Positions 1 to 64,000 of a DNA stretch of 64,000 nucleotides are shown one piece after another. Source of the DNA: Bacteroidota bacterium (GTDB lineage Bacteria; Bacteroidota; Ignavibacteria; Tepidaquicellales; Tepidaquicellaceae); NCBI GenBank assembly GCA_018266835.1, contig JAFDZP010000006.1, positions 1-64,000 on the forward strand, written 5' to 3'. The notes under the pieces were generated by a model that was not told where the DNA came from, searched no databases, and saw only the letters and a program-made list of their open reading frames with translations. The stretch's first letter is position 1; each line of letters opens with the position of its first letter. The position numbers were made by a program, and so were the translations under genes.

Positions 1-2685
1 AAGCACTCCGCTGGCACTGCTGTCTTCAGATGCAATAGGTGTTATTCTGGAGTATGTTATATTTAATGTATCCGGATTTAGTGCATACAATGTATACTCA
101 TGGTTATCACTGTTCTTTTTTCTTACTCCTGAGATACGTGTCAGGTTCATGTTTATGCTCGTGCCGTCAAACTTTATTCCAAGCCATCTCCTGCCGCTCT
201 GAGCAGTTAAATTTGTGTAACGGGTTCTGCCTGATACTCCGCTTGCAAACTTACCGTCGGACATTATTATCTGCACACTATCGGCAAAACTTATATTAAC
301 CCCTTCATTGAGTGTCAGATTATGGCCGTTGGTATATACCGTTCCGTTACAGTCAAAGGTCATATTTTGAATAAACTCATTTCCTGCAAATGTGCCGCCG
401 ACTTTCATCACAGGAACAACTTTGTAAAGCTTTCCCTGGCCCGGATTGAACCAGCCTAAATCTACGTAACTTGAAACAGTTTTATCAAATGTTGCTACCG
501 AAGTATCTGCTTCAAGGTCTATTATCTTCCAGTTATTAAAGTTCGCGAATGAACTGGAGTTTGCATTAAATTTAACTTGGATTTTCCTCTGACCATCCGG
601 ATAAGTAGCTACAATAGGAGAGCATCTTCGGTTCACTATCATGAAATATCTTGTATCAACACTGTCATTATTAAAGACAGATGCCTGTAAATATCTATTG
701 GAAGTTGTTTCTTCATCGATTGAATTACTGTTATCTGATATATCACTATTCTTATATGTTTTAATATCATTTATGAATGTTTCGGATGACATTGAACTTT
801 GCTCTGAATGATAAATATATGAATTTGTACTTGCATTATTAAAACTCATAAGATAAGGACCCCATTTCTGAAGCCTATGATTAAGTGATGCTACCGTACT
901 CCATTTATTCTGCCCATAAACATTCGAATCTCTGCGATTACCATTAAATTTTGTCATACCCATACCATATGTGTTTGAATCAAAGTTATTAAATGAACCC
1001 ATCCAGAATAAAATATTTCCCTTAGAACCGTATGATAATGCCAAATTAGCCATAAGATTTATTTCTTCATTAGACGGTTCTTTTAATTTATGACCTGGAG
1101 ACTTCCAAAGATGTCCTTGCTCTAAAAATTTAAATGAAACATTATTTGATGTACAGTAAGAAGTTTTAATAATGTTATTATTTTGTTTCAACATAAATGT
1201 TAAACCAGTTCCATATGAATTGGTATCTATTCTGTTTTGTAACCAACTATCATATTCAGATGGGCTTACGGCATAAGATAAAATTCCTTTTGAAGTGTCA
1301 TAAGATATAGGAAGAATAGAATTAGGATGTTTACTAATTGGAGGTCCGTCTGTATTTTTCCATCCTTCGAAACAATAAGCACCATTGAAGATTTCAGTTA
1401 TCCCAGTTTTCTCAATCAAATAGTTTGAAATTTGTTGAGGACTGAACCGATAAGTTGGTTGATTCCAGTAATCGGGCTGATGAGCTTGCATAAGATCATT
1501 ATTATAATTTACCATAAATGTCAATTTGCTTCCTGATCTATTTTTTACATGCTTGTTTATATACTCAATACAAGGCAATGTATTGAATTCAAATTCTTCA
1601 ACGTAAAATTTATACGGTCCGTTAAAAATTCCGGAAAAAAGATCTATTTCATCATCGAGCCATTTTATTTTGCTGCTATCAGGAAAGTTACTACGTGAAG
1701 GAAGGGTCAGCAATTCATGAGCAGGTGTATTTTCTACTCTTAAATAATCAATCCACATCTCACATTCATTGTAATAATAAATTCTGAAATCCACATGGCA
1801 TGTAGTATCCCACCATGAGGCAAAAAAATTATTATCAGGATTGAATGCTGAAGTGGCATTTAATTTCTGATCTATGGGGGCATTAGGTTTATTAAAATAT
1901 TCCAATAAATATTGACCGTTGTAATTTCCCGAAGAATCTCTAAAATTGGCAGCCTTCAATACCAAAGTTTTTAGTATGCTATCTTTCCAGTTGACAACTT
2001 CAATTTTACACACCTTTTTACTAGTATCTTCTGATGAATTTATCCTTATTCTTGGGAGTATATACCAGTCATAAGTATTATCATTTGCCCATGGATTCCA
2101 TTGATAATTGCATTGCTCTCTATTAGCTCGTAAATTTTTCACAATCCATCCTTGTCCATTTCCTACAGCACAATGCACCACCTGCGCCCCACTGTCAGGA
2201 ATACTCGAACCCACATTATGCGTGTTGTAAGAATAAAACCAATACGGTGTGGCAGGATTTACGGATACTGTATCACATTGATAATCGCTTCTTTGTCCAA
2301 AAGCTAGATATTCGAACTTAGGTCTATCCATCAAGGTTGTCATCTGATGAACGTAATTGCTGTCAACTCGTTGGGTTATTGCAGCTGAGTAGTCTGAAAC
2401 GTTAACCGAAGCAACGTCATTCCAGATTCCTGGCCATCCGTATCCAGGTCCACTGTAGGCATGCCAAATATTTAATTCAAGACCTATAGATTGGGCATAT
2501 AATGAATCACTTCCGTAACCGACTCTGTTACGCCCATTATCAAGAACACCCGTAAAAAATTTATTGTCATAATTAAACAAAAAAATATTTGGCGAACTAT
2601 TGGAATTTATATTTTTTGAATCAAATCCCAAAATAGATATCAAGAATAAAAAAACTATTCCGAAATAAAACAATTTAGATTTCAT
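1..2685 (-). CDS. Giant secreted protein, N-terminal part (runs off the window)
   Basis: The frame is open from an ATG at 2685 to the left edge, giving about 895 residues with no stop, so the C-terminus lies outside. The N-terminus (MKSKLFYFGIVFLFLI) is a signal peptide, so the protein is exported. It aligns by eye with its downstream neighbour at 3149-7885: both share 'FGQRSDYQC', 'MWIDYVRVEN' (here MWIDYLRVEN), 'SYG[AS]KG', 'RYFMIVN[KR]RC' and a 'Y[DN]..FG..W..D' style architecture, followed by a beta-helix-like stretch. The central 'EEINLMANLALSYGSKG' segment recalls the end of a TIM-barrel glycosidase-like fold, but I see no assignable catalytic pair. A sorting domain is expected beyond the edge by analogy. 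Function unknown. Confidence 0.85.
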   Translation of the reverse strand, partial: MKSKLFYFGIVFLFLISILGFDSKNINSNSSPNIFLFNYDNKFFTGVLDNGRNRVGYGSDSLYAQSIGLELNIWHAYSGPGYGWPGIWNDVASVNVSDYSAAITQRVDSNYVHQMTTLMDRPKFEYLAFGQRSDYQCDTVSVNPATPYWFYSYNTHNVGSSIPDSGAQVVHCAVGNGQGWIVKNLRANREQCNYQWNPWANDNTYDWYILPRIRINSSEDTSKKVCKIEVVNWKDSILKTLVLKAANFRDSSGNYNGQYLLEYFNKPNAPIDQKLNATSAFNPDNNFFASWWDTTCHVDFRIYYYNECEMWIDYLRVENTPAHELLTLPSRSNFPDSSKIKWLDDEIDLFSGIFNGPYKFYVEEFEFNTLPCIEYINKHVKNRSGSKLTFMVNYNNDLMQAHQPDYWNQPTYRFSPQQISNYLIEKTGITEIFNGAYCFEGWKNTDGPPISKHPNSILPISYDTSKGILSYAVSPSEYDSWLQNRIDTNSYGTGLTFMLKQNNNIIKTSYCTSNNVSFKFLEQGHLWKSPGHKLKEPSNEEINLMANLALSYGSKGNILFWMGSFNNFDSNTYGMGMTKFNGNRRDSNVYGQNKWSTVASLNHRLQKWGPYLMSFNNASTNSYIYHSEQSSMSSETFINDIKTYKNSDISDNSNSIDEETTSNRYLQASVFNNDSVDTRYFMIVNRRCSPIVATYPDGQRKIQVKFNANSSSFANFNNWKIIDLEADTSVATFDKTVSSYVDLGWFNPGQGKLYKVVPVMKVGGTFAGNEFIQNMTFDCNGTVYTNGHNLTLNEGVNISFADSVQIIMSDGKFASGVSGRTRYTNLTAQSGRRWLGIKFDGTSINMNLTRISGVRKKNSDNHEYTLYALNPDTLNITYSRITPIASEDSSASGVL

Positions 2686-3148
2686 AAAATTTTAAATTTA
2701 AGTTTCAAAATGTTGCTGCCACTCCATTAAAAAACTTATCTCTAAAATCGTAAAGCTTATAAATAAGAAGAATACACTACTGATGTAAGTAACAACATAA
2801 CTTCTTTTCCCCCCTTTCCCCTATAAATTTAGAAAAATATTACACCGAAATATTTTTAAATGAAAATATGCACTAATACTTTCTTATATTTAATATAAAT
2901 TTGCTTTGTAATGTTAGTCGCGAATGTAAAAATAAATTCAACATGAATTTTCAATTTTTACCGGTTCGCCGTCTCGGTATGGTTTGTATTTGTTCTTCAA
3001 CAAGTAGGAGATGAAGAATTATTTATTTTGTTGACAAATTAAAAGTTATTAACAAAATTGTCAAGATATTATTGTTAACTATCCGTAAATAATTTACAAA
3101 AACAGAACTAAAAGAATTCCCTTTAGCTCTGTTAAAGGCTTTTACAAT
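2686..3148. other. Intergenic, 463 bp, between the two giant paralogues
   Basis: AT-rich spacer with no convincing ORF. A weak stem (CCTTTA/TAAAGG, about 3120-3140) just past the stop of the next gene could end its transcription on the minus strand. Otherwise nothing recognisable is seen. Confidence 0.5.
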
Positions 3149-6100
3149 TTACTTAATTAAAACCATTCTTTTCGTATCAACAAATTCTCCTGCTTTAATA
3201 CGATAGAAGTATATTCCACTAGCCATCATATATTTGCTGGCGTTGAAGTCTATTGTATATCTACCGGCATCTTTTGTTTCATTTACAAGCTCCGCTATTT
3301 CTCTTCCAAGCAGATCATAAACTTTGAGTGATACAAATCCTGCATTCTTTATCTCATAGTTTATCTTTGTTGAAGGATTAAAAGGATTAGGATAATTCTG
3401 ACCTAATTTATAATCCAATGGTAGTACCGTATTAGTAACAGTTCCGGTTACTTCAGTTCTACCGAATAATTTAGTCAAGTCCTTATCCATCTTTAAAATA
3501 TGTTCTTCTACATTTACAGGACGTGATTTCTTTACCAATTCTTTCAATATAGTTTGCTCTTTTAAAATCATCTTTGCTTCTTTATCACCATTATCGGCTT
3601 TCTGTTTAAGTGTCATTGTTTTTTGCTCTTCCTTTACTTTTGCATTGTTCAAAGCAGTTACAACATTCTGCTTAAATACTTTTCTTTGCTCTTTTGAGAA
3701 AATATTTTTATTGTATGTACCTAAGCTATCCGAATCCTCTTGATTCATTGCGTCAGAATATCCTCCACCCATACCACTGCTATTCATTAACAATATTGTA
3801 GCGGCATAATCCCAGCTTGCTAATAAACCTAAATATGTGTTTGGATTTTGCTGGATTATTAAGTCAAAGCCCATCAGTGCATCTTCGTATTTATTTATTG
3901 CTACTAAACATTTCTGAATATAGTAGTTTCCCATCTCTATCAACTCTGTATTTTCAGGATTATTTATTATCAGCTGCTCATAATAACTTTTTAACAGATC
4001 CATTTTAATATGCTCGCTATCGGTCTGCAAATTCGATTGAAATAGTTTTATTATTACATCAGCGGAAGGTATACTATCCGTATAATTATCCAAAAGATTT
4101 TTGCACATTGTTATTGTACTGTCATAGTCTCTGGTTCTGAAATTTACACACATATTCATATAAGTTTTCATTGCACCGGAATACTCAGGCAGCCATCCGC
4201 CGCTTGGGGGACGTTCGTTATATACTGTATCCTGCAATTCGTCACCAATATCTGTAATTATTCCACCATCATCATGACCGGGAGCATCAGGAATACAAGA
4301 GTATGGTGTGAACTGAAAACCTAACTGAGTTCCTCCCGAACCTGAAGTTACATACTGATATTCATGGTCTGCAACATTTCCTTTTCTGAAGCAATTATTT
4401 CTTGCAGGAATTAAAGCATCATCCCCTGAACCGGAAGGAAAAAATCCGTATAAATGATAATCCGCAGCAGTATTTATATCAAATGTATTCTGACCTTCGT
4501 TAATGGAAAATGTAGAATTATTTAGAAAAATATTTCTGGAATCAGTGCCTATAGTATAGATAGTATTGTGTCCTCCTAATCCCATTCCGCTATAAACTCC
4601 AAGATTTGCGCTGGAAGAAGTCAACAATTTAATTCCGTTTGCTCCATTTAAATCGGAAGAAATAATATTACCATACATATCACTTACAGAATTCATAGAT
4701 ACAATTGATTCATTGAACTTATTAAAATAATTTCCTTTTATTGCAGCGCTTACTCCTGTAAGCACAATTCCAAAGTTGCTTCCGGGGGAATTAAGTTGAT
4801 TGTAATTAATTGTTACTGGAAATCTTGCGCCTGCTGTTGCAGTCACATTCAAAGCCTGGCTCGAGCTGTTTTGCATATAGAATCGGTTGTTATATATATA
4901 ATAAGTAGGAGTTCCTTTGAATGAATGAGTATTGTTTATGGAAATTCCGCCCGAAGTTATTCCGCTGTTGCCCTTAAATTCACAGTTTTCAATATGAACA
5001 AAATCACAATCGGAGGCTGATATCAAATATTTATTATTTGCCACTCCTTCCATTTGGGTATTTTGCATTAATACTTCTCCCCTGCTTACAGTTATACCGT
5101 TCCATTGATGAGCGTTATCGATGGCTTTAAAGCTGGTAGGGTGTCCCGAATCATCATTTACAACAAATTTACCTATATTGCTTCCATCAGAAGTTACATT
5201 AATACCGCAATTTTCACCGAATCTAATTTCAGTGCCTCCGGGATAAATTATACTATGACCATTTGTATTTACTATTCCTCTGCACTCAAATAATAGATTT
5301 GGATTTGAAGGGTTTTCATCCGCTAATAAGTTACCTCCGGTTCTCATAACAGGAGAAATTTTATATATTCTTCCTTCACCCGGTTCAAATGGTTCTAAGT
5401 CAATATCAACATAGTCACCTGTATTCCCGCTTCTTACGAAAGTAGTCACTACATGATTATCTTTAATGTCTATCAGATTGAACGTATGAAAATCATACAT
5501 GCAAAATACATTATTGCCACCGGTATCAAACCTGATTGTTATAAATCTTTTACCTCCCACATTATTCGCATCGGCCGGAGCGCATCTTTTATTTACAATC
5601 ATAAAGTATCTGTCGGCATCTGCTTGTTCCTGCGTCATTGGAAAATTGAGAAATGATAACTGCAAATATCGTGATGCAAGAGGTTCAGGATTTGCTTCAT
5701 GTGAAGAAGGATTGTTCAAAATAGGTTTATATGTTTTTAAATCTCTAACAAAACCTAATTTTCCCTCCCCTGGATATTCATTTGTATATTCTTTGCTGTA
5801 CATATACGATTTAATATTTTGTATATCAAATCCCATCAGCGTCAGTCCCCATTTATTTGCGACTCTGTCAACTATCGCTTTCACTGTAGCTGCTTTTCCG
5901 GGCTGTCCGTAATAATTATGGTCGATTAATACTCCGCTTGCGCCCTCAATCCCTGTACCGTATTCACAATTGGCAGCGCTTGGGAATGATGCCGGGGGTA
6001 CACCGGGCAGCCATGATTGGTACCAGAAATACTGAAACCCCTTCGCGCCGTATGATACTGCAAGATTCGACATCATATTCAATTCTTCATTAGTCGGCTC

Positions 6101-7885
6101 TCTTCTTATTTCCCCGTGCAAAAACCACTGATGAAGCTGCGGCATAAATATCCACGGCTTGCCGGTTCTTCTTGATAGCTCACTGCTTAAGTCCATTATG
6201 TTCCTGAACATGCCGGCATCTGAGCCCCAAAATGGAATTTGTCTTACTCTATCATTTCCGGTTCCGCAATTATAGTTTGTATCACAATGTAGCGGGTCTT
6301 CACCGCCTTCATATATCGAGGGCTTTCTTTCTATTTTATCCTGAAGCCAGTCGTCATATGCCTCGGGAGTCGGCTTGGTTTGAGCTAACACTTTACTTCC
6401 GGAAGTTGTAGGAAGCGTAGGAGGGATATAGCTGAATACCTGTTCATTTGAGTTTGTATTAAAACATGCCGTCAAAGGATAGCTTTCGGAAAACACCTGA
6501 GTGTAGCCTGTGCTATCCATATAAAATCTTTTTAAAAAATCGATATTCCATACTTTAGTCCTTTCATACCAGGGAACATGCATTCCTATTGTAGGAGTCA
6601 TATCCTGCATCAGGTCAACTTGAAATCCCTTCTGCTCTGAGTAATATTTCAATTTTTTATTAACATAGCCGATGCACGGAATATTATTAAACTCAATAAG
6701 CTCAAGGTAAAACTTCATTATCGGGTGAACTCCGTATATCGTCTGCCCGGCTATTTGTGTTACTTCATCTTTTATCCATCTTTCAAATTGAGCATCATTT
6801 CCTTTTAACAATCTATCGGCTATTTCATTCTCCACTCTTACATAATCAATCCACATATCGCAGTTACCATACCAGTAAACTTTTATATCGGCTCTGTTAT
6901 TATCGGTATCTTCTGCTCTGTTACCTCTTGCCTCCCACCCCCAGCCGCCAGTGGTTGCCGTCCAGTCAGTGGGGATTGTTAGGTTCGTTCCTCCTGAGAA
7001 ATTAAACTCCTCCTTATATTTTCCGTTGTAAAAGCCGTTATTATCAAGAAAATCATTTGCATGTATATCAATATCTTTTAATACAGTTGAACCATCTTGA
7101 GCCAAGACCAACACTCTGCATACTTTTACATTGTGAACAAGGTCATGAGCTACATTAGAATCTATTCTTACGTTAGGTTTTATTTTCCACGGACTGTAAC
7201 TATCCATTGTCCATGGATTATCCTTATCGCCCTTGGCACATTGTTCCGTATTTGTTTTCAGCCTGCTTACAACAATTCTTTCCAGAGGACTGCTTGGTAT
7301 TGCCTCACAGTATCTTACTCTTCTGCCTTGTCCGAAGGTACTGTTATCTGTAATATCTGTTCCGGCATGGTTCGGACTTTGAAAAGAATAAAACCAGAGC
7401 TGGTCATTTGCAGGGATATCTTCACACTGATAATCGCTCCTCTGCCCATAGCATAACCAAGAAATTTTCGGACGGGATATTATCAGCCTTCTCTTATTAT
7501 GGCTATAGATATCTGCAATTCTATCTCTTACCCCTGGTGCGTACGTGGATGAATCTGCCATAAGATTATCCTGATCGGTGAAGCCTGTTCCCCAGTTCAT
7601 TTTAGGGTAGTACCAGTTCTGCTGTTGTGCGTTTCTATCCTGCGGCTCTAAGTACCTGTGCCAAAGAGAGAAACCAAGGGAGTCCATGTTGGTTTGTATA
7701 TTAGGATGATTTGGGTCGTTATACGGATTATCCATAGCTCCGACATAAAATTTATCCCATCCATTTACAGGTGCGAGCGAGTTTTCCTGTGGAATAGGAG
7801 GTGACTGTTGAGGATTGAGAAAAATAAAGGCTGAAACTAAAATGAATATAAGAGTGATGAATAAAACAAGAGGCGTTTTTTTCAT
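3149..7885 (-). CDS. Giant multidomain secreted protein with type IX sorting domain
   Basis: 1578 residues if started at the ATG at 7885, which gives a clean signal peptide (MKKTPLVLFITLIFILVSAF); an upstream ATG at 7942 adds 19 unlikely residues. In order: signal peptide; a large N-terminal region (about 30-850) shared with the adjacent paralogue, including a 'SYGAKGFQYFWYQSW' strand typical of TIM-barrel-like enzymes; a beta-helix-like region rich in 'N.G' and 'IENCEFKGNSG' turns (about 870-1200); a TPR-like helical region (about 1260-1450); and a C-terminal sorting domain starting 'LGQNYPNPFNPSTKI' and ending 'KRMVLIK'. By family knowledge this domain targets the protein to the type IX secretion system and the cell surface. 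Substrate and activity are not recognisable. Confidence 0.9.
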   Translation of the reverse strand: MKKTPLVLFITLIFILVSAFIFLNPQQSPPIPQENSLAPVNGWDKFYVGAMDNPYNDPNHPNIQTNMDSLGFSLWHRYLEPQDRNAQQQNWYYPKMNWGTGFTDQDNLMADSSTYAPGVRDRIADIYSHNKRRLIISRPKISWLCYGQRSDYQCEDIPANDQLWFYSFQSPNHAGTDITDNSTFGQGRRVRYCEAIPSSPLERIVVSRLKTNTEQCAKGDKDNPWTMDSYSPWKIKPNVRIDSNVAHDLVHNVKVCRVLVLAQDGSTVLKDIDIHANDFLDNNGFYNGKYKEEFNFSGGTNLTIPTDWTATTGGWGWEARGNRAEDTDNNRADIKVYWYGNCDMWIDYVRVENEIADRLLKGNDAQFERWIKDEVTQIAGQTIYGVHPIMKFYLELIEFNNIPCIGYVNKKLKYYSEQKGFQVDLMQDMTPTIGMHVPWYERTKVWNIDFLKRFYMDSTGYTQVFSESYPLTACFNTNSNEQVFSYIPPTLPTTSGSKVLAQTKPTPEAYDDWLQDKIERKPSIYEGGEDPLHCDTNYNCGTGNDRVRQIPFWGSDAGMFRNIMDLSSELSRRTGKPWIFMPQLHQWFLHGEIRREPTNEELNMMSNLAVSYGAKGFQYFWYQSWLPGVPPASFPSAANCEYGTGIEGASGVLIDHNYYGQPGKAATVKAIVDRVANKWGLTLMGFDIQNIKSYMYSKEYTNEYPGEGKLGFVRDLKTYKPILNNPSSHEANPEPLASRYLQLSFLNFPMTQEQADADRYFMIVNKRCAPADANNVGGKRFITIRFDTGGNNVFCMYDFHTFNLIDIKDNHVVTTFVRSGNTGDYVDIDLEPFEPGEGRIYKISPVMRTGGNLLADENPSNPNLLFECRGIVNTNGHSIIYPGGTEIRFGENCGINVTSDGSNIGKFVVNDDSGHPTSFKAIDNAHQWNGITVSRGEVLMQNTQMEGVANNKYLISASDCDFVHIENCEFKGNSGITSGGISINNTHSFKGTPTYYIYNNRFYMQNSSSQALNVTATAGARFPVTINYNQLNSPGSNFGIVLTGVSAAIKGNYFNKFNESIVSMNSVSDMYGNIISSDLNGANGIKLLTSSSANLGVYSGMGLGGHNTIYTIGTDSRNIFLNNSTFSINEGQNTFDINTAADYHLYGFFPSGSGDDALIPARNNCFRKGNVADHEYQYVTSGSGGTQLGFQFTPYSCIPDAPGHDDGGIITDIGDELQDTVYNERPPSGGWLPEYSGAMKTYMNMCVNFRTRDYDSTITMCKNLLDNYTDSIPSADVIIKLFQSNLQTDSEHIKMDLLKSYYEQLIINNPENTELIEMGNYYIQKCLVAINKYEDALMGFDLIIQQNPNTYLGLLASWDYAATILLMNSSGMGGGYSDAMNQEDSDSLGTYNKNIFSKEQRKVFKQNVVTALNNAKVKEEQKTMTLKQKADNGDKEAKMILKEQTILKELVKKSRPVNVEEHILKMDKDLTKLFGRTEVTGTVTNTVLPLDYKLGQNYPNPFNPSTKINYEIKNAGFVSLKVYDLLGREIAELVNETKDAGRYTIDFNASKYMMASGIYFYRIKAGEFVDTKRMVLIK

Positions 7886-7973
7886 AGGAGTGAGAGTTAA
7901 GTTTAATATTATTTTTTTTCTCTGCCAGGAGAAATAAAACAATTTTTATAAACTTTATGAACCATACAAACTT

Positions 7974-9317
7974 TTACTTAATTAGCATCATTTTTTTTGT
8001 TTCTTTAAAATTCCCAGTTTGAAATGAATAGAAATAAATGCCGGATGACAAATTATATTTGTTAGCATCAAAGCTTATAGAATAGGTTCCTATTGGTTGT
8101 CTTTGATTTATGAGAGTAGTTATTTCCTTACCGCTAATGTTGTAAACTTTAATTGTAATAAAACCAGCAACTGAAAACTGGTAACTGATAACTGTACTTG
8201 GATTAAATGGGTTTGGATAATTCTGATATAACCTGTAATCAGATGGAGTTTGCAAACTAATTGGATTTATTGCTGTTATAGGATCTCCGCCAAGAGTAGT
8301 ATGTATGCCTGTCTGCAGGTTGTATGCCCATCCATGATTCTTATCTGTAAACTGTACATAATTATACCTGAATATTTTTAAATTGGTATCAGGAACCTGA
8401 AAATACCAGTTAGCTCCGCCGTTCGTTGTTGTGTAAAGTACTCCTCTTCCCTCGTTGTTCGGATAAACATAGTAGCCATTCACTCCCCATATTGTATCTT
8501 TATTTAAAACAGAGAACTTTGTGATTTGTGATAAGCCGGTCTGCGATGGTAAGGGCTGCGTAATCCAGTCCAATCCACCGTTTGTTGTCTTCTTCATTAA
8601 CCCGTATGCTCTCCACCCTGTTAAACTATCAACAAAATGCATATCAGTAAAGCCTTCATTGCTTACAACTGTTGTCCAGTTCAATCCGCTGTTGGTTGTT
8701 CGCATTACATAAGGACTTGAGCTGGTATTCGATATAAAGCCTGTCCTGCCGTTTATCATGTGAATATGTTCGGGATTAGTACCTCCAAGATTCAATTGTT
8801 GTGTCCAGTTCAATCCACCGTTTGTTGTACGAAAAACGCCGCCGCTAAAACTATCAGATCCAGTAAGCCAGATTGTATCTTCATTTAAAACACACATATC
8901 TTGATACACTAAGAATGGGTCAGGGACATTCAGAGATGTCCAATTTAACCCACCATTAATTGTTCTATTGAGTCCGGTGCTATTATTATATAACCCTACT
9001 CCGCAACAATAACCTGTTGATTGATTGAAAAATTTTATTTTGTTCATACCAACAAACTCTCCTGTAGCCTTATGTGCTATAAACCAGTTATCACCTCCAT
9101 TAGTAGTTTTAAAAACAAATGCAGTATCATTTTGAGTTACGTAAGGAGTTATCGCATAGCCCGTTAAGCTATCAACAAAAGTCATATCACTAATTTGTCT
9201 AGCGCCAATATTAAGAAACTGCTGATACCAGTTTGACGGAGGATTATCCCGAAAGTTAAACCCAACTGTAATTATAAAAATTGAAAGGAGTAAAAATATT
9301 TGGTTTAGCCTTTTCAT
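7974..9317 (-). CDS. Secreted BNR/YCF48-like repeat protein with sorting domain
   Basis: 447 residues from the ATG at 9317; the ATG 8 codons earlier would spoil the signal peptide (MKRLNQIFLLLSIFIITVGF). At least six copies of a '[T]-x-N-[GS]-G-x-[ND]-W' motif (TTNGGDNW, TINGGLNW, TTNGGLNW, TTNSGLNW, TTNGGLDW, TTNGGANW) are spaced about 45-50 residues apart, as in YCF48/BNR-type beta-propellers. The C-terminus has 'YQNYPNPFNPSTVI' and ends 'KKMMLIK', a type IX secretion sorting domain. It is likely a surface or secreted propeller of unknown ligand. It lies 88 bp upstream of the giant protein on the same strand. A perfect inverted repeat sits immediately upstream of its start. Confidence 0.88.
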   Translation of the reverse strand: MKRLNQIFLLLSIFIITVGFNFRDNPPSNWYQQFLNIGARQISDMTFVDSLTGYAITPYVTQNDTAFVFKTTNGGDNWFIAHKATGEFVGMNKIKFFNQSTGYCCGVGLYNNSTGLNRTINGGLNWTSLNVPDPFLVYQDMCVLNEDTIWLTGSDSFSGGVFRTTNGGLNWTQQLNLGGTNPEHIHMINGRTGFISNTSSSPYVMRTTNSGLNWTTVVSNEGFTDMHFVDSLTGWRAYGLMKKTTNGGLDWITQPLPSQTGLSQITKFSVLNKDTIWGVNGYYVYPNNEGRGVLYTTTNGGANWYFQVPDTNLKIFRYNYVQFTDKNHGWAYNLQTGIHTTLGGDPITAINPISLQTPSDYRLYQNYPNPFNPSTVISYQFSVAGFITIKVYNISGKEITTLINQRQPIGTYSISFDANKYNLSSGIYFYSFQTGNFKETKKMMLIK

Positions 9318-9327
9318 AGCATGAGAT

Positions 9328-9355
9328 AATTGTAATATCATTAGATATTACAATT
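9328..9355. promoter_or_regulatory. Perfect 12-bp inverted repeat upstream of the BNR-repeat gene
   Basis: AATTGTAATATC (9328-9339), spacer ATTA, then GATATTACAATT (9344-9355): a perfect 12-bp inverted repeat ending 11 bases before the start codon at 9317 (minus strand). It could be an operator or a 5'-UTR hairpin covering the ribosome site. There is no U-run suggesting a terminator in the minus direction. Confidence 0.6.
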
Positions 9356-9579
9356 TAAACAAAAATTATCTTTAATTTAAGAAGTTAATCGAATCTGTGT
9401 AACAAATTATGGAGACTATTTAAAGACAAAACACATAAGTTAAATAATACAAATATTACTATTTACTGTGCCATTTTTAGGAGAGCTATTAAAATAATCC
9501 GTCTTACCCAGTTTATCTTAATTTACATAAAATTATTACTAACCCAATGTAATATCTATATATAAATAATTGCACTAAG

Positions 9580-9622
9580 TAAAATTAAAAAAATTAATCA
9601 CCCGGAATTTTTCCGAGTGATT
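9580..9622 (-). terminator. Terminator after the recombinase remnant
   Basis: The stem AATCAC.CGGAA / TTCCG.GTGATT (one C-A mismatch, TTT loop) at 9596-9622 is followed on the minus strand by a run of seven T. It overlaps the end of the repaired recombinase frame. Confidence 0.75.
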
Positions 9623-10414
9623 ATTCTTGAATCTTCTTAGGAAGGATTTGTACAGAAGAGTTCTCGATTTCAGCTTGAATACTTACGACCTCAGTTGACG
9701 CATAGTATTTCATAGTGTTGTTAATTTCTTGTGATGAAGCAATTTACTTACGAATTCTATTCTAACTCCAGCGTTTAACATTCTTGTTGCAAGAGTCTTA
9801 CGGAATGTCTTAAGTGTAATTGTATAGTTGTTTGGTATTTCAAATCGCTTCTTCATTCTGCGAAATCTTTGACCAATACTTCCACGTGTAAATCCTTCAA
9901 ATATCTTCTGGTCTTTAGGTAAACTAAGCAGTGGTTTCATCTCTTCTTCTATAAATATTCTCAGTTCTTCATAAAGGGGAAATGTTCTGAATAATTTCGT
10001 TTTTGACACGTTAAGCTTTATATAGTTTTCAGTCATTACAAAATTATCCGGAGTTAAGTTTAATGCATCTATCACTCTCATACCCGTTAATGAAAGGAAC
10101 ACAAACAAAATATAGAGTTTGTAATCCAAATGCTTTGTTTCTTCAAGTATTGTTAAAAGTAAATCATCTGAAAATACAATTATTTCTTTTTCAATTTCTT
10201 TGGGACCCGGCACATTTCTGCAAGGAGATTTATCAATCTGATCTTCTTTCACTAAATAAGTGAAGAACATTTTTATGTATGTATAATATGTTTTTTGAGT
10301 AGCATTGCTAACAGTATCCTTGAGTAATCGAAGATAACCTTTAATATCTGAAGAACGAATTTTATCTATTCTTCTTTCAGGTTCATACTTTATAAAATTA
10401 GTAAATAATCTATT
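9621..10414 (-). pseudogene. Tyrosine recombinase/phage-type integrase, truncated and frameshifted
   Basis: Read on the minus strand, the open frame begins right after a TGA at 10415-10417 with no start codon until an internal ATG at 10270. The region before that ATG still reads as an N-terminal SAM-like core-binding domain ('SNATQKTYYTYIKMFFTYL'). The catalytic domain follows: the first Arg in 'TGMRVIDALNL', the K-x-x-R box in 'LKTFRKTLATRML', and the 'LHH' motif. The frame then hits TGA at 9710. A -1 shift at the ACAACA just before it restores 'TTTMKYYASTEV', including the catalytic Tyr, and runs on to a TAA at 9621. So the gene has lost its 5' end and carries one indel. A programmed shift or an assembly error is possible for the indel, but not for the missing start. 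Confidence 0.82.
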
Positions 10415-10421
10415 TCATTTT

Positions 10422-10703
10422 ATGCCGACATTTATATGTGATGATAGAGGGAAAGAATTGAATAACAGTAAGCCCTATATGACATTTGTTAACATTAATG
10501 GTGAAAGCAATATTGCTGACGATTTCAGAATTAACTTAATGAACCCGCACCTTACTATAGATTACAAAGGGGTACAACTTTCATTGTCCCCTTATATTTT
10601 ATATTCTCGGAATTATGGACTTTTTTTGTATGACGGTCGAAGCAATGATGACAAAAAACTTGTATATAAAAATTACTCTCAAGGTATAAATTTATTTTTG
10701 TAA
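10422..10703 (+). CDS. Hypothetical protein, 93 aa, possibly 5'-truncated
   Basis: Begins MPTFICDDRGKELNNSK and ends YSQGINLFL. I recognise no domain, signal peptide or membrane helix. The reading frame stays open upstream of the ATG into the antisense of the recombinase remnant, so the start may be secondary to a rearrangement near 10415. It stops 4 bases before the next (broken) gene, which suggests one transcript. Base composition is even more AT-rich than the flanking core genes. It may be a remnant rather than a functional gene. Confidence 0.4.
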   Translation: MPTFICDDRGKELNNSKPYMTFVNINGESNIADDFRINLMNPHLTIDYKGVQLSLSPYILYSRNYGLFLYDGRSNDDKKLVYKNYSQGINLFL

Positions 10704-10707
10704 CAAA

Positions 10708-12606
10708 ATGCAACTCACTTTGATATTTATTCTGATAATATACCTCGTAATACAATTTGTGTACTTCGCTATACTTGTAAAACGTGAAAAGCGATTATTG
10801 TTGTTTGCCACTTATTATAGTATTCTGTTTTTTTTTGCCGTTCGTTACCAAAATAACGCCAATCTATTTGGCTTGGTATATTACACCATTATTAATTTTA
10901 CTTTTTAAAAGCAAGCAAATTGCAACTAGGCTATATATTCTAGGCGACTTCCACGGTCCAATACTATTATTACGATTTAAAAGTGTCTATTTAATTTCAT
11001 TTCTCCTTTCTTCTGTTTTGATTCTTGTTTATGCGTTGGTTACTAAGCAATTTTTAACTACCCAATTGTTAGATTTTTTTGTCCGTTTCAATATAGTATT
11101 CAGTATTTTCATTTCGCATGTTTATACATTTTTTTCCTTTTATAGCTCTATATATTTTAGAAACTTGCTAACTACTCATACGAGCAATTCTCTTGGCAGA
11201 TTTAAAAGGTTAACGTATGAACAATTTAAAAAGAAAACCCACTTTGTATTGATTTTAAATGGACCAAATCATACCGGGGATCTATCTGATCTGATAAATT
11301 TAAATGGATTCTTAGGTGACCCAGAGCTTACAAAGGGAATAGAGCTATCAATAATGGTTATGATTTTGGTCAACAAGATATTACACGAAAATATCTTAGG
11401 GGTATAAGTAAATTTGAAATTTTAAAAAACAACAACAAAGTTACCGCATCAATTATTGAAACATATATGAATTCCGGTAAAAAAATAGTGAATAACAAAA
11501 TTTTTTTTCTTGAATTGATAGACTATTTTAACCTCACAAAAGCATATCCTGATAGAAACGTATTAAGAAATATTGCATGTAATATATCTTCACTGTATAT
11601 ATTCCCTGACTTTGATAGGAATGAAGAAAACTTAGACTTATTAAAAGAGTTTTTGGATTACGGGAACTTATCTCACCATAACATAATAAAGTTTACTCCG
11701 GGTAATAAAACAGAATCTTCAACTCCCATTATAGATCCAACGAAAAAACGCAGTAAATTTTCAGGGGAAAAAGAATTGACTGAATTCCATATTGATAAAG
11801 AAGATTTTTTAAATTTTTCATTGTTAGAGAATTTTCTTATATCAACTGAAAATTGGTTATCATACCCTAGGAGACAAAATATTTTAGATTTCAGAATTGC
11901 GTACATGGATAAAAACCACCAGGTTCTTGAGAGCAAATTAATCTCAAATCTCATTCCTCCGCTAAATTTATTTCCCGCAAATATAATTGAGTGCGAATTT
12001 AGTCCAGCAAGACAACTAATTGGGAAGCTCAGTAAAGAAGTAATAACGGCTAATAAAATATATATAATTTTCAATATTTTTGAATTAATTATAAAAACTT
12101 TTCCAGCATAGAAATAATCACCAGTAAAGAAATAATGGAAAACGAATTACTATTTCCAAAAAAGAAAAAAAAGCAATGGTTTATTGGCGATGACATTGGA
12201 AATCTTCTTCAATTTATCAAACACTTTTCTATAAAAGATATAAATTTGGCAAACAATAATTATGCATGCCGGAATGAATTATTTAACCTTCTAACATTCA
12301 ATTTTAATGTTTTTGATATGAACTTCAAAGAAGATTTAAAAGCACTGAACTGGTTCAATCCCGAATTTGATGATCAACCCGAGATTGAAAGGAAATTACC
12401 TGTTTTCCTCTCCTTTATAGTTCTCTTTGGATTTTTTCAAATGTGTAATAAGATAATATTAATTATTTTGGAATTGGTTGGACCTAGTTGAAGATTTTCC
12501 AAATATAATAATATCATTATTTAAAATACTTATACTAATTTATCAAATCTCACTTCCTAATATGCATCTATTAGCATTAATTTCTCCCGCAACCCGCTGG
12601 CATTAA
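10708..12606 (+). pseudogene. Unrecognised membrane protein broken by about four frameshifts
   Basis: Protein-like segments run in one direction but change frame: 10708-10905 (hydrophobic start, MQLTLIFILIIYLVI), 10784-11407 (further membrane helices, then 'LVLILNGPNHTGD'-type soluble sequence), about 11350-12111 ('YDFGQQDITRKYLRGISKF' through MNSGKKIVNN to 'LIIKTFPA'), about 12084-12491 ('IEIITSKEIMENELLF' to 'GFFQMCNKI') and about 12463-12606 ('NWLDLVEDFPNIIISLFKI' to 'ISPATRWH'). Switch points fall at or near homopolymers such as AAAGGG (about 11335) and ATAAAAAC (about 12090). The simplest reading is one ancestral gene of about 630 codons with an N-terminal multi-helix membrane region and a C-terminal soluble domain, now decayed. 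I do not recognise the family. Confidence 0.55.
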
Positions 12607-12785
12607 CTTCAGTAAAGTATAAATCTCGCTCTATACCCAAACCAATTCTATTTTTTCGAGAATAGAAAAATTTCCATGGGGAACTTACCCCACTTGTTGC
12701 TTTGTTTTTTTATTTATATTGAAAAAAGAATATATTATAACTACTTTTTGCGTACTAAAAATAAGCCTAAAATTAGGGAGTAAAA

Positions 12786-12941
12786 ATGGGTAGTAAAATT
12801 ATAAATAAGGAAAAATTGGTAGCTAATTTGGCAGCTATTTCAGGTATTTATAATTCATCATTTTTTAACTCCAATGTAAATATAGCAATTACACAAGGCG
12901 CGATTGGCGGAACTGGCAGACGCACTAGACTTAGGATCTAG
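12786..12941 (+). CDS. Small ORF running into the tRNA-Leu gene (doubtful)
   Basis: 51 codons starting MGSKIINKEKLVANLAAISG, with a GGGAG five bases before the ATG (12776-12780). The last 14 codons lie inside the tRNA-Leu gene and the stop is the TAG of its anticodon arm. It may be the 5' end of a gene cut off when something integrated at the tRNA, or chance. Low confidence as a functional gene. Confidence 0.2.
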   Translation: MGSKIINKEKLVANLAAISGIYNSSFFNSNVNIAITQGAIGGTGRRTRLRI

Positions 12942-12979
12942 CGGGGTGACCCGTGGGGGTTCGACTCCCTCATCGCGCA
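12898..12979 (+). tRNA. tRNA-Leu (anticodon UAG)
   Basis: Acceptor arms GCGCGAT/ATCGCGC, anticodon stem CTAGA/TCTAG with loop CTTAGGA giving anticodon UAG, a variable arm typical of a class II tRNA, and T-loop GTTCGACTCC. CCA is not encoded (CACAAA follows). It borders the recombinase-bearing patch, so its 3' end is a candidate attachment site, though I found no second copy of that end in the patch. Confidence 0.93.
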
Positions 12980-13033
12980 CAAACCTTGGTTGTAATTATT
13001 AGTTTCATTCAATTACAATTATAAACGATATTA

Positions 13034-14326
13034 ATGTCAAACCGAAAATCTACTCTCCATGCACAAGTAAGATGTTCATTCTGCGGAAGACCTGCCAGTA
13101 AAGTTTCTAACATGATCAAAGGCGGTCCTGTAGACGGAGCATTGAAGGAAGTATACATCTGTGATATTTGCGTAAGCAGCGCTATGCAGATAATTAAGCA
13201 TAACAATTTTTCGACAACAGGTTTAAGTACAAAAAATGTACGCAACAGAGCATCGCTTACTCCTGTAATGATTAAGAAATTTTTAGATGAATATGTAATC
13301 GGGCAGGACAGAGCCAAAAAAGCTTTAGCTGTTGCTGTTTACAATCATTATAAAAGAATGGACTCACTTGATTTCAACTACCTTGACGGTGTTGAAATTG
13401 AAAAGAGCAATATTTTATTAATAGGTCCTACAGGAACAGGTAAAACTTTTCTTGCGCAGTCACTTGCAAGATTGCTTGACGTTCCTTTTGCAATTGCCGA
13501 TGCTACAACTTTGACAGAAGCCGGTTATGTAGGCGATGATGTTGAATCAATCCTTGTTCACTTACTTCAGAACGCAGGATTTGATTTAAGCAAAGCTGAA
13601 AAAGGAATTATCTACTTAGATGAAATTGATAAGATTGCGCGTAAAGGCGACAGCACTTCAATAACTCGTGACGTTTCAGGTGAAGGTGTTCAGCAGGCAT
13701 TATTGAAATTACTTGAAGGCACAATTGCAGGCGTTCCTCCAAAAGGCGGAAGAAAACATCCCGAGCAGTCACTCATCAATGTAAACACAAAAAATATATT
13801 ATTTATATGCGGCGGCGCTTTTGACGGATTGGAAAAAATCGTTGAAAGAAGAGTTGCAAACAGTTCAATGGGATTCGGAGCAGAAGTTTACTCAAAGAAC
13901 GACATTGAAAGAGATGATATGCTTGCATTAACGGAGCCTGATGATTTAGTAAAGTTCGGATTGATTCCTGAATTTGTAGGAAGACTTCCTGTACTTACAT
14001 CATTGATGTCTCTTGATATCAAAGCATTGTTCTCAATACTTACAGAACCAAAGAATGCCATCATAAAGCAGTATCAGAAATTATTCCGAATGGAAGGCGT
14101 TGAGCTTGAATTCCACGAAGACGCATTAAAAGAAATTGCAAAGATTGCTATACTGAGAGGAACAGGAGCGAGAGCTTTACGTTCCATAGTAGAAAACATT
14201 ATGATGGATATAATGTATAAACTCCCCAGCAAAGAAAATGTTACGAATTGTATAATTACCAAGGAAGTTGTGATGGAAGGTAAAGAGCCGATTTACATGA
14301 ATGCAAACAAAAAATTATTTGCTTAA
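13034..14326 (+). CDS. clpX: ATP-dependent Clp protease ATP-binding subunit ClpX
   Basis: 430 residues, the normal size. The N-terminal zinc-binding domain has Cys14, Cys17, Cys43 and Cys46 ('CSFC', 'CDIC'). The AAA+ core has Walker A GPTGTGKT (about 131-138), Walker B 'IIYLDEID' (about 193-200) and the ClpX signature '[19 protein letters not shown]'. ClpX unfolds substrates and feeds them to ClpP in the cytoplasm. Here it stands alone: no clpP or tig is adjacent, and a tRNA-Leu lies just upstream. The ATG at 13034 places the zinc finger at the expected distance. A strong terminator follows. Confidence 0.97.
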
Positions 14327-14352
14327 AAACTTTTTAATATTTAATTAATAGT

Positions 14353-14380
14353 AAAAAAAGGGAGAGGTGCTCCCTTTTTT
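14353..14380 (+). terminator. Rho-independent terminator after clpX
   Basis: AAAAAAGGGAG, loop AGGTG, CTCCCTTTTTT: a symmetric stem with a T-run, 27 bases past the clpX stop and 26 before the next start. Confidence 0.9.
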
Positions 14381-14405
14381 TATATATAAACCGGAATAAT
14401 TTTTA

Positions 14406-16061
14406 ATGTCTAAAATAGAAAGCAAACTCAAAAAAGACGAATCGTTTAACATGAGAGAAGATTATCATAAAAATCTTCTCAGAAAATTAAATGCAGCCGG
14501 AGATAAAATAAAGCTCGGCGGCGGCAAGAAGGCAATTGAAAAGCTTCACGAAAAGAATAAACTTCATTGCAGGGAAAGAGTAAATCTTCTGATTGATAAA
14601 GATTCTTTCTTTATGGAAATCGGTTTATTCACAGGCTACGGAATGTATGAAGAATACGGCGGCGCTCCTTCATCAGGAACGATATTCGGAATCGGCAAAG
14701 TCAGCGGAAAGAACTGCGTGATAGTTGCTAACGATGCCACTGTAAAAGCAGGCGCATGGTTCCCTATCACATGCAAGAAGAATTTACGAGCTCAGGAAAT
14801 TGCAATGGAGAATAAACTTCCGATAATTTATTTAGTGGACTCAGCCGGTGTGTTTCTTCCTATGCAGGATGAAATTTTTCCCGATAAAGAACACTTCGGT
14901 AGAATATTCAGGAATAATGCAATTATGAGTTCAATGGGAATTCCGCAAATTGCTGCAATCATGGGACCCTGTGTTGCAGGCGGTGCATATCTTCCAATTA
15001 TGAGCGATGAAGCTTTGATAGTAGATAAAACAGGAAGCATATTTTTAGCGGGCTCACACTTAGTTAAGGCTGCCATAGGAGAAAACATTGATAACGAATC
15101 ATTAGGCGGCGCAACTGTTACCACAGAAATTTCTGGAGTAACAGATGAAAAGATGGCAAACGATGAAGAGTGCATTGAAAAAATCAGAAGCCTTGTGAGT
15201 AAATTCGGTGAAACAGCGAAAGCAGGATTTGACAGAATTGAAAGCAAACCGCCTGCGATAGAAACAAAAGAAATTTACGGAGTATTACCTGAGGATAGCT
15301 CCAAACAATATGATACTTATGAATTAATAACCAGAATAATTGATGACAGCGATTTCGATGAATACAAACCTGAGTACGGCAAAACAATCATCTGCGGATA
15401 TGCAAGGATTGACGGCTGGGCAGTTGGTATAGTTGCCAATCAGCGTATAGTGATCAAAAGCAAAAAGGGTGAGATGCAATTCGGCGGAGTGATTTACTCC
15501 GATAGCGCGGATAAAGGCGCAAGATTTATAATGAATTGCAATCAAAGAAAAATTCCGTTAGTATTCTTACAGGATGTAACAGGATTTATGGTCGGTTCGC
15601 GTTCAGAGCACGGAGGAATTATAAAAGACGGTGCTAAGATGGTTAATGCCGTTGCAAATTCAGTCGTACCGAAAATTACAATTATAACAGGTAACAGTTA
15701 CGGCGCAGGAAATTATGCAATGTGCGGCAAGGCATATGATCCGAGATTTATTTTTGCTTATCCGAATGCACAGATTGCAGTTATGGGCGGCTCGCAGGCA
15801 AGCAATGTATTGCTTGATATAAAAATCGGTCAGATGAAAAAAGAAGGCAAAGAAATCCATGAAGAGGATAAGAAAAAATTTCTTGATGAAATAAAATCAA
15901 GATATGAAAAGCAGACAGAAGTTCTTTACGCAGCATCAAGATTATGGGTTGATGATGTAATTGACCCTGCTAAAACAAGAGAGATAATATCTTACAGCAT
16001 TGAGCTTGCGAATAACAATCCCGAGATGAGACAATTCAATCCGGGTGTTATACAAACATAA
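14406..16061 (+). CDS. Acyl-CoA carboxylase carboxyltransferase (beta) subunit
   Basis: 551 residues of the biotin-dependent carboxyltransferase family. It contains the N-terminal crotonase-like half ('RERVNLLIDKDSFF.E', 'SGTIFGIGKVSGK', 'PIIYLVDSAGVFLPMQ') and the C-terminal half ('PLVFLQDVTGFMVGS', 'GNSYGAGNYAMCGKAYDPRF', 'AVMGGSQA'). Length and the 'MRxDYxxN' and 'YGMYEEYGGAPSSGTI' stretches fit methylcrotonyl-CoA or geranyl-CoA carboxylase beta more than propionyl-CoA carboxylase, but substrate cannot be settled from sequence alone. It transfers the carboxyl group from carboxybiotin to an acyl-CoA. No alpha/biotin subunit gene lies in the window, so it must be encoded elsewhere. Confidence 0.9.
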   Translation: MSKIESKLKKDESFNMREDYHKNLLRKLNAAGDKIKLGGGKKAIEKLHEKNKLHCRERVNLLIDKDSFFMEIGLFTGYGMYEEYGGAPSSGTIFGIGKVSGKNCVIVANDATVKAGAWFPITCKKNLRAQEIAMENKLPIIYLVDSAGVFLPMQDEIFPDKEHFGRIFRNNAIMSSMGIPQIAAIMGPCVAGGAYLPIMSDEALIVDKTGSIFLAGSHLVKAAIGENIDNESLGGATVTTEISGVTDEKMANDEECIEKIRSLVSKFGETAKAGFDRIESKPPAIETKEIYGVLPEDSSKQYDTYELITRIIDDSDFDEYKPEYGKTIICGYARIDGWAVGIVANQRIVIKSKKGEMQFGGVIYSDSADKGARFIMNCNQRKIPLVFLQDVTGFMVGSRSEHGGIIKDGAKMVNAVANSVVPKITIITGNSYGAGNYAMCGKAYDPRFIFAYPNAQIAVMGGSQASNVLLDIKIGQMKKEGKEIHEEDKKKFLDEIKSRYEKQTEVLYAASRLWVDDVIDPAKTREIISYSIELANNNPEMRQFNPGVIQT

Positions 16062-16167
16062 AATATTACAGGGCGGGAAAATATATTTACGTTTGAAAAA
16101 TTTTAAAAATAATCTGTACAGATAAGTTATATAAATATTTTATACAACGAATTAAAAGAAATAACAA

Positions 16168-16953
16168 ATGACAAGCATGAAAACAAAATTAGACATTGCA
16201 AAAAACTGGCTCCCCCGATACACAGGAACACAGATAAAAGAGTTCGGAGAGTTTATTCTCCTCACGAATTTTTATGACTATGTAAAATCTTTTTCAGATA
16301 TCTACGGAACTGAGATAAAGGGAATAGGAAAACCAATGCAGACCTGCACTAACAAAGAAGGTCTGACAATTATAAACTACGGAGTGGGCTCTGCAAACGC
16401 AGCATTAATAATGGATCTTCTTGTAGCAAGAATGCCGAAAGCAGTTTTATTCCTCGGCAAATGCGGCGGTTTGAAAAAAACAACTTCAATAGGTCACTTT
16501 ATTTTACCAATAGCAGCAATAAGAGGCGATGGTACAAGCGATGACTATATGCCGAAAGAAGTTCCGGCTTTGCCTTCATTCGCAATCCATAAATACTGTT
16601 CCAATAAAATTGTAGAGTTAAAGCAGCAATACAAAACAGGAGTTGTTTATACAACTAACAGAAGAGTTTGGGAATGGGATGAAGCTTTTAAAAAGAAACT
16701 TCGCGATATGAGAACGATTGCAATCGATATGGAGACTGCTACATATTTTATAGTAGGACATGCAAATGAAATTCCAAGAGGTGCACTGCTTTTAGTATCG
16801 GACGTACCAATGATTCCTGCAGGAATAAAAACCGAAGAGTCGGATAAAATCGTTACGAAAAATTTCAGCGCGCTTCATCTTCAAATCGGGATTGAAACAA
16901 TGATGGAAGTTGCAAAGAAAAAAGAAAAACTGAAACATTACACATTCAATTAA
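16168..16953 (+). CDS. amn: AMP nucleosidase, short Bacteroidota-type
   Basis: 261 residues of the nucleoside phosphorylase/PNP-UDP fold. Key stretches: 'GVGSANAALIMDLL', 'LFLGKCGGLKKTTSIGHF' and 'AIDMETATYFIVGHANEIPRG', the last holding the purine/ribose-binding Met-Glu and matching the family signature. It hydrolyses AMP to adenine and ribose-5-phosphate in the cytoplasm. The length fits the compact type rather than the about 480-residue proteobacterial Amn. The ATG at 16168 is used; Met4 is an alternative. A related 5'-methylthioadenosine nucleosidase role is less likely but not excluded. Confidence 0.82.
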   Translation: MTSMKTKLDIAKNWLPRYTGTQIKEFGEFILLTNFYDYVKSFSDIYGTEIKGIGKPMQTCTNKEGLTIINYGVGSANAALIMDLLVARMPKAVLFLGKCGGLKKTTSIGHFILPIAAIRGDGTSDDYMPKEVPALPSFAIHKYCSNKIVELKQQYKTGVVYTTNRRVWEWDEAFKKKLRDMRTIAIDMETATYFIVGHANEIPRGALLLVSDVPMIPAGIKTEESDKIVTKNFSALHLQIGIETMMEVAKKKEKLKHYTFN

Positions 16954-16971
16954 TTTTGATTTGTTCAAATA

Positions 16972-17742
16972 ATGCCTACAGATAAAACTACAGTAAAATC
17001 GTATGACGGCTATGCTCAGAAATGGGCGGACAGAATGAAGGCAGGGTTAAGACCTGCCCATGACCTTCTCGAAAAGCCGGCAATGTACTCTCTTCTGCCA
17101 AATTTAAAGAACAAAGATATTCTTTGTCTTGGATGCGGCACAGGCGAAGAATGTTTTTCATTGAAGTCAAAAGGAGCTAAGTCTGTAGTCGGTATAGATA
17201 TTTCCAAAGGAATGATTGATGTAGCCAAGAAAAATTTTCCTGATTTGGAATTCAAAGTCGGTGATGTTGAAAATCTTAAATTCAAAAAGGAATCTTTTGA
17301 TTTAGTTTACTCAAGTCTGATGATGCATTATATTCAGGACTGGAGAAAACCGTTGAAGAAAATTTATTCTCTGCTAAAACCAAAATCCAAATTTTTATTT
17401 TCTACACATAACCCTGTCTATTACGCGGGGGAATTCAATATGCAGGGTGACTTAAGTACTAAGCTTTCGGGCTACAGGGAATTAAATCAGAATGTTGTAA
17501 AAGTTTATGGCGATTATAAAAAAGAAAGATTAATAAAAGATGTTTGGTTCGGTGATTTTAAAGTAAATTATTTTCACAGACCTATGTCTTCATTACTGAA
17601 TGACATAGCTCAGACGGATTTTAAAATTACAAGATGCCTTGAACCCCAAATGACAGAAGAGGCAAAAAAGAATTACAAATCAGATTACATCATCCAGTCA
17701 AAATTCCCTATGTTTATAATTTTCGAACTCACAAAAATCTGA
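16972..17742 (+). CDS. Class I SAM-dependent methyltransferase
   Basis: 256 residues with motif I 'DILCLGCGTGEECFSL', an acidic end of beta-2 ('VVGIDISKGMID'), and motifs resembling the UbiE/BioC type 11 methyltransferases ('FDLVYSSLMMHYIQDW', 'LLKPKSKFLFSTHNP'). It starts 18 bases after the AMP nucleosidase stop and is followed 4 bases later by another methyltransferase, so the three are likely cotranscribed. The methyl acceptor is unknown. Confidence 0.85.
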   Translation: MPTDKTTVKSYDGYAQKWADRMKAGLRPAHDLLEKPAMYSLLPNLKNKDILCLGCGTGEECFSLKSKGAKSVVGIDISKGMIDVAKKNFPDLEFKVGDVENLKFKKESFDLVYSSLMMHYIQDWRKPLKKIYSLLKPKSKFLFSTHNPVYYAGEFNMQGDLSTKLSGYRELNQNVVKVYGDYKKERLIKDVWFGDFKVNYFHRPMSSLLNDIAQTDFKITRCLEPQMTEEAKKNYKSDYIIQSKFPMFIIFELTKI

Positions 17743-17746
17743 TACA

Positions 17747-18580
17747 TTGATTCACATTTCAGGGACATCTGCGCTCGTGTTATTATGGGGGGGAAAGGAT
17801 GCATATAAAAGTAAATTAGCACAGAAATATTTACAACATCTTGACTTATCTTCCGGATATGAACTTTATAATGAATGCAGTAAGATCTGGGAACCCTACC
17901 ACGAAATTTTAAGAAACAGAAAGTTTGGAGTCTTTAATTTTGTCGAATCTATCTTAAGTGAAAATTCTGATTTTCAGGTTGTAATTCTTGCCGCAGGCAT
18001 TGCTCCCCTATCTTTAGATATAATAGAAAAGTTTCCTGAAGTAAATGTTTTTGACGTAGATATTGATAACATGCAGACAAAAAGAAAATTATTTGATGAA
18101 ATAAGTGAAGATAAATTTGCAAACAGAATTCAGTTCATTGAATCAGATATAACAGATGTAAATCTATTACAAAATAATCTGACCGAACACGGCTGGAGAA
18201 AAGATAAAAGAACGATTGTAATAGCAGAAGGAATTTCATATTACATTACTGAAGACGAATTATGGAATGCGTTTTCTCTATTTCAGACAAAAGATAAATC
18301 TAATTATTTAATCCTTGAAAGCCGTGTACCTGCTGAAAAAGTTTGTGAAGAGAGAAGAGATATTCAGGAAAGAGTTTGGGAGTACTTAACAAGTGCCTTA
18401 ACTTTAAAATTTGTTACACGTTATTATGACGAGAAAGTTAAAGAATACGCAGATAAGTTAAATGCAGAAGTAAGTAAGAAACACACAATGAAAGATATTG
18501 AAATGCTGCGTTTCGGTAAGAATGAAATATTCACAACTGATGACTCTGGCTGGATAGAAGTAAGAAAATTAATAGTGTAA
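17747..18580 (+). CDS. Leucine carboxyl methyltransferase-like SAM enzyme
   Basis: 277 residues, started at a TTG 4 bases after the previous stop. It shows the LCMT/PPM1-like layout: 'LAQKYLQHLDLSSGY' N-terminal helix, SAM-site 'VVILAAGIAPLSLDII', acidic 'VFDVDIDNMQTKR', and 'RTIVIAEGISYYITEDEL', which matches the family's 'EGlxxYLxxxev' motif. The family includes carboxyl- and O-methyltransferases of small molecules; substrate unknown. Convergent with the SMR exporter, whose stop is one base away, so the two genes nearly touch. Confidence 0.75.
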   Translation: MIHISGTSALVLLWGGKDAYKSKLAQKYLQHLDLSSGYELYNECSKIWEPYHEILRNRKFGVFNFVESILSENSDFQVVILAAGIAPLSLDIIEKFPEVNVFDVDIDNMQTKRKLFDEISEDKFANRIQFIESDITDVNLLQNNLTEHGWRKDKRTIVIAEGISYYITEDELWNAFSLFQTKDKSNYLILESRVPAEKVCEERRDIQERVWEYLTSALTLKFVTRYYDEKVKEYADKLNAEVSKKHTMKDIEMLRFGKNEIFTTDDSGWIEVRKLIV

Positions 18581-18581
18581 T

Positions 18582-18902
18582 TTACTTCGTTACAAATTTT
18601 AATCCTACAATTCCAACTACAATTAGTCCTATAAAAAATAACCTCCAGAACTCACTCGATTCCTTAAAGATAATCATACCTAATATTGCTGTCCCGACTG
18701 CGCCGATACCAGTCCATACAGCGTAGCCCGTTCCCACAGGCAAATCTTTCAATGCCTGTGAAAGCATAGTCATGCTTATTATCAAAGTAATAATGGTGAA
18801 GGTTGTCCACCAATTATTTTTAAAACCGTCAGACTGTTTTAAACCTACAGCCCAACAGACTTCAAACAAGCCGGCAATTATCAGGATGAACCAGGGATTC
18901 AA
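18582..18902 (-). CDS. Small multidrug-resistance family exporter, SugE/Gdx type
   Basis: 106 residues with four membrane helices. The essential Glu lies in 'IAGLFEVCWAVGLKQSDGF'; the W-A-V-G-L-K and 'AVWTGIGAVGTAILGMIIFKE' stretches are typical of the SMR family. The 'GLFEVCWAVGLK' form is that of the SugE/Gdx (guanidinium exporter) branch rather than EmrE. It starts 20 bases after the stop of the truncated ClpB on the same strand, so there is no room for its own guanidine riboswitch and it probably shares the clpB transcript. Confidence 0.88.
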   Translation of the reverse strand: MNPWFILIIAGLFEVCWAVGLKQSDGFKNNWWTTFTIITLIISMTMLSQALKDLPVGTGYAVWTGIGAVGTAILGMIIFKESSEFWRLFFIGLIVVGIVGLKFVTK

Positions 18903-18921
18903 TTAAATAAAATTTAATTTT

Positions 18922-20235
18922 TTATAACTCTCTCTTTAGAGCTTCTCTTTCAATTTCCAACTGCTTCAGTCTTCTTTCAATCTTATCAAGTTCTTCGGGC
19001 ATTGAGTCAATTTCTATTCTTAACTTCGATGCCGATTCATCAATCAAATCAATTGCCTTATCCGGTAAAAATCTATCGGCAATATATCTATCCGACAACT
19101 GGGCAGCTGCTACAATAGCTCCATCAGTTATTCTTACTCCGTGATGCACTTCATATTTTTCTTTAAGTCCTCTTAAAATTGAAATAGTATCTTCCACATC
19201 AGGCTCTGCAACAAATACAGGCTGAAATCTTCTTTCTAGCGCAGGATCTTTTTCAATATATTTTCTGTATTCATCTAATGTTGTTGCGCCGATTGCTCTC
19301 AGGTCCCCTCTTGCAAGAGCAGGTTTTAGCATATTTGATGCATCCATTGAGCCTTGCGCTGCGCCTGCACCAACCATTGTGTGAAGTTCATCAATGAATA
19401 AAATTATTTTTCCGTTTGATTCAGTTACTTCTTTCAAAACTGATTTCAATCTCTCTTCAAACTGTCCTCTGAACTGCGCCCCAGCAATCAATGCTCCCAA
19501 GTCCAATGCAATAATAAGTTTATCTTTTAAGCCGTCCGGAACATCTCCCTGAATTATTCTATGTGCAAGTCCCTCTGCAATTGCAGTCTTACCAACTCCC
19601 GGCTCACCAATGAGAACGGGATTGTTTTTTGTTCTTCTTGAAAGCACCTGAAGCACTCTTCTGATTTCTTCCTCTCTCCCGATTACAGGGTCAAGTTTTC
19701 CCTTCTGAGCAAGCTCGTTTAAGTTGCGCCCGTATTTTTGTAATGATTGATATGTATCTTCAGGATTTTGTCCCGTAACTCTTTGCGTTCCTCTTATATC
19801 TTTTAACGCTTTCAATATTTCATTTTTTGTTGCTCCGTTAGAGCTAAGTAATGCTGCAACAGGAGATTTTTTATAATCTGCAAGTCCTAATAATAAATGT
19901 TCAGTTGAAACATATTCATCTTTTAAATTCTCAGCTTCCTTTGCTGACATTTCAAGAACCTGAGTTAAGTCGCGTGAGATTCCCTGATTACCAAATCCGC
20001 TGCCTGTAACTTTGGGAAGCTTTTCTAAAAGCTCACCGACTTTTATCTGAATATAATCTTTGTTCATTCCAAGTTTTTGTAAAATGGAAGGAACGATGTT
20101 TTCTGAATTTTGAACAAGAGCAGCAAAAAGATGTTCAGGCTCAATTAACTGATTTGAATAGTTAGAAGCAATTTCAGTTGCTTGCTGAATTGCTTCCTGC
20201 GATTTTGTTGTAAGTTTATTAAAATTAAATGCCAT
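18922..20235 (-). CDS. clpB: ClpB disaggregase, N-terminal half only (truncated)
   Basis: 437 residues from the ATG at 20235, which has AAGGAG eight bases upstream; an earlier ATG at 20268 is rejected. It contains the Clp_N double-repeat domain (about 1-150), the first AAA+ module with Walker A GEPGVGKT (about 204), Walker B 'ILFIDELH' (about 275) and 'ALERRFQPV' (about 329), and the first helix of the middle domain ('[19 protein letters not shown]'), then a TAA. Normal ClpB is about 860 residues; the rest of the coiled-coil and the whole second AAA+ module are missing, and the next gene begins 20 bases on. Either this is a decayed or split gene, or the remaining half lies elsewhere. ClpB works with DnaK to rescue aggregated protein, and one ring alone should not do so. 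Confidence 0.88.
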
Positions 20236-20254
20236 ACGTGTACTCCTTAGTTTA

Positions 20255-20290
20255 TTCCTTAACAACAAAAATGCTTTCGTTGTGAAGGAA
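20255..20290. promoter_or_regulatory. Inverted repeat upstream of clpB
   Basis: TTCCTTAACAAC (20255-20266) and GTTGTGAAGGAA (20279-20290): 12-base arms with one mismatched pair and a 12-base spacer, 20 bases upstream of the clpB start. It does not match the CIRCE (HrcA) element. It may be an operator for heat-shock control or a 5'-UTR hairpin. Confidence 0.5.
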
Positions 20291-20363
20291 AATCAAGATA
20301 AAATAACATGCAAAATCTTTTTCAATTACAACTTTAATGCAGGATAGTTAATTTATAAGTTCT

Positions 20364-21380
20364 ATGGTCAATATTTTAGTTGTAAGGCAGAAGAATAATC
20401 AGCTCGGCGATACGATTTGTACGCTGCCAATGTTTTATGCATTGAAGAAAAAATTTCCGGAGTCCCGTATTACATTATTACGCGGACCTGTAAATTACGA
20501 TTTGCAATATCAGAAAGTAAATCCGCATCTTGATGAAGTACTGGTTATTGACAGACAGGCTCCGTGGAAAGAAAAAAAAGAACTGGTTAAGGTTTTACGA
20601 AGCAGAAATTTCGATTACGGAATTGTGCCTTCAACGCTGGAACTTTCAACAACGGCACATATTGTTAATTATTTATCAGGAGCAAAGAAGAGAGTAGGTT
20701 TATCATATCAGAATGATGTAAAAAATCAATTTGGATTTTTGCTAAACGTAAAAAAGAAATTTGACTGGGATGCAAGAAATGTAAGCCAGGCAATGAGAGC
20801 AGTAGAAATTGTTGAACAGATAGGATGCAACATCTCACAAAAAGAAATTGATGATATTACCTTAGCTTTAGTTGAAAATAATTTGAAGTTTGCCGATGAA
20901 TTTGTAAAAAATAATTTTGACAAGAACAGGTTATTGATTGGCATTCATCCGGGAGGGAAAATGGCAAACAGGTGGGCTGCAAAGAATTTCGGAAAAGTAA
21001 TTGAGCAGCTCGAAAAAGAAACCAATGCAGAATTTTTAATTACATCGGGAGACATAGATAAAGATATTGTCGGAGAACTTGCGGGAATTTTAACTGAAAA
21101 AAATATAAAGTTTGCGATAGCGCAGAGCCTTGATATAAAAGATTTATCTGCAGTGATGAGAAAGTTTGATTTGTACATAAGTAATGATACAGGGATTTTA
21201 CATCTGGCTTCATTGAATAAAGTACAGACAATTGGTTTGTTCGGACCGACAAGCAGTAACGAATGGCGGCCGATAGGAAAAGATACGGTTTGCATTCAAT
21301 CCCCCACTTTGGATATTAACGATTTGAAGCCGGAATTAGTACTGAACGAAGCACATAAAATTTTAAGAGTTAAGAATTGA
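20364..21380 (+). CDS. Glycosyltransferase family 9 (heptosyltransferase-like)
   Basis: 338 residues. N-terminal 'ILVVRQKNNQLGDTICTLPMFYALKKKFPE' matches the GT9 'R...iGD...t.P' opening; 'IGIHPGG', and near the C-terminus 'DLYISNDTGILHLASLNKVQTIGLFGPTSSNEWRPIG' hold the nucleotide-sugar site of this family. GT9 enzymes add heptose or similar sugars to the LPS inner core at the inner-membrane cytoplasmic face. It heads a run of envelope genes on the plus strand; the next gene overlaps its stop codon. It is divergent from clpB. Confidence 0.9.
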   Translation: MVNILVVRQKNNQLGDTICTLPMFYALKKKFPESRITLLRGPVNYDLQYQKVNPHLDEVLVIDRQAPWKEKKELVKVLRSRNFDYGIVPSTLELSTTAHIVNYLSGAKKRVGLSYQNDVKNQFGFLLNVKKKFDWDARNVSQAMRAVEIVEQIGCNISQKEIDDITLALVENNLKFADEFVKNNFDKNRLLIGIHPGGKMANRWAAKNFGKVIEQLEKETNAEFLITSGDIDKDIVGELAGILTEKNIKFAIAQSLDIKDLSAVMRKFDLYISNDTGILHLASLNKVQTIGLFGPTSSNEWRPIGKDTVCIQSPTLDINDLKPELVLNEAHKILRVKN

Positions 21381-22453
21381 AGAAAGAAGTATTATTGGCG
21401 GAGTTTAATAAATCACATACGGAGGTATTGCACACGCAGATATTGTTCTTTCTCCAAAAAAATTACAAAGTTAACCTTTGGATTAACCATGAAGCAGAGT
21501 TTGAAGATAATTATGAAGGTAAAGTAAAAATAATTCGTGAAGACACAAAAATATCTTCGTTAAATATTGGGTTACTTTATAAGATTGTAAGATTTGTTCA
21601 GAGAAACAAAATAAAAAAAGTAATTTTAAATACTGCTCATGGTATATTGGTAAGGAATTTATGTTTATTATTGATGAACAGTAAAGTTGAAGTAATAGGG
21701 GTAATTCATCAGGCACATAAGCTTTTAAAGAGCAGTACGCAAAGAATAATTTCACGAAAAATAAAAAAATATTTTGTGCTTAATGATTATGTTAAGGAAT
21801 TTATGGATACGAAGACAAATAAAGCTTACAACATAAATGTTTTTTATCCCATTTTTTTTAATACTAAAAATTCATCAAATAAAAATAACAACTCAAAGAT
21901 AATTATTACGGTACCGGGAAATGTTATACAAACCAGAAAAGATTATGTTTTCCTTGTAAAAAGTATTTTAAAATTAAACGATGAATTAAAACAAAAGCTA
22001 CAGTTTATTTTTTTAGGTACAACTTCCAAAAATGAGAGCGCAGAAGTGTTGGAATTAGTGAGTAAAAATAAAATAGATGAAAATTTGTTAAGGATTTACA
22101 AAAAACATGTAAGTGATGAAGAATTTAATCATGTACTTCAGCAATCGGATTACATATTGCCGTTGATACATCCTTCAAGTAATTCGTACAATGAATATCT
22201 TTCGACGGAAATTTCCGGAGCATTTAACACTGCGTTTGCATTTAAGAAACCGTTACTGATGTTTGAAAGTTTTAATAAATTTGAGGACTTTAAAAAATTT
22301 GCACTGTTTTATAACGAGAAAAATTTCGTTCAGCTTTTAGAGAGATTGATTAAGGAAGATTTAACTAAAGAAATAAAAAAGAATTACGAAAATTATAAAA
22401 AATTCAATTTGGATTTTCAGACTGAGAATTATATAAATTTTATTGAAAGCTGA
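21377..22453 (+). CDS. Putative glycosyltransferase (GT-B-like)
   Basis: 358 residues. It starts at a TTG that overlaps the previous stop (TTGA), so translation is probably coupled. The C-terminal half resembles GT-B enzymes: 'KIIITVPGNVIQTRKDYVFLVKS', 'LQFIFLGTTSKNESA' and a 'SDYILPLIHPSS...Y....SGAF..AFAFKKPLL' donor-site-like stretch. The N-terminal half ('LLAEFNKSHTEVLHTQILFFL') is not one I recognise. Position between two sugar transferases supports a role in LPS or surface glycan assembly. It is more AT-rich (very Lys/Asn-rich) than neighbours. Confidence 0.6.
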   Translation: MKKEVLLAEFNKSHTEVLHTQILFFLQKNYKVNLWINHEAEFEDNYEGKVKIIREDTKISSLNIGLLYKIVRFVQRNKIKKVILNTAHGILVRNLCLLLMNSKVEVIGVIHQAHKLLKSSTQRIISRKIKKYFVLNDYVKEFMDTKTNKAYNINVFYPIFFNTKNSSNKNNNSKIIITVPGNVIQTRKDYVFLVKSILKLNDELKQKLQFIFLGTTSKNESAEVLELVSKNKIDENLLRIYKKHVSDEEFNHVLQQSDYILPLIHPSSNSYNEYLSTEISGAFNTAFAFKKPLLMFESFNKFEDFKKFALFYNEKNFVQLLERLIKEDLTKEIKKNYENYKKFNLDFQTENYINFIES

Positions 22454-22454
22454 T

Positions 22455-23222
22455 ATGGCGAAAATTTCCTGTGTAATAATTTGTAAAAATGAAGAGCGTA
22501 ATATCGAAGCCTGCCTGAAAAGCATCAGCTGGACAGATGAAATTATTTTAATCGATGCTGAAAGTACCGATAAGACAGTTGAGATAGGAAAAAAATATAC
22601 GGATAAAATATTTATACGTAAGTGGATAGGATTTTCAGACCAGAGAAAATTCGGATTGGAGCAATGCACCAGCGAATGGATTTTACCAATGGATGCCGAT
22701 GAAAGATGCACTGAAGAATTAAAGAAAGAAATTCTGGAAATAATTAATTCAACCAGTACAAAAGAAAACGGATTTAAAATACCTCGAAAAAGTTTCTACA
22801 GAAATTACTGGATTAAATACTGCGGTTGGTATCCGGGATATCAGCTAAGGTTATTTAAAAAAGAAAAAGCATCAGTTACGGACAGGCTTGTTCACGAAGG
22901 GTATGTTGTTGAAGGTGAGACCGGTGTATTAAAAAATGACATACTGCATTACACTATAAGCTCTATTAAAGAGTACATTGGAAAAATAAATCAGTACTCA
23001 ACTCTACAGGCGATTGAAAAAAGTAAAAGAGGTCCCGTGGGATTCTGGGATGTAATACTCAGACCTCCCGCTGCTTTTTTATCTGAATACATAGGTAGAA
23101 AAGGATTTCTAGACGGCATTCCGGGGATTATCATCTGCCACTTTAACATGATTACAAACATTCTGACTTACACAAAGATATGGGAGATGCAAAACTCCCC
23201 CGATAACCATGGAGATAAATGA
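22455..23222 (+). CDS. Family 2 glycosyltransferase, WaaE/KdtX-like
   Basis: 255 residues from the ATG directly after the preceding stop (an in-frame TTG at 22443 would add four residues). The GT2 fold is clear: 'ISCVIICKNEERNIEACLKSI', 'DEIILIDAESTDKT', the DxD-like 'WILPMDADERCTEEL', and 'YWIKYCGWYPGYQLRLFKK', which is characteristic of the LPS beta-1,4-glucosyltransferase WaaE group. The C-terminal amphipathic segment likely sits on the membrane. The acceptor is probably LPS core, by context. Confidence 0.88.
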   Translation: MAKISCVIICKNEERNIEACLKSISWTDEIILIDAESTDKTVEIGKKYTDKIFIRKWIGFSDQRKFGLEQCTSEWILPMDADERCTEELKKEILEIINSTSTKENGFKIPRKSFYRNYWIKYCGWYPGYQLRLFKKEKASVTDRLVHEGYVVEGETGVLKNDILHYTISSIKEYIGKINQYSTLQAIEKSKRGPVGFWDVILRPPAAFLSEYIGRKGFLDGIPGIIICHFNMITNILTYTKIWEMQNSPDNHGDK

Positions 23223-24060
23223 TATTGTAATCTGTCCCAATTGCAAAAGCAATTTGCACGTCGAAGATGCAAAGTATGTTTGCGCAAATTGTAAATCACA
23301 CTATGAAATTGTATCAAACATTCCTGTTTTAATTTCACATCAGAATTCATTTATCGATAAAGAGCAAAAAAAACTTGCGGATTACTTTGATTTAAAGTAT
23401 GCGAAAGATGAAGATCCATGGGACTATGAAAGCAGTGCTGCGGAAAAAATGAAATATGAGTTTGTTACCAATCTTATAAAGGAATTAAATCCAAATATAA
23501 AAACAGTTCTTGATGTTGCATGCAGCTTCGGTTATTTAACAAATAAACTATCGGGGATAAGTGAAAATGTTATTGGCATTGACGTTTCAATCCATGCTTT
23601 AATGAAGGCGAACGAAAAGTATAAAAAAGAAAATATTACATTTATCTCAGCAGGTGCAGAGAATATTCCTTTTAAAAATAAAACATTTGATGCCGTGATA
23701 CTTTGTGACGGACTTAACGGTATGGACTTAACAGGAATTCACAGGGAAAATGCTGTAAAAGAAAGTCTGCGTATTCTTAAGGATGACGGTTATACAATTT
23801 TTACGGATTACCTGAAACCAAATCAGTTTGAGAGTTACATAGATTATATAAAGAAAAGTGATTATGTAATAAAAGATGTATATTACCTCAATGACAGGCT
23901 TTGGTACAAGCTTAAGTACAGTTTCAATGCTTTTAAAGATAATTCGTTATTAAAAAAATTCCTTTCAAGTATGGGAGTCGGCAAGACTCTTTCTAAAATC
24001 TCCTCTCTTTTTGGTAAAAGCGGTTCCAATCATATTTGTATAGTTGCAACCCGAAAATAA
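23209..24060 (+). CDS. Zinc-ribbon methyltransferase in the glycan cluster
   Basis: 283 residues, overlapping the preceding gene by 14 bases. The N-terminus is a Trm112-like zinc ribbon (CPNC at about 8-11 and CANC about 26-29, followed by 'IPVLI'). A class I methyltransferase domain follows with 'TVLDVACSFGYLTNKL', 'VIGIDVSIHALMKA' and 'FDAVILCDGLNGM'. Such ribbon-plus-methyltransferase proteins often accompany sugar biosynthesis genes. The substrate is unknown. A spacer and promoter-like box follow before the regulator gene. Confidence 0.8.
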   Translation: MEINDIVICPNCKSNLHVEDAKYVCANCKSHYEIVSNIPVLISHQNSFIDKEQKKLADYFDLKYAKDEDPWDYESSAAEKMKYEFVTNLIKELNPNIKTVLDVACSFGYLTNKLSGISENVIGIDVSIHALMKANEKYKKENITFISAGAENIPFKNKTFDAVILCDGLNGMDLTGIHRENAVKESLRILKDDGYTIFTDYLKPNQFESYIDYIKKSDYVIKDVYYLNDRLWYKLKYSFNAFKDNSLLKKFLSSMGVGKTLSKISSLFGKSGSNHICIVATRK

Positions 24061-24105
24061 GCCTTTTTTCATCTTATTTACCTTTAATAAACTTCGGCAA
24101 AAAGT

Positions 24106-24113
24106 TATATTTG
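24106..24113 (+). promoter_or_regulatory. Candidate Bacteroidota-type -7 box
   Basis: TATATTTG matches TAnnTTTG, the -7 consensus used by the primary sigma factor of Bacteroidota, 20 bases before the ATG of the sigma-54 activator. The -33 TTTG half is not clear. Confidence 0.4.
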
Positions 24114-24132
24114 TAGTTACAATTTATTGAAA

Positions 24133-25239
24133 ATGCTATTAGGTGACTCCGTACAGATAAAAGAAATAAATGAAATTATAAAACAGGTTGCTCCGACTGA
24201 TGTTACCGTTTTAATAACCGGTGAAAGCGGGACAGGCAAGGAAGTAGTTGCAAAGGAAATTCATAAAGCAAGCAAACGAAAAGATAAGCCTTATATAATT
24301 GTAAACTGCGGCGCTATTCCTGAAGGAATTATAGAAAGCGAGTTGTTCGGGCATAAAAAAGGATCTTTTACCGGAGCAATAGATGACCGTAAGGGTTACT
24401 TTGAAACAGCGGATAAAGGCACTATTTTTTTAGATGAAATTGGTGAGATGCCTTTAGGTACTCAGGTAAAGTTACTCAGAGTACTGGAGACAGGTGAATT
24501 TTTACCTGTCGGCGGAAGCAAACCAATTTTTGTTGATGTGCGGGTTATTGCTGCAACGAATCGCGACTTGGCGCAGGAAGTGTCTTCAAAAAATTTCCGC
24601 GAAGATTTATTCTATCGATTACGTTCAATAAATATTTTTATTCCACCGTTAAGAGAAAGAAAATCAGATATAAAAATTTTACTGGATTACTTTACCAAGA
24701 CTTACTCTGAGAAAAACAATATTCAGTTCAACGGATTTACCGAGGAAGCGTGGGATTACATAAATAACTTTCCATGGCAGGGAAATGCAAGAGAGCTTAG
24801 AAATTTCAGTGAAAGTATTTTAGTCCTTTATCCGAATAAGACCATTACTCTAGATGAAGTAAGAAAGCAATTGCAGGCATATAATATAAACGGAAATGAT
24901 AATCTTCCCATGATTTTGAATGTTCCGCCGAAGAGAAATGAAAATGAGTTTTTATTCAGAGCACTGCTGGAAATAAAATCTGATTTGATTGATATAAAGA
25001 ATGAGCTTCGCAAAAGAGAAATAGAAGAGATAAAAAGTGAAATTCGAGAAGATGATTTTGTAATTCCGAAAGATAAAGCAATGGGAATGACTTTAGATGA
25101 AGTTGAAAAAGAAGTTCTGGAATATCTGTTAAAAAACAATTCATGGAATATTGAAAAGGTATCTTCTATCTTGAATCAGAGTCAGAGAAATATTTATAAT
25201 AAGATAAAGAAGTATAAAATAGAAAAGGTTTACAATTAA
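24133..25239 (+). CDS. Sigma-54-dependent transcriptional activator without receiver domain
   Basis: 368 residues from the ATG at 24133 (a TTG two codons earlier is possible). The AAA+ sigma-54 interaction domain starts almost at residue 1: Walker A GESGTGKE, the sigma-54 contact loop as GSFTGA (usual GAFTGA), Walker B 'GTIFLDEIGEMP', 'VRVIAATNRDL', 'FREDLFYRL' and 'WQGNARELRN'. A Fis-like helix-turn-helix is at the C-terminus ('WNIEKVSSILNQSQRNIY'). No receiver, GAF or PAS domain precedes it, so the signal input is unclear. By family knowledge this regulator next to an LptE gene is a recurrent arrangement in Bacteroidota. Confidence 0.92.
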   Translation: MLLGDSVQIKEINEIIKQVAPTDVTVLITGESGTGKEVVAKEIHKASKRKDKPYIIVNCGAIPEGIIESELFGHKKGSFTGAIDDRKGYFETADKGTIFLDEIGEMPLGTQVKLLRVLETGEFLPVGGSKPIFVDVRVIAATNRDLAQEVSSKNFREDLFYRLRSINIFIPPLRERKSDIKILLDYFTKTYSEKNNIQFNGFTEEAWDYINNFPWQGNARELRNFSESILVLYPNKTITLDEVRKQLQAYNINGNDNLPMILNVPPKRNENEFLFRALLEIKSDLIDIKNELRKREIEEIKSEIREDDFVIPKDKAMGMTLDEVEKEVLEYLLKNNSWNIEKVSSILNQSQRNIYNKIKKYKIEKVYN

Positions 25240-25753
25240 AATTTATTTCCGATATATTGCATTATTTACAGGTGTAGTTTACCTATGGAGTTTCTGGGGC
25301 TGCGGAGCATACGGCTTCAGACCTAAAAATCCGCCGGAAGGAATTCACACAATCTACGTTCCTGCATTTGAGAACACCAGCGGATTTTCAGAGGCAAATA
25401 TAATTGATAATTTTACATTCAAGCTTAAAGATCTGATCACAAGAGATAATACGTTTACTTTAACCGATGAAAAGAAAGCAGACGGTTCAGTCAGATGCGT
25501 TATAAGCGGAGTTAAAGATGACCCGTTGGTAATCAGCGGCAACGAAACTGTTACTAAGAGAAAAATAACTGTAACAGTCGATGTAACTTTTAAAGACTTA
25601 AAGAAAGATAAAGTAATCTGGACCAAGTCATTGAGCAATTTTGGCGAATATAACTCTTCAAATTCCGGATTTTCAGAGAGAGATGCAGGACTTCAAAGCG
25701 CTATTGATAAAATCTCCAATGATATTTTAATTGAACTAACTTCAAACTGGTAA
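25235..25753 (+). CDS. lptE: LPS-assembly lipoprotein LptE, ATT start
   Basis: 172 residues if started at the ATT at 25235, whose sequence overlaps the TAA of the activator gene. The frame is closed upstream by a TAG at 25220, and no ATG, GTG or TTG occurs before the lipobox. The N-terminus reads (M)KIYFRYIALFTGVVYLW followed by lipobox FWGC at residue 23, then 'GAYGFRPKNPPEGIHTIYVPAFEN', the opening of LptE-family proteins, and 'TVTVDVTFKDL' later. LptE plugs the LptD outer-membrane channel for LPS delivery. Use of ATT as start is inferred from the gene layout. Confidence 0.82.
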   Translation: MKIYFRYIALFTGVVYLWSFWGCGAYGFRPKNPPEGIHTIYVPAFENTSGFSEANIIDNFTFKLKDLITRDNTFTLTDEKKADGSVRCVISGVKDDPLVISGNETVTKRKITVTVDVTFKDLKKDKVIWTKSLSNFGEYNSSNSGFSERDAGLQSAIDKISNDILIELTSNW

Positions 25754-25755
25754 AC

Positions 25756-27264
25756 ATGAGTTTAGAATCTACTATTCTTACAATCTACATAGTTTCGCTT
25801 TCGGTATTATTTATATTCGGCTCGCACGGGTTTATCATGATTTACCATTACTTCAAAACCTACCACAAAAGAACTGAAGATTTAAACGAAGAAGATTTTG
25901 ACTTAAAAGAATTTCCTCTTGTAACAATACAAATCCCGCTATACAATGAAAAATATGTAACGAAAAGACTTATCGATGCAGTCTGCAGAATGGAATACGA
26001 TAAAGATAAGCTTGAGATACAGGTGCTTGATGACTCCACCGACGACAGCGTCGAATTAACAGCTCAAATTGTTGCAGATAAAAAAGCTGAAGGCTACGAT
26101 ATAAAACATATCCACAGAACTAACCGACAGGGTTATAAAGCAGGAGCATTAAAAGAAGGTCTTGCAATTTGCAGCGGAGAGTACGTTGCTATCTTTGATG
26201 CTGATTTTATTCCCCGAAGAAAATTTTTAAAAAGAACTATTCCCTACTTTTATAAAGAAGAGAAACTCGGGCTTGTACAAACAAGATGGGAGCATCTTAA
26301 CAGAGATTACTCACTCATCACAAAAACTCAGGCAATTGCTCTTGACGGTCACTTTGTTATTGAGCAGGCTGTAAGAAACAGAGCAGGATTTTTTATAAAC
26401 TTCAACGGCACAGGCGGCATCTGGAAAAAAGAATGTATACTTGATGCAGGCAACTGGGATGCAGATACTCTCACTGAAGATTTAGATTTATCATACAGGG
26501 CACAAATGCGCGGATGGAAGTTCAAGTACCTTGTGAACTTCACTTCACCTGCTGAGTTACCGGCTGATATTTCAGCTTTGAAGTCACAGCAATTCAGATG
26601 GACTAAAGGCGCTATTGAAACAGCGAAGAAAATTTATCCGAGAGTATTGAAGTCAGATTTACCTATGAGAATAAAGATACAATCGTTCATTCATCTTTGC
26701 AGCAACCTTGCTTACCCGTTTATTCTTATAGCAGCCTTATTAAACTTCCCTATTCTTTTAATAAAGCTTACCGGTGAATATGAAACTACGTTCAAGTTTA
26801 TGTCCATATTTATTTTTGCATTCGTAAGTTCGTTCTTATTCTACATGTACTCGCAAAAAGATGTTTACAGTGACTGGCAGGAGCGCATAATTTTCTTCCC
26901 CGTATTTATGGCAGGAAGCATGGGACTCTCCGTGAATAACACTAAGGCAGTATTCGAAGGGTTATTCAATATGAAAAGCGAATTTGTAAGAACGCCCAAA
27001 TATAAAATTGTTTCCAAAGAAGATACCTGGGAAGATAAACAATACATTGCCAAAAAATTACCATGGACAGTTTACGTTGAAGCATTCATGACTGTATATT
27101 GTTTCTGCGGAGTAGTAGCAGCAATAGCCACTGCGCAGATTGCAGCTATACCGTTCCAGATGATGTTTTTCATGGGGTTTGCATTTACATCGGTACTCAC
27201 AATTCAACAGGTAAAAAAAGCAAACAGACTCGCTAAAAAAAGATTAAAACTACAAACTGCATAA
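25756..27264 (+). CDS. Membrane family 2 glycosyltransferase, cellulose-synthase-like
   Basis: 502 residues. One N-terminal membrane helix is followed by a GT2 catalytic domain: 'VTIQIPLYNEKYVTKRLI', D-x-D regions 'VLDDSTDD' and 'AIFDADFIP', 'TEDLDLSYRAQMRGW' and the processive 'QQFRWTKGA' (QxxRW) motif. At least three C-terminal helices follow. This layout fits processive beta-glycan synthases (cellulose/glucomannan-type CslA-like), active at the inner membrane with UDP- or GDP-sugars. The product cannot be told. It begins 2 bases after the lptE stop, so it is in the same operon. Confidence 0.88.
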   Translation: MSLESTILTIYIVSLSVLFIFGSHGFIMIYHYFKTYHKRTEDLNEEDFDLKEFPLVTIQIPLYNEKYVTKRLIDAVCRMEYDKDKLEIQVLDDSTDDSVELTAQIVADKKAEGYDIKHIHRTNRQGYKAGALKEGLAICSGEYVAIFDADFIPRRKFLKRTIPYFYKEEKLGLVQTRWEHLNRDYSLITKTQAIALDGHFVIEQAVRNRAGFFINFNGTGGIWKKECILDAGNWDADTLTEDLDLSYRAQMRGWKFKYLVNFTSPAELPADISALKSQQFRWTKGAIETAKKIYPRVLKSDLPMRIKIQSFIHLCSNLAYPFILIAALLNFPILLIKLTGEYETTFKFMSIFIFAFVSSFLFYMYSQKDVYSDWQERIIFFPVFMAGSMGLSVNNTKAVFEGLFNMKSEFVRTPKYKIVSKEDTWEDKQYIAKKLPWTVYVEAFMTVYCFCGVVAAIATAQIAAIPFQMMFFMGFAFTSVLTIQQVKKANRLAKKRLKLQTA

Positions 27265-27274
27265 CTGATTTAAC

Positions 27275-28036
27275 TTGGATACAGGAATAAATAAATATGT
27301 TTATGAACTAAAGAAAAAGCTCGACGGGAATTTCTTATCTCCGTTATTTGTCCGTCTTGCAAATCTTTTTTATCTCAATGAGGAATATGAAGAATGCATT
27401 GAACTGTGTAAAACCGGATTAAAAATTTATCCCGATTATCTTACAGCCAAGCTTGTTCTTCTGAAAGCATTGCTTAAGATGGAATACCTTACAGAAGCGG
27501 AATATCTTTTTGATGAAATTACTCCAAAGATAAAAGGGATGGAAATTCATTCTACCTATGAAAGAATTTTCACTGAGCTCAGGAAATTATCCGGGCAGGA
27601 AAAAATTTATTACCCGCTGGAAGTAAAGAACAAGATTGATTTCAAACTATTTGAAAGCTCTTTTGATATCAGCAAATTTACCAATGAAAATTTATCGCTG
27701 GAAGAAATTATTAACGAACCTGAAATAGTAAAGTCAGACGACTTCATTGATAAAGAAAGCTTCGGAAGATTTTTAAATGAGTATGACTCACTTGAAATCA
27801 CAGCTAAGCTGAATGAAAAGAACGAAGACTTAAAAGTTATAAATCAAAATCAGCTGAAGTATTACAAGCTTAAAATCATTACTGAAACAATTGCCGACTT
27901 ATATGCGAAGCAAGGTAACTTCAGAGAAGCATTTGAAGCATATAATATTTTATTAAAATTAACACCTACCAATCAGGACAGAATCAGCCAGAAAATTTTT
28001 GAGCTTGAAAGAATAATGGCTAATAAGATTAACTAA
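27275..28036 (+). CDS. TPR-repeat protein
   Basis: 253 residues starting at a TTG 10 bases after the glycosyltransferase. TPR-like helices lie at about 20-75 ('LANLFYLNEEYEECIELCKTGLKIYPDYLTAKLVLLKALLK' region) and at the C-terminus ('IADLYAKQGNFREAFEAYNILLKLTP'). There is no signal peptide, so it is probably cytoplasmic, perhaps a partner of the synthase. It ends the operon before a strong terminator. Confidence 0.75.
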   Translation: MDTGINKYVYELKKKLDGNFLSPLFVRLANLFYLNEEYEECIELCKTGLKIYPDYLTAKLVLLKALLKMEYLTEAEYLFDEITPKIKGMEIHSTYERIFTELRKLSGQEKIYYPLEVKNKIDFKLFESSFDISKFTNENLSLEEIINEPEIVKSDDFIDKESFGRFLNEYDSLEITAKLNEKNEDLKVINQNQLKYYKLKIITETIADLYAKQGNFREAFEAYNILLKLTPTNQDRISQKIFELERIMANKIN

Positions 28037-28064
28037 TAGTTTACAGATATATTTTTCTAATAGC

Positions 28065-28099
28065 AAAAGCCCGGGAAGGAAAATAAACCGGGCTTTTTT
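28065..28099 (+). terminator. Rho-independent terminator of the envelope operon
   Basis: AAAAGCCCGG ... CCGGGCTTTTTT: a GC-rich stem with a T-run, about 30 bases after the TPR gene stop. It may serve both strands. Confidence 0.9.
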
Positions 28100-28141
28100 A
28101 TGCAATTAACCAATACAACCAAATCTTAAACCATGAATTAA

Positions 28142-28882
28142 TTAATGATCATCAGGAACACCGTTTTTATCGTCATCTTTGAAAGCTTTTCTGAATGAAT
28201 TTTTCAGGTTATCATCAATTTCATTTTCATTTCCGGAGTCATTCGGATTCAAATCACCGCTTCCATTAGTAAACCATTTTAGCTTATCAAATAAAATTGT
28301 CAGATTAGATTTTGACTGAAGAACTAATGGTGTAGTCAAATTCATTACTATGTTAATCGTCTTTTTAGATTTGTAAACAAACGATGTCCCGTTATATGTA
28401 CCCTTCACAATAAATGAATACCTCTTGTTACCGCTTGAGCCTTCTCTGAAATCAGGGTCAGGAATTGTTTCGCTGTCCTCAGGTTTATGCAGTTGAAACT
28501 TTATTTTTTTGTATGTTCCTGTCGGAATTACACCCGATGTCATTACTTTGTTTATTCCGGCAACATCAAGCTGGACTACAATCGGTCCTGCTTTTACCTG
28601 CCTTGATGCGCTGTCAGTTTCGACTTCAATCTCAGTCAACAAACCTTTGGCTTCTGTTATTACTATACCCGAGTTATCGCCAAGGTTATCTGAAGATTGA
28701 ACACTTAAAGAAATGTTGTCGCCATCTGTTCCGGTGCCCGTGCCGGTTGTAGATGTTGTGACGGGATTGTTATTGCAGCCTGAAAGGAAAAACAGCGCAC
28801 CGGCTAATAATGCCATTACCAATGTTAACTTTGCCATCTGGGTGGTGAATCCCTGGGAGAGTCCTTGATTGATTGCTTTCAT
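28142..28882 (-). CDS. DUF4382-like lipoprotein
   Basis: 246 residues from ATG 28882; an internal ATG at 28837 (MAKLTLVMALLAG) gives a more ordinary lipoprotein signal. The lipobox is 'LSGCNNN'. A Thr/Gly linker (TTSTTGTGTGTDGD) precedes a beta-rich domain 'SGIVITEAKGLLTEIEV ... IPTGTYKKIKFQLHK ... VLQSKSNLTILFD', which fits DUF4382, a domain seen in Bacteroidota and Chlorobi-type lipoproteins. The C-terminus 'DDDKNGVPDDH' resembles a calcium-binding thrombospondin type 3-like Asp motif. Envelope location; function unknown. Confidence 0.75.
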   Translation of the reverse strand: MKAINQGLSQGFTTQMAKLTLVMALLAGALFFLSGCNNNPVTTSTTGTGTGTDGDNISLSVQSSDNLGDNSGIVITEAKGLLTEIEVETDSASRQVKAGPIVVQLDVAGINKVMTSGVIPTGTYKKIKFQLHKPEDSETIPDPDFREGSSGNKRYSFIVKGTYNGTSFVYKSKKTINIVMNLTTPLVLQSKSNLTILFDKLKWFTNGSGDLNPNDSGNENEIDDNLKNSFRKAFKDDDKNGVPDDH

Positions 28883-29033
28883 GTTGGTTTAGTTTAGTTT
28901 AGTTTTTAATTAAAATTTATGTCGTAGCTTGAACTACAACAAAAATGTATAAACTAAAATTAAATGTCAATACCTTTTGAAAAAAAAAATTGAACTGACG
29001 GGTTTTTGACGGATTCTTCATTTCAGTGCCAAA

Positions 29034-29054
29034 TTTCAAGTTTCAAGTTTCAAA
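29034..29054. repeat. TTTCAAG heptamer array
   Basis: Three tandem heptamers (TTTCAAG, TTTCAAG, TTTCAAA). The reverse complement, flanked by AATTTGAAAC, recurs as four copies at 52884-52911, so this is a dispersed micro-repeat. Confidence 0.8.
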
Positions 29055-29068
29055 TTTTTCTTGTGAAA

Positions 29069-29320
29069 GTCACATTATTGTCACATTCTTATAATTTCAG
29101 ATTTCAGATTTCAGATTTCAGATCTTGAATAGTCGCATTAATGTCACATTTTCTTTTCGCCGCTTCACTGCTCACTATTTCGCCATTTGAAAAGTTACAT
29201 TATTGTCACATTTTGGTTATTAAAATTTGTGTAAAATTTTTTCAAAAAAGTCGGGAAATAGTCGGGTTTTTCCCGAACAATTTTACATCAATATTCGCTG
29301 TGTAACATTTTTGTCACATT
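29069..29320. repeat. Four direct copies of a 19-bp GTnACATT..TGTCACATT motif
   Basis: Copies at 29069-29087, 29132-29150, 29194-29212 and 29302-29320 follow GTnnCATTnnTGTCACATT; starts are 63, 62 and 108 bases apart. Each copy itself holds two CACATT-like halves. This may be a multi-site operator for the gene at 29473 or the lipoprotein at 28882, or a decayed tandem repeat. Confidence 0.65.
29094..29121. repeat. ATTTCAG heptamer array
   Basis: Four perfect tandem copies of ATTTCAG between the first and second copies of the 19-bp motif. Confidence 0.85.
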
Positions 29321-29472
29321 TTTATTGAAACAAACTACTATAATAAATTAAGAAATCACTCCCAGAAATCAAAGTTGTTCTTCCCTATTCCTGCTAATAG
29401 GTAACTTTTTTTTACTTATTACAGAATTGAAAAACCTCTGACAAATTATTATTATGAAAAAAATTTTACCCC

Positions 29473-30681
29473 ATGATAATTGCTGTAAAGTGTCCTTCCT
29501 GTTACGCAAATCTCAGGATACCGGATGACGTAGAATTTGTAAACTGCGAATTCTGCGGAACTACAATAAAGGTAAGAGACGTTATCAGAATCGAAACAGA
29601 TTACGACGTTCCCGAATGGCTTAAAATTGCCGACAACGCCTACAAAGGTGAAAACTACGAGGAAGCCTACGAGTACTATAACATGGTGCTTGAAAAAGAA
29701 TCTTTCCGATGTAACGCGTGGATTGGCAAGGGGCTTTCAGCGGGGCGGTTATCAGAAGAAAGTGAATTAAGATTTGATGAAATGATTCAGCTTGTAAACT
29801 ATGGTCTCGGAATCACTGAAGAAAAAAATAAAGAGGCTGAAAGAGTTGCAGCAAAAAAAGAAATGCTTTCAATTCTTCAGGATTATTTCTCTCGAGTAAG
29901 AAAAGATAAATTTGATGATAAATCGGACTTCGATGACTATGCAAAAGATAACTCTCCTTTTGTTAAGGGATGTGAAAAAGCTTATAAGGATTTTTTTACA
30001 AATGATATGACTTTCACAAAGTTTTATTGTGAGGTATTAAGAAATTTTCTTCAGAAGAATTATGAATCTGACGGAGAGTCCAGAACGCTGATACAGCTAA
30101 AAGAACCGCAAAAAACTGAATACCTGAATAAGCTTAGGACTCTGGAAAACTGGCTGAAAATGATGGACTCAACTTATATCAGTTTTGATGATTCTGAAAG
30201 GAAAAATAAAACCGTAAAGCTTATCGTTACCGGTTCAGCACTTATTTTAATCGTATTAATTGCTGTCTTCGGATTCAAATATTTCCAAAAAATATCTGAT
30301 GAAAATAAAGCTAAAGTTACTGAAGAACGAACTACTTCATCTAATAAACTTCCGGCTAAAGACTATGAAATTATAAGCAAATCAGCTAAGAATAAAAAAA
30401 TTATTTATACTATTCTTACTGAAACTGAATCATTAGATAATGTAAAAGATTATGCAGACGCAATTATAAAAAAAGATGAATCGCAGGCGCTTACGATTAC
30501 TATTTATTTTTTATCTAACAGAGCTGAAGCATCAGAGTTAGGTGGGAAAGATATTCCACTGAATAAAAATCAGGACCAAATGCCCGATTCCTTTTCGGCA
30601 AGAGTAAAGTTTACAAAAGGCAAGAATAAAAAAGAATTACACTATTATTCTAATTCTAAATTGATTTCTGAGACATATTAA
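29473..30681 (+). CDS. Zinc-ribbon, single-pass membrane protein
   Basis: 402 residues. The N-terminal zinc ribbon has CPSC (about 7-10) and CEFC (about 25-28). An alpha-helical TPR-like section follows ('ADNAYKGENYEEAYEYYNMVLEK'), then one membrane helix at about 250-272 ('LIVTGSALILIVLIAVFGFKYF') and a C-terminal domain of about 120 residues that resembles no family I know. No signal peptide, so the ribbon is cytoplasmic and the C-terminal domain is probably periplasmic. Function unknown. Confidence 0.8.
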   Translation: MIIAVKCPSCYANLRIPDDVEFVNCEFCGTTIKVRDVIRIETDYDVPEWLKIADNAYKGENYEEAYEYYNMVLEKESFRCNAWIGKGLSAGRLSEESELRFDEMIQLVNYGLGITEEKNKEAERVAAKKEMLSILQDYFSRVRKDKFDDKSDFDDYAKDNSPFVKGCEKAYKDFFTNDMTFTKFYCEVLRNFLQKNYESDGESRTLIQLKEPQKTEYLNKLRTLENWLKMMDSTYISFDDSERKNKTVKLIVTGSALILIVLIAVFGFKYFQKISDENKAKVTEERTTSSNKLPAKDYEIISKSAKNKKIIYTILTETESLDNVKDYADAIIKKDESQALTITIYFLSNRAEASELGGKDIPLNKNQDQMPDSFSARVKFTKGKNKKELHYYSNSKLISETY

Positions 30682-30782
30682 AGCAGTAAAATGCATTATT
30701 TAAGTGATTGATAAGCGTTTTTATATTGGGTATTTTCATATTTGTTGTGCAAAAGTTCTTTAATTTTTTCTGTAACACATAA

Positions 30783-30869
30783 GGAGAGTTGCTCGAGTGG
30801 CTGAAGAGGCACGCTTGGAAAGCGTGTATAGGGTCAAACTTATCGAGGGTTCGAATCCCTCACTCTCCT
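30783..30869 (+). tRNA. tRNA-Ser (anticodon GGA)
   Basis: Acceptor GGAGAGT/ACTCTCC, anticodon loop TTGGAAA giving GGA, a long variable arm and T-loop GTTCGAATCCC. The base after the acceptor is T, and CCA is not encoded. Confidence 0.93.
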
Positions 30870-30980
30870 CAAAATCCTAAGAGTTTTGTTCGCGGATAGC
30901 GGACAAATTCCTTTCCTTTTCTCTCTGCCCGCTCCGCTTCAAAGAAATAATATATCCTGTTAACAATTAAACTAATAATT

Positions 30981-31370
30981 ATGGATAAAGAATTATTACA
31001 AGACTCCCTGGGCTGGGGCTTTATTCTTTGGCTGATTGGTTATGTGTTAGGCATGACATTATTTTTTGTTGTACCAACTTATGCAATAGGATGGGTCATA
31101 ATGCCTGTTGCGCTTGCTATTACTCTGTGGGTTTTATTTAAAAGAGTAAAAGCTGATACAATTCACCATTATATAATTATTGCTTTTGTCTGGGCATTCA
31201 TGGCAATTGTCCTGGACTTTTTATTTATAGTTAAAGCTCTTAACCCTCCCGACGGTTATTACAAAACAGATGTTTACATCTACTATCTTCTTATGTTTTT
31301 CCTCCCCTTAATAGTAAGCACACAAAAAATAAAGAAGCATGGTAATATAACAAGACATTTACATGTATGA
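30981..31370 (+). CDS. Small integral membrane protein
   Basis: 129 residues with about four membrane helices ('LGWGFILWLIGYVLGMTLFFVV', 'AIGWVIMPVALAITLWVLF', 'YIIIAFVWAFMAIVLDFLFIV', 'YIYYLLMFFLPLIV') and basic loops. I do not recognise the family. The gene stands alone after tRNA-Ser and ends before a strong hairpin. Probably a cytoplasmic-membrane protein. Confidence 0.7.
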   Translation: MDKELLQDSLGWGFILWLIGYVLGMTLFFVVPTYAIGWVIMPVALAITLWVLFKRVKADTIHHYIIIAFVWAFMAIVLDFLFIVKALNPPDGYYKTDVYIYYLLMFFLPLIVSTQKIKKHGNITRHLHV

Positions 31371-31387
31371 GTTAATTTTGCGTTCAT

Positions 31388-31426
31388 AAAAAAATCCGTT
31401 CAGATAACTATCCGGACGGATTTTTT
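31388..31426. terminator. Bidirectional terminator
   Basis: AAAAAAATCCGT(TC).. / ..(GG)ACGGATTTTTT hairpin between convergent genes. A near-copy lies at 31956-31992. Confidence 0.88.
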
Positions 31427-31450
31427 ATATTCTAAAAATTTAGTGAAATT

Positions 31451-31849
31451 TTAAAACTCAAAATATCTGTTCTCTAACTCTACATACAACTTGTAGCTTG
31501 CATTACCTTCGGAAGGCTTTACCAATATTTTATATTCTCCGCTTTCTGTAATTTCACCGGTAAACTCTTTTGTTTTATTGCTGTCAGCCATGTTCTCCAG
31601 AGATTTTTCAGTCTTATCTTTTATAACACTTATTTCAGCATTATCCTTAACTGAAGTTATTGATACCTTCAAATCCTGATTTTTTTTGGCTCTGAAAATA
31701 TAAGTATCTGTATCTCCCCCTACAACTGCTCCGTTAAAAATAAAAGATGATTTTCCTTTTTCAAATTTAATTCTTTTGTAAATGCCATCTGCATTCAGCA
31801 AGGTAACTGCCGTAAAGAAAATAATAACTGCCAAAAATATTTTTTTCAT
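31451..31849 (-). CDS. Small secreted PPC-like beta protein (copy 1)
   Basis: 132 residues with signal peptide MKKIFLAVIIFFTAVTLLNA. The mature part ('IKFEKGKSSFIFNGAVVGGDTDTYIFRAKKNQDLKVSI ... GEYKILVKP') resembles bacterial pre-peptidase C-terminal-like beta-sandwich domains. It is a paralogue of the protein encoded at 32024-32404 (about a third identical by eye) and more diverged from the usual consensus. Likely periplasmic or secreted; possible carbohydrate- or protein-binding role not shown. Confidence 0.75.
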   Translation of the reverse strand: MKKIFLAVIIFFTAVTLLNADGIYKRIKFEKGKSSFIFNGAVVGGDTDTYIFRAKKNQDLKVSITSVKDNAEISVIKDKTEKSLENMADSNKTKEFTGEITESGEYKILVKPSEGNASYKLYVELENRYFEF

Positions 31850-31955
31850 TTCTATTAATTAACTTTATAAATTCAATCAGCTCATTAGCAAGCTTGAAAT
31901 AATTAACGATTGATTTGTAATAAAAGTTTTAAAATATTAAAATGAATAGTGCAAT

Positions 31956-31992
31956 AAAAAATCCGTTCAGAAAATTATCTGAACGGATTTTA
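31956..31992 (-). terminator. Terminator after the second PPC-like gene
   Basis: AAAAATCCGTTCAG ... CTGAACGGATTTT, nearly the same sequence as the hairpin at 31388-31426. Each PPC-like gene thus carries its own copy. Confidence 0.88.
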
Positions 31993-32023
31993 TATGTTTA
32001 ACTTTTAATATAAATATTACTGA

Positions 32024-32404
32024 TTAATCTACACCAACATTAAGTGTGTAAGAACAATTTCCTCTGGTACCGCCTACGATTATTTTATAATCGCCGCTTG
32101 AAGGAAGAGTTCCCATAAAGCTTGTTGCATCGTCACCGTCAGCTGCGCCTTTTAGATATTTTCCTGTCTTAGTATCTTTTACCTGGAACACTGCATTATC
32201 TTCAGCAGATGTGATTGTTATCGTCATCGTCTGATTTTTACTTGCCTTGATTAAATATGTGTCTCTGTCGCCTCTCACAACTCCGCCTTCATACGTTGCA
32301 GCTGACTGGCCTTTCTGGAATTTAATTCTCCTTGTTATGCCATCTGCATTTACAAGTGTAGATACTGCAAAGAAAAGTACAAAGAACAATATTAATTTTT
32401 TCAT
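32024..32404 (-). CDS. Small secreted PPC-like beta protein (copy 2)
   Basis: 126 residues, signal peptide MKKLILFFVLFFAVSTLVNA. The mature domain carries the well-conserved stretch 'IKFQKGQSAATYEGGVVRG', then 'DRDTYLIKASKNQTMTITI', then 'LPSSGDYKIIVGGTRGNCSY', seen in many bacterial single-domain secreted proteins related to PPC domains. It is the better conserved copy of the pair. A single Cys near the C-terminus is unlikely to form a disulfide alone. Confidence 0.8.
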   Translation of the reverse strand: MKKLILFFVLFFAVSTLVNADGITRRIKFQKGQSAATYEGGVVRGDRDTYLIKASKNQTMTITITSAEDNAVFQVKDTKTGKYLKGAADGDDATSFMGTLPSSGDYKIIVGGTRGNCSYTLNVGVD

Positions 32405-32436
32405 ATGGGGTGGATTTATTTTTTTATTTAATTTAA

Positions 32437-33675
32437 TTAATCAATATTAAATTTTCCATTGGTAATTATTGCAACTTCTTCACCTGACTGTGTAAATCCT
32501 TTTACATTAATTTCAGGCGAGCCAATCATAAAATCAGTATGCACTAACGAATAATTGCATCCGCCTTTTTTAAGCTCTTCGTTGCTTGTTAGCTCCTGTC
32601 CGTTTGAAAGGCATGATGCAAATCCCCTTCCTAGCGCAATGTGACATGCAGCGTTTTCATCGTAAAGAATACTATTAAAGATAAGACCGCTCTCATAAAC
32701 TTTTGAGTATCCGTCAACTAATGCAACTTCACCTAAATATGAAGCGCCTTCATCTATCTTGAAATATTTTTCAAGAATCTCAACATTGTTATCCGCGCCG
32801 AAATTTACAACCTTACCATCTTTGAATTCAAACCAGATACCGTATAACTGAGTTTCAAGAACTTTCACCGGCTTTGTAACTCTTGCCTTACCGTTCACTC
32901 TTCTGAAATCAGGTGTAGTAAACACTTCTTCAGTCGGTAAGTTAGGAATAAATTTTCTTCCGTTTGCAGATGTGGTAAATCCGCCTTTCCATACTGAAGT
33001 TGTATTTATACCGACTTCAAGCTCAGTTCCCGGAGCAGTAAATACAAGTTTATCTAATTTTAAATCCGTAAGATGTTTGCTTCTTCTTACCAGAGTATCA
33101 GCGTGAGTCTTCCAAGCTTCAACAGGGTCTTTTGCATCCAATCTCATAATCGGAATAATTTTTTCCCATAATTTTTGTTCTGCTTCTGCATTAGCATCTG
33201 TATTTAAAATTCTGCCTGCCCAGTTTACTCCCGGAACAGCAGCAATAGTCCAGACATTTTTAAAGCTTGTTAAGCTCTTTGATAAATGCGCATAAGCCTG
33301 ATGCTCTGCCTTTGCCATCATTTGAAATTTTGTAGAATCAGAATCTTTCAGGACATCAATTTCTTCAGTGTTATCAATTTTAATTGTTGCCCAGTCATTT
33401 GCAAGCAGTTCGTTTGCTTTTGTTAAAGCAAAGTTAGGGATGAACTGAAGGTCAGCTTCGTGCTTGTTGTTATCAATTCTGAACTTTCGCATATAGTCTG
33501 AGCCTAGATTTAAATCAACGAACTTTGCTCCGTTTTCATAGGCAGTTTTACCGAGAAGCAAACCAAAATCAAAATTTCTTACACCGCAGTTTATTACAAG
33601 CGATTGTCCCTCATACAAGTTCACTCCTGCCTTGATAATAATATCGCAGTATTTTTTAAGATATTCTTTATTCAT
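32437..33675 (-). CDS. M29-family aminopeptidase
   Basis: 412 residues, standard for the M29 (AmpS/PepS, thermophilic aminopeptidase T) family. Landmarks: 'GQSLVINCGVRNFDFG' at the start, 'VPGVNWAGRIL', 'LVFTAPGTELEVGI', 'NLPTEEVFTTPDFRRVNGKARVTKPV' and 'GEVALVDGYSKVYESGLIFNSILYDENAACHIALGRGF', ending 'HTDFMIGSPEI'. The conserved Glu, His, Tyr, His and Asp residues of the co-catalytic metal site are present in these blocks. Cytoplasmic exopeptidase with two metal ions. It is on the minus strand, with the META/DUF4377 gene upstream at a 26-base gap. Confidence 0.92.
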   Translation of the reverse strand: MNKEYLKKYCDIIIKAGVNLYEGQSLVINCGVRNFDFGLLLGKTAYENGAKFVDLNLGSDYMRKFRIDNNKHEADLQFIPNFALTKANELLANDWATIKIDNTEEIDVLKDSDSTKFQMMAKAEHQAYAHLSKSLTSFKNVWTIAAVPGVNWAGRILNTDANAEAEQKLWEKIIPIMRLDAKDPVEAWKTHADTLVRRSKHLTDLKLDKLVFTAPGTELEVGINTTSVWKGGFTTSANGRKFIPNLPTEEVFTTPDFRRVNGKARVTKPVKVLETQLYGIWFEFKDGKVVNFGADNNVEILEKYFKIDEGASYLGEVALVDGYSKVYESGLIFNSILYDENAACHIALGRGFASCLSNGQELTSNEELKKGGCNYSLVHTDFMIGSPEINVKGFTQSGEEVAIITNGKFNID

Positions 33676-33701
33676 TATAGTAGTTAAAGTTATTAAATAA
33701 T

Positions 33702-35000
33702 TTATTTGTTATTTTTTTCAGGCATTACATCTTCCATTATAAGTCTGTACTCCATCATGGGAGCGTTATCCTTATAAAATTTTAGAACTCCATTGGATAT
33801 TTTATACTTATTAGTCATTTTCAGATCGTTATAAATTGCTATATCAAGCATATCATTATCACAGGCAATTTTAGTTGAAACAAAATCACTGAACGAAATA
33901 TCATTACCATTCAGATTCATTTTTCCCGAGAATGTATTGCATCCGTCATTACCGTAAACTTTTCCTTCAGAGATATTGAAGGTTATATATGCTTTTGTAT
34001 CACCGACAGTTTTTGTTGTACCGTTTTGAATTAATGAAGTAAGCGCAAATTTTCTTTTATCTATTTCTTCACTTTCAATTTTCAGTTCATACTCAAGCAG
34101 AAGTTTTTTTCCTTTGTAAAACTTAAGTGTAGTGCCGCTTACTTTATATCTGTCTGCTTTATTTAAATTAGACGGAATGTAATTCCAGATTTTATTATCT
34201 GGACATGCCATCTGTGTCGAGCCGAGATTACCAAAACTTACTTTTGAATTATTGAATTCAACTCGTCCGAAAAAAGTATTGCAGCCGTCGTTTCCGTTAA
34301 CTCTGTTCTCATCAAGATTGAAAGTAATAAATGCTTTCGTCTTTCCTATATCATTATTGAACGAACCATCCATATCCAACCCTGTCAGAACATAATTTTG
34401 TCCGTTAAGCGCAGCGTAGTTTTTATCTGAGATAACCATTGTTGGCTTTTTGCTCAGAGTTTTTATCAGAGTGTATTCATAAGTTCTGCCTGCTCCCATA
34501 TTGTCGTTGAGCTTTTTGGAAACTAATAGCTCATATTCATATCCTTCTCTATATTTAAATCCTTTTATCTTGCCGTATAAATTGTGCCACTCTTTTTCGT
34601 TCTTCTGTTTATATAAAAGGCAGTCGAAAATCTTTGTATCTTCACAGGTGGATTTTCTATTCGCAATAACAAGAGTATCATTTGGTAAAGTTTTACTTAA
34701 TATCTTTATTAGTTTAAAATATACGGATGGATTATTTGCGGGTGAGTTTTCATAAATACCTTTTGTTACCAGCAGCTTATAATTATATCCTTCTTCCCAG
34801 CCTGTTTCTCTGTTAAAGCCGTCAATAGAAGCAACGAAGATATCGTAATCTTTATTAGGTGAATCCTTTATCTGAAAGCACTGTACTTCCAGCATGCCTT
34901 TGCATCTAATCATTTCAGGCGCGACATAAATCGTCATTTCCTGAGCCCAAAGGAAATTACTTCCTATCAATAATAAAAAAACAAAAATTATTTTTCTCAT
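33702..35000 (-). CDS. Secreted protein with two DUF4377 and two META domains
   Basis: 432 residues from the ATG at 35000 (signal peptide MRKIIFVFLLLIGSNFLWAQ); an upstream ATG adds nine residues. Two DUF4377-like units ('IRCKGMLEVQCFQIKD ... GYNYKLLV' and 'CEDTKIFDCLLYKQK ... GYEYELLV') are followed by two META (HslJ-like) domains, each with 'K[TA]...I[TF]..NGNDGCNTF[FS]G' and a downstream 'ACDN' or 'ACPDN'. Each pair is an internal duplication. META domains occur in heat-inducible or virulence-related surface proteins; the function here is unknown. Confidence 0.85.
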   Translation of the reverse strand: MRKIIFVFLLLIGSNFLWAQEMTIYVAPEMIRCKGMLEVQCFQIKDSPNKDYDIFVASIDGFNRETGWEEGYNYKLLVTKGIYENSPANNPSVYFKLIKILSKTLPNDTLVIANRKSTCEDTKIFDCLLYKQKNEKEWHNLYGKIKGFKYREGYEYELLVSKKLNDNMGAGRTYEYTLIKTLSKKPTMVISDKNYAALNGQNYVLTGLDMDGSFNNDIGKTKAFITFNLDENRVNGNDGCNTFFGRVEFNNSKVSFGNLGSTQMACPDNKIWNYIPSNLNKADRYKVSGTTLKFYKGKKLLLEYELKIESEEIDKRKFALTSLIQNGTTKTVGDTKAYITFNISEGKVYGNDGCNTFSGKMNLNGNDISFSDFVSTKIACDNDMLDIAIYNDLKMTNKYKISNGVLKFYKDNAPMMEYRLIMEDVMPEKNNK

Positions 35001-35188
35001 AAATTTACGGTAAAATAAATTCAACATCCTTACAATATACCAATGCTGAATTTTATAGTTAATTCATTTTTCTTTCCAAATTCACGAAGAATAAACCTAA
35101 TTATTTAATGATTAAATATAACAAAAGGGATTTTTCTTGAATTGTATAAACACGACATATTGGCTATTTTTATAAGATTGTAATTTCC

Positions 35189-35277
35189 GGAGAAGTGGCA
35201 GAGTGGTTGAATGCGCTGGTCTCGAAAACCGGTATTGTGCGTAAGCGTAATCGAGGGTTCGAATCCCTCCTTCTCCT
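35189..35277 (+). tRNA. tRNA-Ser (anticodon CGA)
   Basis: Acceptor GGAGAAG/CTTCTCC, anticodon loop CTCGAAA giving CGA, a long variable arm (TTGTGCGTAAGCGTAA region) and T-loop GTTCGAATCCC. As in the Ser(GGA) gene, the discriminator is T. Confidence 0.93.
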
Positions 35278-35338
35278 CAATCACAATCACCTATTATCAA
35301 ATCAATTTACAAACATCTCAATATATATTTAATCAACA

Positions 35339-37768
35339 ATGGCTAAAGATAATTTAAGTAAGATAGCGAAGCTGCTCGGAAAATCGGTTGACGATTTCAA
35401 GAAAGAAGTAATAGCAGATTTTAAGTTAGCGAATGAAAGCAGGCAGGCAAGTTTACTCGGACGAAAAGAAGTTTTAACAGGTAAGGCAAAGTTCGGAATT
35501 TTCGGCGACGGAAAAGAAATCGCACAGATTGCTATGGCTAAGGCATTTAAGAATGGTGACTTCCGTTCAGGTTATTACCGCGACCAGACATTTTGTTTTG
35601 CAACGGGTATTTCAAATGTAAAAGAATTTTTTGCTCAGCTATATGCAGACCCGAGCATCGAACGCGAGCCTGCATCAGGCGGACGCTCAATGAACGGTCA
35701 CTTTGCAAATAGGCTGCTCGATGAAAACGGCGAATGGAAAAATTTAATGGAGATGAAAAACACATCTTCAGATATCTCCCCTACTGCAAGTCAGATGGTG
35801 CGTTTGGTTGGATTAGCATATGCATCAAAGTTATACAGAGAGAATCCCGATTTACACAGCATGACAAATTTTTCCGATAAAGGGAATGAAGTTGCATTCG
35901 GTACAATCGGTAACGCAAGCTGCGCTGAAGGAATGTTCTTTGAAGCATTGAATGCAGCAGGTGTGCTCATGATTCCAATGGCAGTTTCAATCTGGGATGA
36001 CGGCTACGGAATTTCTGTTCCTGCAAGATACCAGATAATGAAGGAAAATATTTCAGATATGTTAAGAGGATATGAATACAATGAAAAAGAGAAGAAGGGA
36101 TATTATTTACATACTGCAAAAGGATATGATTATCCTGAGCTGGTAAAGATGTACGTTGAAGGAATTGCAAACGTAAGAAAAAATCATATACCCGGAATTT
36201 TTCATATTACAGACGTAACTCAGCCGCAGGGACACTCAACTTCGGGCTCGCATGAAAGATATAAAACAAAAGAAAGACTACAATGGGAAGCTGACTACGA
36301 TTGTATTTTAAAAATGAAAGAATGGATGATTGAGAATGCAATTGCAACAGAAGAACAATGCTCTGAAATTGAAAAGAACGCTAAAGACTATGCACGCGAT
36401 ATGCAGCAGGAAGCATGGAAAGAATATTTATCTCCTATAAAAAAAGACAGAGATGATGTAAGAGAAGCAATAAAAGGAATAGCAGAAGGCAGCCAATACA
36501 AAGATGCATTATTAAAAATTGAATCTGCGTTAGACCGCTCGATTGATAACAACAGAAAAGAAATTTACAAAGCGATTTACGATGTGCTGAGAATGACTAA
36601 AGATGAAGGAAGCTCTTTCAAAGGCAAGCTCATTGCATTGAAAAATAAATTTGTTGAAGAAAACGGTGTACGATATAACGATACGCTTTATAGCAAATCG
36701 AAAGAAAGCGCTATGAACGTAGAAGAAGTGAAGCCTGTATTTTCCGAGGAATCAAAAACAATGGACGGGCATCAGATTTTGAATCACTTCTTTGATATAA
36801 TGTTATCACGTGACCCAAGAACATATGCAATCGGTGAAGATTTAGGTTTCATCGGAGACGTTAACCAGGGAATGGCAGGAATGCAGACCAAGCACGGAGA
36901 GATAAGAGTTACTGATACGGGTATCCGAGAAGCTACAATCATCGGGCAAGGTATCGGCAGCGCTATGAGAGGACTCAGACCGATTGTTGAAATTCAATAT
37001 CTGGATTACTTGCTCTATGCAATGCAAATTATTTCTGATGACCTTGCTACATTGCAATATCGTTCAGCCGGCGGACAGAAAGCTCCTGTAATTATAAGAA
37101 CACGCGGACACAGACTTGAAGGCATCTGGCACTCAGGCTCGCCGATGGGTTCTGTGATTCATTTATTCAGAGGACTTTATGTTTGCGTACCAAGAAGTAT
37201 GGTGCAGGCAGCAGGATTTTATAATACACTTTTAAAATCAGATGAACCGGGACTTATTGTTGAAAGACTTAACGCATACAGATTAAAAGAAAAATTACCG
37301 GATAACATAGGTGACGTCTGCGTACCTATGGGTGTTCCTGAAACATTAATAGAAGGCGATGATGTTACGCTCGTTACATACGGCTCATGCATCGATATTG
37401 CAAAAGATGCAATTGCTAAGCTGAAAGACGTTGGTATTTCAGTTGAGTTAGTTGATGTGCAGACACTTTTACCGTTTGATATTAATGCAAAAATTGTTGA
37501 GTCATTACAAAAGACAAACAGAATTGTATTCTTGGATGAAGATGTTCCCGGGGGAGCATCGGCTTACATGATGCAGCAGGTAATCGATAGAGATAAAGGA
37601 TACAGATTCCTTGATGCGCAGCCGAAGTGCATAAGCTCACAGCCGCACAGACCTGCATACGGAACTGACGGTGATTATTTCTCAAAGCCAAACTCAGAAG
37701 ATGTATTCAGGTGTATTTATGAAATGATGAACGAAGCAGACCCGAAAGCATATCCGATATTTTATTAG
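35339..37768 (+). CDS. Fused E1 alpha-beta subunit of a 2-oxoacid dehydrogenase
   Basis: 809 residues: an E1-alpha-like ThDP domain (about 1-340), a helical linker (about 340-470) and an E1-beta transketolase-type domain ('AIGEDLGFIGDVNQGMAG', 'DTGIREATIIGQGIGSAMRGLRPIVEIQYLDYLLYA', 'GGQKAPVIIRTRGHRLEGIWHSGSPMG', 'LDEDVPGGASAYMMQQV'). Single-chain E1 proteins of this length occur in Bacteroidota and are annotated as branched-chain or pyruvate-type dehydrogenases. The ThDP motif is unusual: G191-N192-A193 replaces GDG, and Asp220-Asp221 occupies the Asn-Asn site. No E2 or E3 gene is adjacent. The substrate is undetermined. Confidence 0.88.
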   Translation: MAKDNLSKIAKLLGKSVDDFKKEVIADFKLANESRQASLLGRKEVLTGKAKFGIFGDGKEIAQIAMAKAFKNGDFRSGYYRDQTFCFATGISNVKEFFAQLYADPSIEREPASGGRSMNGHFANRLLDENGEWKNLMEMKNTSSDISPTASQMVRLVGLAYASKLYRENPDLHSMTNFSDKGNEVAFGTIGNASCAEGMFFEALNAAGVLMIPMAVSIWDDGYGISVPARYQIMKENISDMLRGYEYNEKEKKGYYLHTAKGYDYPELVKMYVEGIANVRKNHIPGIFHITDVTQPQGHSTSGSHERYKTKERLQWEADYDCILKMKEWMIENAIATEEQCSEIEKNAKDYARDMQQEAWKEYLSPIKKDRDDVREAIKGIAEGSQYKDALLKIESALDRSIDNNRKEIYKAIYDVLRMTKDEGSSFKGKLIALKNKFVEENGVRYNDTLYSKSKESAMNVEEVKPVFSEESKTMDGHQILNHFFDIMLSRDPRTYAIGEDLGFIGDVNQGMAGMQTKHGEIRVTDTGIREATIIGQGIGSAMRGLRPIVEIQYLDYLLYAMQIISDDLATLQYRSAGGQKAPVIIRTRGHRLEGIWHSGSPMGSVIHLFRGLYVCVPRSMVQAAGFYNTLLKSDEPGLIVERLNAYRLKEKLPDNIGDVCVPMGVPETLIEGDDVTLVTYGSCIDIAKDAIAKLKDVGISVELVDVQTLLPFDINAKIVESLQKTNRIVFLDEDVPGGASAYMMQQVIDRDKGYRFLDAQPKCISSQPHRPAYGTDGDYFSKPNSEDVFRCIYEMMNEADPKAYPIFY

Positions 37769-37803
37769 TAAAAAGTAGTTTGTAGAAAGTATAATGTAAT
37801 TAT

Positions 37804-37837
37804 AAAGAGCCCATTCAACATTTTGACTGGGCTTTTC
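37804..37837 (+). terminator. Terminator after the fused E1 gene
   Basis: AGCCCA.TCAA / TTGA.TGGGCT stem with TTTTC tail, about 36 bases past the stop. Confidence 0.85.
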
Positions 37838-37950
37838 TTTTGTGGATTGGTCATTAGCTCCTATTGGTATTTCTTATTGTCTTGAAGACCAAAACCACTC
37901 ATTGTAAATTTATATAAACACAGAAATAATTCTCAAGAAATATCTATCAT

Positions 37951-37982
37951 AGGGCAGCAGCTCGATATAGATATCCTGCCCT
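37951..37982. other. Bulged hairpin upstream of the DUF2267 gene
   Basis: Outer stem AGGGCAG (37951-37957)/CTGCCCT (37976-37982), a one-sided bulge CAGCTC, inner stem GATAT/ATATC around an AG loop. There is no T-run, so it is not a terminator. It sits about 100 bases before the start at 38081 in a 312-bp gene-free stretch that otherwise holds only the E1 terminator. Confidence 0.55.
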
Positions 37983-38080
37983 TCATAGAATTCAAAATTA
38001 TAGTAAGTAAATTAAAACTCCTTCAAAGAGTTAGCGCAGAACCATTAAGTTCTTTAACCCATAACTTTAATAAAAATGTT

Positions 38081-38533
38081 ATGTCACTGCATCACTTTGA
38101 AAAGCACTTGAACAAAGCAAATGAATTCATAAATACCCTCTCTGAAAATCTTGGGATTGAAGATAAGGAAAAAGTTTACCGTATGTTTAAATCCGTTCTT
38201 CATACTTTAAGAGATAGTATTACACTGGAAAATTCATTGCATTTTTTAGCTCAGCTACCGTTTATTCTGAAAGCAACCTATGTTGATAACTGGTCGCATA
38301 AAGTTAAAAGAATAAAAATAAAACACACAGAGGATTTTGTAAAACTTGTTAAAAGAAATGACGGTAAGGCATTTGATTACGATTTCCTCAGTGACGGTGA
38401 AGTTGAGCGCATCTGTAAAATTATTTTTTCTACTATTGGTGATTTTATTTCGGAAGGTGAAATGAACAATCTTAAATCGGTTCTGCCCTCTGAAATAAAG
38501 CAGCTTTTCGATAGTGAACCTGTATTGTTGTAA
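38081..38533 (+). CDS. DUF2267 protein
   Basis: 150 residues, all alpha-helical. 'LGIEDKEKVYRMFKSVLHTLRDSITLENSLHFLAQLPFILKATYVDNW' matches the DUF2267 domain (Asp/Glu-helix then 'LPxxLkxxyvdgW'). Function unknown; family members often lie with stress or redox genes. It has its own terminator and a structured leader (37951-37982). An ATG start is used. Confidence 0.85.
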   Translation: MSLHHFEKHLNKANEFINTLSENLGIEDKEKVYRMFKSVLHTLRDSITLENSLHFLAQLPFILKATYVDNWSHKVKRIKIKHTEDFVKLVKRNDGKAFDYDFLSDGEVERICKIIFSTIGDFISEGEMNNLKSVLPSEIKQLFDSEPVLL

Positions 38534-38559
38534 AATATTCTTAACTAAATTCCTTCAAT

Positions 38560-38594
38560 AAAATCCCCCTGCTCCATTGGTACAGGGGGATTTT
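38560..38594. terminator. Terminator between DUF2267 and DUF1801 genes
   Basis: AAAATCCCCCTG ... CAGGGGGATTTT: a perfect 12-base stem between convergent genes, likely used from both sides. Confidence 0.92.
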
Positions 38595-38614
38595 AATTTA
38601 TAAAATTTTTATAT

Positions 38615-39043
38615 TTAATTTTTCTGAGCAGCTACTCCATCAAGAATTGCCTCAATAAGAACATCTGTATTTATATCACTAAGATTTTTAAATTTAATGG
38701 CATAACCGCTAAGGCTTGCTTTGCCTAATTTTTTTCCATACGTTTGCGCCAGATATGTTTTATCTTTTATGCCGAGTATGTGTACAAAAACACCTGAAGT
38801 ATTTCCTCCCATGCCAATCTGAAGAACCTCTCTTGTTTTTCCGTCAGCATATTTCATTGTATGAGAGCCGTATCCTATAGTGGGATTGGCTATAATTTCA
38901 TTCTTCTCGTTTTTACCATCAGAGAACCACAGTTTACATCCCGGTAAAGCTTGCAGGATGAGCTTGTGCAGGTTTTGTATATCGCTGCGCTTTGGTTCCG
39001 GCTGGCTTACAATATACGCTTTGATTTGCTCTTCTACTTTCAT
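38615..39043 (-). CDS. DUF1801 (YdhG/YdeI-like) protein
   Basis: 142 residues. 'VEEQIKAYIVSQPEPKRSDIQNLHKLILQALPGCK' is the typical DUF1801 opening, and 'TIGYGSHTMKYADGKTREVLQIGMGGNTSGVFVHILGIKDKTYL' the iron-chaperone-like beta core. Some family members are frataxin-fold proteins linked to iron handling. No signal peptide, so cytoplasmic. Monocistronic by layout. Confidence 0.85.
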   Translation of the reverse strand: MKVEEQIKAYIVSQPEPKRSDIQNLHKLILQALPGCKLWFSDGKNEKNEIIANPTIGYGSHTMKYADGKTREVLQIGMGGNTSGVFVHILGIKDKTYLAQTYGKKLGKASLSGYAIKFKNLSDINTDVLIEAILDGVAAQKN

Positions 39044-39103
39044 TTTATTTGAAATTAAATGATATGATTGCTCTATTGAGTTATGAATTTAATATTAATA
39101 CTC

Positions 39104-40564
39104 TTAATTCCTTAATTTAAGGATTTCGTCAATTTTTTTCACCAAGAATTTTTTACCGAAGAAAGGCAGCTGTGATTCAATTTCTTTTTTTAATAAACTC
39201 AGACTATCTTTATCGTTATCCAGTTTGTACTTTACCAGCTTTGTGAAGTATTTTATGTAATCCAGAAACGGCTGTGCCCTTGCCATATCATCTTTTTTCC
39301 CTCCGGTTAAAAATTTCTTAGTTGTTTCGCATGCATTAAAAAATGATTCATAATACTCCAGTTCATAGCAGCATATTATGGCAAGACCTTTCACATCAAT
39401 CTTAAAGAAAAAGCTGTCTATGACTGAGTTAAAATATTTATTGAATTCAATTGTACTGGTCACTTCAAAACATTTCTTATAATTCTTCTGAGTAAAGTAT
39501 ATCATGGCATCGGAATATTTCTTTATGTGTTCTTTATCCCCTGTTTTAACCTTGTCAAAATATTCGTCCCGGAATTTTTTCATAAATTCAGGCTTCTCAA
39601 GTCCGGAAGACATCAATATAACGTTCCTGTATGTATTCAAATCCAGTTTACCTGTTACACCGTCAACCAGAACATTATCCTGCACCATATTTTTGTACAG
39701 ATTAAAATTCTCAAGATTGTAATTAAAATTGTGATTACTTCTGGATAAATGACAAATCAGCTGCAAAATTGTATAAATATTTTCCCTGTCAGCTTTATTG
39801 ATAACTGAATGATTATCTCTGAACAGCTTATATGTTTTATGGTATAATTTACCGTTTGAATTATCATCTAATGCTTCCAGCGCTGAAAAATAAATTTTGA
39901 GTAATGGAGTATCACTGAACATTTTCATCTTATCTCTGAAATAAATAAGAAGAAGATTCAATAATTCTTTATCGAAATCCCTGCCGCGGTTATTATAGTC
40001 CACATAAAAATTAAATATACCTGCGAAGTATTTTATCAGGAAATATTTTACCAGATTTTTTTGCGCTTCTTCACGGAACTCATCGTATAATCTTTCATTG
40101 GAGAATAGCCCTATTTTAAACTCGCTCAGTCTGAATTTTTTTATTAAATAATTTTCATCAATACTAGTCTCTTCATCCAGTTTTTTCTCAAAGGAGTTAA
40201 TTTTTTTCGTCATCAGACCGAAAATTTTTCTTTCCTTCATAGATGCAATGAGAGTTTCGTCATAAGTGTCATTTGACTGCAGGTAAGTAACTGCCATAAA
40301 ATTTTCTGCAAGTTTGGAGAGTTCGAATATCAGATTTTTCAGCACTCCGTAATTGAATGATTTGCCGGGATAAAGTTTACTCCATACCTTTTCTTTTCCC
40401 AGCATCTCGTTGGTAAACTCAGGGGCAAATTTTTTTATAATTAAAAAAAGTTTAACTGCATTGGAATTTTTATTATGAAACGGTGAGTGTAGAAATTCTT
40501 CAAAGGAAATTAATTCTTTCTTTGAAAAAGTTCTTAACATCTCCAGAAGTGAGCTTTTATGCAT
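39104..40564 (-). CDS. Large alpha-helical protein of unknown function
   Basis: 486 residues, no signal peptide, Lys/Phe/Leu-rich and all-helical by composition. The N-terminus 'LLEMLRTFSKKELISFEEFLHSPFHNKNSNAVKLF' looks like a death-fold-like or helical adaptor start, and the remainder resembles degenerate helical (TPR-like) repeats. I recall similar proteins in Bacteroidota and Ignavibacteria genomes but no assigned role. It is on its own on the minus strand, 60 bases after the DUF1801 start region. Confidence 0.65.
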   Translation of the reverse strand: MHKSSLLEMLRTFSKKELISFEEFLHSPFHNKNSNAVKLFLIIKKFAPEFTNEMLGKEKVWSKLYPGKSFNYGVLKNLIFELSKLAENFMAVTYLQSNDTYDETLIASMKERKIFGLMTKKINSFEKKLDEETSIDENYLIKKFRLSEFKIGLFSNERLYDEFREEAQKNLVKYFLIKYFAGIFNFYVDYNNRGRDFDKELLNLLLIYFRDKMKMFSDTPLLKIYFSALEALDDNSNGKLYHKTYKLFRDNHSVINKADRENIYTILQLICHLSRSNHNFNYNLENFNLYKNMVQDNVLVDGVTGKLDLNTYRNVILMSSGLEKPEFMKKFRDEYFDKVKTGDKEHIKKYSDAMIYFTQKNYKKCFEVTSTIEFNKYFNSVIDSFFFKIDVKGLAIICCYELEYYESFFNACETTKKFLTGGKKDDMARAQPFLDYIKYFTKLVKYKLDNDKDSLSLLKKEIESQLPFFGKKFLVKKIDEILKLRN

Positions 40565-40749
40565 AATCAGGGGGTGAAAGTTCTAAGGCAAAAAAGTTAA
40601 TTTTTGCACCAAATTCAAGCAATTTATTAATATTAGCATTAAAACCGGATGTGAAAACAAAAAAAAAGTTTCTTTGTTTCTCATTCAGGTTAAGAATAAT
40701 TTTGCTTTAAGAAATTTTTAATACACTAAAGCGAAAATTAAAGCGAACA

Positions 40750-41169
40750 ATGAAATCTCCAATCCTGCACTTAACAGTTTTACTTTTAATCTTCACAGGC
40801 AATTTGTTCTCTCCTGCAGTAGCTCAGAATCAAAACACTGAAAATTTTTCCGGTCTTGAAGGGAAAAAATGTAAAATTCAGATTGTGAACAAAATTAAGT
40901 TCACTGAAAAGAAAACTGATGTACTGACTTTCTCCTTAAATGATTTTAATTCCGAACTTTGCAAAAACGGTGATATGAATTTAATTTTTAAAAACATTTT
41001 TGCTGATAAAGGTATAAAATATTTTTTACTTGAATTTAAATCAGAACATAACCAAAGAATCATGTGGGAAGGACAAATTGAAAAGAATAAACTCAACGGC
41101 ACGATGACTTTCATTAACGGAAATAAAATTCCTATATCATATTTGTTTGAAGGGGAAATTTCAAAATAA
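40750..41169 (+). CDS. Small secreted protein, unknown
   Basis: 139 residues, signal peptide MKSPILHLTVLLLIFTGNLF with cleavage likely after 'AVAQ'. The mature part ('KCKIQIVNKIKFTEKKTDVLTFSLNDFNSELC') has two Cys about 40 residues apart and alternates hydrophobic residues as a beta-domain does; the end 'WEGQIEKNKLNGTMTFI' resembles lipocalin-like or calycin strands. No family assigned. Followed by a hairpin pair. Confidence 0.6.
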   Translation: MKSPILHLTVLLLIFTGNLFSPAVAQNQNTENFSGLEGKKCKIQIVNKIKFTEKKTDVLTFSLNDFNSELCKNGDMNLIFKNIFADKGIKYFLLEFKSEHNQRIMWEGQIEKNKLNGTMTFINGNKIPISYLFEGEISK

Positions 41170-41185
41170 ATAATCATAGGCGGAC

Positions 41186-41248
41186 CCTGCTGTTACCGCT
41201 TTACAGCAGGAAAGCCGGAGGGTTAGTATTCATTACTAACCCTTTTTT
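41186..41248. terminator. Double hairpin terminator
   Basis: Stem 1: CCTGCTGT/ACAGCAGG (41186-41210). Stem 2: GGGTTAGTA/TACTAACCC (41220-41242) followed by TTTTTT. The second is the terminator for the plus-strand gene; the tyrosinase gene ends just beyond. Confidence 0.88.
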
Positions 41249-41264
41249 AATTTGAAATTTTTCA

Positions 41265-42326
41265 TCACTCTTCCTGATATTTGTAGCCCAGTTTCTGGTC
41301 GCTGAGCATATCTTTTGGTGTTACATGCATACCGTATGTCATATAAGGCCACATCATATCATTAAGATTATGTCCCATCGGTCCGCCTGATACAGGTACA
41401 TATACTTCACCGTGTGCATTTATCCATTTAGCCCATAGTCTGTCAACATTTGCATGATGGAGCCAGAAGACGGGATCATTAGGAGAAGAATTTAATACTA
41501 TAGTGCCGACAGTATCTCCTGACCCGACTGAACCGCCAACCCAGAGATGTACTCTGTTGTGCATATCAGATTGAGATAACCCCGGACAAATAGGATTCAT
41601 AAGGGTATCCTGACATGCTTCACTTGTGCATCCCCTCCAGCCCTCAAGATAATTTCTGAACCCTGCAAGCGGGTTTACTGTAGAATTATAAGGAGCTGCA
41701 TCATACACATTAATGCTAAGCGCTTCCGTAACATGCGCTGCAGTAGGAAGTACAGGTTGATTAGGAAATGTACCCATTGAACGAATGAGATACGGAATAT
41801 GATACGGATAAGCTGCAAGCTGGTCAAAAATTCTCAGTGTCCAGTTATCTTTTCTGAATGGTCCTGACATAAGTGCATAATTTTGCGAAGGGTCTCCGTT
41901 TCCTCCCATGAAATCGTCCATAAAAACTGAGTTAGTGGATTCCACATCTGTCCAATCCCAATACGGAATTGTTACATCCTTTCCGCTTACACTTCTCAAT
42001 GCATTTTCAAACATAAGAAGGAACTGCCTGTGCCACGGGCAAAACGCTGGTCCCATATGCGCAGCCATAGTATCGCAATAGAAAGCATTAGTATGCCAGC
42101 TGACGAACTGATCGTAATAACTCAAAGCAGGCTGATAAGGCGAAGAAGTATTTTTTAACATAAGAACTGCCTGTACAAAATCACTTCTTTCAGCGGCAGT
42201 AAGAAACTTAACATTTTTTCTTACTCTTAAATTATCTGCGGGACTAACAGGATCGTGATTACTGCAGGAACTTAGAATTACAGAAAAGAAAATTGAACCT
42301 AATAACAGTAGAAATTTCCCCCGCAT
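41265..42326 (-). CDS. Lipoprotein tyrosinase (type 3 copper enzyme)
   Basis: 353 residues. Lipoprotein signal with lipobox LSSC at Cys21. CuA ligands are His78 (in WHTNAF), His90 and His99 (in FCPWHRQF); CuB ligands are His256 and His260 (MHNRVHLW) plus His290/291 in 'DPVFWLHHANVDRLWAKW'. This is the complete six-His set of tyrosinases/catechol oxidases, which oxidise phenols to quinones. Cys96 lies three residues before His99. No caddie protein gene is adjacent. A lipid anchor would hold it in the periplasm or at the outer membrane. The substrate is unknown; melanin-type or phenolic cross-linking is inference. Confidence 0.9.
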   Translation of the reverse strand: MRGKFLLLLGSIFFSVILSSCSNHDPVSPADNLRVRKNVKFLTAAERSDFVQAVLMLKNTSSPYQPALSYYDQFVSWHTNAFYCDTMAAHMGPAFCPWHRQFLLMFENALRSVSGKDVTIPYWDWTDVESTNSVFMDDFMGGNGDPSQNYALMSGPFRKDNWTLRIFDQLAAYPYHIPYLIRSMGTFPNQPVLPTAAHVTEALSINVYDAAPYNSTVNPLAGFRNYLEGWRGCTSEACQDTLMNPICPGLSQSDMHNRVHLWVGGSVGSGDTVGTIVLNSSPNDPVFWLHHANVDRLWAKWINAHGEVYVPVSGGPMGHNLNDMMWPYMTYGMHVTPKDMLSDQKLGYKYQEE

Positions 42327-42421
42327 AGTTTTTTTATTTTATTTTTGTATAATGTGATTGAGGCAAATTAAAATTAATATATGAAATAAAAAAGTGGAAA
42401 GATTTTTGGGCGGGCAGATGA

Positions 42422-42544
42422 TTTCTCCTATGAAAAAATCAATTTAATATTATTTTCTCCTATGAAAAAAGATGAATCGTAAAACAAAAGAGAGAAAATT
42501 TCCGAGTTGAAAATAAAAAAAATCCTATTTTCTCCTATGAAAAA
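42422..42544. repeat. Three copies of TTTCTCCTATGAAAA
   Basis: Copies at 42422-42438, 42453-42470 and 42528-42544 share (T)TTTCTCCTATGAAAAA. The core has inverted ends TTTTC/GAAAA around TCCTAT. Each copy also forms an ATG mini-ORF of five or six codons (MKKSI, MKKDES, MKNLFM). They lie between the divergent tyrosinase and SWIB genes and could control either. Confidence 0.7.
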
Positions 42545-42576
42545 TTTGTTTATGTAGTAAACAATCGTTATTTTTG
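42545..42576 (+). promoter_or_regulatory. Bacteroidota-type promoter of the SWIB gene
   Basis: TTTG (42545-42548), a 20-base spacer, then TATTTTTG (42569-42576): matches TTTG-N19/20-TAnnTTTG. It lies 30 bases before the ATG. The third TTTTCTCCTATGAAAA copy overlaps its upstream edge. Confidence 0.6.
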
Positions 42577-42606
42577 TATATACCTTTTATTAAATAAACG
42601 TAAACA

Positions 42607-43044
42607 ATGGCAAAAGCTACCGCTAAAAAATCTGCAAAGAAACCTGCAGCAAAAAAAGCAGCTCCTAAAAAAGCTGTAAAAAAAGCAGCTCCTAAAAAAG
42701 CTGTAAAAAAAGCAGCTCCTAAAAAAGCTGTAAAAAAAGCAGCTCCTAAAAAAGCTGTAAAAAAAGCAGCTCCTAAAAAAGCAAAAACAAAAAGAAAACC
42801 TAATGCTCAGTTCATGAAACCAATGAACATCGGTGCAGCATTACAACCGATCGTTGGTGCAAAACCACTTCCAAGAACTGAAGTTACAAAAAAACTTTGG
42901 GCTTACATAAAGAAGAACAATCTTCAAAATCCTGCAAAGAGAACTGAAATAGTTGCTGACGCAAATTTGAAGGCTGTATTCGGCGGAAAGAAAGCAGTAG
43001 ATATGTTCCAAATGACAAAATTAGTTAACGCTCATTTGTCATAA
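42607..43044 (+). CDS. Histone H1-like / SWIB-domain protein
   Basis: 145 residues. The first about 65 are a Lys/Ala/Pro tail built of 'KKAAPKKAV' nonapeptides, resembling eukaryotic H1 and bacterial Hc1-like DNA-binding tails. Residues about 68-145 form a SWIB/MDM2-fold domain ('FMKPMNIGAALQPIVGAKPLPRTEVTKKLWAYIKKNNLQNPAKRTEI'). Such SWIB proteins with basic tails occur in Chlamydia and several Bacteroidota-related phyla and probably bind or compact DNA. The coding repeat below makes tail length likely to vary. It has a good promoter and a perfect terminator. Confidence 0.9.
   Translation: MAKATAKKSAKKPAAKKAAPKKAVKKAAPKKAVKKAAPKKAVKKAAPKKAVKKAAPKKAKTKRKPNAQFMKPMNIGAALQPIVGAKPLPRTEVTKKLWAYIKKNNLQNPAKRTEIVADANLKAVFGGKKAVDMFQMTKLVNAHLS
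42652..42782 (+). repeat. 27-bp coding tandem repeat
   Basis: Four full copies (codons 16-51) plus most of a fifth of a 27-base unit encoding KKAAPKKAV. The copies are identical at the DNA level, including synonymous positions, which points to recent expansion or gene conversion. Confidence 0.92.
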
Positions 43045-43066
43045 TATCTTTCAAATATATTAATCC

Positions 43067-43101
43067 AAAAAGCTCTGTTAAGAAATTAACAGAGCTTTTT
43101 T
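43067..43101. terminator. Terminator between SWIB and gpsA genes
   Basis: AAAAAGCTCTGTTAA, short loop, TTAACAGAGCTTTTTT: long perfect stem between convergent genes. Confidence 0.93.
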
Positions 43102-43119
43102 GTTTTACATCAAAAATTT

Positions 43120-44118
43120 TTATTCCTGTTTTAAACTACGAAGCATAAGTTTTTTAGTCGCAGTGCTTGGGTTGATGTTTTTGAAGAGTATACCGTGAAC
43201 TTCATCCACGATGGGAGAATCGATTCCTAATTTCTTTGCAAGCTGATAAGACGACTTTGATGTTGCAACGCCTTCCGCAACCATTTTCATTTCGTGTAAA
43301 ATCGTTTTCAGCTTCTTACCTTGTCCTAACTGATACCCTACAGACCTGTTTCTTGAGTGCAGAGAGCCACAGGTGACCACTAAATCACCTAAGCCTGATA
43401 ATCCGTAGAATGTTTCCCTCTTAGCCCCTAACTTTGTTCCAATTCTCATTATTTCATTTAAGCCGCGAGTTATAATTGCTGCTTTAGTATTATCGCCGAA
43501 TCCTGCGCCGTCAGATATACCTGCTGCAATTGCAATTACATTTTTTAATGCGCCGCCAACTTCCGTACCGATTAAATCAGATGAGGTATAGCATCTGAAA
43601 TACTCATTTGAAAAAATTTTCTGAACTGCCTTTGCAATTTTATCGCTTTCACAAGCAGCTACAACTGCAGTCGGGATTTTTCTCGAGACCTCTTCGGCGT
43701 GTGATGGTCCTGAAAGAGCAACAAGATTATTTCTATCCAAAGTTTTAAAGACATCAAGCAATATATCTGAGACGAGTAATAGCGATTCGTTTTCGATTCC
43801 TTTGGAAACACTCACAATAATTTTTTTCCTTACATCAATGTCTTTCACCGGTTCAAATACAGGACGTATAAATTGAGTAGGAGTAGAAACAACAAGTAAA
43901 TCAGATTTTGTTACTGCCTCCTCTAAATTATTTGTGATATGTATTGCCTTCGGAATTTTAACTCCCGGGAGATAATAGAAATTCTCTCGTAAGTTTACCA
44001 ATGTATCATAGTAAACAGGGTTGAACTCCCATAGAGTTACATCAAACTTATTATGGCTAAGCAGAATTGCAAGGGTAGTTCCCCATCCGCCTGCGCCGAG
44101 TACAGAAATTTTTTTCAA
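43120..44118 (-). CDS. gpsA: Glycerol-3-phosphate dehydrogenase [NAD(P)+]
   Basis: 332 residues. Rossmann start 'KISVLGAGGWGTTLAILL', 'IIVSVSKGIE', 'ALSGPSHAEEV', catalytic-Lys region 'EVGGALKNVIAIAAGISDGAGFGDNTKAAIITRGL' and 'YGLSGLGDLVVTCGSLHSRNRSVG', all diagnostic of GpsA. It reduces dihydroxyacetone phosphate to sn-glycerol-3-phosphate for phospholipid synthesis. The acyltransferase plsY, which uses that product, is the next gene upstream on the same strand, 342 bp away, separated by repeat elements and a terminator. Confidence 0.97.
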   Translation of the reverse strand: MKKISVLGAGGWGTTLAILLSHNKFDVTLWEFNPVYYDTLVNLRENFYYLPGVKIPKAIHITNNLEEAVTKSDLLVVSTPTQFIRPVFEPVKDIDVRKKIIVSVSKGIENESLLLVSDILLDVFKTLDRNNLVALSGPSHAEEVSRKIPTAVVAACESDKIAKAVQKIFSNEYFRCYTSSDLIGTEVGGALKNVIAIAAGISDGAGFGDNTKAAIITRGLNEIMRIGTKLGAKRETFYGLSGLGDLVVTCGSLHSRNRSVGYQLGQGKKLKTILHEMKMVAEGVATSKSSYQLAKKLGIDSPIVDEVHGILFKNINPSTATKKLMLRSLKQE

Positions 44119-44260
44119 AGGAAATTTTTTAAGAAAATAAAATTAATTGAGATAAATATAAATGAAGAAGGGAGTGAAAGAATATAAATACAATGTAGGA
44201 TTGAGAAAGTAATTTTAACAAAGTAATGGCTTATAACTTCCCGATTAGATTAATGCACTT

Positions 44261-44375
44261 AAACCACCCCCTCAGTCCCCCTCCTTGTAAAGGAGGGGGA
44301 TGCAGAATTTAAAGTTGTGATGTATTGTTTCCCTTATATCAAACTCCCCCAACCTCCTTGTAAGGAGGGGGATGT
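44261..44375. repeat. Two copies of a C-rich palindromic element
   Basis: Copy 1: AAACCACCCCC then the perfect stem TCCCCCTCCTT (44276-44286), GTA, AAGGAGGGGGA (44290-44300). Copy 2: about 44345-44375 with ACCTCCTT/AAGGAGG. Both are followed by GATG(C/T)AGAATTTAAA. A third copy lies at 49757-49800 on the opposite strand. This is the main content of the 342-bp gpsA-plsY gap. Confidence 0.85.
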
Positions 44376-44415
44376 AGAATTTAAAAGTGGATGTATGAAA
44401 ACTTGTTATATAAAA

Positions 44416-44447
44416 AAATGCCCTCCGAAATAAATCGAAGGGCATTT
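44416..44447 (-). terminator. Terminator after plsY
   Basis: AAATGCCC ... GGGCATTT stem with a T-run on the minus strand, 14 bases from the plsY stop. Confidence 0.85.
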
Positions 44448-44460
44448 ATAAAAATAAATA

Positions 44461-45159
44461 TCAGTTTTTGCCGAGCGGCGCTTTTATTTTAAATATCCGT
44501 ATCAGCCAGAGTTTTTCAAACCTATTTTCGTTTCCGTAAAGCAGACGCTTTATATTTTCTCTGTGATTATAAATCAGAAGAATTGAGTTACCGATACAGA
44601 AAAATATGAGTGTTTTATATCCGTAAATATTTACATCAAAGATATTCTGTCTTATGAACATGGAAGTCGGCAATACAAAAGAAGCAATCACGGAACCAAG
44701 CGAAACGTAACCTGATGAAAGTAAAATCACGATAAAGAATCCTACGCTGATAGATACATCAATCGGAGCGAGAGATATAAGCATTCCTAATGCAGTATTA
44801 ATACCTTTACCGCCTTTAAATTTAACGAAGACAGAGAAAGTATGTCCTAACACGGCAGAAATACCTGCTATAATTTTTAAAACAGTTATATCTTCAAAAG
44901 GAGTCCAGTTTTCAAACGGAAGCTGAGTGTAGAAAAATTTTGATACTAACAGCACAACTATCAAACCCTTAGCAATATCAACAAGCTGAACCAATATTCC
45001 AAGCGGAACACCTAATGTTCTGAATGCATTTGTCGAACCCAGATTTCCTGAACCGAACTTTCTAATATCAATTTTTTTGAAAAGCTTTCCCACAATAAGG
45101 GCAGTGGGAAAAGAGCCTACAAGATAACTTACAAGTATTAGAGAGATTAAGTTTAGCAT
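44461..45159 (-). CDS. plsY: Acyl-phosphate:glycerol-3-phosphate acyltransferase
   Basis: 232 residues, five or so membrane helices. The three PlsY motifs are present: 'SYLVGSFPTALIVGKLFKKIDIRKFGSGNLGSTNAFRTLG', 'LGHTFSVFVKFKGGKGINTALG' and a late 'YNHRENIKRLLYGNENR'. It acylates glycerol-3-phosphate at position 1 with acyl-phosphate in the inner membrane, the first step of phospholipid synthesis. It follows on from gpsA in pathway terms. Confidence 0.96.
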   Translation of the reverse strand: MLNLISLILVSYLVGSFPTALIVGKLFKKIDIRKFGSGNLGSTNAFRTLGVPLGILVQLVDIAKGLIVVLLVSKFFYTQLPFENWTPFEDITVLKIIAGISAVLGHTFSVFVKFKGGKGINTALGMLISLAPIDVSISVGFFIVILLSSGYVSLGSVIASFVLPTSMFIRQNIFDVNIYGYKTLIFFCIGNSILLIYNHRENIKRLLYGNENRFEKLWLIRIFKIKAPLGKN

Positions 45160-45270
45160 ATTAATAAAATTATCGTTACTTCAGTTTAAAATCAATTCAA
45201 AGCAAAATGCGTATTCAATGCAATTATTCTATAAAACAATTAACAAATTATAAAGTTCTGAATATAAAAT

Positions 45271-45301
45271 CCTAAAAAAGAACGGCGCTATAAAGCGCCG
45301 T
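45271..45301 (-). terminator. Terminator of the Gld-type operon
   Basis: ACGGCGC/GCGCCGT stem followed on the minus strand by TCTTTTTTAGG, 19 bases after the DUF4340 gene stop. Confidence 0.88.
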
Positions 45302-45319
45302 CTTGTAAAAATGTTTTGT

Positions 45320-46240
45320 TTATTTACCTATGAATTCATTTTTAGGTTTGAGTATCATCTTTGCAAGAGCTTCATCAAATTTGAAGACCTGCTTTATTCC
45401 TGATACTCTCATTAAATAATAAGGAGTTGCATCATTAACTTTTAACAAATCGAACTGATATTGTTTATCTGCATCAACCTTTATAGTGCTTGTAAATTTC
45501 TTTACTGTATCAAGTGAAGCAGAGCTGAATCCCTGAGTATTCATGTTCTGGAGAAGATTCAAATAGCCTTCCATATTTGAGAATTGTATTGAATCTTTAC
45601 CAATGAAAAATCTGTTCGCAGTATCTTTAGTAATTTTGAACGAAGCATCCGGATAAGTAAAATCAATTGATTTAACTGTTCCCGAAGGAATAGAGATAAT
45701 TAATTTGTCTCTCCAGTCGTCAATATTATCTCTTACGAAGTTCATTCTCAGAAAATTTTCCGCAAGATATATTGCATTTTTATCCGGTCTTTTTATAAAA
45801 GTCTGTGATGCGCCTTGTCCTGCATTTCCAATAACTATAACTCCCTTTTGTACTCCTTTTTCAAAAACAGTAACAGTTGTTTTGCTGCTATCGTTGAAAC
45901 CATAGGAATCAGCTTTTGAAGGATTAGTAGAAACAGTTGTAGAGAGAGTGAAATTTTTCAAATCACTCACTGCAGGAGGAACAAATGTTGCATTAACAAG
46001 ATAATCAACAGGTTCGGTTTGTCTCCATCCTCCTCCAACTTTTTGAAGTACTAATTTACCTTTTTTACTGTCTATTTCTATTTTATCTACGCTTGCTGAA
46101 TCTATTGTGAAAAATTCTTTTTCTTTAGGCGGAGTTTTTTCAGTTTCAGTTTTTGGTCCTCTATCGGTTGTAAGAAAATATGCAGCTATAACTAATACAA
46201 CTAAAACTGCACCGAGAAGATATGTTTTGTTTTTGTTCAT
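45320..46240 (-). CDS. DUF4340 membrane-anchored protein
   Basis: 306 residues. N-terminal anchor 'YLLGAVLVVLVIAAYFL', then a periplasmic beta-rich region with 'KEFFTIDSASVDKIEI', 'KLVLQKVGGGWRQTEPVDYLVN' and 'KTTVTVFEKGVQKGVIVIGNAG', matching DUF4340 repeats. By family knowledge this domain is found next to GldG/ABC_transp_aux proteins, as here. It ends the four-gene operon. Confidence 0.88.
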   Translation of the reverse strand: MNKNKTYLLGAVLVVLVIAAYFLTTDRGPKTETEKTPPKEKEFFTIDSASVDKIEIDSKKGKLVLQKVGGGWRQTEPVDYLVNATFVPPAVSDLKNFTLSTTVSTNPSKADSYGFNDSSKTTVTVFEKGVQKGVIVIGNAGQGASQTFIKRPDKNAIYLAENFLRMNFVRDNIDDWRDKLIISIPSGTVKSIDFTYPDASFKITKDTANRFFIGKDSIQFSNMEGYLNLLQNMNTQGFSSASLDTVKKFTSTIKVDADKQYQFDLLKVNDATPYYLMRVSGIKQVFKFDEALAKMILKPKNEFIGK

Positions 46241-46273
46241 GTGTTTTCTTCTGATTTTAATTTTTTCTTAGTA

Positions 46274-47893
46274 TTATTTTGACTGCAAAGCTTTTTTACG
46301 CATTCTTCTTTGGTTTAATCTGTATAAACCAAAAAGAAGCACTGCTAACGGAGGAAATATCAAATTAAGTAATTTAACATTTCTTTTAGTTGTATCTGAT
46401 GATTCTTCTATAGGAGCTTCAGAAGATTCCTTGCTGCGAATCTCTGCCAATCCTACGTCATCAACTAAATAATCTACCATGTTTACAAAGAAAGTAATAT
46501 TATCTCCCGGAGGTCTGTTCTCTTCATTTGCAAAGTCACCGTCGCCGATTGCTATCATTCGTGATTCTTTCTGTGATTCATTGAAAGGCACTACAGTAAA
46601 CGGAGTTGAACCCGCTGCTGTATCTTTAGGCGGAGTTTTTCCTGCATAGTAGCTTTTGAAGTTGCCTTCGTAAATTGCTCCCATCAACTGCCCTTTCATA
46701 TTAAATAAGGTATCCATTGCTTTCTTATCCATATTCTGGAATTGCTCGAGATTTAATAAGAAGAAATCTTTTGCAAGTCCTGAACGGTCTGAAGAATAAA
46801 GAAGAGGTTTAATTCTGACATTCTTTCCTGCGGCAACTGTTGTATCTATTGTGCTGGCAAATGTTAGTGTTAAGCTCTGAATATTATTGAAAGCTGGGTT
46901 TGTTCTGTTGATATTAGTTATCATCGGGAAGTAAGGATACTTCACTGAAATCGGAATACCGATTTGTGACTGCACCTGAACAGATGAACACTGTAAGTCA
47001 CGCACTAAATCATTGCTGATTCTGATGCCGTAGTTTGCAAGGAATTCATCAATATTCAATTTTGCAACGTCACCGATTACAATCTGCTGCTGGAAGTTTG
47101 GTGTGATTTTATTTATCAGCCATGCAATTCTTCCGCCTCTCATTATATACTGGTCAAGCATGAATAACTGTGTTTCTTTGAACTCAGTCTTCGGGCAGAA
47201 AACTATCAAAGCTGAAATATCATCCGGTACTGCTTTATTCAGCGATACGTCAACAGTCTGCAAATCATATTGTGCTGAAAGAATCTGATTGATGTTTTGC
47301 ATCTTTTTATAATCAGTCTCATCGTTGCCTGATAAAAATCCTATTTTCTTTTTCTTATCAGTGGTAATTCTTTTAATCATTGAAGTAATTTCATACTCAA
47401 GATTATCAACTGACTGAACGACCGGAATTATTTCCTGTTTACCTGCATAAAGAAATACTAAGCCAAGATATACTTTTTTAATTTCTCTTTTATCGTTATC
47501 AGCTGACTGAATCTGAACCGGCTGAATACCGAATTTCTCTGCTTCTTTCTGAAGAGTTGAATTCTCTGTTTCAGAGCCTGAAGTAGGATTGTAAAATTCA
47601 TAATTCAGATTTCCTTTTGAATAAGAACGGTAGTCATCAAGTAAATCCTGAGCGTCTCTTTTTAAATTATTGTAAGGGGCAGGAAGGTCATCACTGAAGT
47701 AAGCCTTCACAACTATTTTATCGTCAAGGTTTTTGACGATATCCTTACTTATAGTAGAAAGTGTGTAAGATTTATTTCTTGATAAATCCACACGTGTAAA
47801 AACTCTTTTTGATATAACATTCACGGCTATAATTATACCAACTATAATCGCGATTTTTATTAGAGTATCTTTTTTTGTGTTTTTCTGATTCAT
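46274..47893 (-). CDS. GldG-like ABC transporter auxiliary protein
   Basis: 539 residues. N-terminal helix ('IKIAIIVGIIIAVNVISKRVF'), a large periplasmic region starting 'TRVDLSRNKSYTLSTISKDIVKNLDDKIVVKAYFSDDLP' (GldG/ABC_transp_aux signature), 'KKIGFLSGNDETDYKKMQNI', 'DISALIVFCPKTEFKETQLFMLDQYIMRGGRIAWLI', and a C-terminal helix with a basic tail. In Flavobacterium GldG works with GldA and GldF in gliding and secretion. Outside gliders the homologous unit is an uncharacterised exporter. Confidence 0.9.
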   Translation of the reverse strand: MNQKNTKKDTLIKIAIIVGIIIAVNVISKRVFTRVDLSRNKSYTLSTISKDIVKNLDDKIVVKAYFSDDLPAPYNNLKRDAQDLLDDYRSYSKGNLNYEFYNPTSGSETENSTLQKEAEKFGIQPVQIQSADNDKREIKKVYLGLVFLYAGKQEIIPVVQSVDNLEYEITSMIKRITTDKKKKIGFLSGNDETDYKKMQNINQILSAQYDLQTVDVSLNKAVPDDISALIVFCPKTEFKETQLFMLDQYIMRGGRIAWLINKITPNFQQQIVIGDVAKLNIDEFLANYGIRISNDLVRDLQCSSVQVQSQIGIPISVKYPYFPMITNINRTNPAFNNIQSLTLTFASTIDTTVAAGKNVRIKPLLYSSDRSGLAKDFFLLNLEQFQNMDKKAMDTLFNMKGQLMGAIYEGNFKSYYAGKTPPKDTAAGSTPFTVVPFNESQKESRMIAIGDGDFANEENRPPGDNITFFVNMVDYLVDDVGLAEIRSKESSEAPIEESSDTTKRNVKLLNLIFPPLAVLLFGLYRLNQRRMRKKALQSK

Positions 47894-47937
47894 AAAATTT
47901 TAAACTCGATTAATTATTCTTTTTGAATATTAACAAA

Positions 47938-48657
47938 TTACCATTTTCTGCTTTCCAGCGATGTTCTGGTTAATAAAAGAAGTATTATAATTCCGCTGAG
48001 GTAATATATAATATCACGGGAATCAATAACGCCTCTTGAAATACTTGCATAATGATAATTAACACTCAGGTATTCAAAAACCGAAGCCATAGAAGCAGGT
48101 AAAAATACTAATGCAAATTTAATTAAAATAAAGAATAATATTACAAGGAAGCTGATTATAAAAGCAACAATCTGGTTTTCAGTTATTGATGAGCAGAATA
48201 TTCCGATACCTACAAAAATTGCTGAAAGTAAAATCAGTCCGACGTAAGCGCCGAATATTGCACCGGCGTCAATTTTACCGAACCATAATGAAAGACTTGC
48301 TACATATAAAAGTGTCGGAAGAATTGCAATTATAGATAGTGCAAGCGCGCTTAAAAATTTCCCAAGAATAATTTCCATATCCGTTATAGGACGGGTAAGC
48401 AATAATTCTATCGTTCCTGTTTTTTTCTCCTCGGAAAAAGACCTCATTGTGATTGCAGGTATTAAAACCAAGAATGTATAAGGGATAATATCAAATGCCG
48501 GACGCATGGTAACTACGCCGATGACCGGTATGCTGCTCCATAAGAACCAGGTCCATAAACCGGTCAGGACAAGGAACACTACAATAACAATGTATGCTAT
48601 TGCAGAATTGAAATATCCTGAAAGTTCTTTTTTAAATATTGTTGATATGTTTTGCAT
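47938..48657 (-). CDS. ABC transporter permease, GldF-like
   Basis: 239 residues, six membrane helices: 'AYIVIVVFLVLTGLWTWFLW', 'IIPYTFLVLIPAITMRSFSEEKKTGTIELLLTRPITDMEIILGKFLSA' (the ABC-2 permease coupling signature) and so on. Partner of the ATPase at 48715 and of GldG. It starts 57 bases after the ATPase stop. Confidence 0.92.
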   Translation of the reverse strand: MQNISTIFKKELSGYFNSAIAYIVIVVFLVLTGLWTWFLWSSIPVIGVVTMRPAFDIIPYTFLVLIPAITMRSFSEEKKTGTIELLLTRPITDMEIILGKFLSALALSIIAILPTLLYVASLSLWFGKIDAGAIFGAYVGLILLSAIFVGIGIFCSSITENQIVAFIISFLVILFFILIKFALVFLPASMASVFEYLSVNYHYASISRGVIDSRDIIYYLSGIIILLLLTRTSLESRKW

Positions 48658-48714
48658 TTTAAAAAACTGTTTCTTAAAATTAAATTAAAATAATTTTTCT
48701 CTGTTTAAAAAAGA

Positions 48715-49662
48715 TTAGTTCTTTGTTGTTAACTCTCTGAAGATATCTTCAAGAGACATTACTTCCTGGCTGAGACCAAGTGTTACTAGTCCCAATTTGC
48801 CTGATACTTTGGAAACGTCTTCCATAATATCATCTTTGCTCTTGCTGAATACTTCAAACGTATAGCTCTTATCATCTTCATTGGCAACACTTACTCTGTC
48901 AACGCCTCTTATCATTTTCAATTCTTCAACAATTGCATTTTTGGAAATAGAAGAATTAAGTTTGAACTTAACATTAACCACTGTTTCTGCTTTAAATCTT
49001 TCCTGTAAGTCTTCAGGTGTTCCGTCAGCAACAATTTCGCCCTTATTAATAATAAGAACTCTGTCGCAGACTGCCTGAACTTCCTGCATAATGTGCGTGG
49101 AAAGAATGAGTGTTTTTTGTTTCCCTAAACTTTTGATAAGTTTTCTTATTTCAAGAATCTGGTTAGGGTCAAGACCTGAGGTAGGCTCATCAAGAATAAG
49201 AACTGCAGGGTCGTGTATCATTGCCTGCGCAAGTCCCACTCTTTGTTTAAATCCTTTTGAGAGCTCGCTGATATCTTTATGCTGAACTTCTTTCAGCCCG
49301 CATTTATCAACTACTCTTTTTATTGCATCCCTTATCTCTCCTTTAGCCACGCCTTCTAATTCCGCTGCATAAGCAAGGTAATCGAGCACGTTCATATCAA
49401 GATAGAGGGGATTTGATTCCGGCAGATAGCCGATTTTCTTTCTTACTCCCAGTGAGTCATCCTGATTATCAATTCCTTCCACCCAGATCTTTCCATCGTT
49501 TGGTGTAAGGTAAGTTGTAATCATTTTCATTGTAGTTGATTTACCGGCGCCATTGGGACCGAGAAATCCTACTACCTGACCTGATTGAATTTCAAATGAA
49601 ATATTGTTTACGGCAGCTTGTTCACCGTAATACTTAGTTAGGTTTTCTACTTTTATCGACAT
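48715..49662 (-). CDS. ABC transporter ATP-binding protein, GldA-like
   Basis: 315 residues from ATG 49662 (MSIKVENLTKYYGEQAAV); a longer frame from 49776 starts inside the C-rich repeat and is rejected. Walker A GPNGAGKST, signature 'ELSKGFKQRVGLAQAMIHDP' (S-K-G variant of LSGGQ), Walker B 'VLILDEPTSGLDPNQ', H-loop 'LSTHIMQE'. First gene of the GldA-F-G-DUF4340 unit. It powers ABC-2 type transport at the inner membrane; cargo unknown. Confidence 0.94.
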   Translation of the reverse strand: MSIKVENLTKYYGEQAAVNNISFEIQSGQVVGFLGPNGAGKSTTMKMITTYLTPNDGKIWVEGIDNQDDSLGVRKKIGYLPESNPLYLDMNVLDYLAYAAELEGVAKGEIRDAIKRVVDKCGLKEVQHKDISELSKGFKQRVGLAQAMIHDPAVLILDEPTSGLDPNQILEIRKLIKSLGKQKTLILSTHIMQEVQAVCDRVLIINKGEIVADGTPEDLQERFKAETVVNVKFKLNSSISKNAIVEELKMIRGVDRVSVANEDDKSYTFEVFSKSKDDIMEDVSKVSGKLGLVTLGLSQEVMSLEDIFRELTTKN

Positions 49663-49756
49663 AGTTTTTGGAATTATACAAGCTATGAAAATAAAAGTAA
49701 AAGAATTGATTTTCAAACCACTTAATTGGTATTGGATTAATCTGAAAATAGCCCTT

Positions 49757-49800
49757 TGCGTCCCCCTCCTTACCAAGGAGGGGGCAGGGGGTGGTTTAAA
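49757..49800. repeat. Third copy of the C-rich palindromic element
   Basis: TCCCCCTCCTT (49761-49771), ACC, AAGGAGGGGG, then CAGGGGGTGGTTTAAA. Its reverse complement matches copy 1 at 44261-44300 over nearly 40 bases (TTTAAACCACCCCCT.. lead included). Confidence 0.88.
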
Positions 49801-49928
49801 GATTATTTTTTAATTCCCGATAACGTAAATTATAAAATTTCTGTCACATTTACTTTATTACTTTGTGCTGAACTATAACATAAATTTAATTGTATAATAC
49901 TATAGCTTTGACAATGTCATTTTAAATA

Positions 49929-50504
49929 TTGATTAAAAAACTTTTTGCAATATTCATCCTGCTCTTTTCCATAACTGCTTCGGCGCAGGATAGCACGCGC
50001 GCATCACTCCGCGCATGGACTTGGCTTGCAACGCAGACTCTTCCCAACCCTGTTTTAATGCACGATGCAAACGAAACCGATGGAAGACTTATCACAACCT
50101 TAAGATGGCAGGTAATACCGCTGAATTTTTCTTTTCACGCGAATAAATACGTCTCCCCTTTTCAGTTTTTTTATATAAACCCAGTAAGGAAATTTACAGG
50201 CTCTATAGAATTGTTCGTACAGCCTGAGCTTTCTCTTGCATCATTCAAATACGGCAATATGAGCAGTTTCGGACTTGGTACGGGCTCAAGGATTACAATC
50301 CCTATTAAAGAGCAGGGCGAGCATCTCGCGGTTTCTATAGGAGGGAAATACACTTTCAGAAAAGATGAAATTGGCGAAAACAACGGTTACTGGGGAATAG
50401 AAACAGGCGCATATTTTTTCTTTGATATGATAGGATTTCAGTTTAACTACAATTTTGATAACAGAACAAGGTACAACATTGGATTATATATTAAATTGTT
50501 TTAA
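49929..50504 (+). CDS. Small outer-membrane-like protein
   Basis: 191 residues from a TTG start (MIKKLFAIFILLFSITASAQ signal peptide). The mature chain has alternating aromatic/hydrophobic strands ('SFGLGTGSRITIPI', 'LAVSIGGKYTFRK', 'YWGIETGAYFFFDMIGFQFNYNF') and ends 'IGLYIKLF' with a terminal Phe, as outer-membrane beta-barrels do. Its end overlaps the next gene by 50 bases, so the two are likely coexpressed. Function unknown. Confidence 0.68.
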   Translation: MIKKLFAIFILLFSITASAQDSTRASLRAWTWLATQTLPNPVLMHDANETDGRLITTLRWQVIPLNFSFHANKYVSPFQFFYINPVRKFTGSIELFVQPELSLASFKYGNMSSFGLGTGSRITIPIKEQGEHLAVSIGGKYTFRKDEIGENNGYWGIETGAYFFFDMIGFQFNYNFDNRTRYNIGLYIKLF

Positions 50505-51471
50505 AAGAAATTCAGGCAAAATATTTTTTGCTGCAATACTCTGCATTTGTTTTTCAGGCTGCTGGCCGTTCAGAGTAGCAGTGGAAAATATTGACAGAAC
50601 TATATTCGATAATCCCGATTCTATTCCAAATAGAATCACTCATCCTTTTAATGACAGCGTTAAATTTTCCGCGCTTTGGGTTGGACACTCGACAACATTA
50701 ATTCAGATTGACGATAAGTCTATAATCTTCGACCCTGTATTCAACGATGTTATCGGAGCTGCAACTTTAAGAAGCAAAGAACCGGGAATAGATATAAAAA
50801 ATATTTCAAAGCTCGACCTTGTTTTAATTTCTCATGCTCACATGGACCACATGAGCCTTGGCACAATACAGGATTTGGATGATAAATTCCCTAATGCTAA
50901 ATTGATTTTCCCTTACGGAGCCGAGAAATATTTATCCAACTACAATATGGATATGGTGAGAATGAAAACAGGCAACTCAATTGAGATGGGCTACGTAGGT
51001 GAAACAAAAGATTTCGACGGCGTAAAAGTTACAACTATTTTTGCATCTCATTTCGGCGGAAGGTATGGGCTGGATAGTTACTTATGGAAAGTCCCGGGAT
51101 ATACAGGCTACATTGTAGAATACAAAGGGATAACCGTTTTATACTCGGGCGATACTGCCTATGACGAATATGCTTATAAAGTTATAGGAGAGAAATATCA
51201 TGTAAATCTTGCAGTTATACCAATCGGTCCCTGCCGCGAGTGCGACAGCACAGGAAACTTCAGCCACGTTGCAACAAGAGGAGCGCTGATGATGTTCGAT
51301 GATTTAAAAGCGGATTTAATGATTCCCGTTCACTACGGCGCAATCACATATTTTAATGACTCCCGCCAACCGGTATATGTGTTGGAAAACATAATCGCCG
51401 AAGAACCTAAATATAAAGACAGAGTAAAAATTCTTACTGAAGGTGAGCAAGTCGTGCTGGAGAGGAAGTGA
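50455..51471 (+). CDS. Lipoprotein metallo-beta-lactamase-fold hydrolase
   Basis: 338 residues from the TTG at 50455, or 330 from the TTG at 50479. Lipobox FSGC. The metal motif 'LVLISHAHMDHMSL' (HxHxDH), 'FGGRYGLDSYLWK', 'ITVLYSGDTAYDE' and 'LMIPVHYGAITYF' give the UlaG/NAPE-PLD-like branch of the family ('ALWVGHSTTLIQIDDKSIIFDPVF'). Family enzymes hydrolyse N-acyl-phosphatidylethanolamines or cyclic esters; the lipid anchor suggests a membrane lipid target, but this is inference. Translation is probably coupled to the upstream barrel-like gene. Confidence 0.88.
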   Translation: MITEQGTTLDYILNCFKRNSGKIFFAAILCICFSGCWPFRVAVENIDRTIFDNPDSIPNRITHPFNDSVKFSALWVGHSTTLIQIDDKSIIFDPVFNDVIGAATLRSKEPGIDIKNISKLDLVLISHAHMDHMSLGTIQDLDDKFPNAKLIFPYGAEKYLSNYNMDMVRMKTGNSIEMGYVGETKDFDGVKVTTIFASHFGGRYGLDSYLWKVPGYTGYIVEYKGITVLYSGDTAYDEYAYKVIGEKYHVNLAVIPIGPCRECDSTGNFSHVATRGALMMFDDLKADLMIPVHYGAITYFNDSRQPVYVLENIIAEEPKYKDRVKILTEGEQVVLERK

Positions 51472-51614
51472 GGGGTATTAAAATGATAATGAACTAATGA
51501 GTAATTCTTGCATAATATTTGCATAAAGGTTACACAAAGTTTATGTGAAAATGTATAGACATTTATACATCGATTTTATATTTTTATATAATGAGTTTCA
51601 GTGTAACTCATAAA

Positions 51615-51646
51615 CAAAAAGCCCAAGTACTGGAATACTTAGGCTT
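51615..51646 (-). terminator. Terminator, minus strand
   Basis: AAGCCcAAGTA/TACTTaGGCTT stem followed by TTTTTG on the minus strand. It supports a short transcript from the small ORF at 51717-51911. Confidence 0.7.
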
Positions 51647-51716
51647 CTTGATTCTCTTTGATGGGCTAATTAGTTACCAAACAAAAGAGATTTTTCTAAT
51701 TTTAATTTTTAGAGCT

Positions 51717-51911
51717 TCATTGTGGAATGATTAGAACAAGCATCCATTTTGAAGCTTTCTTTTTATTAAGCCCAGGAAATAAATTTCCTTTCTCCAATAA
51801 AAGACCCTTCTTACTGTCTAAGAGATTTTTATAAATCCCTCTTTCAGGTACGATTTCACCTGCATCATAAAAGGCTATCTGATACAGATTTGTTGATTTT
51901 GAATTGTTCAT
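51717..51911 (-). CDS. Small hypothetical protein, 64 aa
   Basis: MNNSKSTNLYQIAFYDAGEI start, balanced charged composition, ending 'MLVLIIPQ'. There is no known domain. Support comes from a minus-strand terminator 70 bases beyond its stop and an inverted repeat about 45 bases upstream. It could still be chance in AT-rich DNA. Confidence 0.4.
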   Translation of the reverse strand: MNNSKSTNLYQIAFYDAGEIVPERGIYKNLLDSKKGLLLEKGNLFPGLNKKKASKWMLVLIIPQ

Positions 51912-51954
51912 TCAAAGTTTGTTTAATTCACCCTGCCAAAAGACAGAGATATAA

Positions 51955-51981
51955 CATAACCCATTATAATTATAGGTTATG
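51955..51981. promoter_or_regulatory. Inverted repeat CATAACC..GGTTATG
   Basis: CATAACC (51955-51961) and GGTTATG (51975-51981) around a 13-base AT spacer, upstream of the small minus-strand ORF. Candidate operator. Confidence 0.4.
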
Positions 51982-52325
51982 AATTCAAAATTAATAGAAC
52001 TCTTTTTGAAATGCAAACAGTTTTAAAAAATATCACTATTGACTTTTATTTATGATTTACATTATACTAAAATTGTTTATATATTGCTGTTTAAACAATT
52101 AGTATTATTTTACAGATTAATTTGCAAATAATTTTGCAGAGAAATTTTACACCTCCTTACACTCTACTTTTTGAATTCCCTGTTTTGAAAATTTAATTTA
52201 TTAATAATGAAAATAATCAATTAATTTTGATAATAAATCCTCAAAAAATTTAAGAATATAAAAATCCTTGTAATTTTTACCAATAATAATTTTAACAACA
52301 ATTCGTTACAAACAATATAAAAAAT

Positions 52326-52375
52326 TTCTCTGTGTTCTTTGTGGTTCAGCTCTGTGAAATCTGTGGTTAAGTTTG
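52326..52375. repeat. 'TTCTTTGTGGTT' intergenic repeat
   Basis: CTCTGTG, TTCTTTGTGGTT, CTCTGTG and ATCTGTGGTTAA units in series. Related units occur at 52783-52818. This sequence type is known as an intergenic repeat in several phyla. Confidence 0.65.
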
Positions 52376-52438
52376 CAGAATGCGAAAAAGAGAAATTTAA
52401 GAATTGAATACAAAACTTAATTTTCCGATATTGCAAAC

Positions 52439-52511
52439 GCATCCTTAGCTCAGCTGGTAGAGCAAATGACTCTTAATCATTAGGTCAGCGGTTCGAGCCC
52501 GCTAGGATGCA
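52439..52511 (+). tRNA. tRNA-Lys (anticodon CUU)
   Basis: Acceptor GCATCCT/AGGATGC, anticodon stem AATGA/TCATT with loop CTCTTAA giving CUU, T-loop GTTCGAGCCC. CCA is not encoded. Confidence 0.95.
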
Positions 52512-52523
52512 CAGATTGGAATA

Positions 52524-52541
52524 GTCCCGCTAAAGCGGGAC
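52524..52541. repeat. GTCCCGC/GCGGGAC hairpin
   Basis: A perfect 7-base stem with TAAA loop, 12 bases after tRNA-Lys, without a T-run. It looks like a small palindromic repeat unit rather than a terminator. Confidence 0.55.
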
Positions 52542-52572
52542 AAGAGTACAAAGTTCCTAAAGTTTATAAAGT

Positions 52573-52605
52573 AAAGGCAGGTAGAACAAAATCTATCTGC
52601 CTTTT
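52573..52605 (+). terminator. Terminator after tRNA-Lys
   Basis: AAAGGCAGGTAGA/TCTATCTGCCTTTT stem-loop with T-rich tail. The rest of the 415-bp gap to 52927 holds only repeats. Confidence 0.75.
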
Positions 52606-52715
52606 GCTTTTTATGGCCAGGTAAATAAAAATAAATTAACCTTTAGTAGTAATAAGTGGGAAAAGTTTTATTTTGATTAAATATTTTTTTATTTTAAGAA
52701 GATTTGAATTGTTTT

Positions 52716-52815
52716 ACCGCAAAGAAGCAAAGTGAAAAGCAAAGGAGCAAAAATAATTGTGTAATTTAATTTAACCTTGTTTTGCGGTCTTTGATACACT
52801 TTGCATCTTTGTGGT
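52716..52815. repeat. Inverted 19-bp repeat of the CTTTGTGGTT family
   Basis: ACCGCAAAGAAGCAAAGTG (52716-52734) faces CACTTTGCATCTTTGTGGT (52797-52815); 17 of 19 positions pair, about 62 bases apart. A second half-unit, TTTTGCGGTCTTTG, starts at about 52780. Confidence 0.65.
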
Positions 52816-52883
52816 TAAAAAACCCGACTTTTTTACGACTAAAATTAGAAGTGAAATGGTGATAAGAATAATCAATTCGAAAT

Positions 52884-52911
52884 TTGAAACTTGAAACTTG
52901 AAACTTGAAAC
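52884..52911. repeat. TTGAAAC heptamer array
   Basis: Four perfect copies of TTGAAAC ending 15 bases before the VOC gene ATG. It is the reverse complement of the array at 29034-29054, with the same AATTTGAAAC edge. Confidence 0.85.
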
Positions 52912-52926
52912 TGAAAAAAATCTGAT

Positions 52927-53364
52927 ATGAAAATCAAAAAAACAGACCATACCGGAATTAACGTAATTGACCTTGAAGCTGCTAAGGAGTTTTTCCTTGA
53001 AATGGGACTTGAAGTAATGGGGCAGCAGATGGTAGAGGGCGAATGGGTGGGACGGATAATCGGACTTAAAGATGTGAAAGATGAAATTATAATGATGCGG
53101 ACACCGGGCGGCGAAGCTATGATTGAACTTGTAAAGTTTTACAATCCCGTTGATGAGAAAGGTTTACAGCCAATTCAGTCAAATACACTTGGTATAAGCC
53201 ACATTTGTTTTGCTGTGGAGGACGTAGAGGGCTTAGTAGCTAAACTGCAAAAGAAAGGCGGAGAGCTGATGGGTGAGATTCATAACTATAAAGATGTATA
53301 TAAAATATGTTATTTGCGCGGTCCCGAAGGAATAATTTTAGAGCTGGCAGAGAAATTAAATTAA
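52927..53364 (+). CDS. VOC/glyoxalase-fold protein
   Basis: 145 residues: two beta-alpha-beta-beta-beta repeats, 'KKTDHTGINVIDLEAAKEFFLEMGLEV' and 'LGISHICFAVEDVEGLVAKLQKKGGELMG', ending 'CYLRGPEGIILELAEKL'. Candidate metal ligands are His8, Glu (IELVKF), His (ISHICF) and Glu (ILELAE), as in lactoylglutathione lyase and methylmalonyl-CoA epimerase relatives. The substrate is unknown. Its leader is the TTGAAAC array, unusually close to the start. Confidence 0.85.
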   Translation: MKIKKTDHTGINVIDLEAAKEFFLEMGLEVMGQQMVEGEWVGRIIGLKDVKDEIIMMRTPGGEAMIELVKFYNPVDEKGLQPIQSNTLGISHICFAVEDVEGLVAKLQKKGGELMGEIHNYKDVYKICYLRGPEGIILELAEKLN

Positions 53365-53525
53365 AAATAGATTTGAGCTAAAAAAGTTCGGTTTTTATTC
53401 AATTATATCTATGTTTTAACAAATAAATAATTTTTGCCCGAAAATAAATATAAGTTTTAATACTTATTTATTTCAACTTTTTTAATTTTCGCGAAACTTT
53501 TGCATTTTCAGCCCAAAATTGCACT

Positions 53526-55922
53526 TTATTTTGGCAATGTAAAATGGAACTCTGCGCCTTCCCCTTCCTTCCCGATTGCCCATATCTCCCCCCCGTGCCG
53601 GTTAATAATTCTCTGAACAATAGCCAGCCCAACACCAGTGCCCTCAAATTCATCGATGGAGTGAAGCCGTTCAAATATTCCGAAGATCTTATGTACATAC
53701 TGCATATCAAATCCTGCTCCGTTATCTTTAACCCAGTACTCAATCATATCACCACCTTCTCTTGAGCTGATTTCAACAAGGGCGTTTTCCTTCTTAGAAG
53801 AGTACTTAACGGCGTTCGAAATGAGATTGATGAATACCTGTCGCAGCAAAGCCGTATCTGCTTGAGCCGGCAATATCTCTCCTACTTGTATCTTAGCATG
53901 AGAGCTGCCATCCCTCGTGACTTCGTATACAGCTTCTTCTGCCAGCCTTTTCATATCGACAGTCTTCTTCTCCAGTTCCTTTCTTCCAAGCCTTGAAAAT
54001 GCTAGCAAGTCATCTATGAGCATTCCCATATTTTTGGCATTAGACTGAATGACGTCTATCCTTCTTTTGCCTTCCTCGCCGAGCTTAGATGCAAAATCCT
54101 CCTCGAGAATTTTAGCATATCCGCTTACGGCTCTTAACGGTGCGCGCAAATCATGGGAGACTGAATAAGAGAAAGCCTCAAGCTCTTTCATAGCATTGTG
54201 AAGCTGGGCTGTGCGTTCAGTGACTTTTTGTTCAAGTCCTTCATTGAGTTTCTGTATCTCATCCTTAGCTTCTTTCTGAGTGGTAATATCCTGAAAGACT
54301 CCATAAACTCTTATAGCTTTGCCATCTTCAAAATCTGCCTTGCCGATTGCCCGAACCCACAAGTGTTTTCCCTGAGCCGTGATGAACGGAAGCTCAAGGT
54401 CATATCCTTCTCCCGTTGCAATACACTTTTCTAAAGCAGCTTGAATTACAGGTCTTGCTTCAGGAGCATAGAAATTTATAGCTTCTTCTACGGGCGGCAT
54501 AATTCCGGGTTCAAGACCGTGAATGCGGGAAACTTCATCTGTCCATCTTACAGTCATGTTGCTGAGATTCACTTCCCAGCCACCGACTTTTGCCAACGAA
54601 CCTGTGTCCTTCAGTAAATCCTCAGTAAGTTTCCTTGGAGTTATGTCTGTGTTTATCGTAACATATTGATATGGGTCTCCGTTCTCATCTAAGAAAGGAA
54701 CAATAGTGGCATCAACCCAGTAATGAGTTCCGCTCTTCGATTTGTTCTTGAGTTCACCCCTCCATATTTTTCCGCTGGCAATGGTAAACCATAAGTCCCT
54801 CATAAACTCATGTGAGTGGAAATGAGAATTTACCATACTGTAGTCATGTCCGATGAGTTCTTCCCTGCTGTACTCAGATACATTGCAGAAGTTATCGTTA
54901 ACATGGGTAAGAATTCCCCTGCTATCAGAAATTGCAATGATAGAAGATTCATCGAGTGCGTATTTGTAGTCGGATATTTCCTTAATGCTTTCATGCAGCT
55001 TCTTCTCTGCAATGATTCTCTCTGTAACATCATTGGATAGAATAAATCTAGCAGGCTTGCCGTTGATAACAATTTCATGGGCGTGTATTTCCACGTGAAT
55101 AGTAGTGCCGTCTTTTTTAATATGCCTCCAGACTCCCCTGTTATAATCAGTTGCGCTTATCTTTAATGGCCTGTCAAAATTTTTGAAAGCTTCTTTGTCT
55201 TCTTCAGGTCTTATATCATATGCCGTCATAGATAAAAATTCATCATAGCTGTATCCGTAATGCATGACCGCAGCGTCATTTACATCTATAAATTCAAATG
55301 TCTCCAAATCTATTACCCACATTGGCATAGGATTATTCTTGAATAAGTACTTATACTTCTGTTCACTTTTTGATAAGTCTTCTGTGCGTTCAAGAACTTT
55401 CTTTTCAAGATTTGCATTCAGCGCCTGGATCTCCTTTGCCCTCAGAAAGATATCAGCTTCCATAGCTTCAACTTTTGTTCTTAGAGCTTCTGCAAGTTCA
55501 TCTTTCTTAGCCTGCTCATGTTTTATTTTCATGAACGAAGTGACATCTTCTACACGGTGAATTATATATATAACTTCATTATTGGCATCAAGTACCGGAG
55601 TATTTAATGGGCTCCAGTATCTTTCTTCAAAAGTACCGTCAGAACTCCTCACATCATACTTTTGCACTGCCATCGTGTGCGTAGTTTTGTTTTCAAGAAC
55701 AAACTTTAAAGAAGCTTTTAAATTTGAAACACCGTCTGCATTTGGGTCATCAGGATTATCGGGGAACACATCAAATAAATGTCTGCCTGTGATGTCTTCG
55801 CATTTAGTCATAGTAGCCTTACAATATGAATCATTTGCAGTGATGATTGTTAAGTCCGGTGAGAGAATAAGATAGAGTCCGGGAACAGATTCGAAAAGTG
55901 TTTTATAATCTACTTTATTCAT
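53526..55922 (-). CDS. Multi-PAS sensor histidine kinase
   Basis: 798 residues from ATG 55922 (MNKVDYKTLFESVPGLYL); the upstream ATG at 55979 adds an unlikely 19. No membrane helix, so it is cytoplasmic. Four PAS/PAC units (about 5-150, 205-325, 335-445, 450-570; PAC signatures such as 'YWVDATIVPFLDENGDPYQYVTI'), a coiled-coil, HisKA with phospho-His in 'AFSYSVSHDLRAPLRAV', and HATPase boxes 'INLISNAVKYSS', 'VKDNGAGFDM' and 'GTGVGLAIVQRIINRHGG'. No response regulator is adjacent and no receiver is fused, so it is an orphan kinase. The signal is unknown. Confidence 0.93.
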   Translation of the reverse strand: MNKVDYKTLFESVPGLYLILSPDLTIITANDSYCKATMTKCEDITGRHLFDVFPDNPDDPNADGVSNLKASLKFVLENKTTHTMAVQKYDVRSSDGTFEERYWSPLNTPVLDANNEVIYIIHRVEDVTSFMKIKHEQAKKDELAEALRTKVEAMEADIFLRAKEIQALNANLEKKVLERTEDLSKSEQKYKYLFKNNPMPMWVIDLETFEFIDVNDAAVMHYGYSYDEFLSMTAYDIRPEEDKEAFKNFDRPLKISATDYNRGVWRHIKKDGTTIHVEIHAHEIVINGKPARFILSNDVTERIIAEKKLHESIKEISDYKYALDESSIIAISDSRGILTHVNDNFCNVSEYSREELIGHDYSMVNSHFHSHEFMRDLWFTIASGKIWRGELKNKSKSGTHYWVDATIVPFLDENGDPYQYVTINTDITPRKLTEDLLKDTGSLAKVGGWEVNLSNMTVRWTDEVSRIHGLEPGIMPPVEEAINFYAPEARPVIQAALEKCIATGEGYDLELPFITAQGKHLWVRAIGKADFEDGKAIRVYGVFQDITTQKEAKDEIQKLNEGLEQKVTERTAQLHNAMKELEAFSYSVSHDLRAPLRAVSGYAKILEEDFASKLGEEGKRRIDVIQSNAKNMGMLIDDLLAFSRLGRKELEKKTVDMKRLAEEAVYEVTRDGSSHAKIQVGEILPAQADTALLRQVFINLISNAVKYSSKKENALVEISSREGGDMIEYWVKDNGAGFDMQYVHKIFGIFERLHSIDEFEGTGVGLAIVQRIINRHGGEIWAIGKEGEGAEFHFTLPK

Positions 55923-56039
55923 ATTATGAGATTTATAGCCGGGTACTTTGAAAATCAAAATTATTTCATAATAAATCAATATATAACGTAGACGAACGAA
56001 CTATTTAAGGATAATTCCGTAATAATAAAAAACCAGTCT

Positions 56040-57074
56040 ATGGAACGAATAAAGCGCTTCCCTTTCAATTTTATTTTAATCTCCTCAGGAATATTTCTTA
56101 TATGTCTTTATATTGTTTCAACCCAGCAGTTTCAATCAACAAATTCATTTTCAACATTAGCTGTTACGTTTGACCTTACTATAACTTTAACTCTTACATA
56201 TTACTTTTTCATTGGCCGAAAATATAAGTTAACTCCATGGACGATAATTCCGGTTTACATAGTTTCATTAATAGCTGCTAACTCTATAATTCCAACGTCT
56301 AATCATCAGTTTTTTTCATATTTCAAAGAGCTTCTTATAATTCCTGAGCTGTTTATCATTGGATTGTTATTTGCAAAGATTCGTATTGTAATTAAAGAAT
56401 TCAGAAGCATAAATTATATTACTACTGATTTTATTGAGCAACTTTACAGGGCAATTGATAAAGCTGTTAATAGTAAAATCATAAGTTCTATATTTACTAC
56501 TGAGCTATCTATTGTATTTTATGCAGCTACTTTCTGGAAAAATAAGAAGGAGGTTTACCTTGAACAATCATTTTCTACAATTCATAAAAAAACGGGATAC
56601 TCGGTATTCTGGTTTGTAATAATATTAATGACAATTGTTGAAACGTTTTCGTTGCATATTTTCATAGGGAAATATAGCAATATTGCAGCATGGATTCTCA
56701 CGGCTTTAAGTTTTTACGGAGTGATATTTTTAACTGCGGATTTTTCTGCAATGGTAAAAAGACCTATTATTATTACAAATGATTCTATCTATTTAAGAAG
56801 CGGAATGAGATGGAGAGTTATAATTCCCTTAGATAAAATTACATCATTGCAGAGTATCAAAAATTTCAAAGATGACTCGAAAGAATATTTAAATATTTCT
56901 GCGGTTAAACAACCGAATGCTTTATTGATAACAAATAAATATGTTGAAGTAAAAGGACTTTACGGAATTACAAAACACACAACTAAAATTGCTTTCAGTA
57001 TAGATGATTACAACATGTTAGACCGAATTTATAAACAGAACAAGGGTTATAAATCTGAAGTGATAAATTCCTGA
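56040..57074 (+). CDS. Integral membrane protein, unknown
   Basis: 344 residues, about seven membrane helices in the first 240 ('[17 protein letters not shown]', '[20 protein letters not shown]', '[18 protein letters not shown]', '[18 protein letters not shown]', '[22 protein letters not shown]', '[16 protein letters not shown]'), then a cytoplasmic beta-rich tail ('[31 protein letters not shown]') resembling bacterial PH-like domains. Its end overlaps the end of arsC by 28 bases (convergent). Not recognised. Confidence 0.7.
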
Positions 57075-57475
57075 ATCTTACCTTTGATTTCATCTCTTAT
57101 AATACTTATACTTTTCAATTTTTCTTCGTGGTTACCTGTAAGTTTTGATGGGTCAGCAAAAGACCATTGAATTCTTTTTCCTCCGCCTGCAAATACGGGG
57201 CATTTATCTGCTGCTTCTTTTTCACAGACAGTAATCACATAATCAAACTCCTCACCTTTTTCATACATTTCAAATACACTTTTGGTTTTGTTAGACGATA
57301 TCTCTATACCCGCTTCTTTCATAGATTCAACAACAAGAGAATTTAGAACTCCCGGCTCTATACCTGCGCTTTGTGCTTCGAACTTATCTCCTGCGAGATA
57401 ATTAAGAAACGCCTCAGCCATCTGGCTTCTTGCACTGTTGTGAATGCAGACAAATAGTACTTTAACTTTATCCAA
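57047..57475 (-). CDS. arsC: Arsenate reductase, thioredoxin-coupled LMW-phosphatase type
   Basis: 142 residues. P-loop C10-IHNSA-R16 (CX5R) and the redox Cys pair C84 and C92 ('[15 protein letters not shown]'), as in the pI258/B. subtilis ArsC class with C10/C82/C89. '[11 protein letters not shown]' has the general-acid Asp. It reduces arsenate to arsenite with thioredoxin in the cytoplasm. Its start overlaps the acr3 end by 8 bases: last gene of the ars operon. Confidence 0.95.
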
Positions 57476-58529
57476 TATGTTTTTGAGTTTGAAAATTCTT
57501 GCGCCATTTTAATGCGACATTTACTAATAGAATTAATACAGGAACTTCAATCAGCGGACCTATAACAGCTGCAAATGCAACTCCGGAGTTTATACCGAAC
57601 ACTGCTATTGCTACGGCAATGCCGAGTTCAAAGTTATTTCCTGCTGCGGTAAATGCAAGGGATGTACTCTTGGCATAATCAGCACCTGCTCTCTTCGCAA
57701 TAAAAAAAGCGCTGAAGAACATAATGACAAAGTAAAAAATTAAAGGGATTGCAATACGTAGCACATCAAATGGAATTTGAACTATTAAATTTCCTTTATA
57801 TGAAAACATCACAAGAATTGTAAATAATAATGCGGTGAGAGTTATTGGACTTATTTTCGGGATGAATACTTTCTCGTACCAGTCTTTTCCTTTCATCTTT
57901 ATAAGAGTATATCGAGAGATTATCCCTGCTATAAACGGAATTCCCAGATATATAAATACACTCTGTGCTATTTGTGAAATGCTTATATCTACAATTGCAT
58001 TCTGTAATCCAAACAACGGAGGTAGAATTGTTACAAATATATACGCGTATATACTATAGAACAAAACCTGAAAGATACTATTGAATGCAACTAGCCCTGC
58101 AACGTATTCATTATCTCCTTTTGCCAGATCGTTCCAAACAATTACCATTGCAATGCATCGGGCAATTCCAATCATTATCAGGCCAATCATGTATTCAGGT
58201 TTATCTGGTAAAAAAATTATTGCAAGCGCAAACATTAAGGCGGGACCGATTATCCAGTTCTGCAATAAAGAAATTCCGAGAATTTTCTTATTAGCGAATA
58301 CTTCATGGAGCTTTTCAAATTTTACTTTTGCTAAAGGAGGATACATCATTAAGATAAGTCCTATCGCAATCGGAATATTTGTTGTGCCTGACTGAAACTT
58401 ATTAATAAAATCTGCTGTGCCCGGTATAAAATATCCTATAGCTACTCCAAGCGTCATTGCAGAAAAAATCCAAATCGTCAGATATCTGTCTAAGAAAGAT
58501 AACCTTTTAACTTTTTCAGTGTTTTCCAA
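57468..58529 (-). CDS. acr3: Arsenite efflux permease, ACR3 family
   Basis: 353 residues, ten membrane helices. The ACR3 hallmarks are present: '[35 protein letters not shown]' with the essential Cys, and '[20 protein letters not shown]' with the essential Glu. It exports arsenite using the proton gradient. It overlaps the small Cys-rich gene upstream by 40 bases and arsC downstream by 8, so translation of all three looks coupled. Confidence 0.96.
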
Positions 58530-58672
58530 ATTTTGCTCCGTTCAAAATTTATTCTATTAAGTAAATCAGAGTTCTTACCATCACTCCAGCAGATTTTTCC
58601 GCTGCCGGAGTTATATGGTGAAGAATTAACATAAACCGTTACTACATTATCGCAATCTTTACAGCAATCCAT
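58490..58672 (-). CDS. Small Cys-rich protein in the arsenic operon (unknown)
   Basis: 60 residues starting [18 protein letters not shown] from the ATG at 58672 (TTG at 58681 is an alternative). Cys at positions 3, 4 and 7 (CCxxC) and one near 29 (KICWSD) could bind As(III) or another thiophilic metal. The C-terminal third is Lys-rich ([14 protein letters not shown]). It overlaps the acr3 start by 40 bases and follows arsM by 18. It does not match ArsD or other small ars proteins that I know. An out-of-frame accident is possible but the overlapping operon layout argues against it. Confidence 0.55.
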
Positions 58673-58690
58673 TTTTAACAATTAAATATT

Positions 58691-59527
58691 TTAGCAGCAG
58701 CCTGCTCCCGGTTCACAGCAAGGTTTCTCTGCATAAACATTTACACTTATTATTGCAGCATCAGAATCTTTAAACTTCTTCAGTTCATCTTCAGAAATGT
58801 ACTTCAGCATTATTTCATCGGGGACATCAATGGCTTTTTCCTTTTGTAGTTCGATTTTCTTAAATCCTGTCTTAGCAATAATATCAAGATATTCATTTTT
58901 TTGAATCGCACCTGATACACAACCCGCATACATCTCTGCAGCTTTTTTAATTCCTTCAGGAAGCTCGCCGTTTATAACGATATCCGATACAGAAAAATGC
59001 GCTCCGTTCTTCATAACTCTGTACATTTCTGCAAATGCTTTTTCTTTATCCGGTACAAGATTTAAAACACAGTTGCTTACAATCACATCCACTGATTTAT
59101 TCGGAAGCGGCATATCTTCAATTTCTCCCTGTATAAACTCAACATTGTTGAAGCCAAGCTTTGCATTATTTTCTCTTGCCTTCTTTATCATTTCATCTGT
59201 AAAATCCAGACCGATAACTTTTCCCTTTTCACCTGCAATTGCTCTTGCAATAAATACATCGTTACCTGCCCCTGAACCTAAATCAAGCACTGTATCTCCT
59301 TCTTTAATCTGCGCAAACTCTGTTGGAAGTCCGCAGCCTAACCCTAAATCAGCATCGGGAGTATAACCTTTCAGCTTGGAATAATTTTCGGCAAATACTG
59401 CATAGTCAACTGTATCGCAGCATCCCGTTGCTCCGCAGCATGATGACTGGTTTTGAGTTTTTGATTGCTTTGCAATCGCTCCATATTGTTTTTTTACTAC
59501 TTCTTTTATTTCTTCTGCTGTTTGCAT
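58691..59527 (-). CDS. arsM: Arsenite S-adenosylmethionine methyltransferase
   Basis: 278 residues. Methyltransferase motif I 'VLDLGSGAGNDVFIA' and 'VIGLDFTDEMI'. The arsenite-binding Cys residues are at 65 (LGLGCGLPTEFA), 153 (SNCVLNL) and 203 (AGCVSGA), matching the conserved ArsM trio, with further Cys pairs at 30-31, 36-37 and at the C-terminus (CCEPGAGCC). It methylates As(III) to mono-, di- and trimethyl forms that leave as gas or are oxidised. Second gene of the operon after arsR. Confidence 0.96.
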   Translation of the reverse strand: MQTAEEIKEVVKKQYGAIAKQSKTQNQSSCCGATGCCDTVDYAVFAENYSKLKGYTPDADLGLGCGLPTEFAQIKEGDTVLDLGSGAGNDVFIARAIAGEKGKVIGLDFTDEMIKKARENNAKLGFNNVEFIQGEIEDMPLPNKSVDVIVSNCVLNLVPDKEKAFAEMYRVMKNGAHFSVSDIVINGELPEGIKKAAEMYAGCVSGAIQKNEYLDIIAKTGFKKIELQKEKAIDVPDEIMLKYISEDELKKFKDSDAAIISVNVYAEKPCCEPGAGCC

Positions 59528-59589
59528 ATTTTAATTTCCTTTCGTTTGTTGTTAGAATTAATTTTAAAATGTGTCAGGACATTTTACTG

Positions 59590-59934
59590 TTAACAGCAAT
59601 TCTTATTAAAGTTTTTGTTGAGGGTTTTTAGTTTTTCAGTGTAAGTATTTAAGAGTTCCAGTTTTTCGTTAAGGACTTTCCAGTCGATGCAGTAACATGA
59701 TTTTTGCCCGTCTATCGTTCCCTGAACTAGTCCCGCTTTCTTCAACTCGTTTAAGTGCTGAGATACAGTTGATTGTGAGAGAGGCATAACTTCAACTATC
59801 TCTCCGCAGATGCACATGTTTTTCTCTGCAAGCTTGTTGAGAATTGAAATCCTTGCAGGATGAGAAATTGCCTTAGCAAAATCCGCTATCTCCTGCTCAT
59901 GCTCTGTAAAGCTTTCTTTTTTAGGTGCTGCCAT
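59590..59934 (-). CDS. arsR: ArsR-family transcriptional repressor
   Basis: 114 residues, winged helix: 'ADFAKAISHPARISILNKLAEKN', then M40-C41-I-C43-GEI, the As(III)-binding Cys pair in the alpha-3 region, recognition helix 'LSQSTVSQHLNELKKAGLV', and more Cys at 80, 82, 113 and 114. It should repress the operon until arsenite binds. Its operator is just upstream (59964-59979). First gene on the minus strand, 62 bases before arsM. Confidence 0.95.
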   Translation of the reverse strand: MAAPKKESFTEHEQEIADFAKAISHPARISILNKLAEKNMCICGEIVEVMPLSQSTVSQHLNELKKAGLVQGTIDGQKSCYCIDWKVLNEKLELLNTYTEKLKTLNKNFNKNCC

Positions 59935-59956
59935 TTAATGTAAAATCCTTTCTATT

Positions 59957-59979
59957 ATCGTATATCGTAAAAATACGAT
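59957..59979 (-). promoter_or_regulatory. ArsR-like operator
   Basis: Perfect palindrome ATCGTA-AAAA-TACGAT (59964-59979) plus an extra half-site ATCGTA at 59957-59962, 23-30 bases upstream of the arsR start. Spacing and symmetry fit an ArsR dimer site. Confidence 0.7.
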
Positions 59980-60053
59980 TAATGTTTCAATGTTTCAAGA
60001 TAAAAGTGGCATAAAAATAAAACTATATTAAGTCTAAATATAAATATTGATTT

Positions 60054-60071
60054 TATCATATATTTATGATA
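60054..60071. promoter_or_regulatory. Palindrome upstream of the cytochrome pair
   Basis: TATCATA-TATT-TATGATA, a perfect 7-base inverted repeat, 50 bases before the b-type cytochrome gene. It differs from the ars operator. Candidate operator of this divergent unit. Confidence 0.5.
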
Positions 60072-60120
60072 CAAATCATATTTTGAAAACGAAATTATAT
60101 TTATTTTTATAAAACTGATT

Positions 60121-60693
60121 ATGAAAAATTCTCTTTTTGTACGTCACGTAATTCCATTTATACAATGGTACGGACTGATGATTGTTATTTCCATTTGTCT
60201 GGATTATTTACTACATCGAATGCAAATAGCTTCGTTAAGCTATTATCTGGGTTACTTCGGAACTGCTCTGGTATTGATTTCATTTCTCTATTCACTTCGA
60301 AAAAGAAAAGTAATTTCCTCCGGTTCACCTAAAACACTATTAAAGATGCATGAGTATCTTGCATGGATTGGTACAATTTTAATTATAGTACATGGGGGCA
60401 TTCACTTTAACGCATTGCTGCCATGGCTTGCAATTCTGATGCTGCTTATTACTTTGGGAAGCGGCTTAGTCGGTAAATTTCTACTCAAAGATACTAATGA
60501 AGCTTTCAAAATGAAAAAAGCGGAACTTGTAAAATCCGGTTTAAGTAATGAAGAAGCAGATAAGAAATTATTTTTTGATTCCATCACCGTTGATGCAATG
60601 AAGAAATGGAGGGTAGTTCATTTACCCATAACTTATCTGTTAGGCATTTTGTCTTTAATTCACATAGTCACAATAATCATGTTCGCAAAATGA
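60121..60693 (+). CDS. Membrane b-type cytochrome (quinone-oxidoreductase-like)
   Basis: 190 residues, four to five membrane helices. Candidate haem ligands are His in 'LLKMHEYLAWIGTILIIVHGGIHF' (two spaced His) and 'WRVVHLPITYLLGILSLIHIVTI' (two more), a cytochrome b561/ferric-reductase-like spacing. A charged loop of about 35 residues lies between ('FKMKKAELVKSG'). It overlaps the decahaem gene by 4 bases (ATGA). It likely passes electrons from quinol to that periplasmic partner; direction and final acceptor unknown. Confidence 0.8.
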   Translation: MKNSLFVRHVIPFIQWYGLMIVISICLDYLLHRMQIASLSYYLGYFGTALVLISFLYSLRKRKVISSGSPKTLLKMHEYLAWIGTILIIVHGGIHFNALLPWLAILMLLITLGSGLVGKFLLKDTNEAFKMKKAELVKSGLSNEEADKKLFFDSITVDAMKKWRVVHLPITYLLGILSLIHIVTIIMFAK

Positions 60694-61589
60694 AGAAGAT
60701 AATTTTTATTCTGATAACCGGTTTGGTAGTATGGGCTGTAATTGAGTATCCTAAGCAAATGGTAAACCCGGGCGATTTAATTGCGGGACATCAAAAATTA
60801 AGTAATGATTGTTATTCCTGTCATAGACCATTCTGGGGGATATCTAATGATAAGTGTATTACATGTCATAAAATATCTGAAATAGGAAAATTAAAGAATT
60901 CAACCGATAGTAATTCAAAAAAAGATAAATCATTATTTCATGAAAATCTTACAAGCCAAAACTGCGCATCTTGTCACACAGATCATATGGGAATTAAACC
61001 TGATACTAAACTTAGTAATTTTAAACATGATTTATTATCCACTGATATAAAAAATAACTGCAGTGATTGCCATACAAAACCAAGCGATAAGCTGCATATT
61101 CCGTTATCATCATCATGCAATAATTGTCACGTAACTACAGGATGGAAACAATCAGTAAAATTTAATCATGATATGATATCTGGTGCTGATAAAAATAATT
61201 GTATAACCTGTCACCAAAAACCCGGTGATTCGTTTCACCAGGGTCTCCTCGATAATTGCAATAAATGCCATACAACTAATAAATGGTCTCCGGCTAATTT
61301 CAACCACTCATCATATTTCTTGCTCGATAAAGACCACAATGCAAAATGTAACGTTTGTCATACATCCAGTAATTACAAAGAATACACGTGTTACGGATGC
61401 CATGAACATACCCAAAGTAATATTTTAAAAGAACATGATGAAGTCAGCGGTAATATTAATGATTGCGTATCCTGTCATACAAGTGGAAATAAGCATGATA
61501 TGAAAGATGGAAATGAAAATAATGAGCGTGACGGTAAAGAATCAAAACATGAAAGTAAAAAAAGAGAAAATGACGATGATGATGACTAA
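60690..61589 (+). CDS. Ten-haem c-type cytochrome
   Basis: 299 residues from the ATG overlapping the preceding stop; a longer frame reaching back to 60606 lies inside the cytochrome b gene and is rejected. N-terminal anchor/signal 'KIIFILITGLVVWAVIEY' without a clear cleavage site. Ten CxxCH motifs (CYSCH, CITCH, CASCH, CSDCH, CNNCH, CITCH, CNKCH, CNVCH, CYGCH, CVSCH) on about 250 residues, resembling the cytochrome c7/NrfB/doxX-type multihaem folds. The tail is highly charged and ends in five Asp. With the membrane cytochrome it makes an electron-transfer pair in the periplasm; the terminal acceptor is unknown. Confidence 0.92.
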   Translation: MKKIIFILITGLVVWAVIEYPKQMVNPGDLIAGHQKLSNDCYSCHRPFWGISNDKCITCHKISEIGKLKNSTDSNSKKDKSLFHENLTSQNCASCHTDHMGIKPDTKLSNFKHDLLSTDIKNNCSDCHTKPSDKLHIPLSSSCNNCHVTTGWKQSVKFNHDMISGADKNNCITCHQKPGDSFHQGLLDNCNKCHTTNKWSPANFNHSSYFLLDKDHNAKCNVCHTSSNYKEYTCYGCHEHTQSNILKEHDEVSGNINDCVSCHTSGNKHDMKDGNENNERDGKESKHESKKRENDDDDD

Positions 61590-61596
61590 TAAGAAC

Positions 61597-61621
61597 ATAA
61601 GTATTTTAAATTAATACTTAT
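61597..61621. terminator. Weak bidirectional terminator
   Basis: ATAAGTATT/AATACTTAT stem between convergent genes; it overlaps the stop of the NTF2-like gene. Confidence 0.45.
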
Positions 61622-61988
61622 TTGATACATGCGAGTGTATCACCTTCCATTCGTTATTTATTTTTGAAAAAGTAGTGCTTTCAATTGCATTCATGGTAAT
61701 ATCTTTGTCGCTCATCTTTCCATCAAACGATATTTTATAAACAGCTACGCCTAAGCTTTTATCTTCAGAAATAATTACCATCAGATCTTCTATATTAAAA
61801 CTTTTTCCCTGCCAGGAATCTTTTTTCAGGAAATCAATAAATTGTTCTTTATTCATTACAGCAGCATTATCGGAGAAATAAATGAAGTCATCAGTGAGCA
61901 TTAACGAAAATTTTTCCCAGTCCTTACTATTGAAGGCATTATAATATTCGTTAAGTTTTAAACTGATTTGTTGTTTATCTTCTGACAT
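61611..61988 (-). CDS. NTF2/SnoaL-like (DUF4440) protein
   Basis: 125 residues. 'LNEYYNAFNSKDWEKFSLMLTDDFIYFSDNAAVMNKEQFIDFL' and 'NEWKVIHSHVSNKY' are the usual DUF4440/SnoaL cone-shaped fold. No signal peptide. Family members are small-molecule isomerases, or non-enzymatic. It is on the minus strand, 83 bases downstream of malic enzyme, and may be cotranscribed with it. Confidence 0.82.
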   Translation of the reverse strand: MSEDKQQISLKLNEYYNAFNSKDWEKFSLMLTDDFIYFSDNAAVMNKEQFIDFLKKDSWQGKSFNIEDLMVIISEDKSLGVAVYKISFDGKMSDKDITMNAIESTTFSKINNEWKVIHSHVSNKY

Positions 61989-62071
61989 AATCTTATTAAT
62001 TATTTCAGTAAAATTAGCTTAAATGAAATAATCTTTCAAAGAAACTTTTATCCGTTTGTGAAAAACTTCCC

Positions 62072-63688
62072 TTAGTATTCCGGTCTGTACATTTTTTCTT
62101 TAACAAACGCCTCAATATTCTTTGGTCTTGAAACCTGTGCAAGTTTATTATCAAAAACATATTCGGCAATCTTTACTGCCATATCTGCTTCCACCTGCAA
62201 TATTTTTTTGATAGGAGGAAAAACCAGTCCGTTCTCCAGTTCTTCACCGCTTAATTGAGATGCCAAAGCAGTAGCTGCAGTTATGAACATTCCATCTGTA
62301 ACTCTTTTCGCCTTCGTTGCAAATATTGCAAGTCCCATTGCCGGAAAAATATAAACATTGTTCCCCTGCCCGGGAGTATATGTTTTACCATTAAGTACAA
62401 CCGGGTCAAAAGGACTTCCGGCTGCAAATATTGCTCTTCCTCCGCTGTATGTGTACGCTTCTTCAGCTGTGCATTCAGATCGTGAAGTCGGATTTGAACA
62501 AGGAAAAATTATCGGCTTCTCATTTATTGCAGACATCAACTCAATTACTTCTTTAGTAAATGCTCCTTTCATTGTACTCAGACCGATTATCGCAGTCGGC
62601 TTTATAGAAAGTATTGCTTCAGCAAAATTATTCGTAAATTTATCATTGGCAGCAAATGTAACTTTATGCCCCGCAAGGTCAGTTCTGGATTTTGTAACCA
62701 ATCCTTTACTATCAAACAGCCAGATTCTATTATGTGCATCCTCTTTCGATATACCATTAAGCATCATAATTTTTATCAGTAAATCAGCTATGCCAATTGA
62801 AGCAGCACCTGCACCGAGGAATAAAAACTTCTGCTCTGTAATGTTCTTCTTAGATGCTTTGCTTGCAGCAAGCAGACCTGCAACTATAACGCTTGCTGTT
62901 CCCTGAATATCATCATTAAAAGTGCAGACTTTATTTCTATATTTATCTAAAATATCTATTGCATTCACTCCTGCAAAATCTTCCCACTGAATACAGATAT
63001 CAGGAAAAACCTCATTTGCAGCTTTTACAAATGTTTCTATAAAATCATCATATTCCTTCCCTCTCACTCTGTGCTTCTTTAATCCGGGATATAATGGATC
63101 ATGTAATAACTCTTCATTATTTGTCCCTACATCAAGCACAATAGGCAATGTATATTGCGGCGGAACACCGGCACATGCTGTGTATAAAGATAGCTTTCCT
63201 ATAGGAATTCCCATTCCTGATATTCCTAAATCACCAAGTCCCAGAATTCTTTCTCCGTCTGTAACAACTGCAAACCGCACATCTTCCTGCGGCCAGTTCT
63301 TCATAATGTTCTTTATCTTTTTCTTATCATAATTCTCGATTGATATATACATACCTCTCGGTCTTCTTAAAATATGTCCGAACTTAAGACAAGCTTCGCC
63401 TACTGTCGGCGTATAAATAATAGGCATGTACTTTACGGGATTATCCATAACAGTCCTGAAAAATAATGTCTCGTTATTATCAAGAAGCTGTGCAAGAAAA
63501 ACATATCTGTTAATCGGTTTTGATATGAATTCGATTTGTTCGTTTATGCGGAGTAACTGTGTATCGAGAGATTCGACTGCAGTAGGAAGCAGTCCTGTAA
63601 GTTTATACTTTTCTCGTTCTTCTAATGTAAATGCCGTGCCTTTATTACGCAGCGGGTCCTGAAGAATTTTGTATCCCGTTTTATCCAT
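62072..63688 (-). CDS. maeA: NAD-dependent malic enzyme
   Basis: 538 residues, the large malic enzyme class. Landmarks: 'DPLRNKGTAFTLEEREKYKLTGLLP', 'MPIIYTPTVGEACLKFGHILRRPRGMYISI', catalytic region 'VRFAVVTDGERILGLGDLGISGMGIPIGKLSLY', metal/NAD stretches 'IQWEDFAGVNAIDIL', 'FNDDIQGTASVIVAGLLAA', 'FLFLGAGAASIGIADLL', and 'FPCSNPTSRSECTAEEAYTYSGGRAIFAAGSPFDPV'. It decarboxylates malate to pyruvate. NAD is likelier than NADP by class, but cofactor cannot be proved here. ATG at 63688. Confidence 0.95.
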   Translation of the reverse strand: MDKTGYKILQDPLRNKGTAFTLEEREKYKLTGLLPTAVESLDTQLLRINEQIEFISKPINRYVFLAQLLDNNETLFFRTVMDNPVKYMPIIYTPTVGEACLKFGHILRRPRGMYISIENYDKKKIKNIMKNWPQEDVRFAVVTDGERILGLGDLGISGMGIPIGKLSLYTACAGVPPQYTLPIVLDVGTNNEELLHDPLYPGLKKHRVRGKEYDDFIETFVKAANEVFPDICIQWEDFAGVNAIDILDKYRNKVCTFNDDIQGTASVIVAGLLAASKASKKNITEQKFLFLGAGAASIGIADLLIKIMMLNGISKEDAHNRIWLFDSKGLVTKSRTDLAGHKVTFAANDKFTNNFAEAILSIKPTAIIGLSTMKGAFTKEVIELMSAINEKPIIFPCSNPTSRSECTAEEAYTYSGGRAIFAAGSPFDPVVLNGKTYTPGQGNNVYIFPAMGLAIFATKAKRVTDGMFITAATALASQLSGEELENGLVFPPIKKILQVEADMAVKIAEYVFDNKLAQVSRPKNIEAFVKEKMYRPEY

Positions 63689-63814
63689 TTTTTACAAAAT
63701 TAATTTATAAATCTGCTATCCTATTAAATAATGACCGTTGATAATTCTCTGTGCAGAGTAAGGTACTAATATGAAAGCATCTGAAATCCTTTCGTATGAA
63801 AGGTACAAATTTAA

Positions 63815-64000
63815 TTAAGCATAGTTATTTTGAAGTACATGCGCACCTTTGTGCCTTATGCTGATTGTAAGATAAAACATACCGAGCATTAGAAGAAGCA
63901 ATGCTGACCATAATGTAAGGAGCTTTTCACCAAATGGAGGTACTAATAAAATGACAAATGAAAATATAATCCCCGCAATACATAAAGCTGTCAGCGCTCC
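63815..64000 (-). CDS. C-terminal part of a membrane protein (runs off the window)
   Basis: 61 codons open to the right edge and ending in TAA at 63815. Translation shows two membrane helices ('ALCIAGIIFSFVILLVPPF' and 'LWSALLLLMLGMFYLTISI') separated by a short 'GEKLLT' loop, and a basic C-terminal tail ('RHKGAHVLQNNYA'). No identification possible from this piece. Confidence 0.6.
   Translation of the reverse strand, partial: GALTALCIAGIIFSFVILLVPPFGEKLLTLWSALLLLMLGMFYLTISIRHKGAHVLQNNYA

Follow-up and report, generated by a model that had tools for sequence, protein, structure and literature searches.

Gene content of the locus

The window (the whole stretch of 64,000 nucleotides that was analysed) contains, between a broken integrase gene and an intact tRNA-Leu gene, a row of open frames on the plus strand that may be read as the pieces of one decayed gene for a membrane protein. 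The features of this locus, in the order of their coordinates, are:

9582-10399, minus strand: tyrosine-recombinase (integrase) pseudogene (PF00589, E 8.6e-16); N-terminal ~107 residues gone, frame lost near 9720
10422-10703, plus strand: what remains of an upstream gene (its last 93 codons with the stop), ending 4 bases ahead of the ATG of piece 1
10708-10905, plus strand: piece 1, ATG start and hydrophobic N-terminus (MQLTLIFILIIYLVIQF...); open frame 10690-10908, hydropathy
10907-11343, plus strand: piece 2, again with hydrophobic stretches, after which the soluble part begins; open frame 10781-11407
11341-12090, plus strand: piece 3, the middle of the product, charged and soluble-looking (NNGYDFGQQDITRKYLRGISKF...); open frame 11320-12111, positive codon score
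12087-12470, plus strand: piece 4, in which the soluble part ends and a hydrophobic part follows; open frame 12084-12491 (135-codon run), positive codon score
12466-12606, plus strand: piece 5, hydrophobic C-terminus and final stop; open frame 12463-12606, hydropathy only, the weakest piece
12898-12980, plus strand: intact tRNA-Leu (ARAGORN and Rfam), right-hand limit of a lineage-specific island

The first-pass annotation had delimited the gene as 10708-12606; coding signal is present in this span, but a sixth coding remnant directly upstream (10422-10703) had been missed. The coding score of this remnant is +9.0 (the other frames scored -38 and -87), and it starts near ~10399, where the similarity of the minus-strand integrase to its intact copy ends. 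No relative of the remnant was found (the profile databases yielded nothing but noise at E > 0.05); a Pfam match to RE_AlwI (E 0.065) was below the cut-off and is most likely due to chance. A short open frame at 12786-12941 on the plus strand (MGSKIINKEKLVANLAAISGIYN...), which runs into the tRNA-Leu and has no Pfam match, is either a chance frame or the truncated start of another gene.

Reading frames and coding signal

The plus strand can be crossed without a stop from 10708 to 12603 with only 4 switches of frame; the opposite strand needs 23, and the minimum among 2000 simulated sequences (first-order Markov, dinucleotide make-up kept equal) was 20. The longest stop-free run comprises 263 codons (piece 3) and that of piece 2 comprises 208, compared to a simulated maximum of 125. 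With a frameshift-tolerant codon model trained on 33 intact genes within the window, the plus strand scored 21 (simulated maximum 4) and the minus strand 0. Positive codon scores were obtained in pieces 3 and 4, for the frames 11320-12108 and 12109-12429. Pieces 1, 2 and 5, which are hydrophobic, did not score positively under this model from neighbouring genes and are supported by their freedom from stops and by hydropathy; synonymous codon choice looked host-like in none of the pieces. The five protein-like segments of the same direction that had been noticed in the first-pass annotation are thus borne out as five plus-strand open frames that overlap end to end, far beyond chance. The coding signal at 10708-12606 is broken by frameshifts or stops, as in bacterial pseudogenes; an intact homologue against which the disruptions can be aligned was found for the neighbouring integrase and for no part of the membrane protein.

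Neighbouring open frames overlap at all four joints, and the frame changes there by +1, -1, -1 and +1, i.e., in both signs. The earlier statement that the segments join at homopolymers applies to joint 1, the overlap of which includes a long run (T9 at 10828), but is weak in general, because at joints 2-4 the runs within the overlap are all short (about 3-5 identical bases), which is unremarkable at 29% G+C.

We consider it plausible, though unproven, that the pieces belonged to a single gene, and favour this reading over several genes because the frame of piece 3 scores positively before its ATG and each joint is spanned by an overlap of neighbouring frames. A series of small genes, some of them possibly still intact, would be a rather unlikely arrangement: the first would encode a membrane protein and be broken (10708-11407), the second a soluble protein of 214 aa (ATG 11467) and the third a protein of 118 aa (ATG about 12135). 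The in-frame ATGs at these two positions agree with such an arrangement, as do the short distances (about 60 and 25 bases, respectively) that separate them from the stop of the frame before; however, the frame of piece 3 has a small positive score over the 42 codons upstream of ATG 11467, where both of the other frames contain stops and have negative scores, the overlap of frames recurs at four of four joints, and a relative was found for none of the single pieces. The claimed single product of ~630 residues agrees with the joined length of 634 aa, but the internal ATGs would allow separate genes.

In the joined product, hydropathy indicates a hydrophobic N-terminus, a charged middle and again a hydrophobic C-terminus (hydrophobic stretches at residues ~6-24, 93-111, 120-138 and 570-627). 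This agrees with the membrane N-terminus proposed earlier; the C-terminus, which had been described as soluble, is not simply so, because hydrophobic stretches recur at ~570-627. The live product was probably an accessory protein anchored in the membrane, with a predicted soluble part of some 400 residues. AlphaFold models built from single sequences, for piece 2 (pLDDT 48, mostly helical at low confidence) and for piece 3 (pLDDT 40), were too poor for a fold search.

Search for relatives

Neither the individual frames nor the joined protein gave anything but noise (E > 0.05) in Pfam, PHROGs, NCBIfam, PADLOC and PDB. No relative of the membrane protein was found in phage and plasmid records (tblastn), in peptide-pattern scans of IMG/VR and of 84,980 species, or in four overlapping sets of genomes (148 from relatives, 395 from the phylum, 391 from the class and 98 from a second class). 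The pattern scans detect close relatives only and the genome searches were made within one phylum, so a distant family may exist elsewhere. A weak genome match to a secreted-protein frame (L009) was rejected as chance on inspection. Further weak matches lay in a glycosyltransferase (L079) and in frames, non-coding or antisense, at a PAS kinase (L007), a pair of shikimate genes (L008) and a TonB receptor (L004), and were likewise attributed to chance. A paralogue in the same genome was also rejected, the membrane gene being present in single copy.

Every collection searched was thus either empty or gave chance matches, and the gene is an ORFan in the sense of having no detectable homologue. The first-pass annotation had likewise been able to match it to no family; its further suggestion of a class not yet named gained no positive evidence. 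Of the two outcomes on which that annotation had made its reading depend, an intact homologue and a coding signal across the segments, only the second was found.

The broken integrase and the limits of the island

An intact copy of the integrase (360 aa) is located on another contig of the same genome (G000:C7 6139-6962; 89% DNA identity to the pseudogene). This copy aligns over 9582-10399 only, and the integrase in the window therefore lacks about 107 N-terminal residues. Its frame is lost ahead of MKYYA, a motif that we take, going by where it lies in the intact copy, to hold the catalytic tyrosine, and the integrase in the window does not have the complete frame with an in-frame catalytic tyrosine that characterizes a functional tyrosine recombinase. 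The comparison with the intact copy, by showing both truncation and frameshift, supports the reading that the membrane gene decayed next to a broken recombinase. The intact copy is preceded by a 103-aa HTH_17 protein, and the two form an integrase and HTH_17 (excisionase-like) pair (L029; G000:C7 6181-7577, minus strand) with no clear cargo beside it.

In the sister species, the other one of the genus, the tRNA-Leu, clpX and the genes that follow match the window from base 12895 onwards; the comparison with the sister species gave no match between 9300 and 12895. Conservation of gene order between the two reaches no further left than the tRNA-Leu, and the left side is therefore a lineage-specific island. 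The G+C content of the region is 0.28-0.30, compared to 0.348 for the window. Integration into the tRNA-Leu was rejected: ordinary integration of this kind is unsupported because the island lies 5' of the tRNA, the wrong side for insertion into a tRNA 3' end, and because this 3' end occurs in the window only in the tRNA itself, with no second copy as a direct repeat. Flanking repeats of an insertion were limited to short, chance-like ones. That the membrane gene was cargo of the adjoining decaying element, as had been supposed, is plausible but unproven: adjacency to the dead integrase argues for it, but the DNA around the intact copy contains no cargo resembling the membrane gene, the tRNA-Leu is on the wrong side and the repeat is missing.

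A split ClpB in the same window

A half-length ClpB is encoded at 18922-20268 (minus strand); it is the N-terminal half, with Clp_N, the first AAA domain and the start of the middle domain. A second ClpB locus lies at G000:C2:82004-83305. By count of the matches listed, the ClpB halves are separate ORFs at separate loci in 17 of the family's 29 genomes (positions 1-~428 of TIGR03346 for the N-terminal half and ~425-849 for the C-terminal half with the second AAA domain), and in none of the 29 did a ClpB exceed the TIGR03346 cut-off; frames of 840-860 aa in the same list were matched in two pieces with lower scores and are probably ClpC. The N-terminal half of the sister species ends at the identical place, and the frame of an SMR-type transporter comes next. 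Judged from these sequences, the half-length ClpB is a natural split and not an error, because separate halves are carried by those 17 genomes. Our literature search found no report of a natural ClpB split. Since NBD1-M and NBD2 of Thermus ClpB, when engineered, can be expressed as separate proteins (PMC4239642), a two-part disaggregase acting in trans is conceivable.

Proposed origin and decay of the membrane gene

Taken as a whole, the locus is probably a pseudogene in decayed DNA of a mobile type: an AT-rich ORFan, the second of two genes, that encoded a membrane protein of about 630 aa and decayed beside an integrase. The AT-rich, lineage-specific gene would be of foreign origin, and its upstream partner would have been reduced to its last 93 codons. 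The membrane gene would have come to adjoin the integrase, perhaps arriving with it; at least four small indels of both signs (+1, -1, -1, +1) would then have destroyed its frame, and the integrase lost its own frame and its N-terminus. The best explanation of the sequence is that the full protein is no longer made from this locus. Its function is unreadable because no intact relative was found in any collection searched.

There is an outside chance that the two genes represent an undescribed module on mobile DNA (the lost partner and the ~630-aa membrane protein, e.g., a membrane-anchored defence or transfer protein), no intact member of which has been sampled yet. It is very improbable that the gene is intact and broken in the assembly only, by sequencing errors: the T9 run inside the overlap of joint 1 agrees with this reading, and a metagenome-type or long-read assembly could contain indels where the DNA is AT-rich, but every error would have to fall inside the island, the remaining long genes of the window have open frames, and the large truncation of the integrase is beyond what base-calling errors can make. 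Clustered sequencing error is also unlikely because the flanking genes are intact (clpX and its neighbours are in frame with the sister species). A living gene with programmed frameshifting, to which the overlapping frames might be attributed, can practically be dismissed in view of four shifts of mixed sign within one gene, no common slippery motif in the overlaps (by eye), a decayed neighbour and no conserved relative.

An ordinary decayed orphan gene such as this has little significance alone, dead orphan genes being common in bacterial islands; it would matter only if an intact relative revealed a new family of membrane proteins on mobile DNA. Compared to the integrase and HTH_17 pair on the other contig, the integrase remnant in the window is similar in its DNA (89% identity) but differs in its truncated N-terminus, its frameshift and the missing HTH partner, and the pair itself has no similar cargo. 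In E. coli and Shigella, the A+T content of ORFans is higher than that of the remaining acquired genes, nearly half of the inactivated acquired genes occur in a single genome, and truncation is the predominant break among ORFans (PMC2275313). The membrane gene resembles these ORFan pseudogenes in being homologue-free, A+T-rich, inactivated and confined to one genome, but its host belongs to another phylum and it was broken by several frameshifts rather than by truncation.
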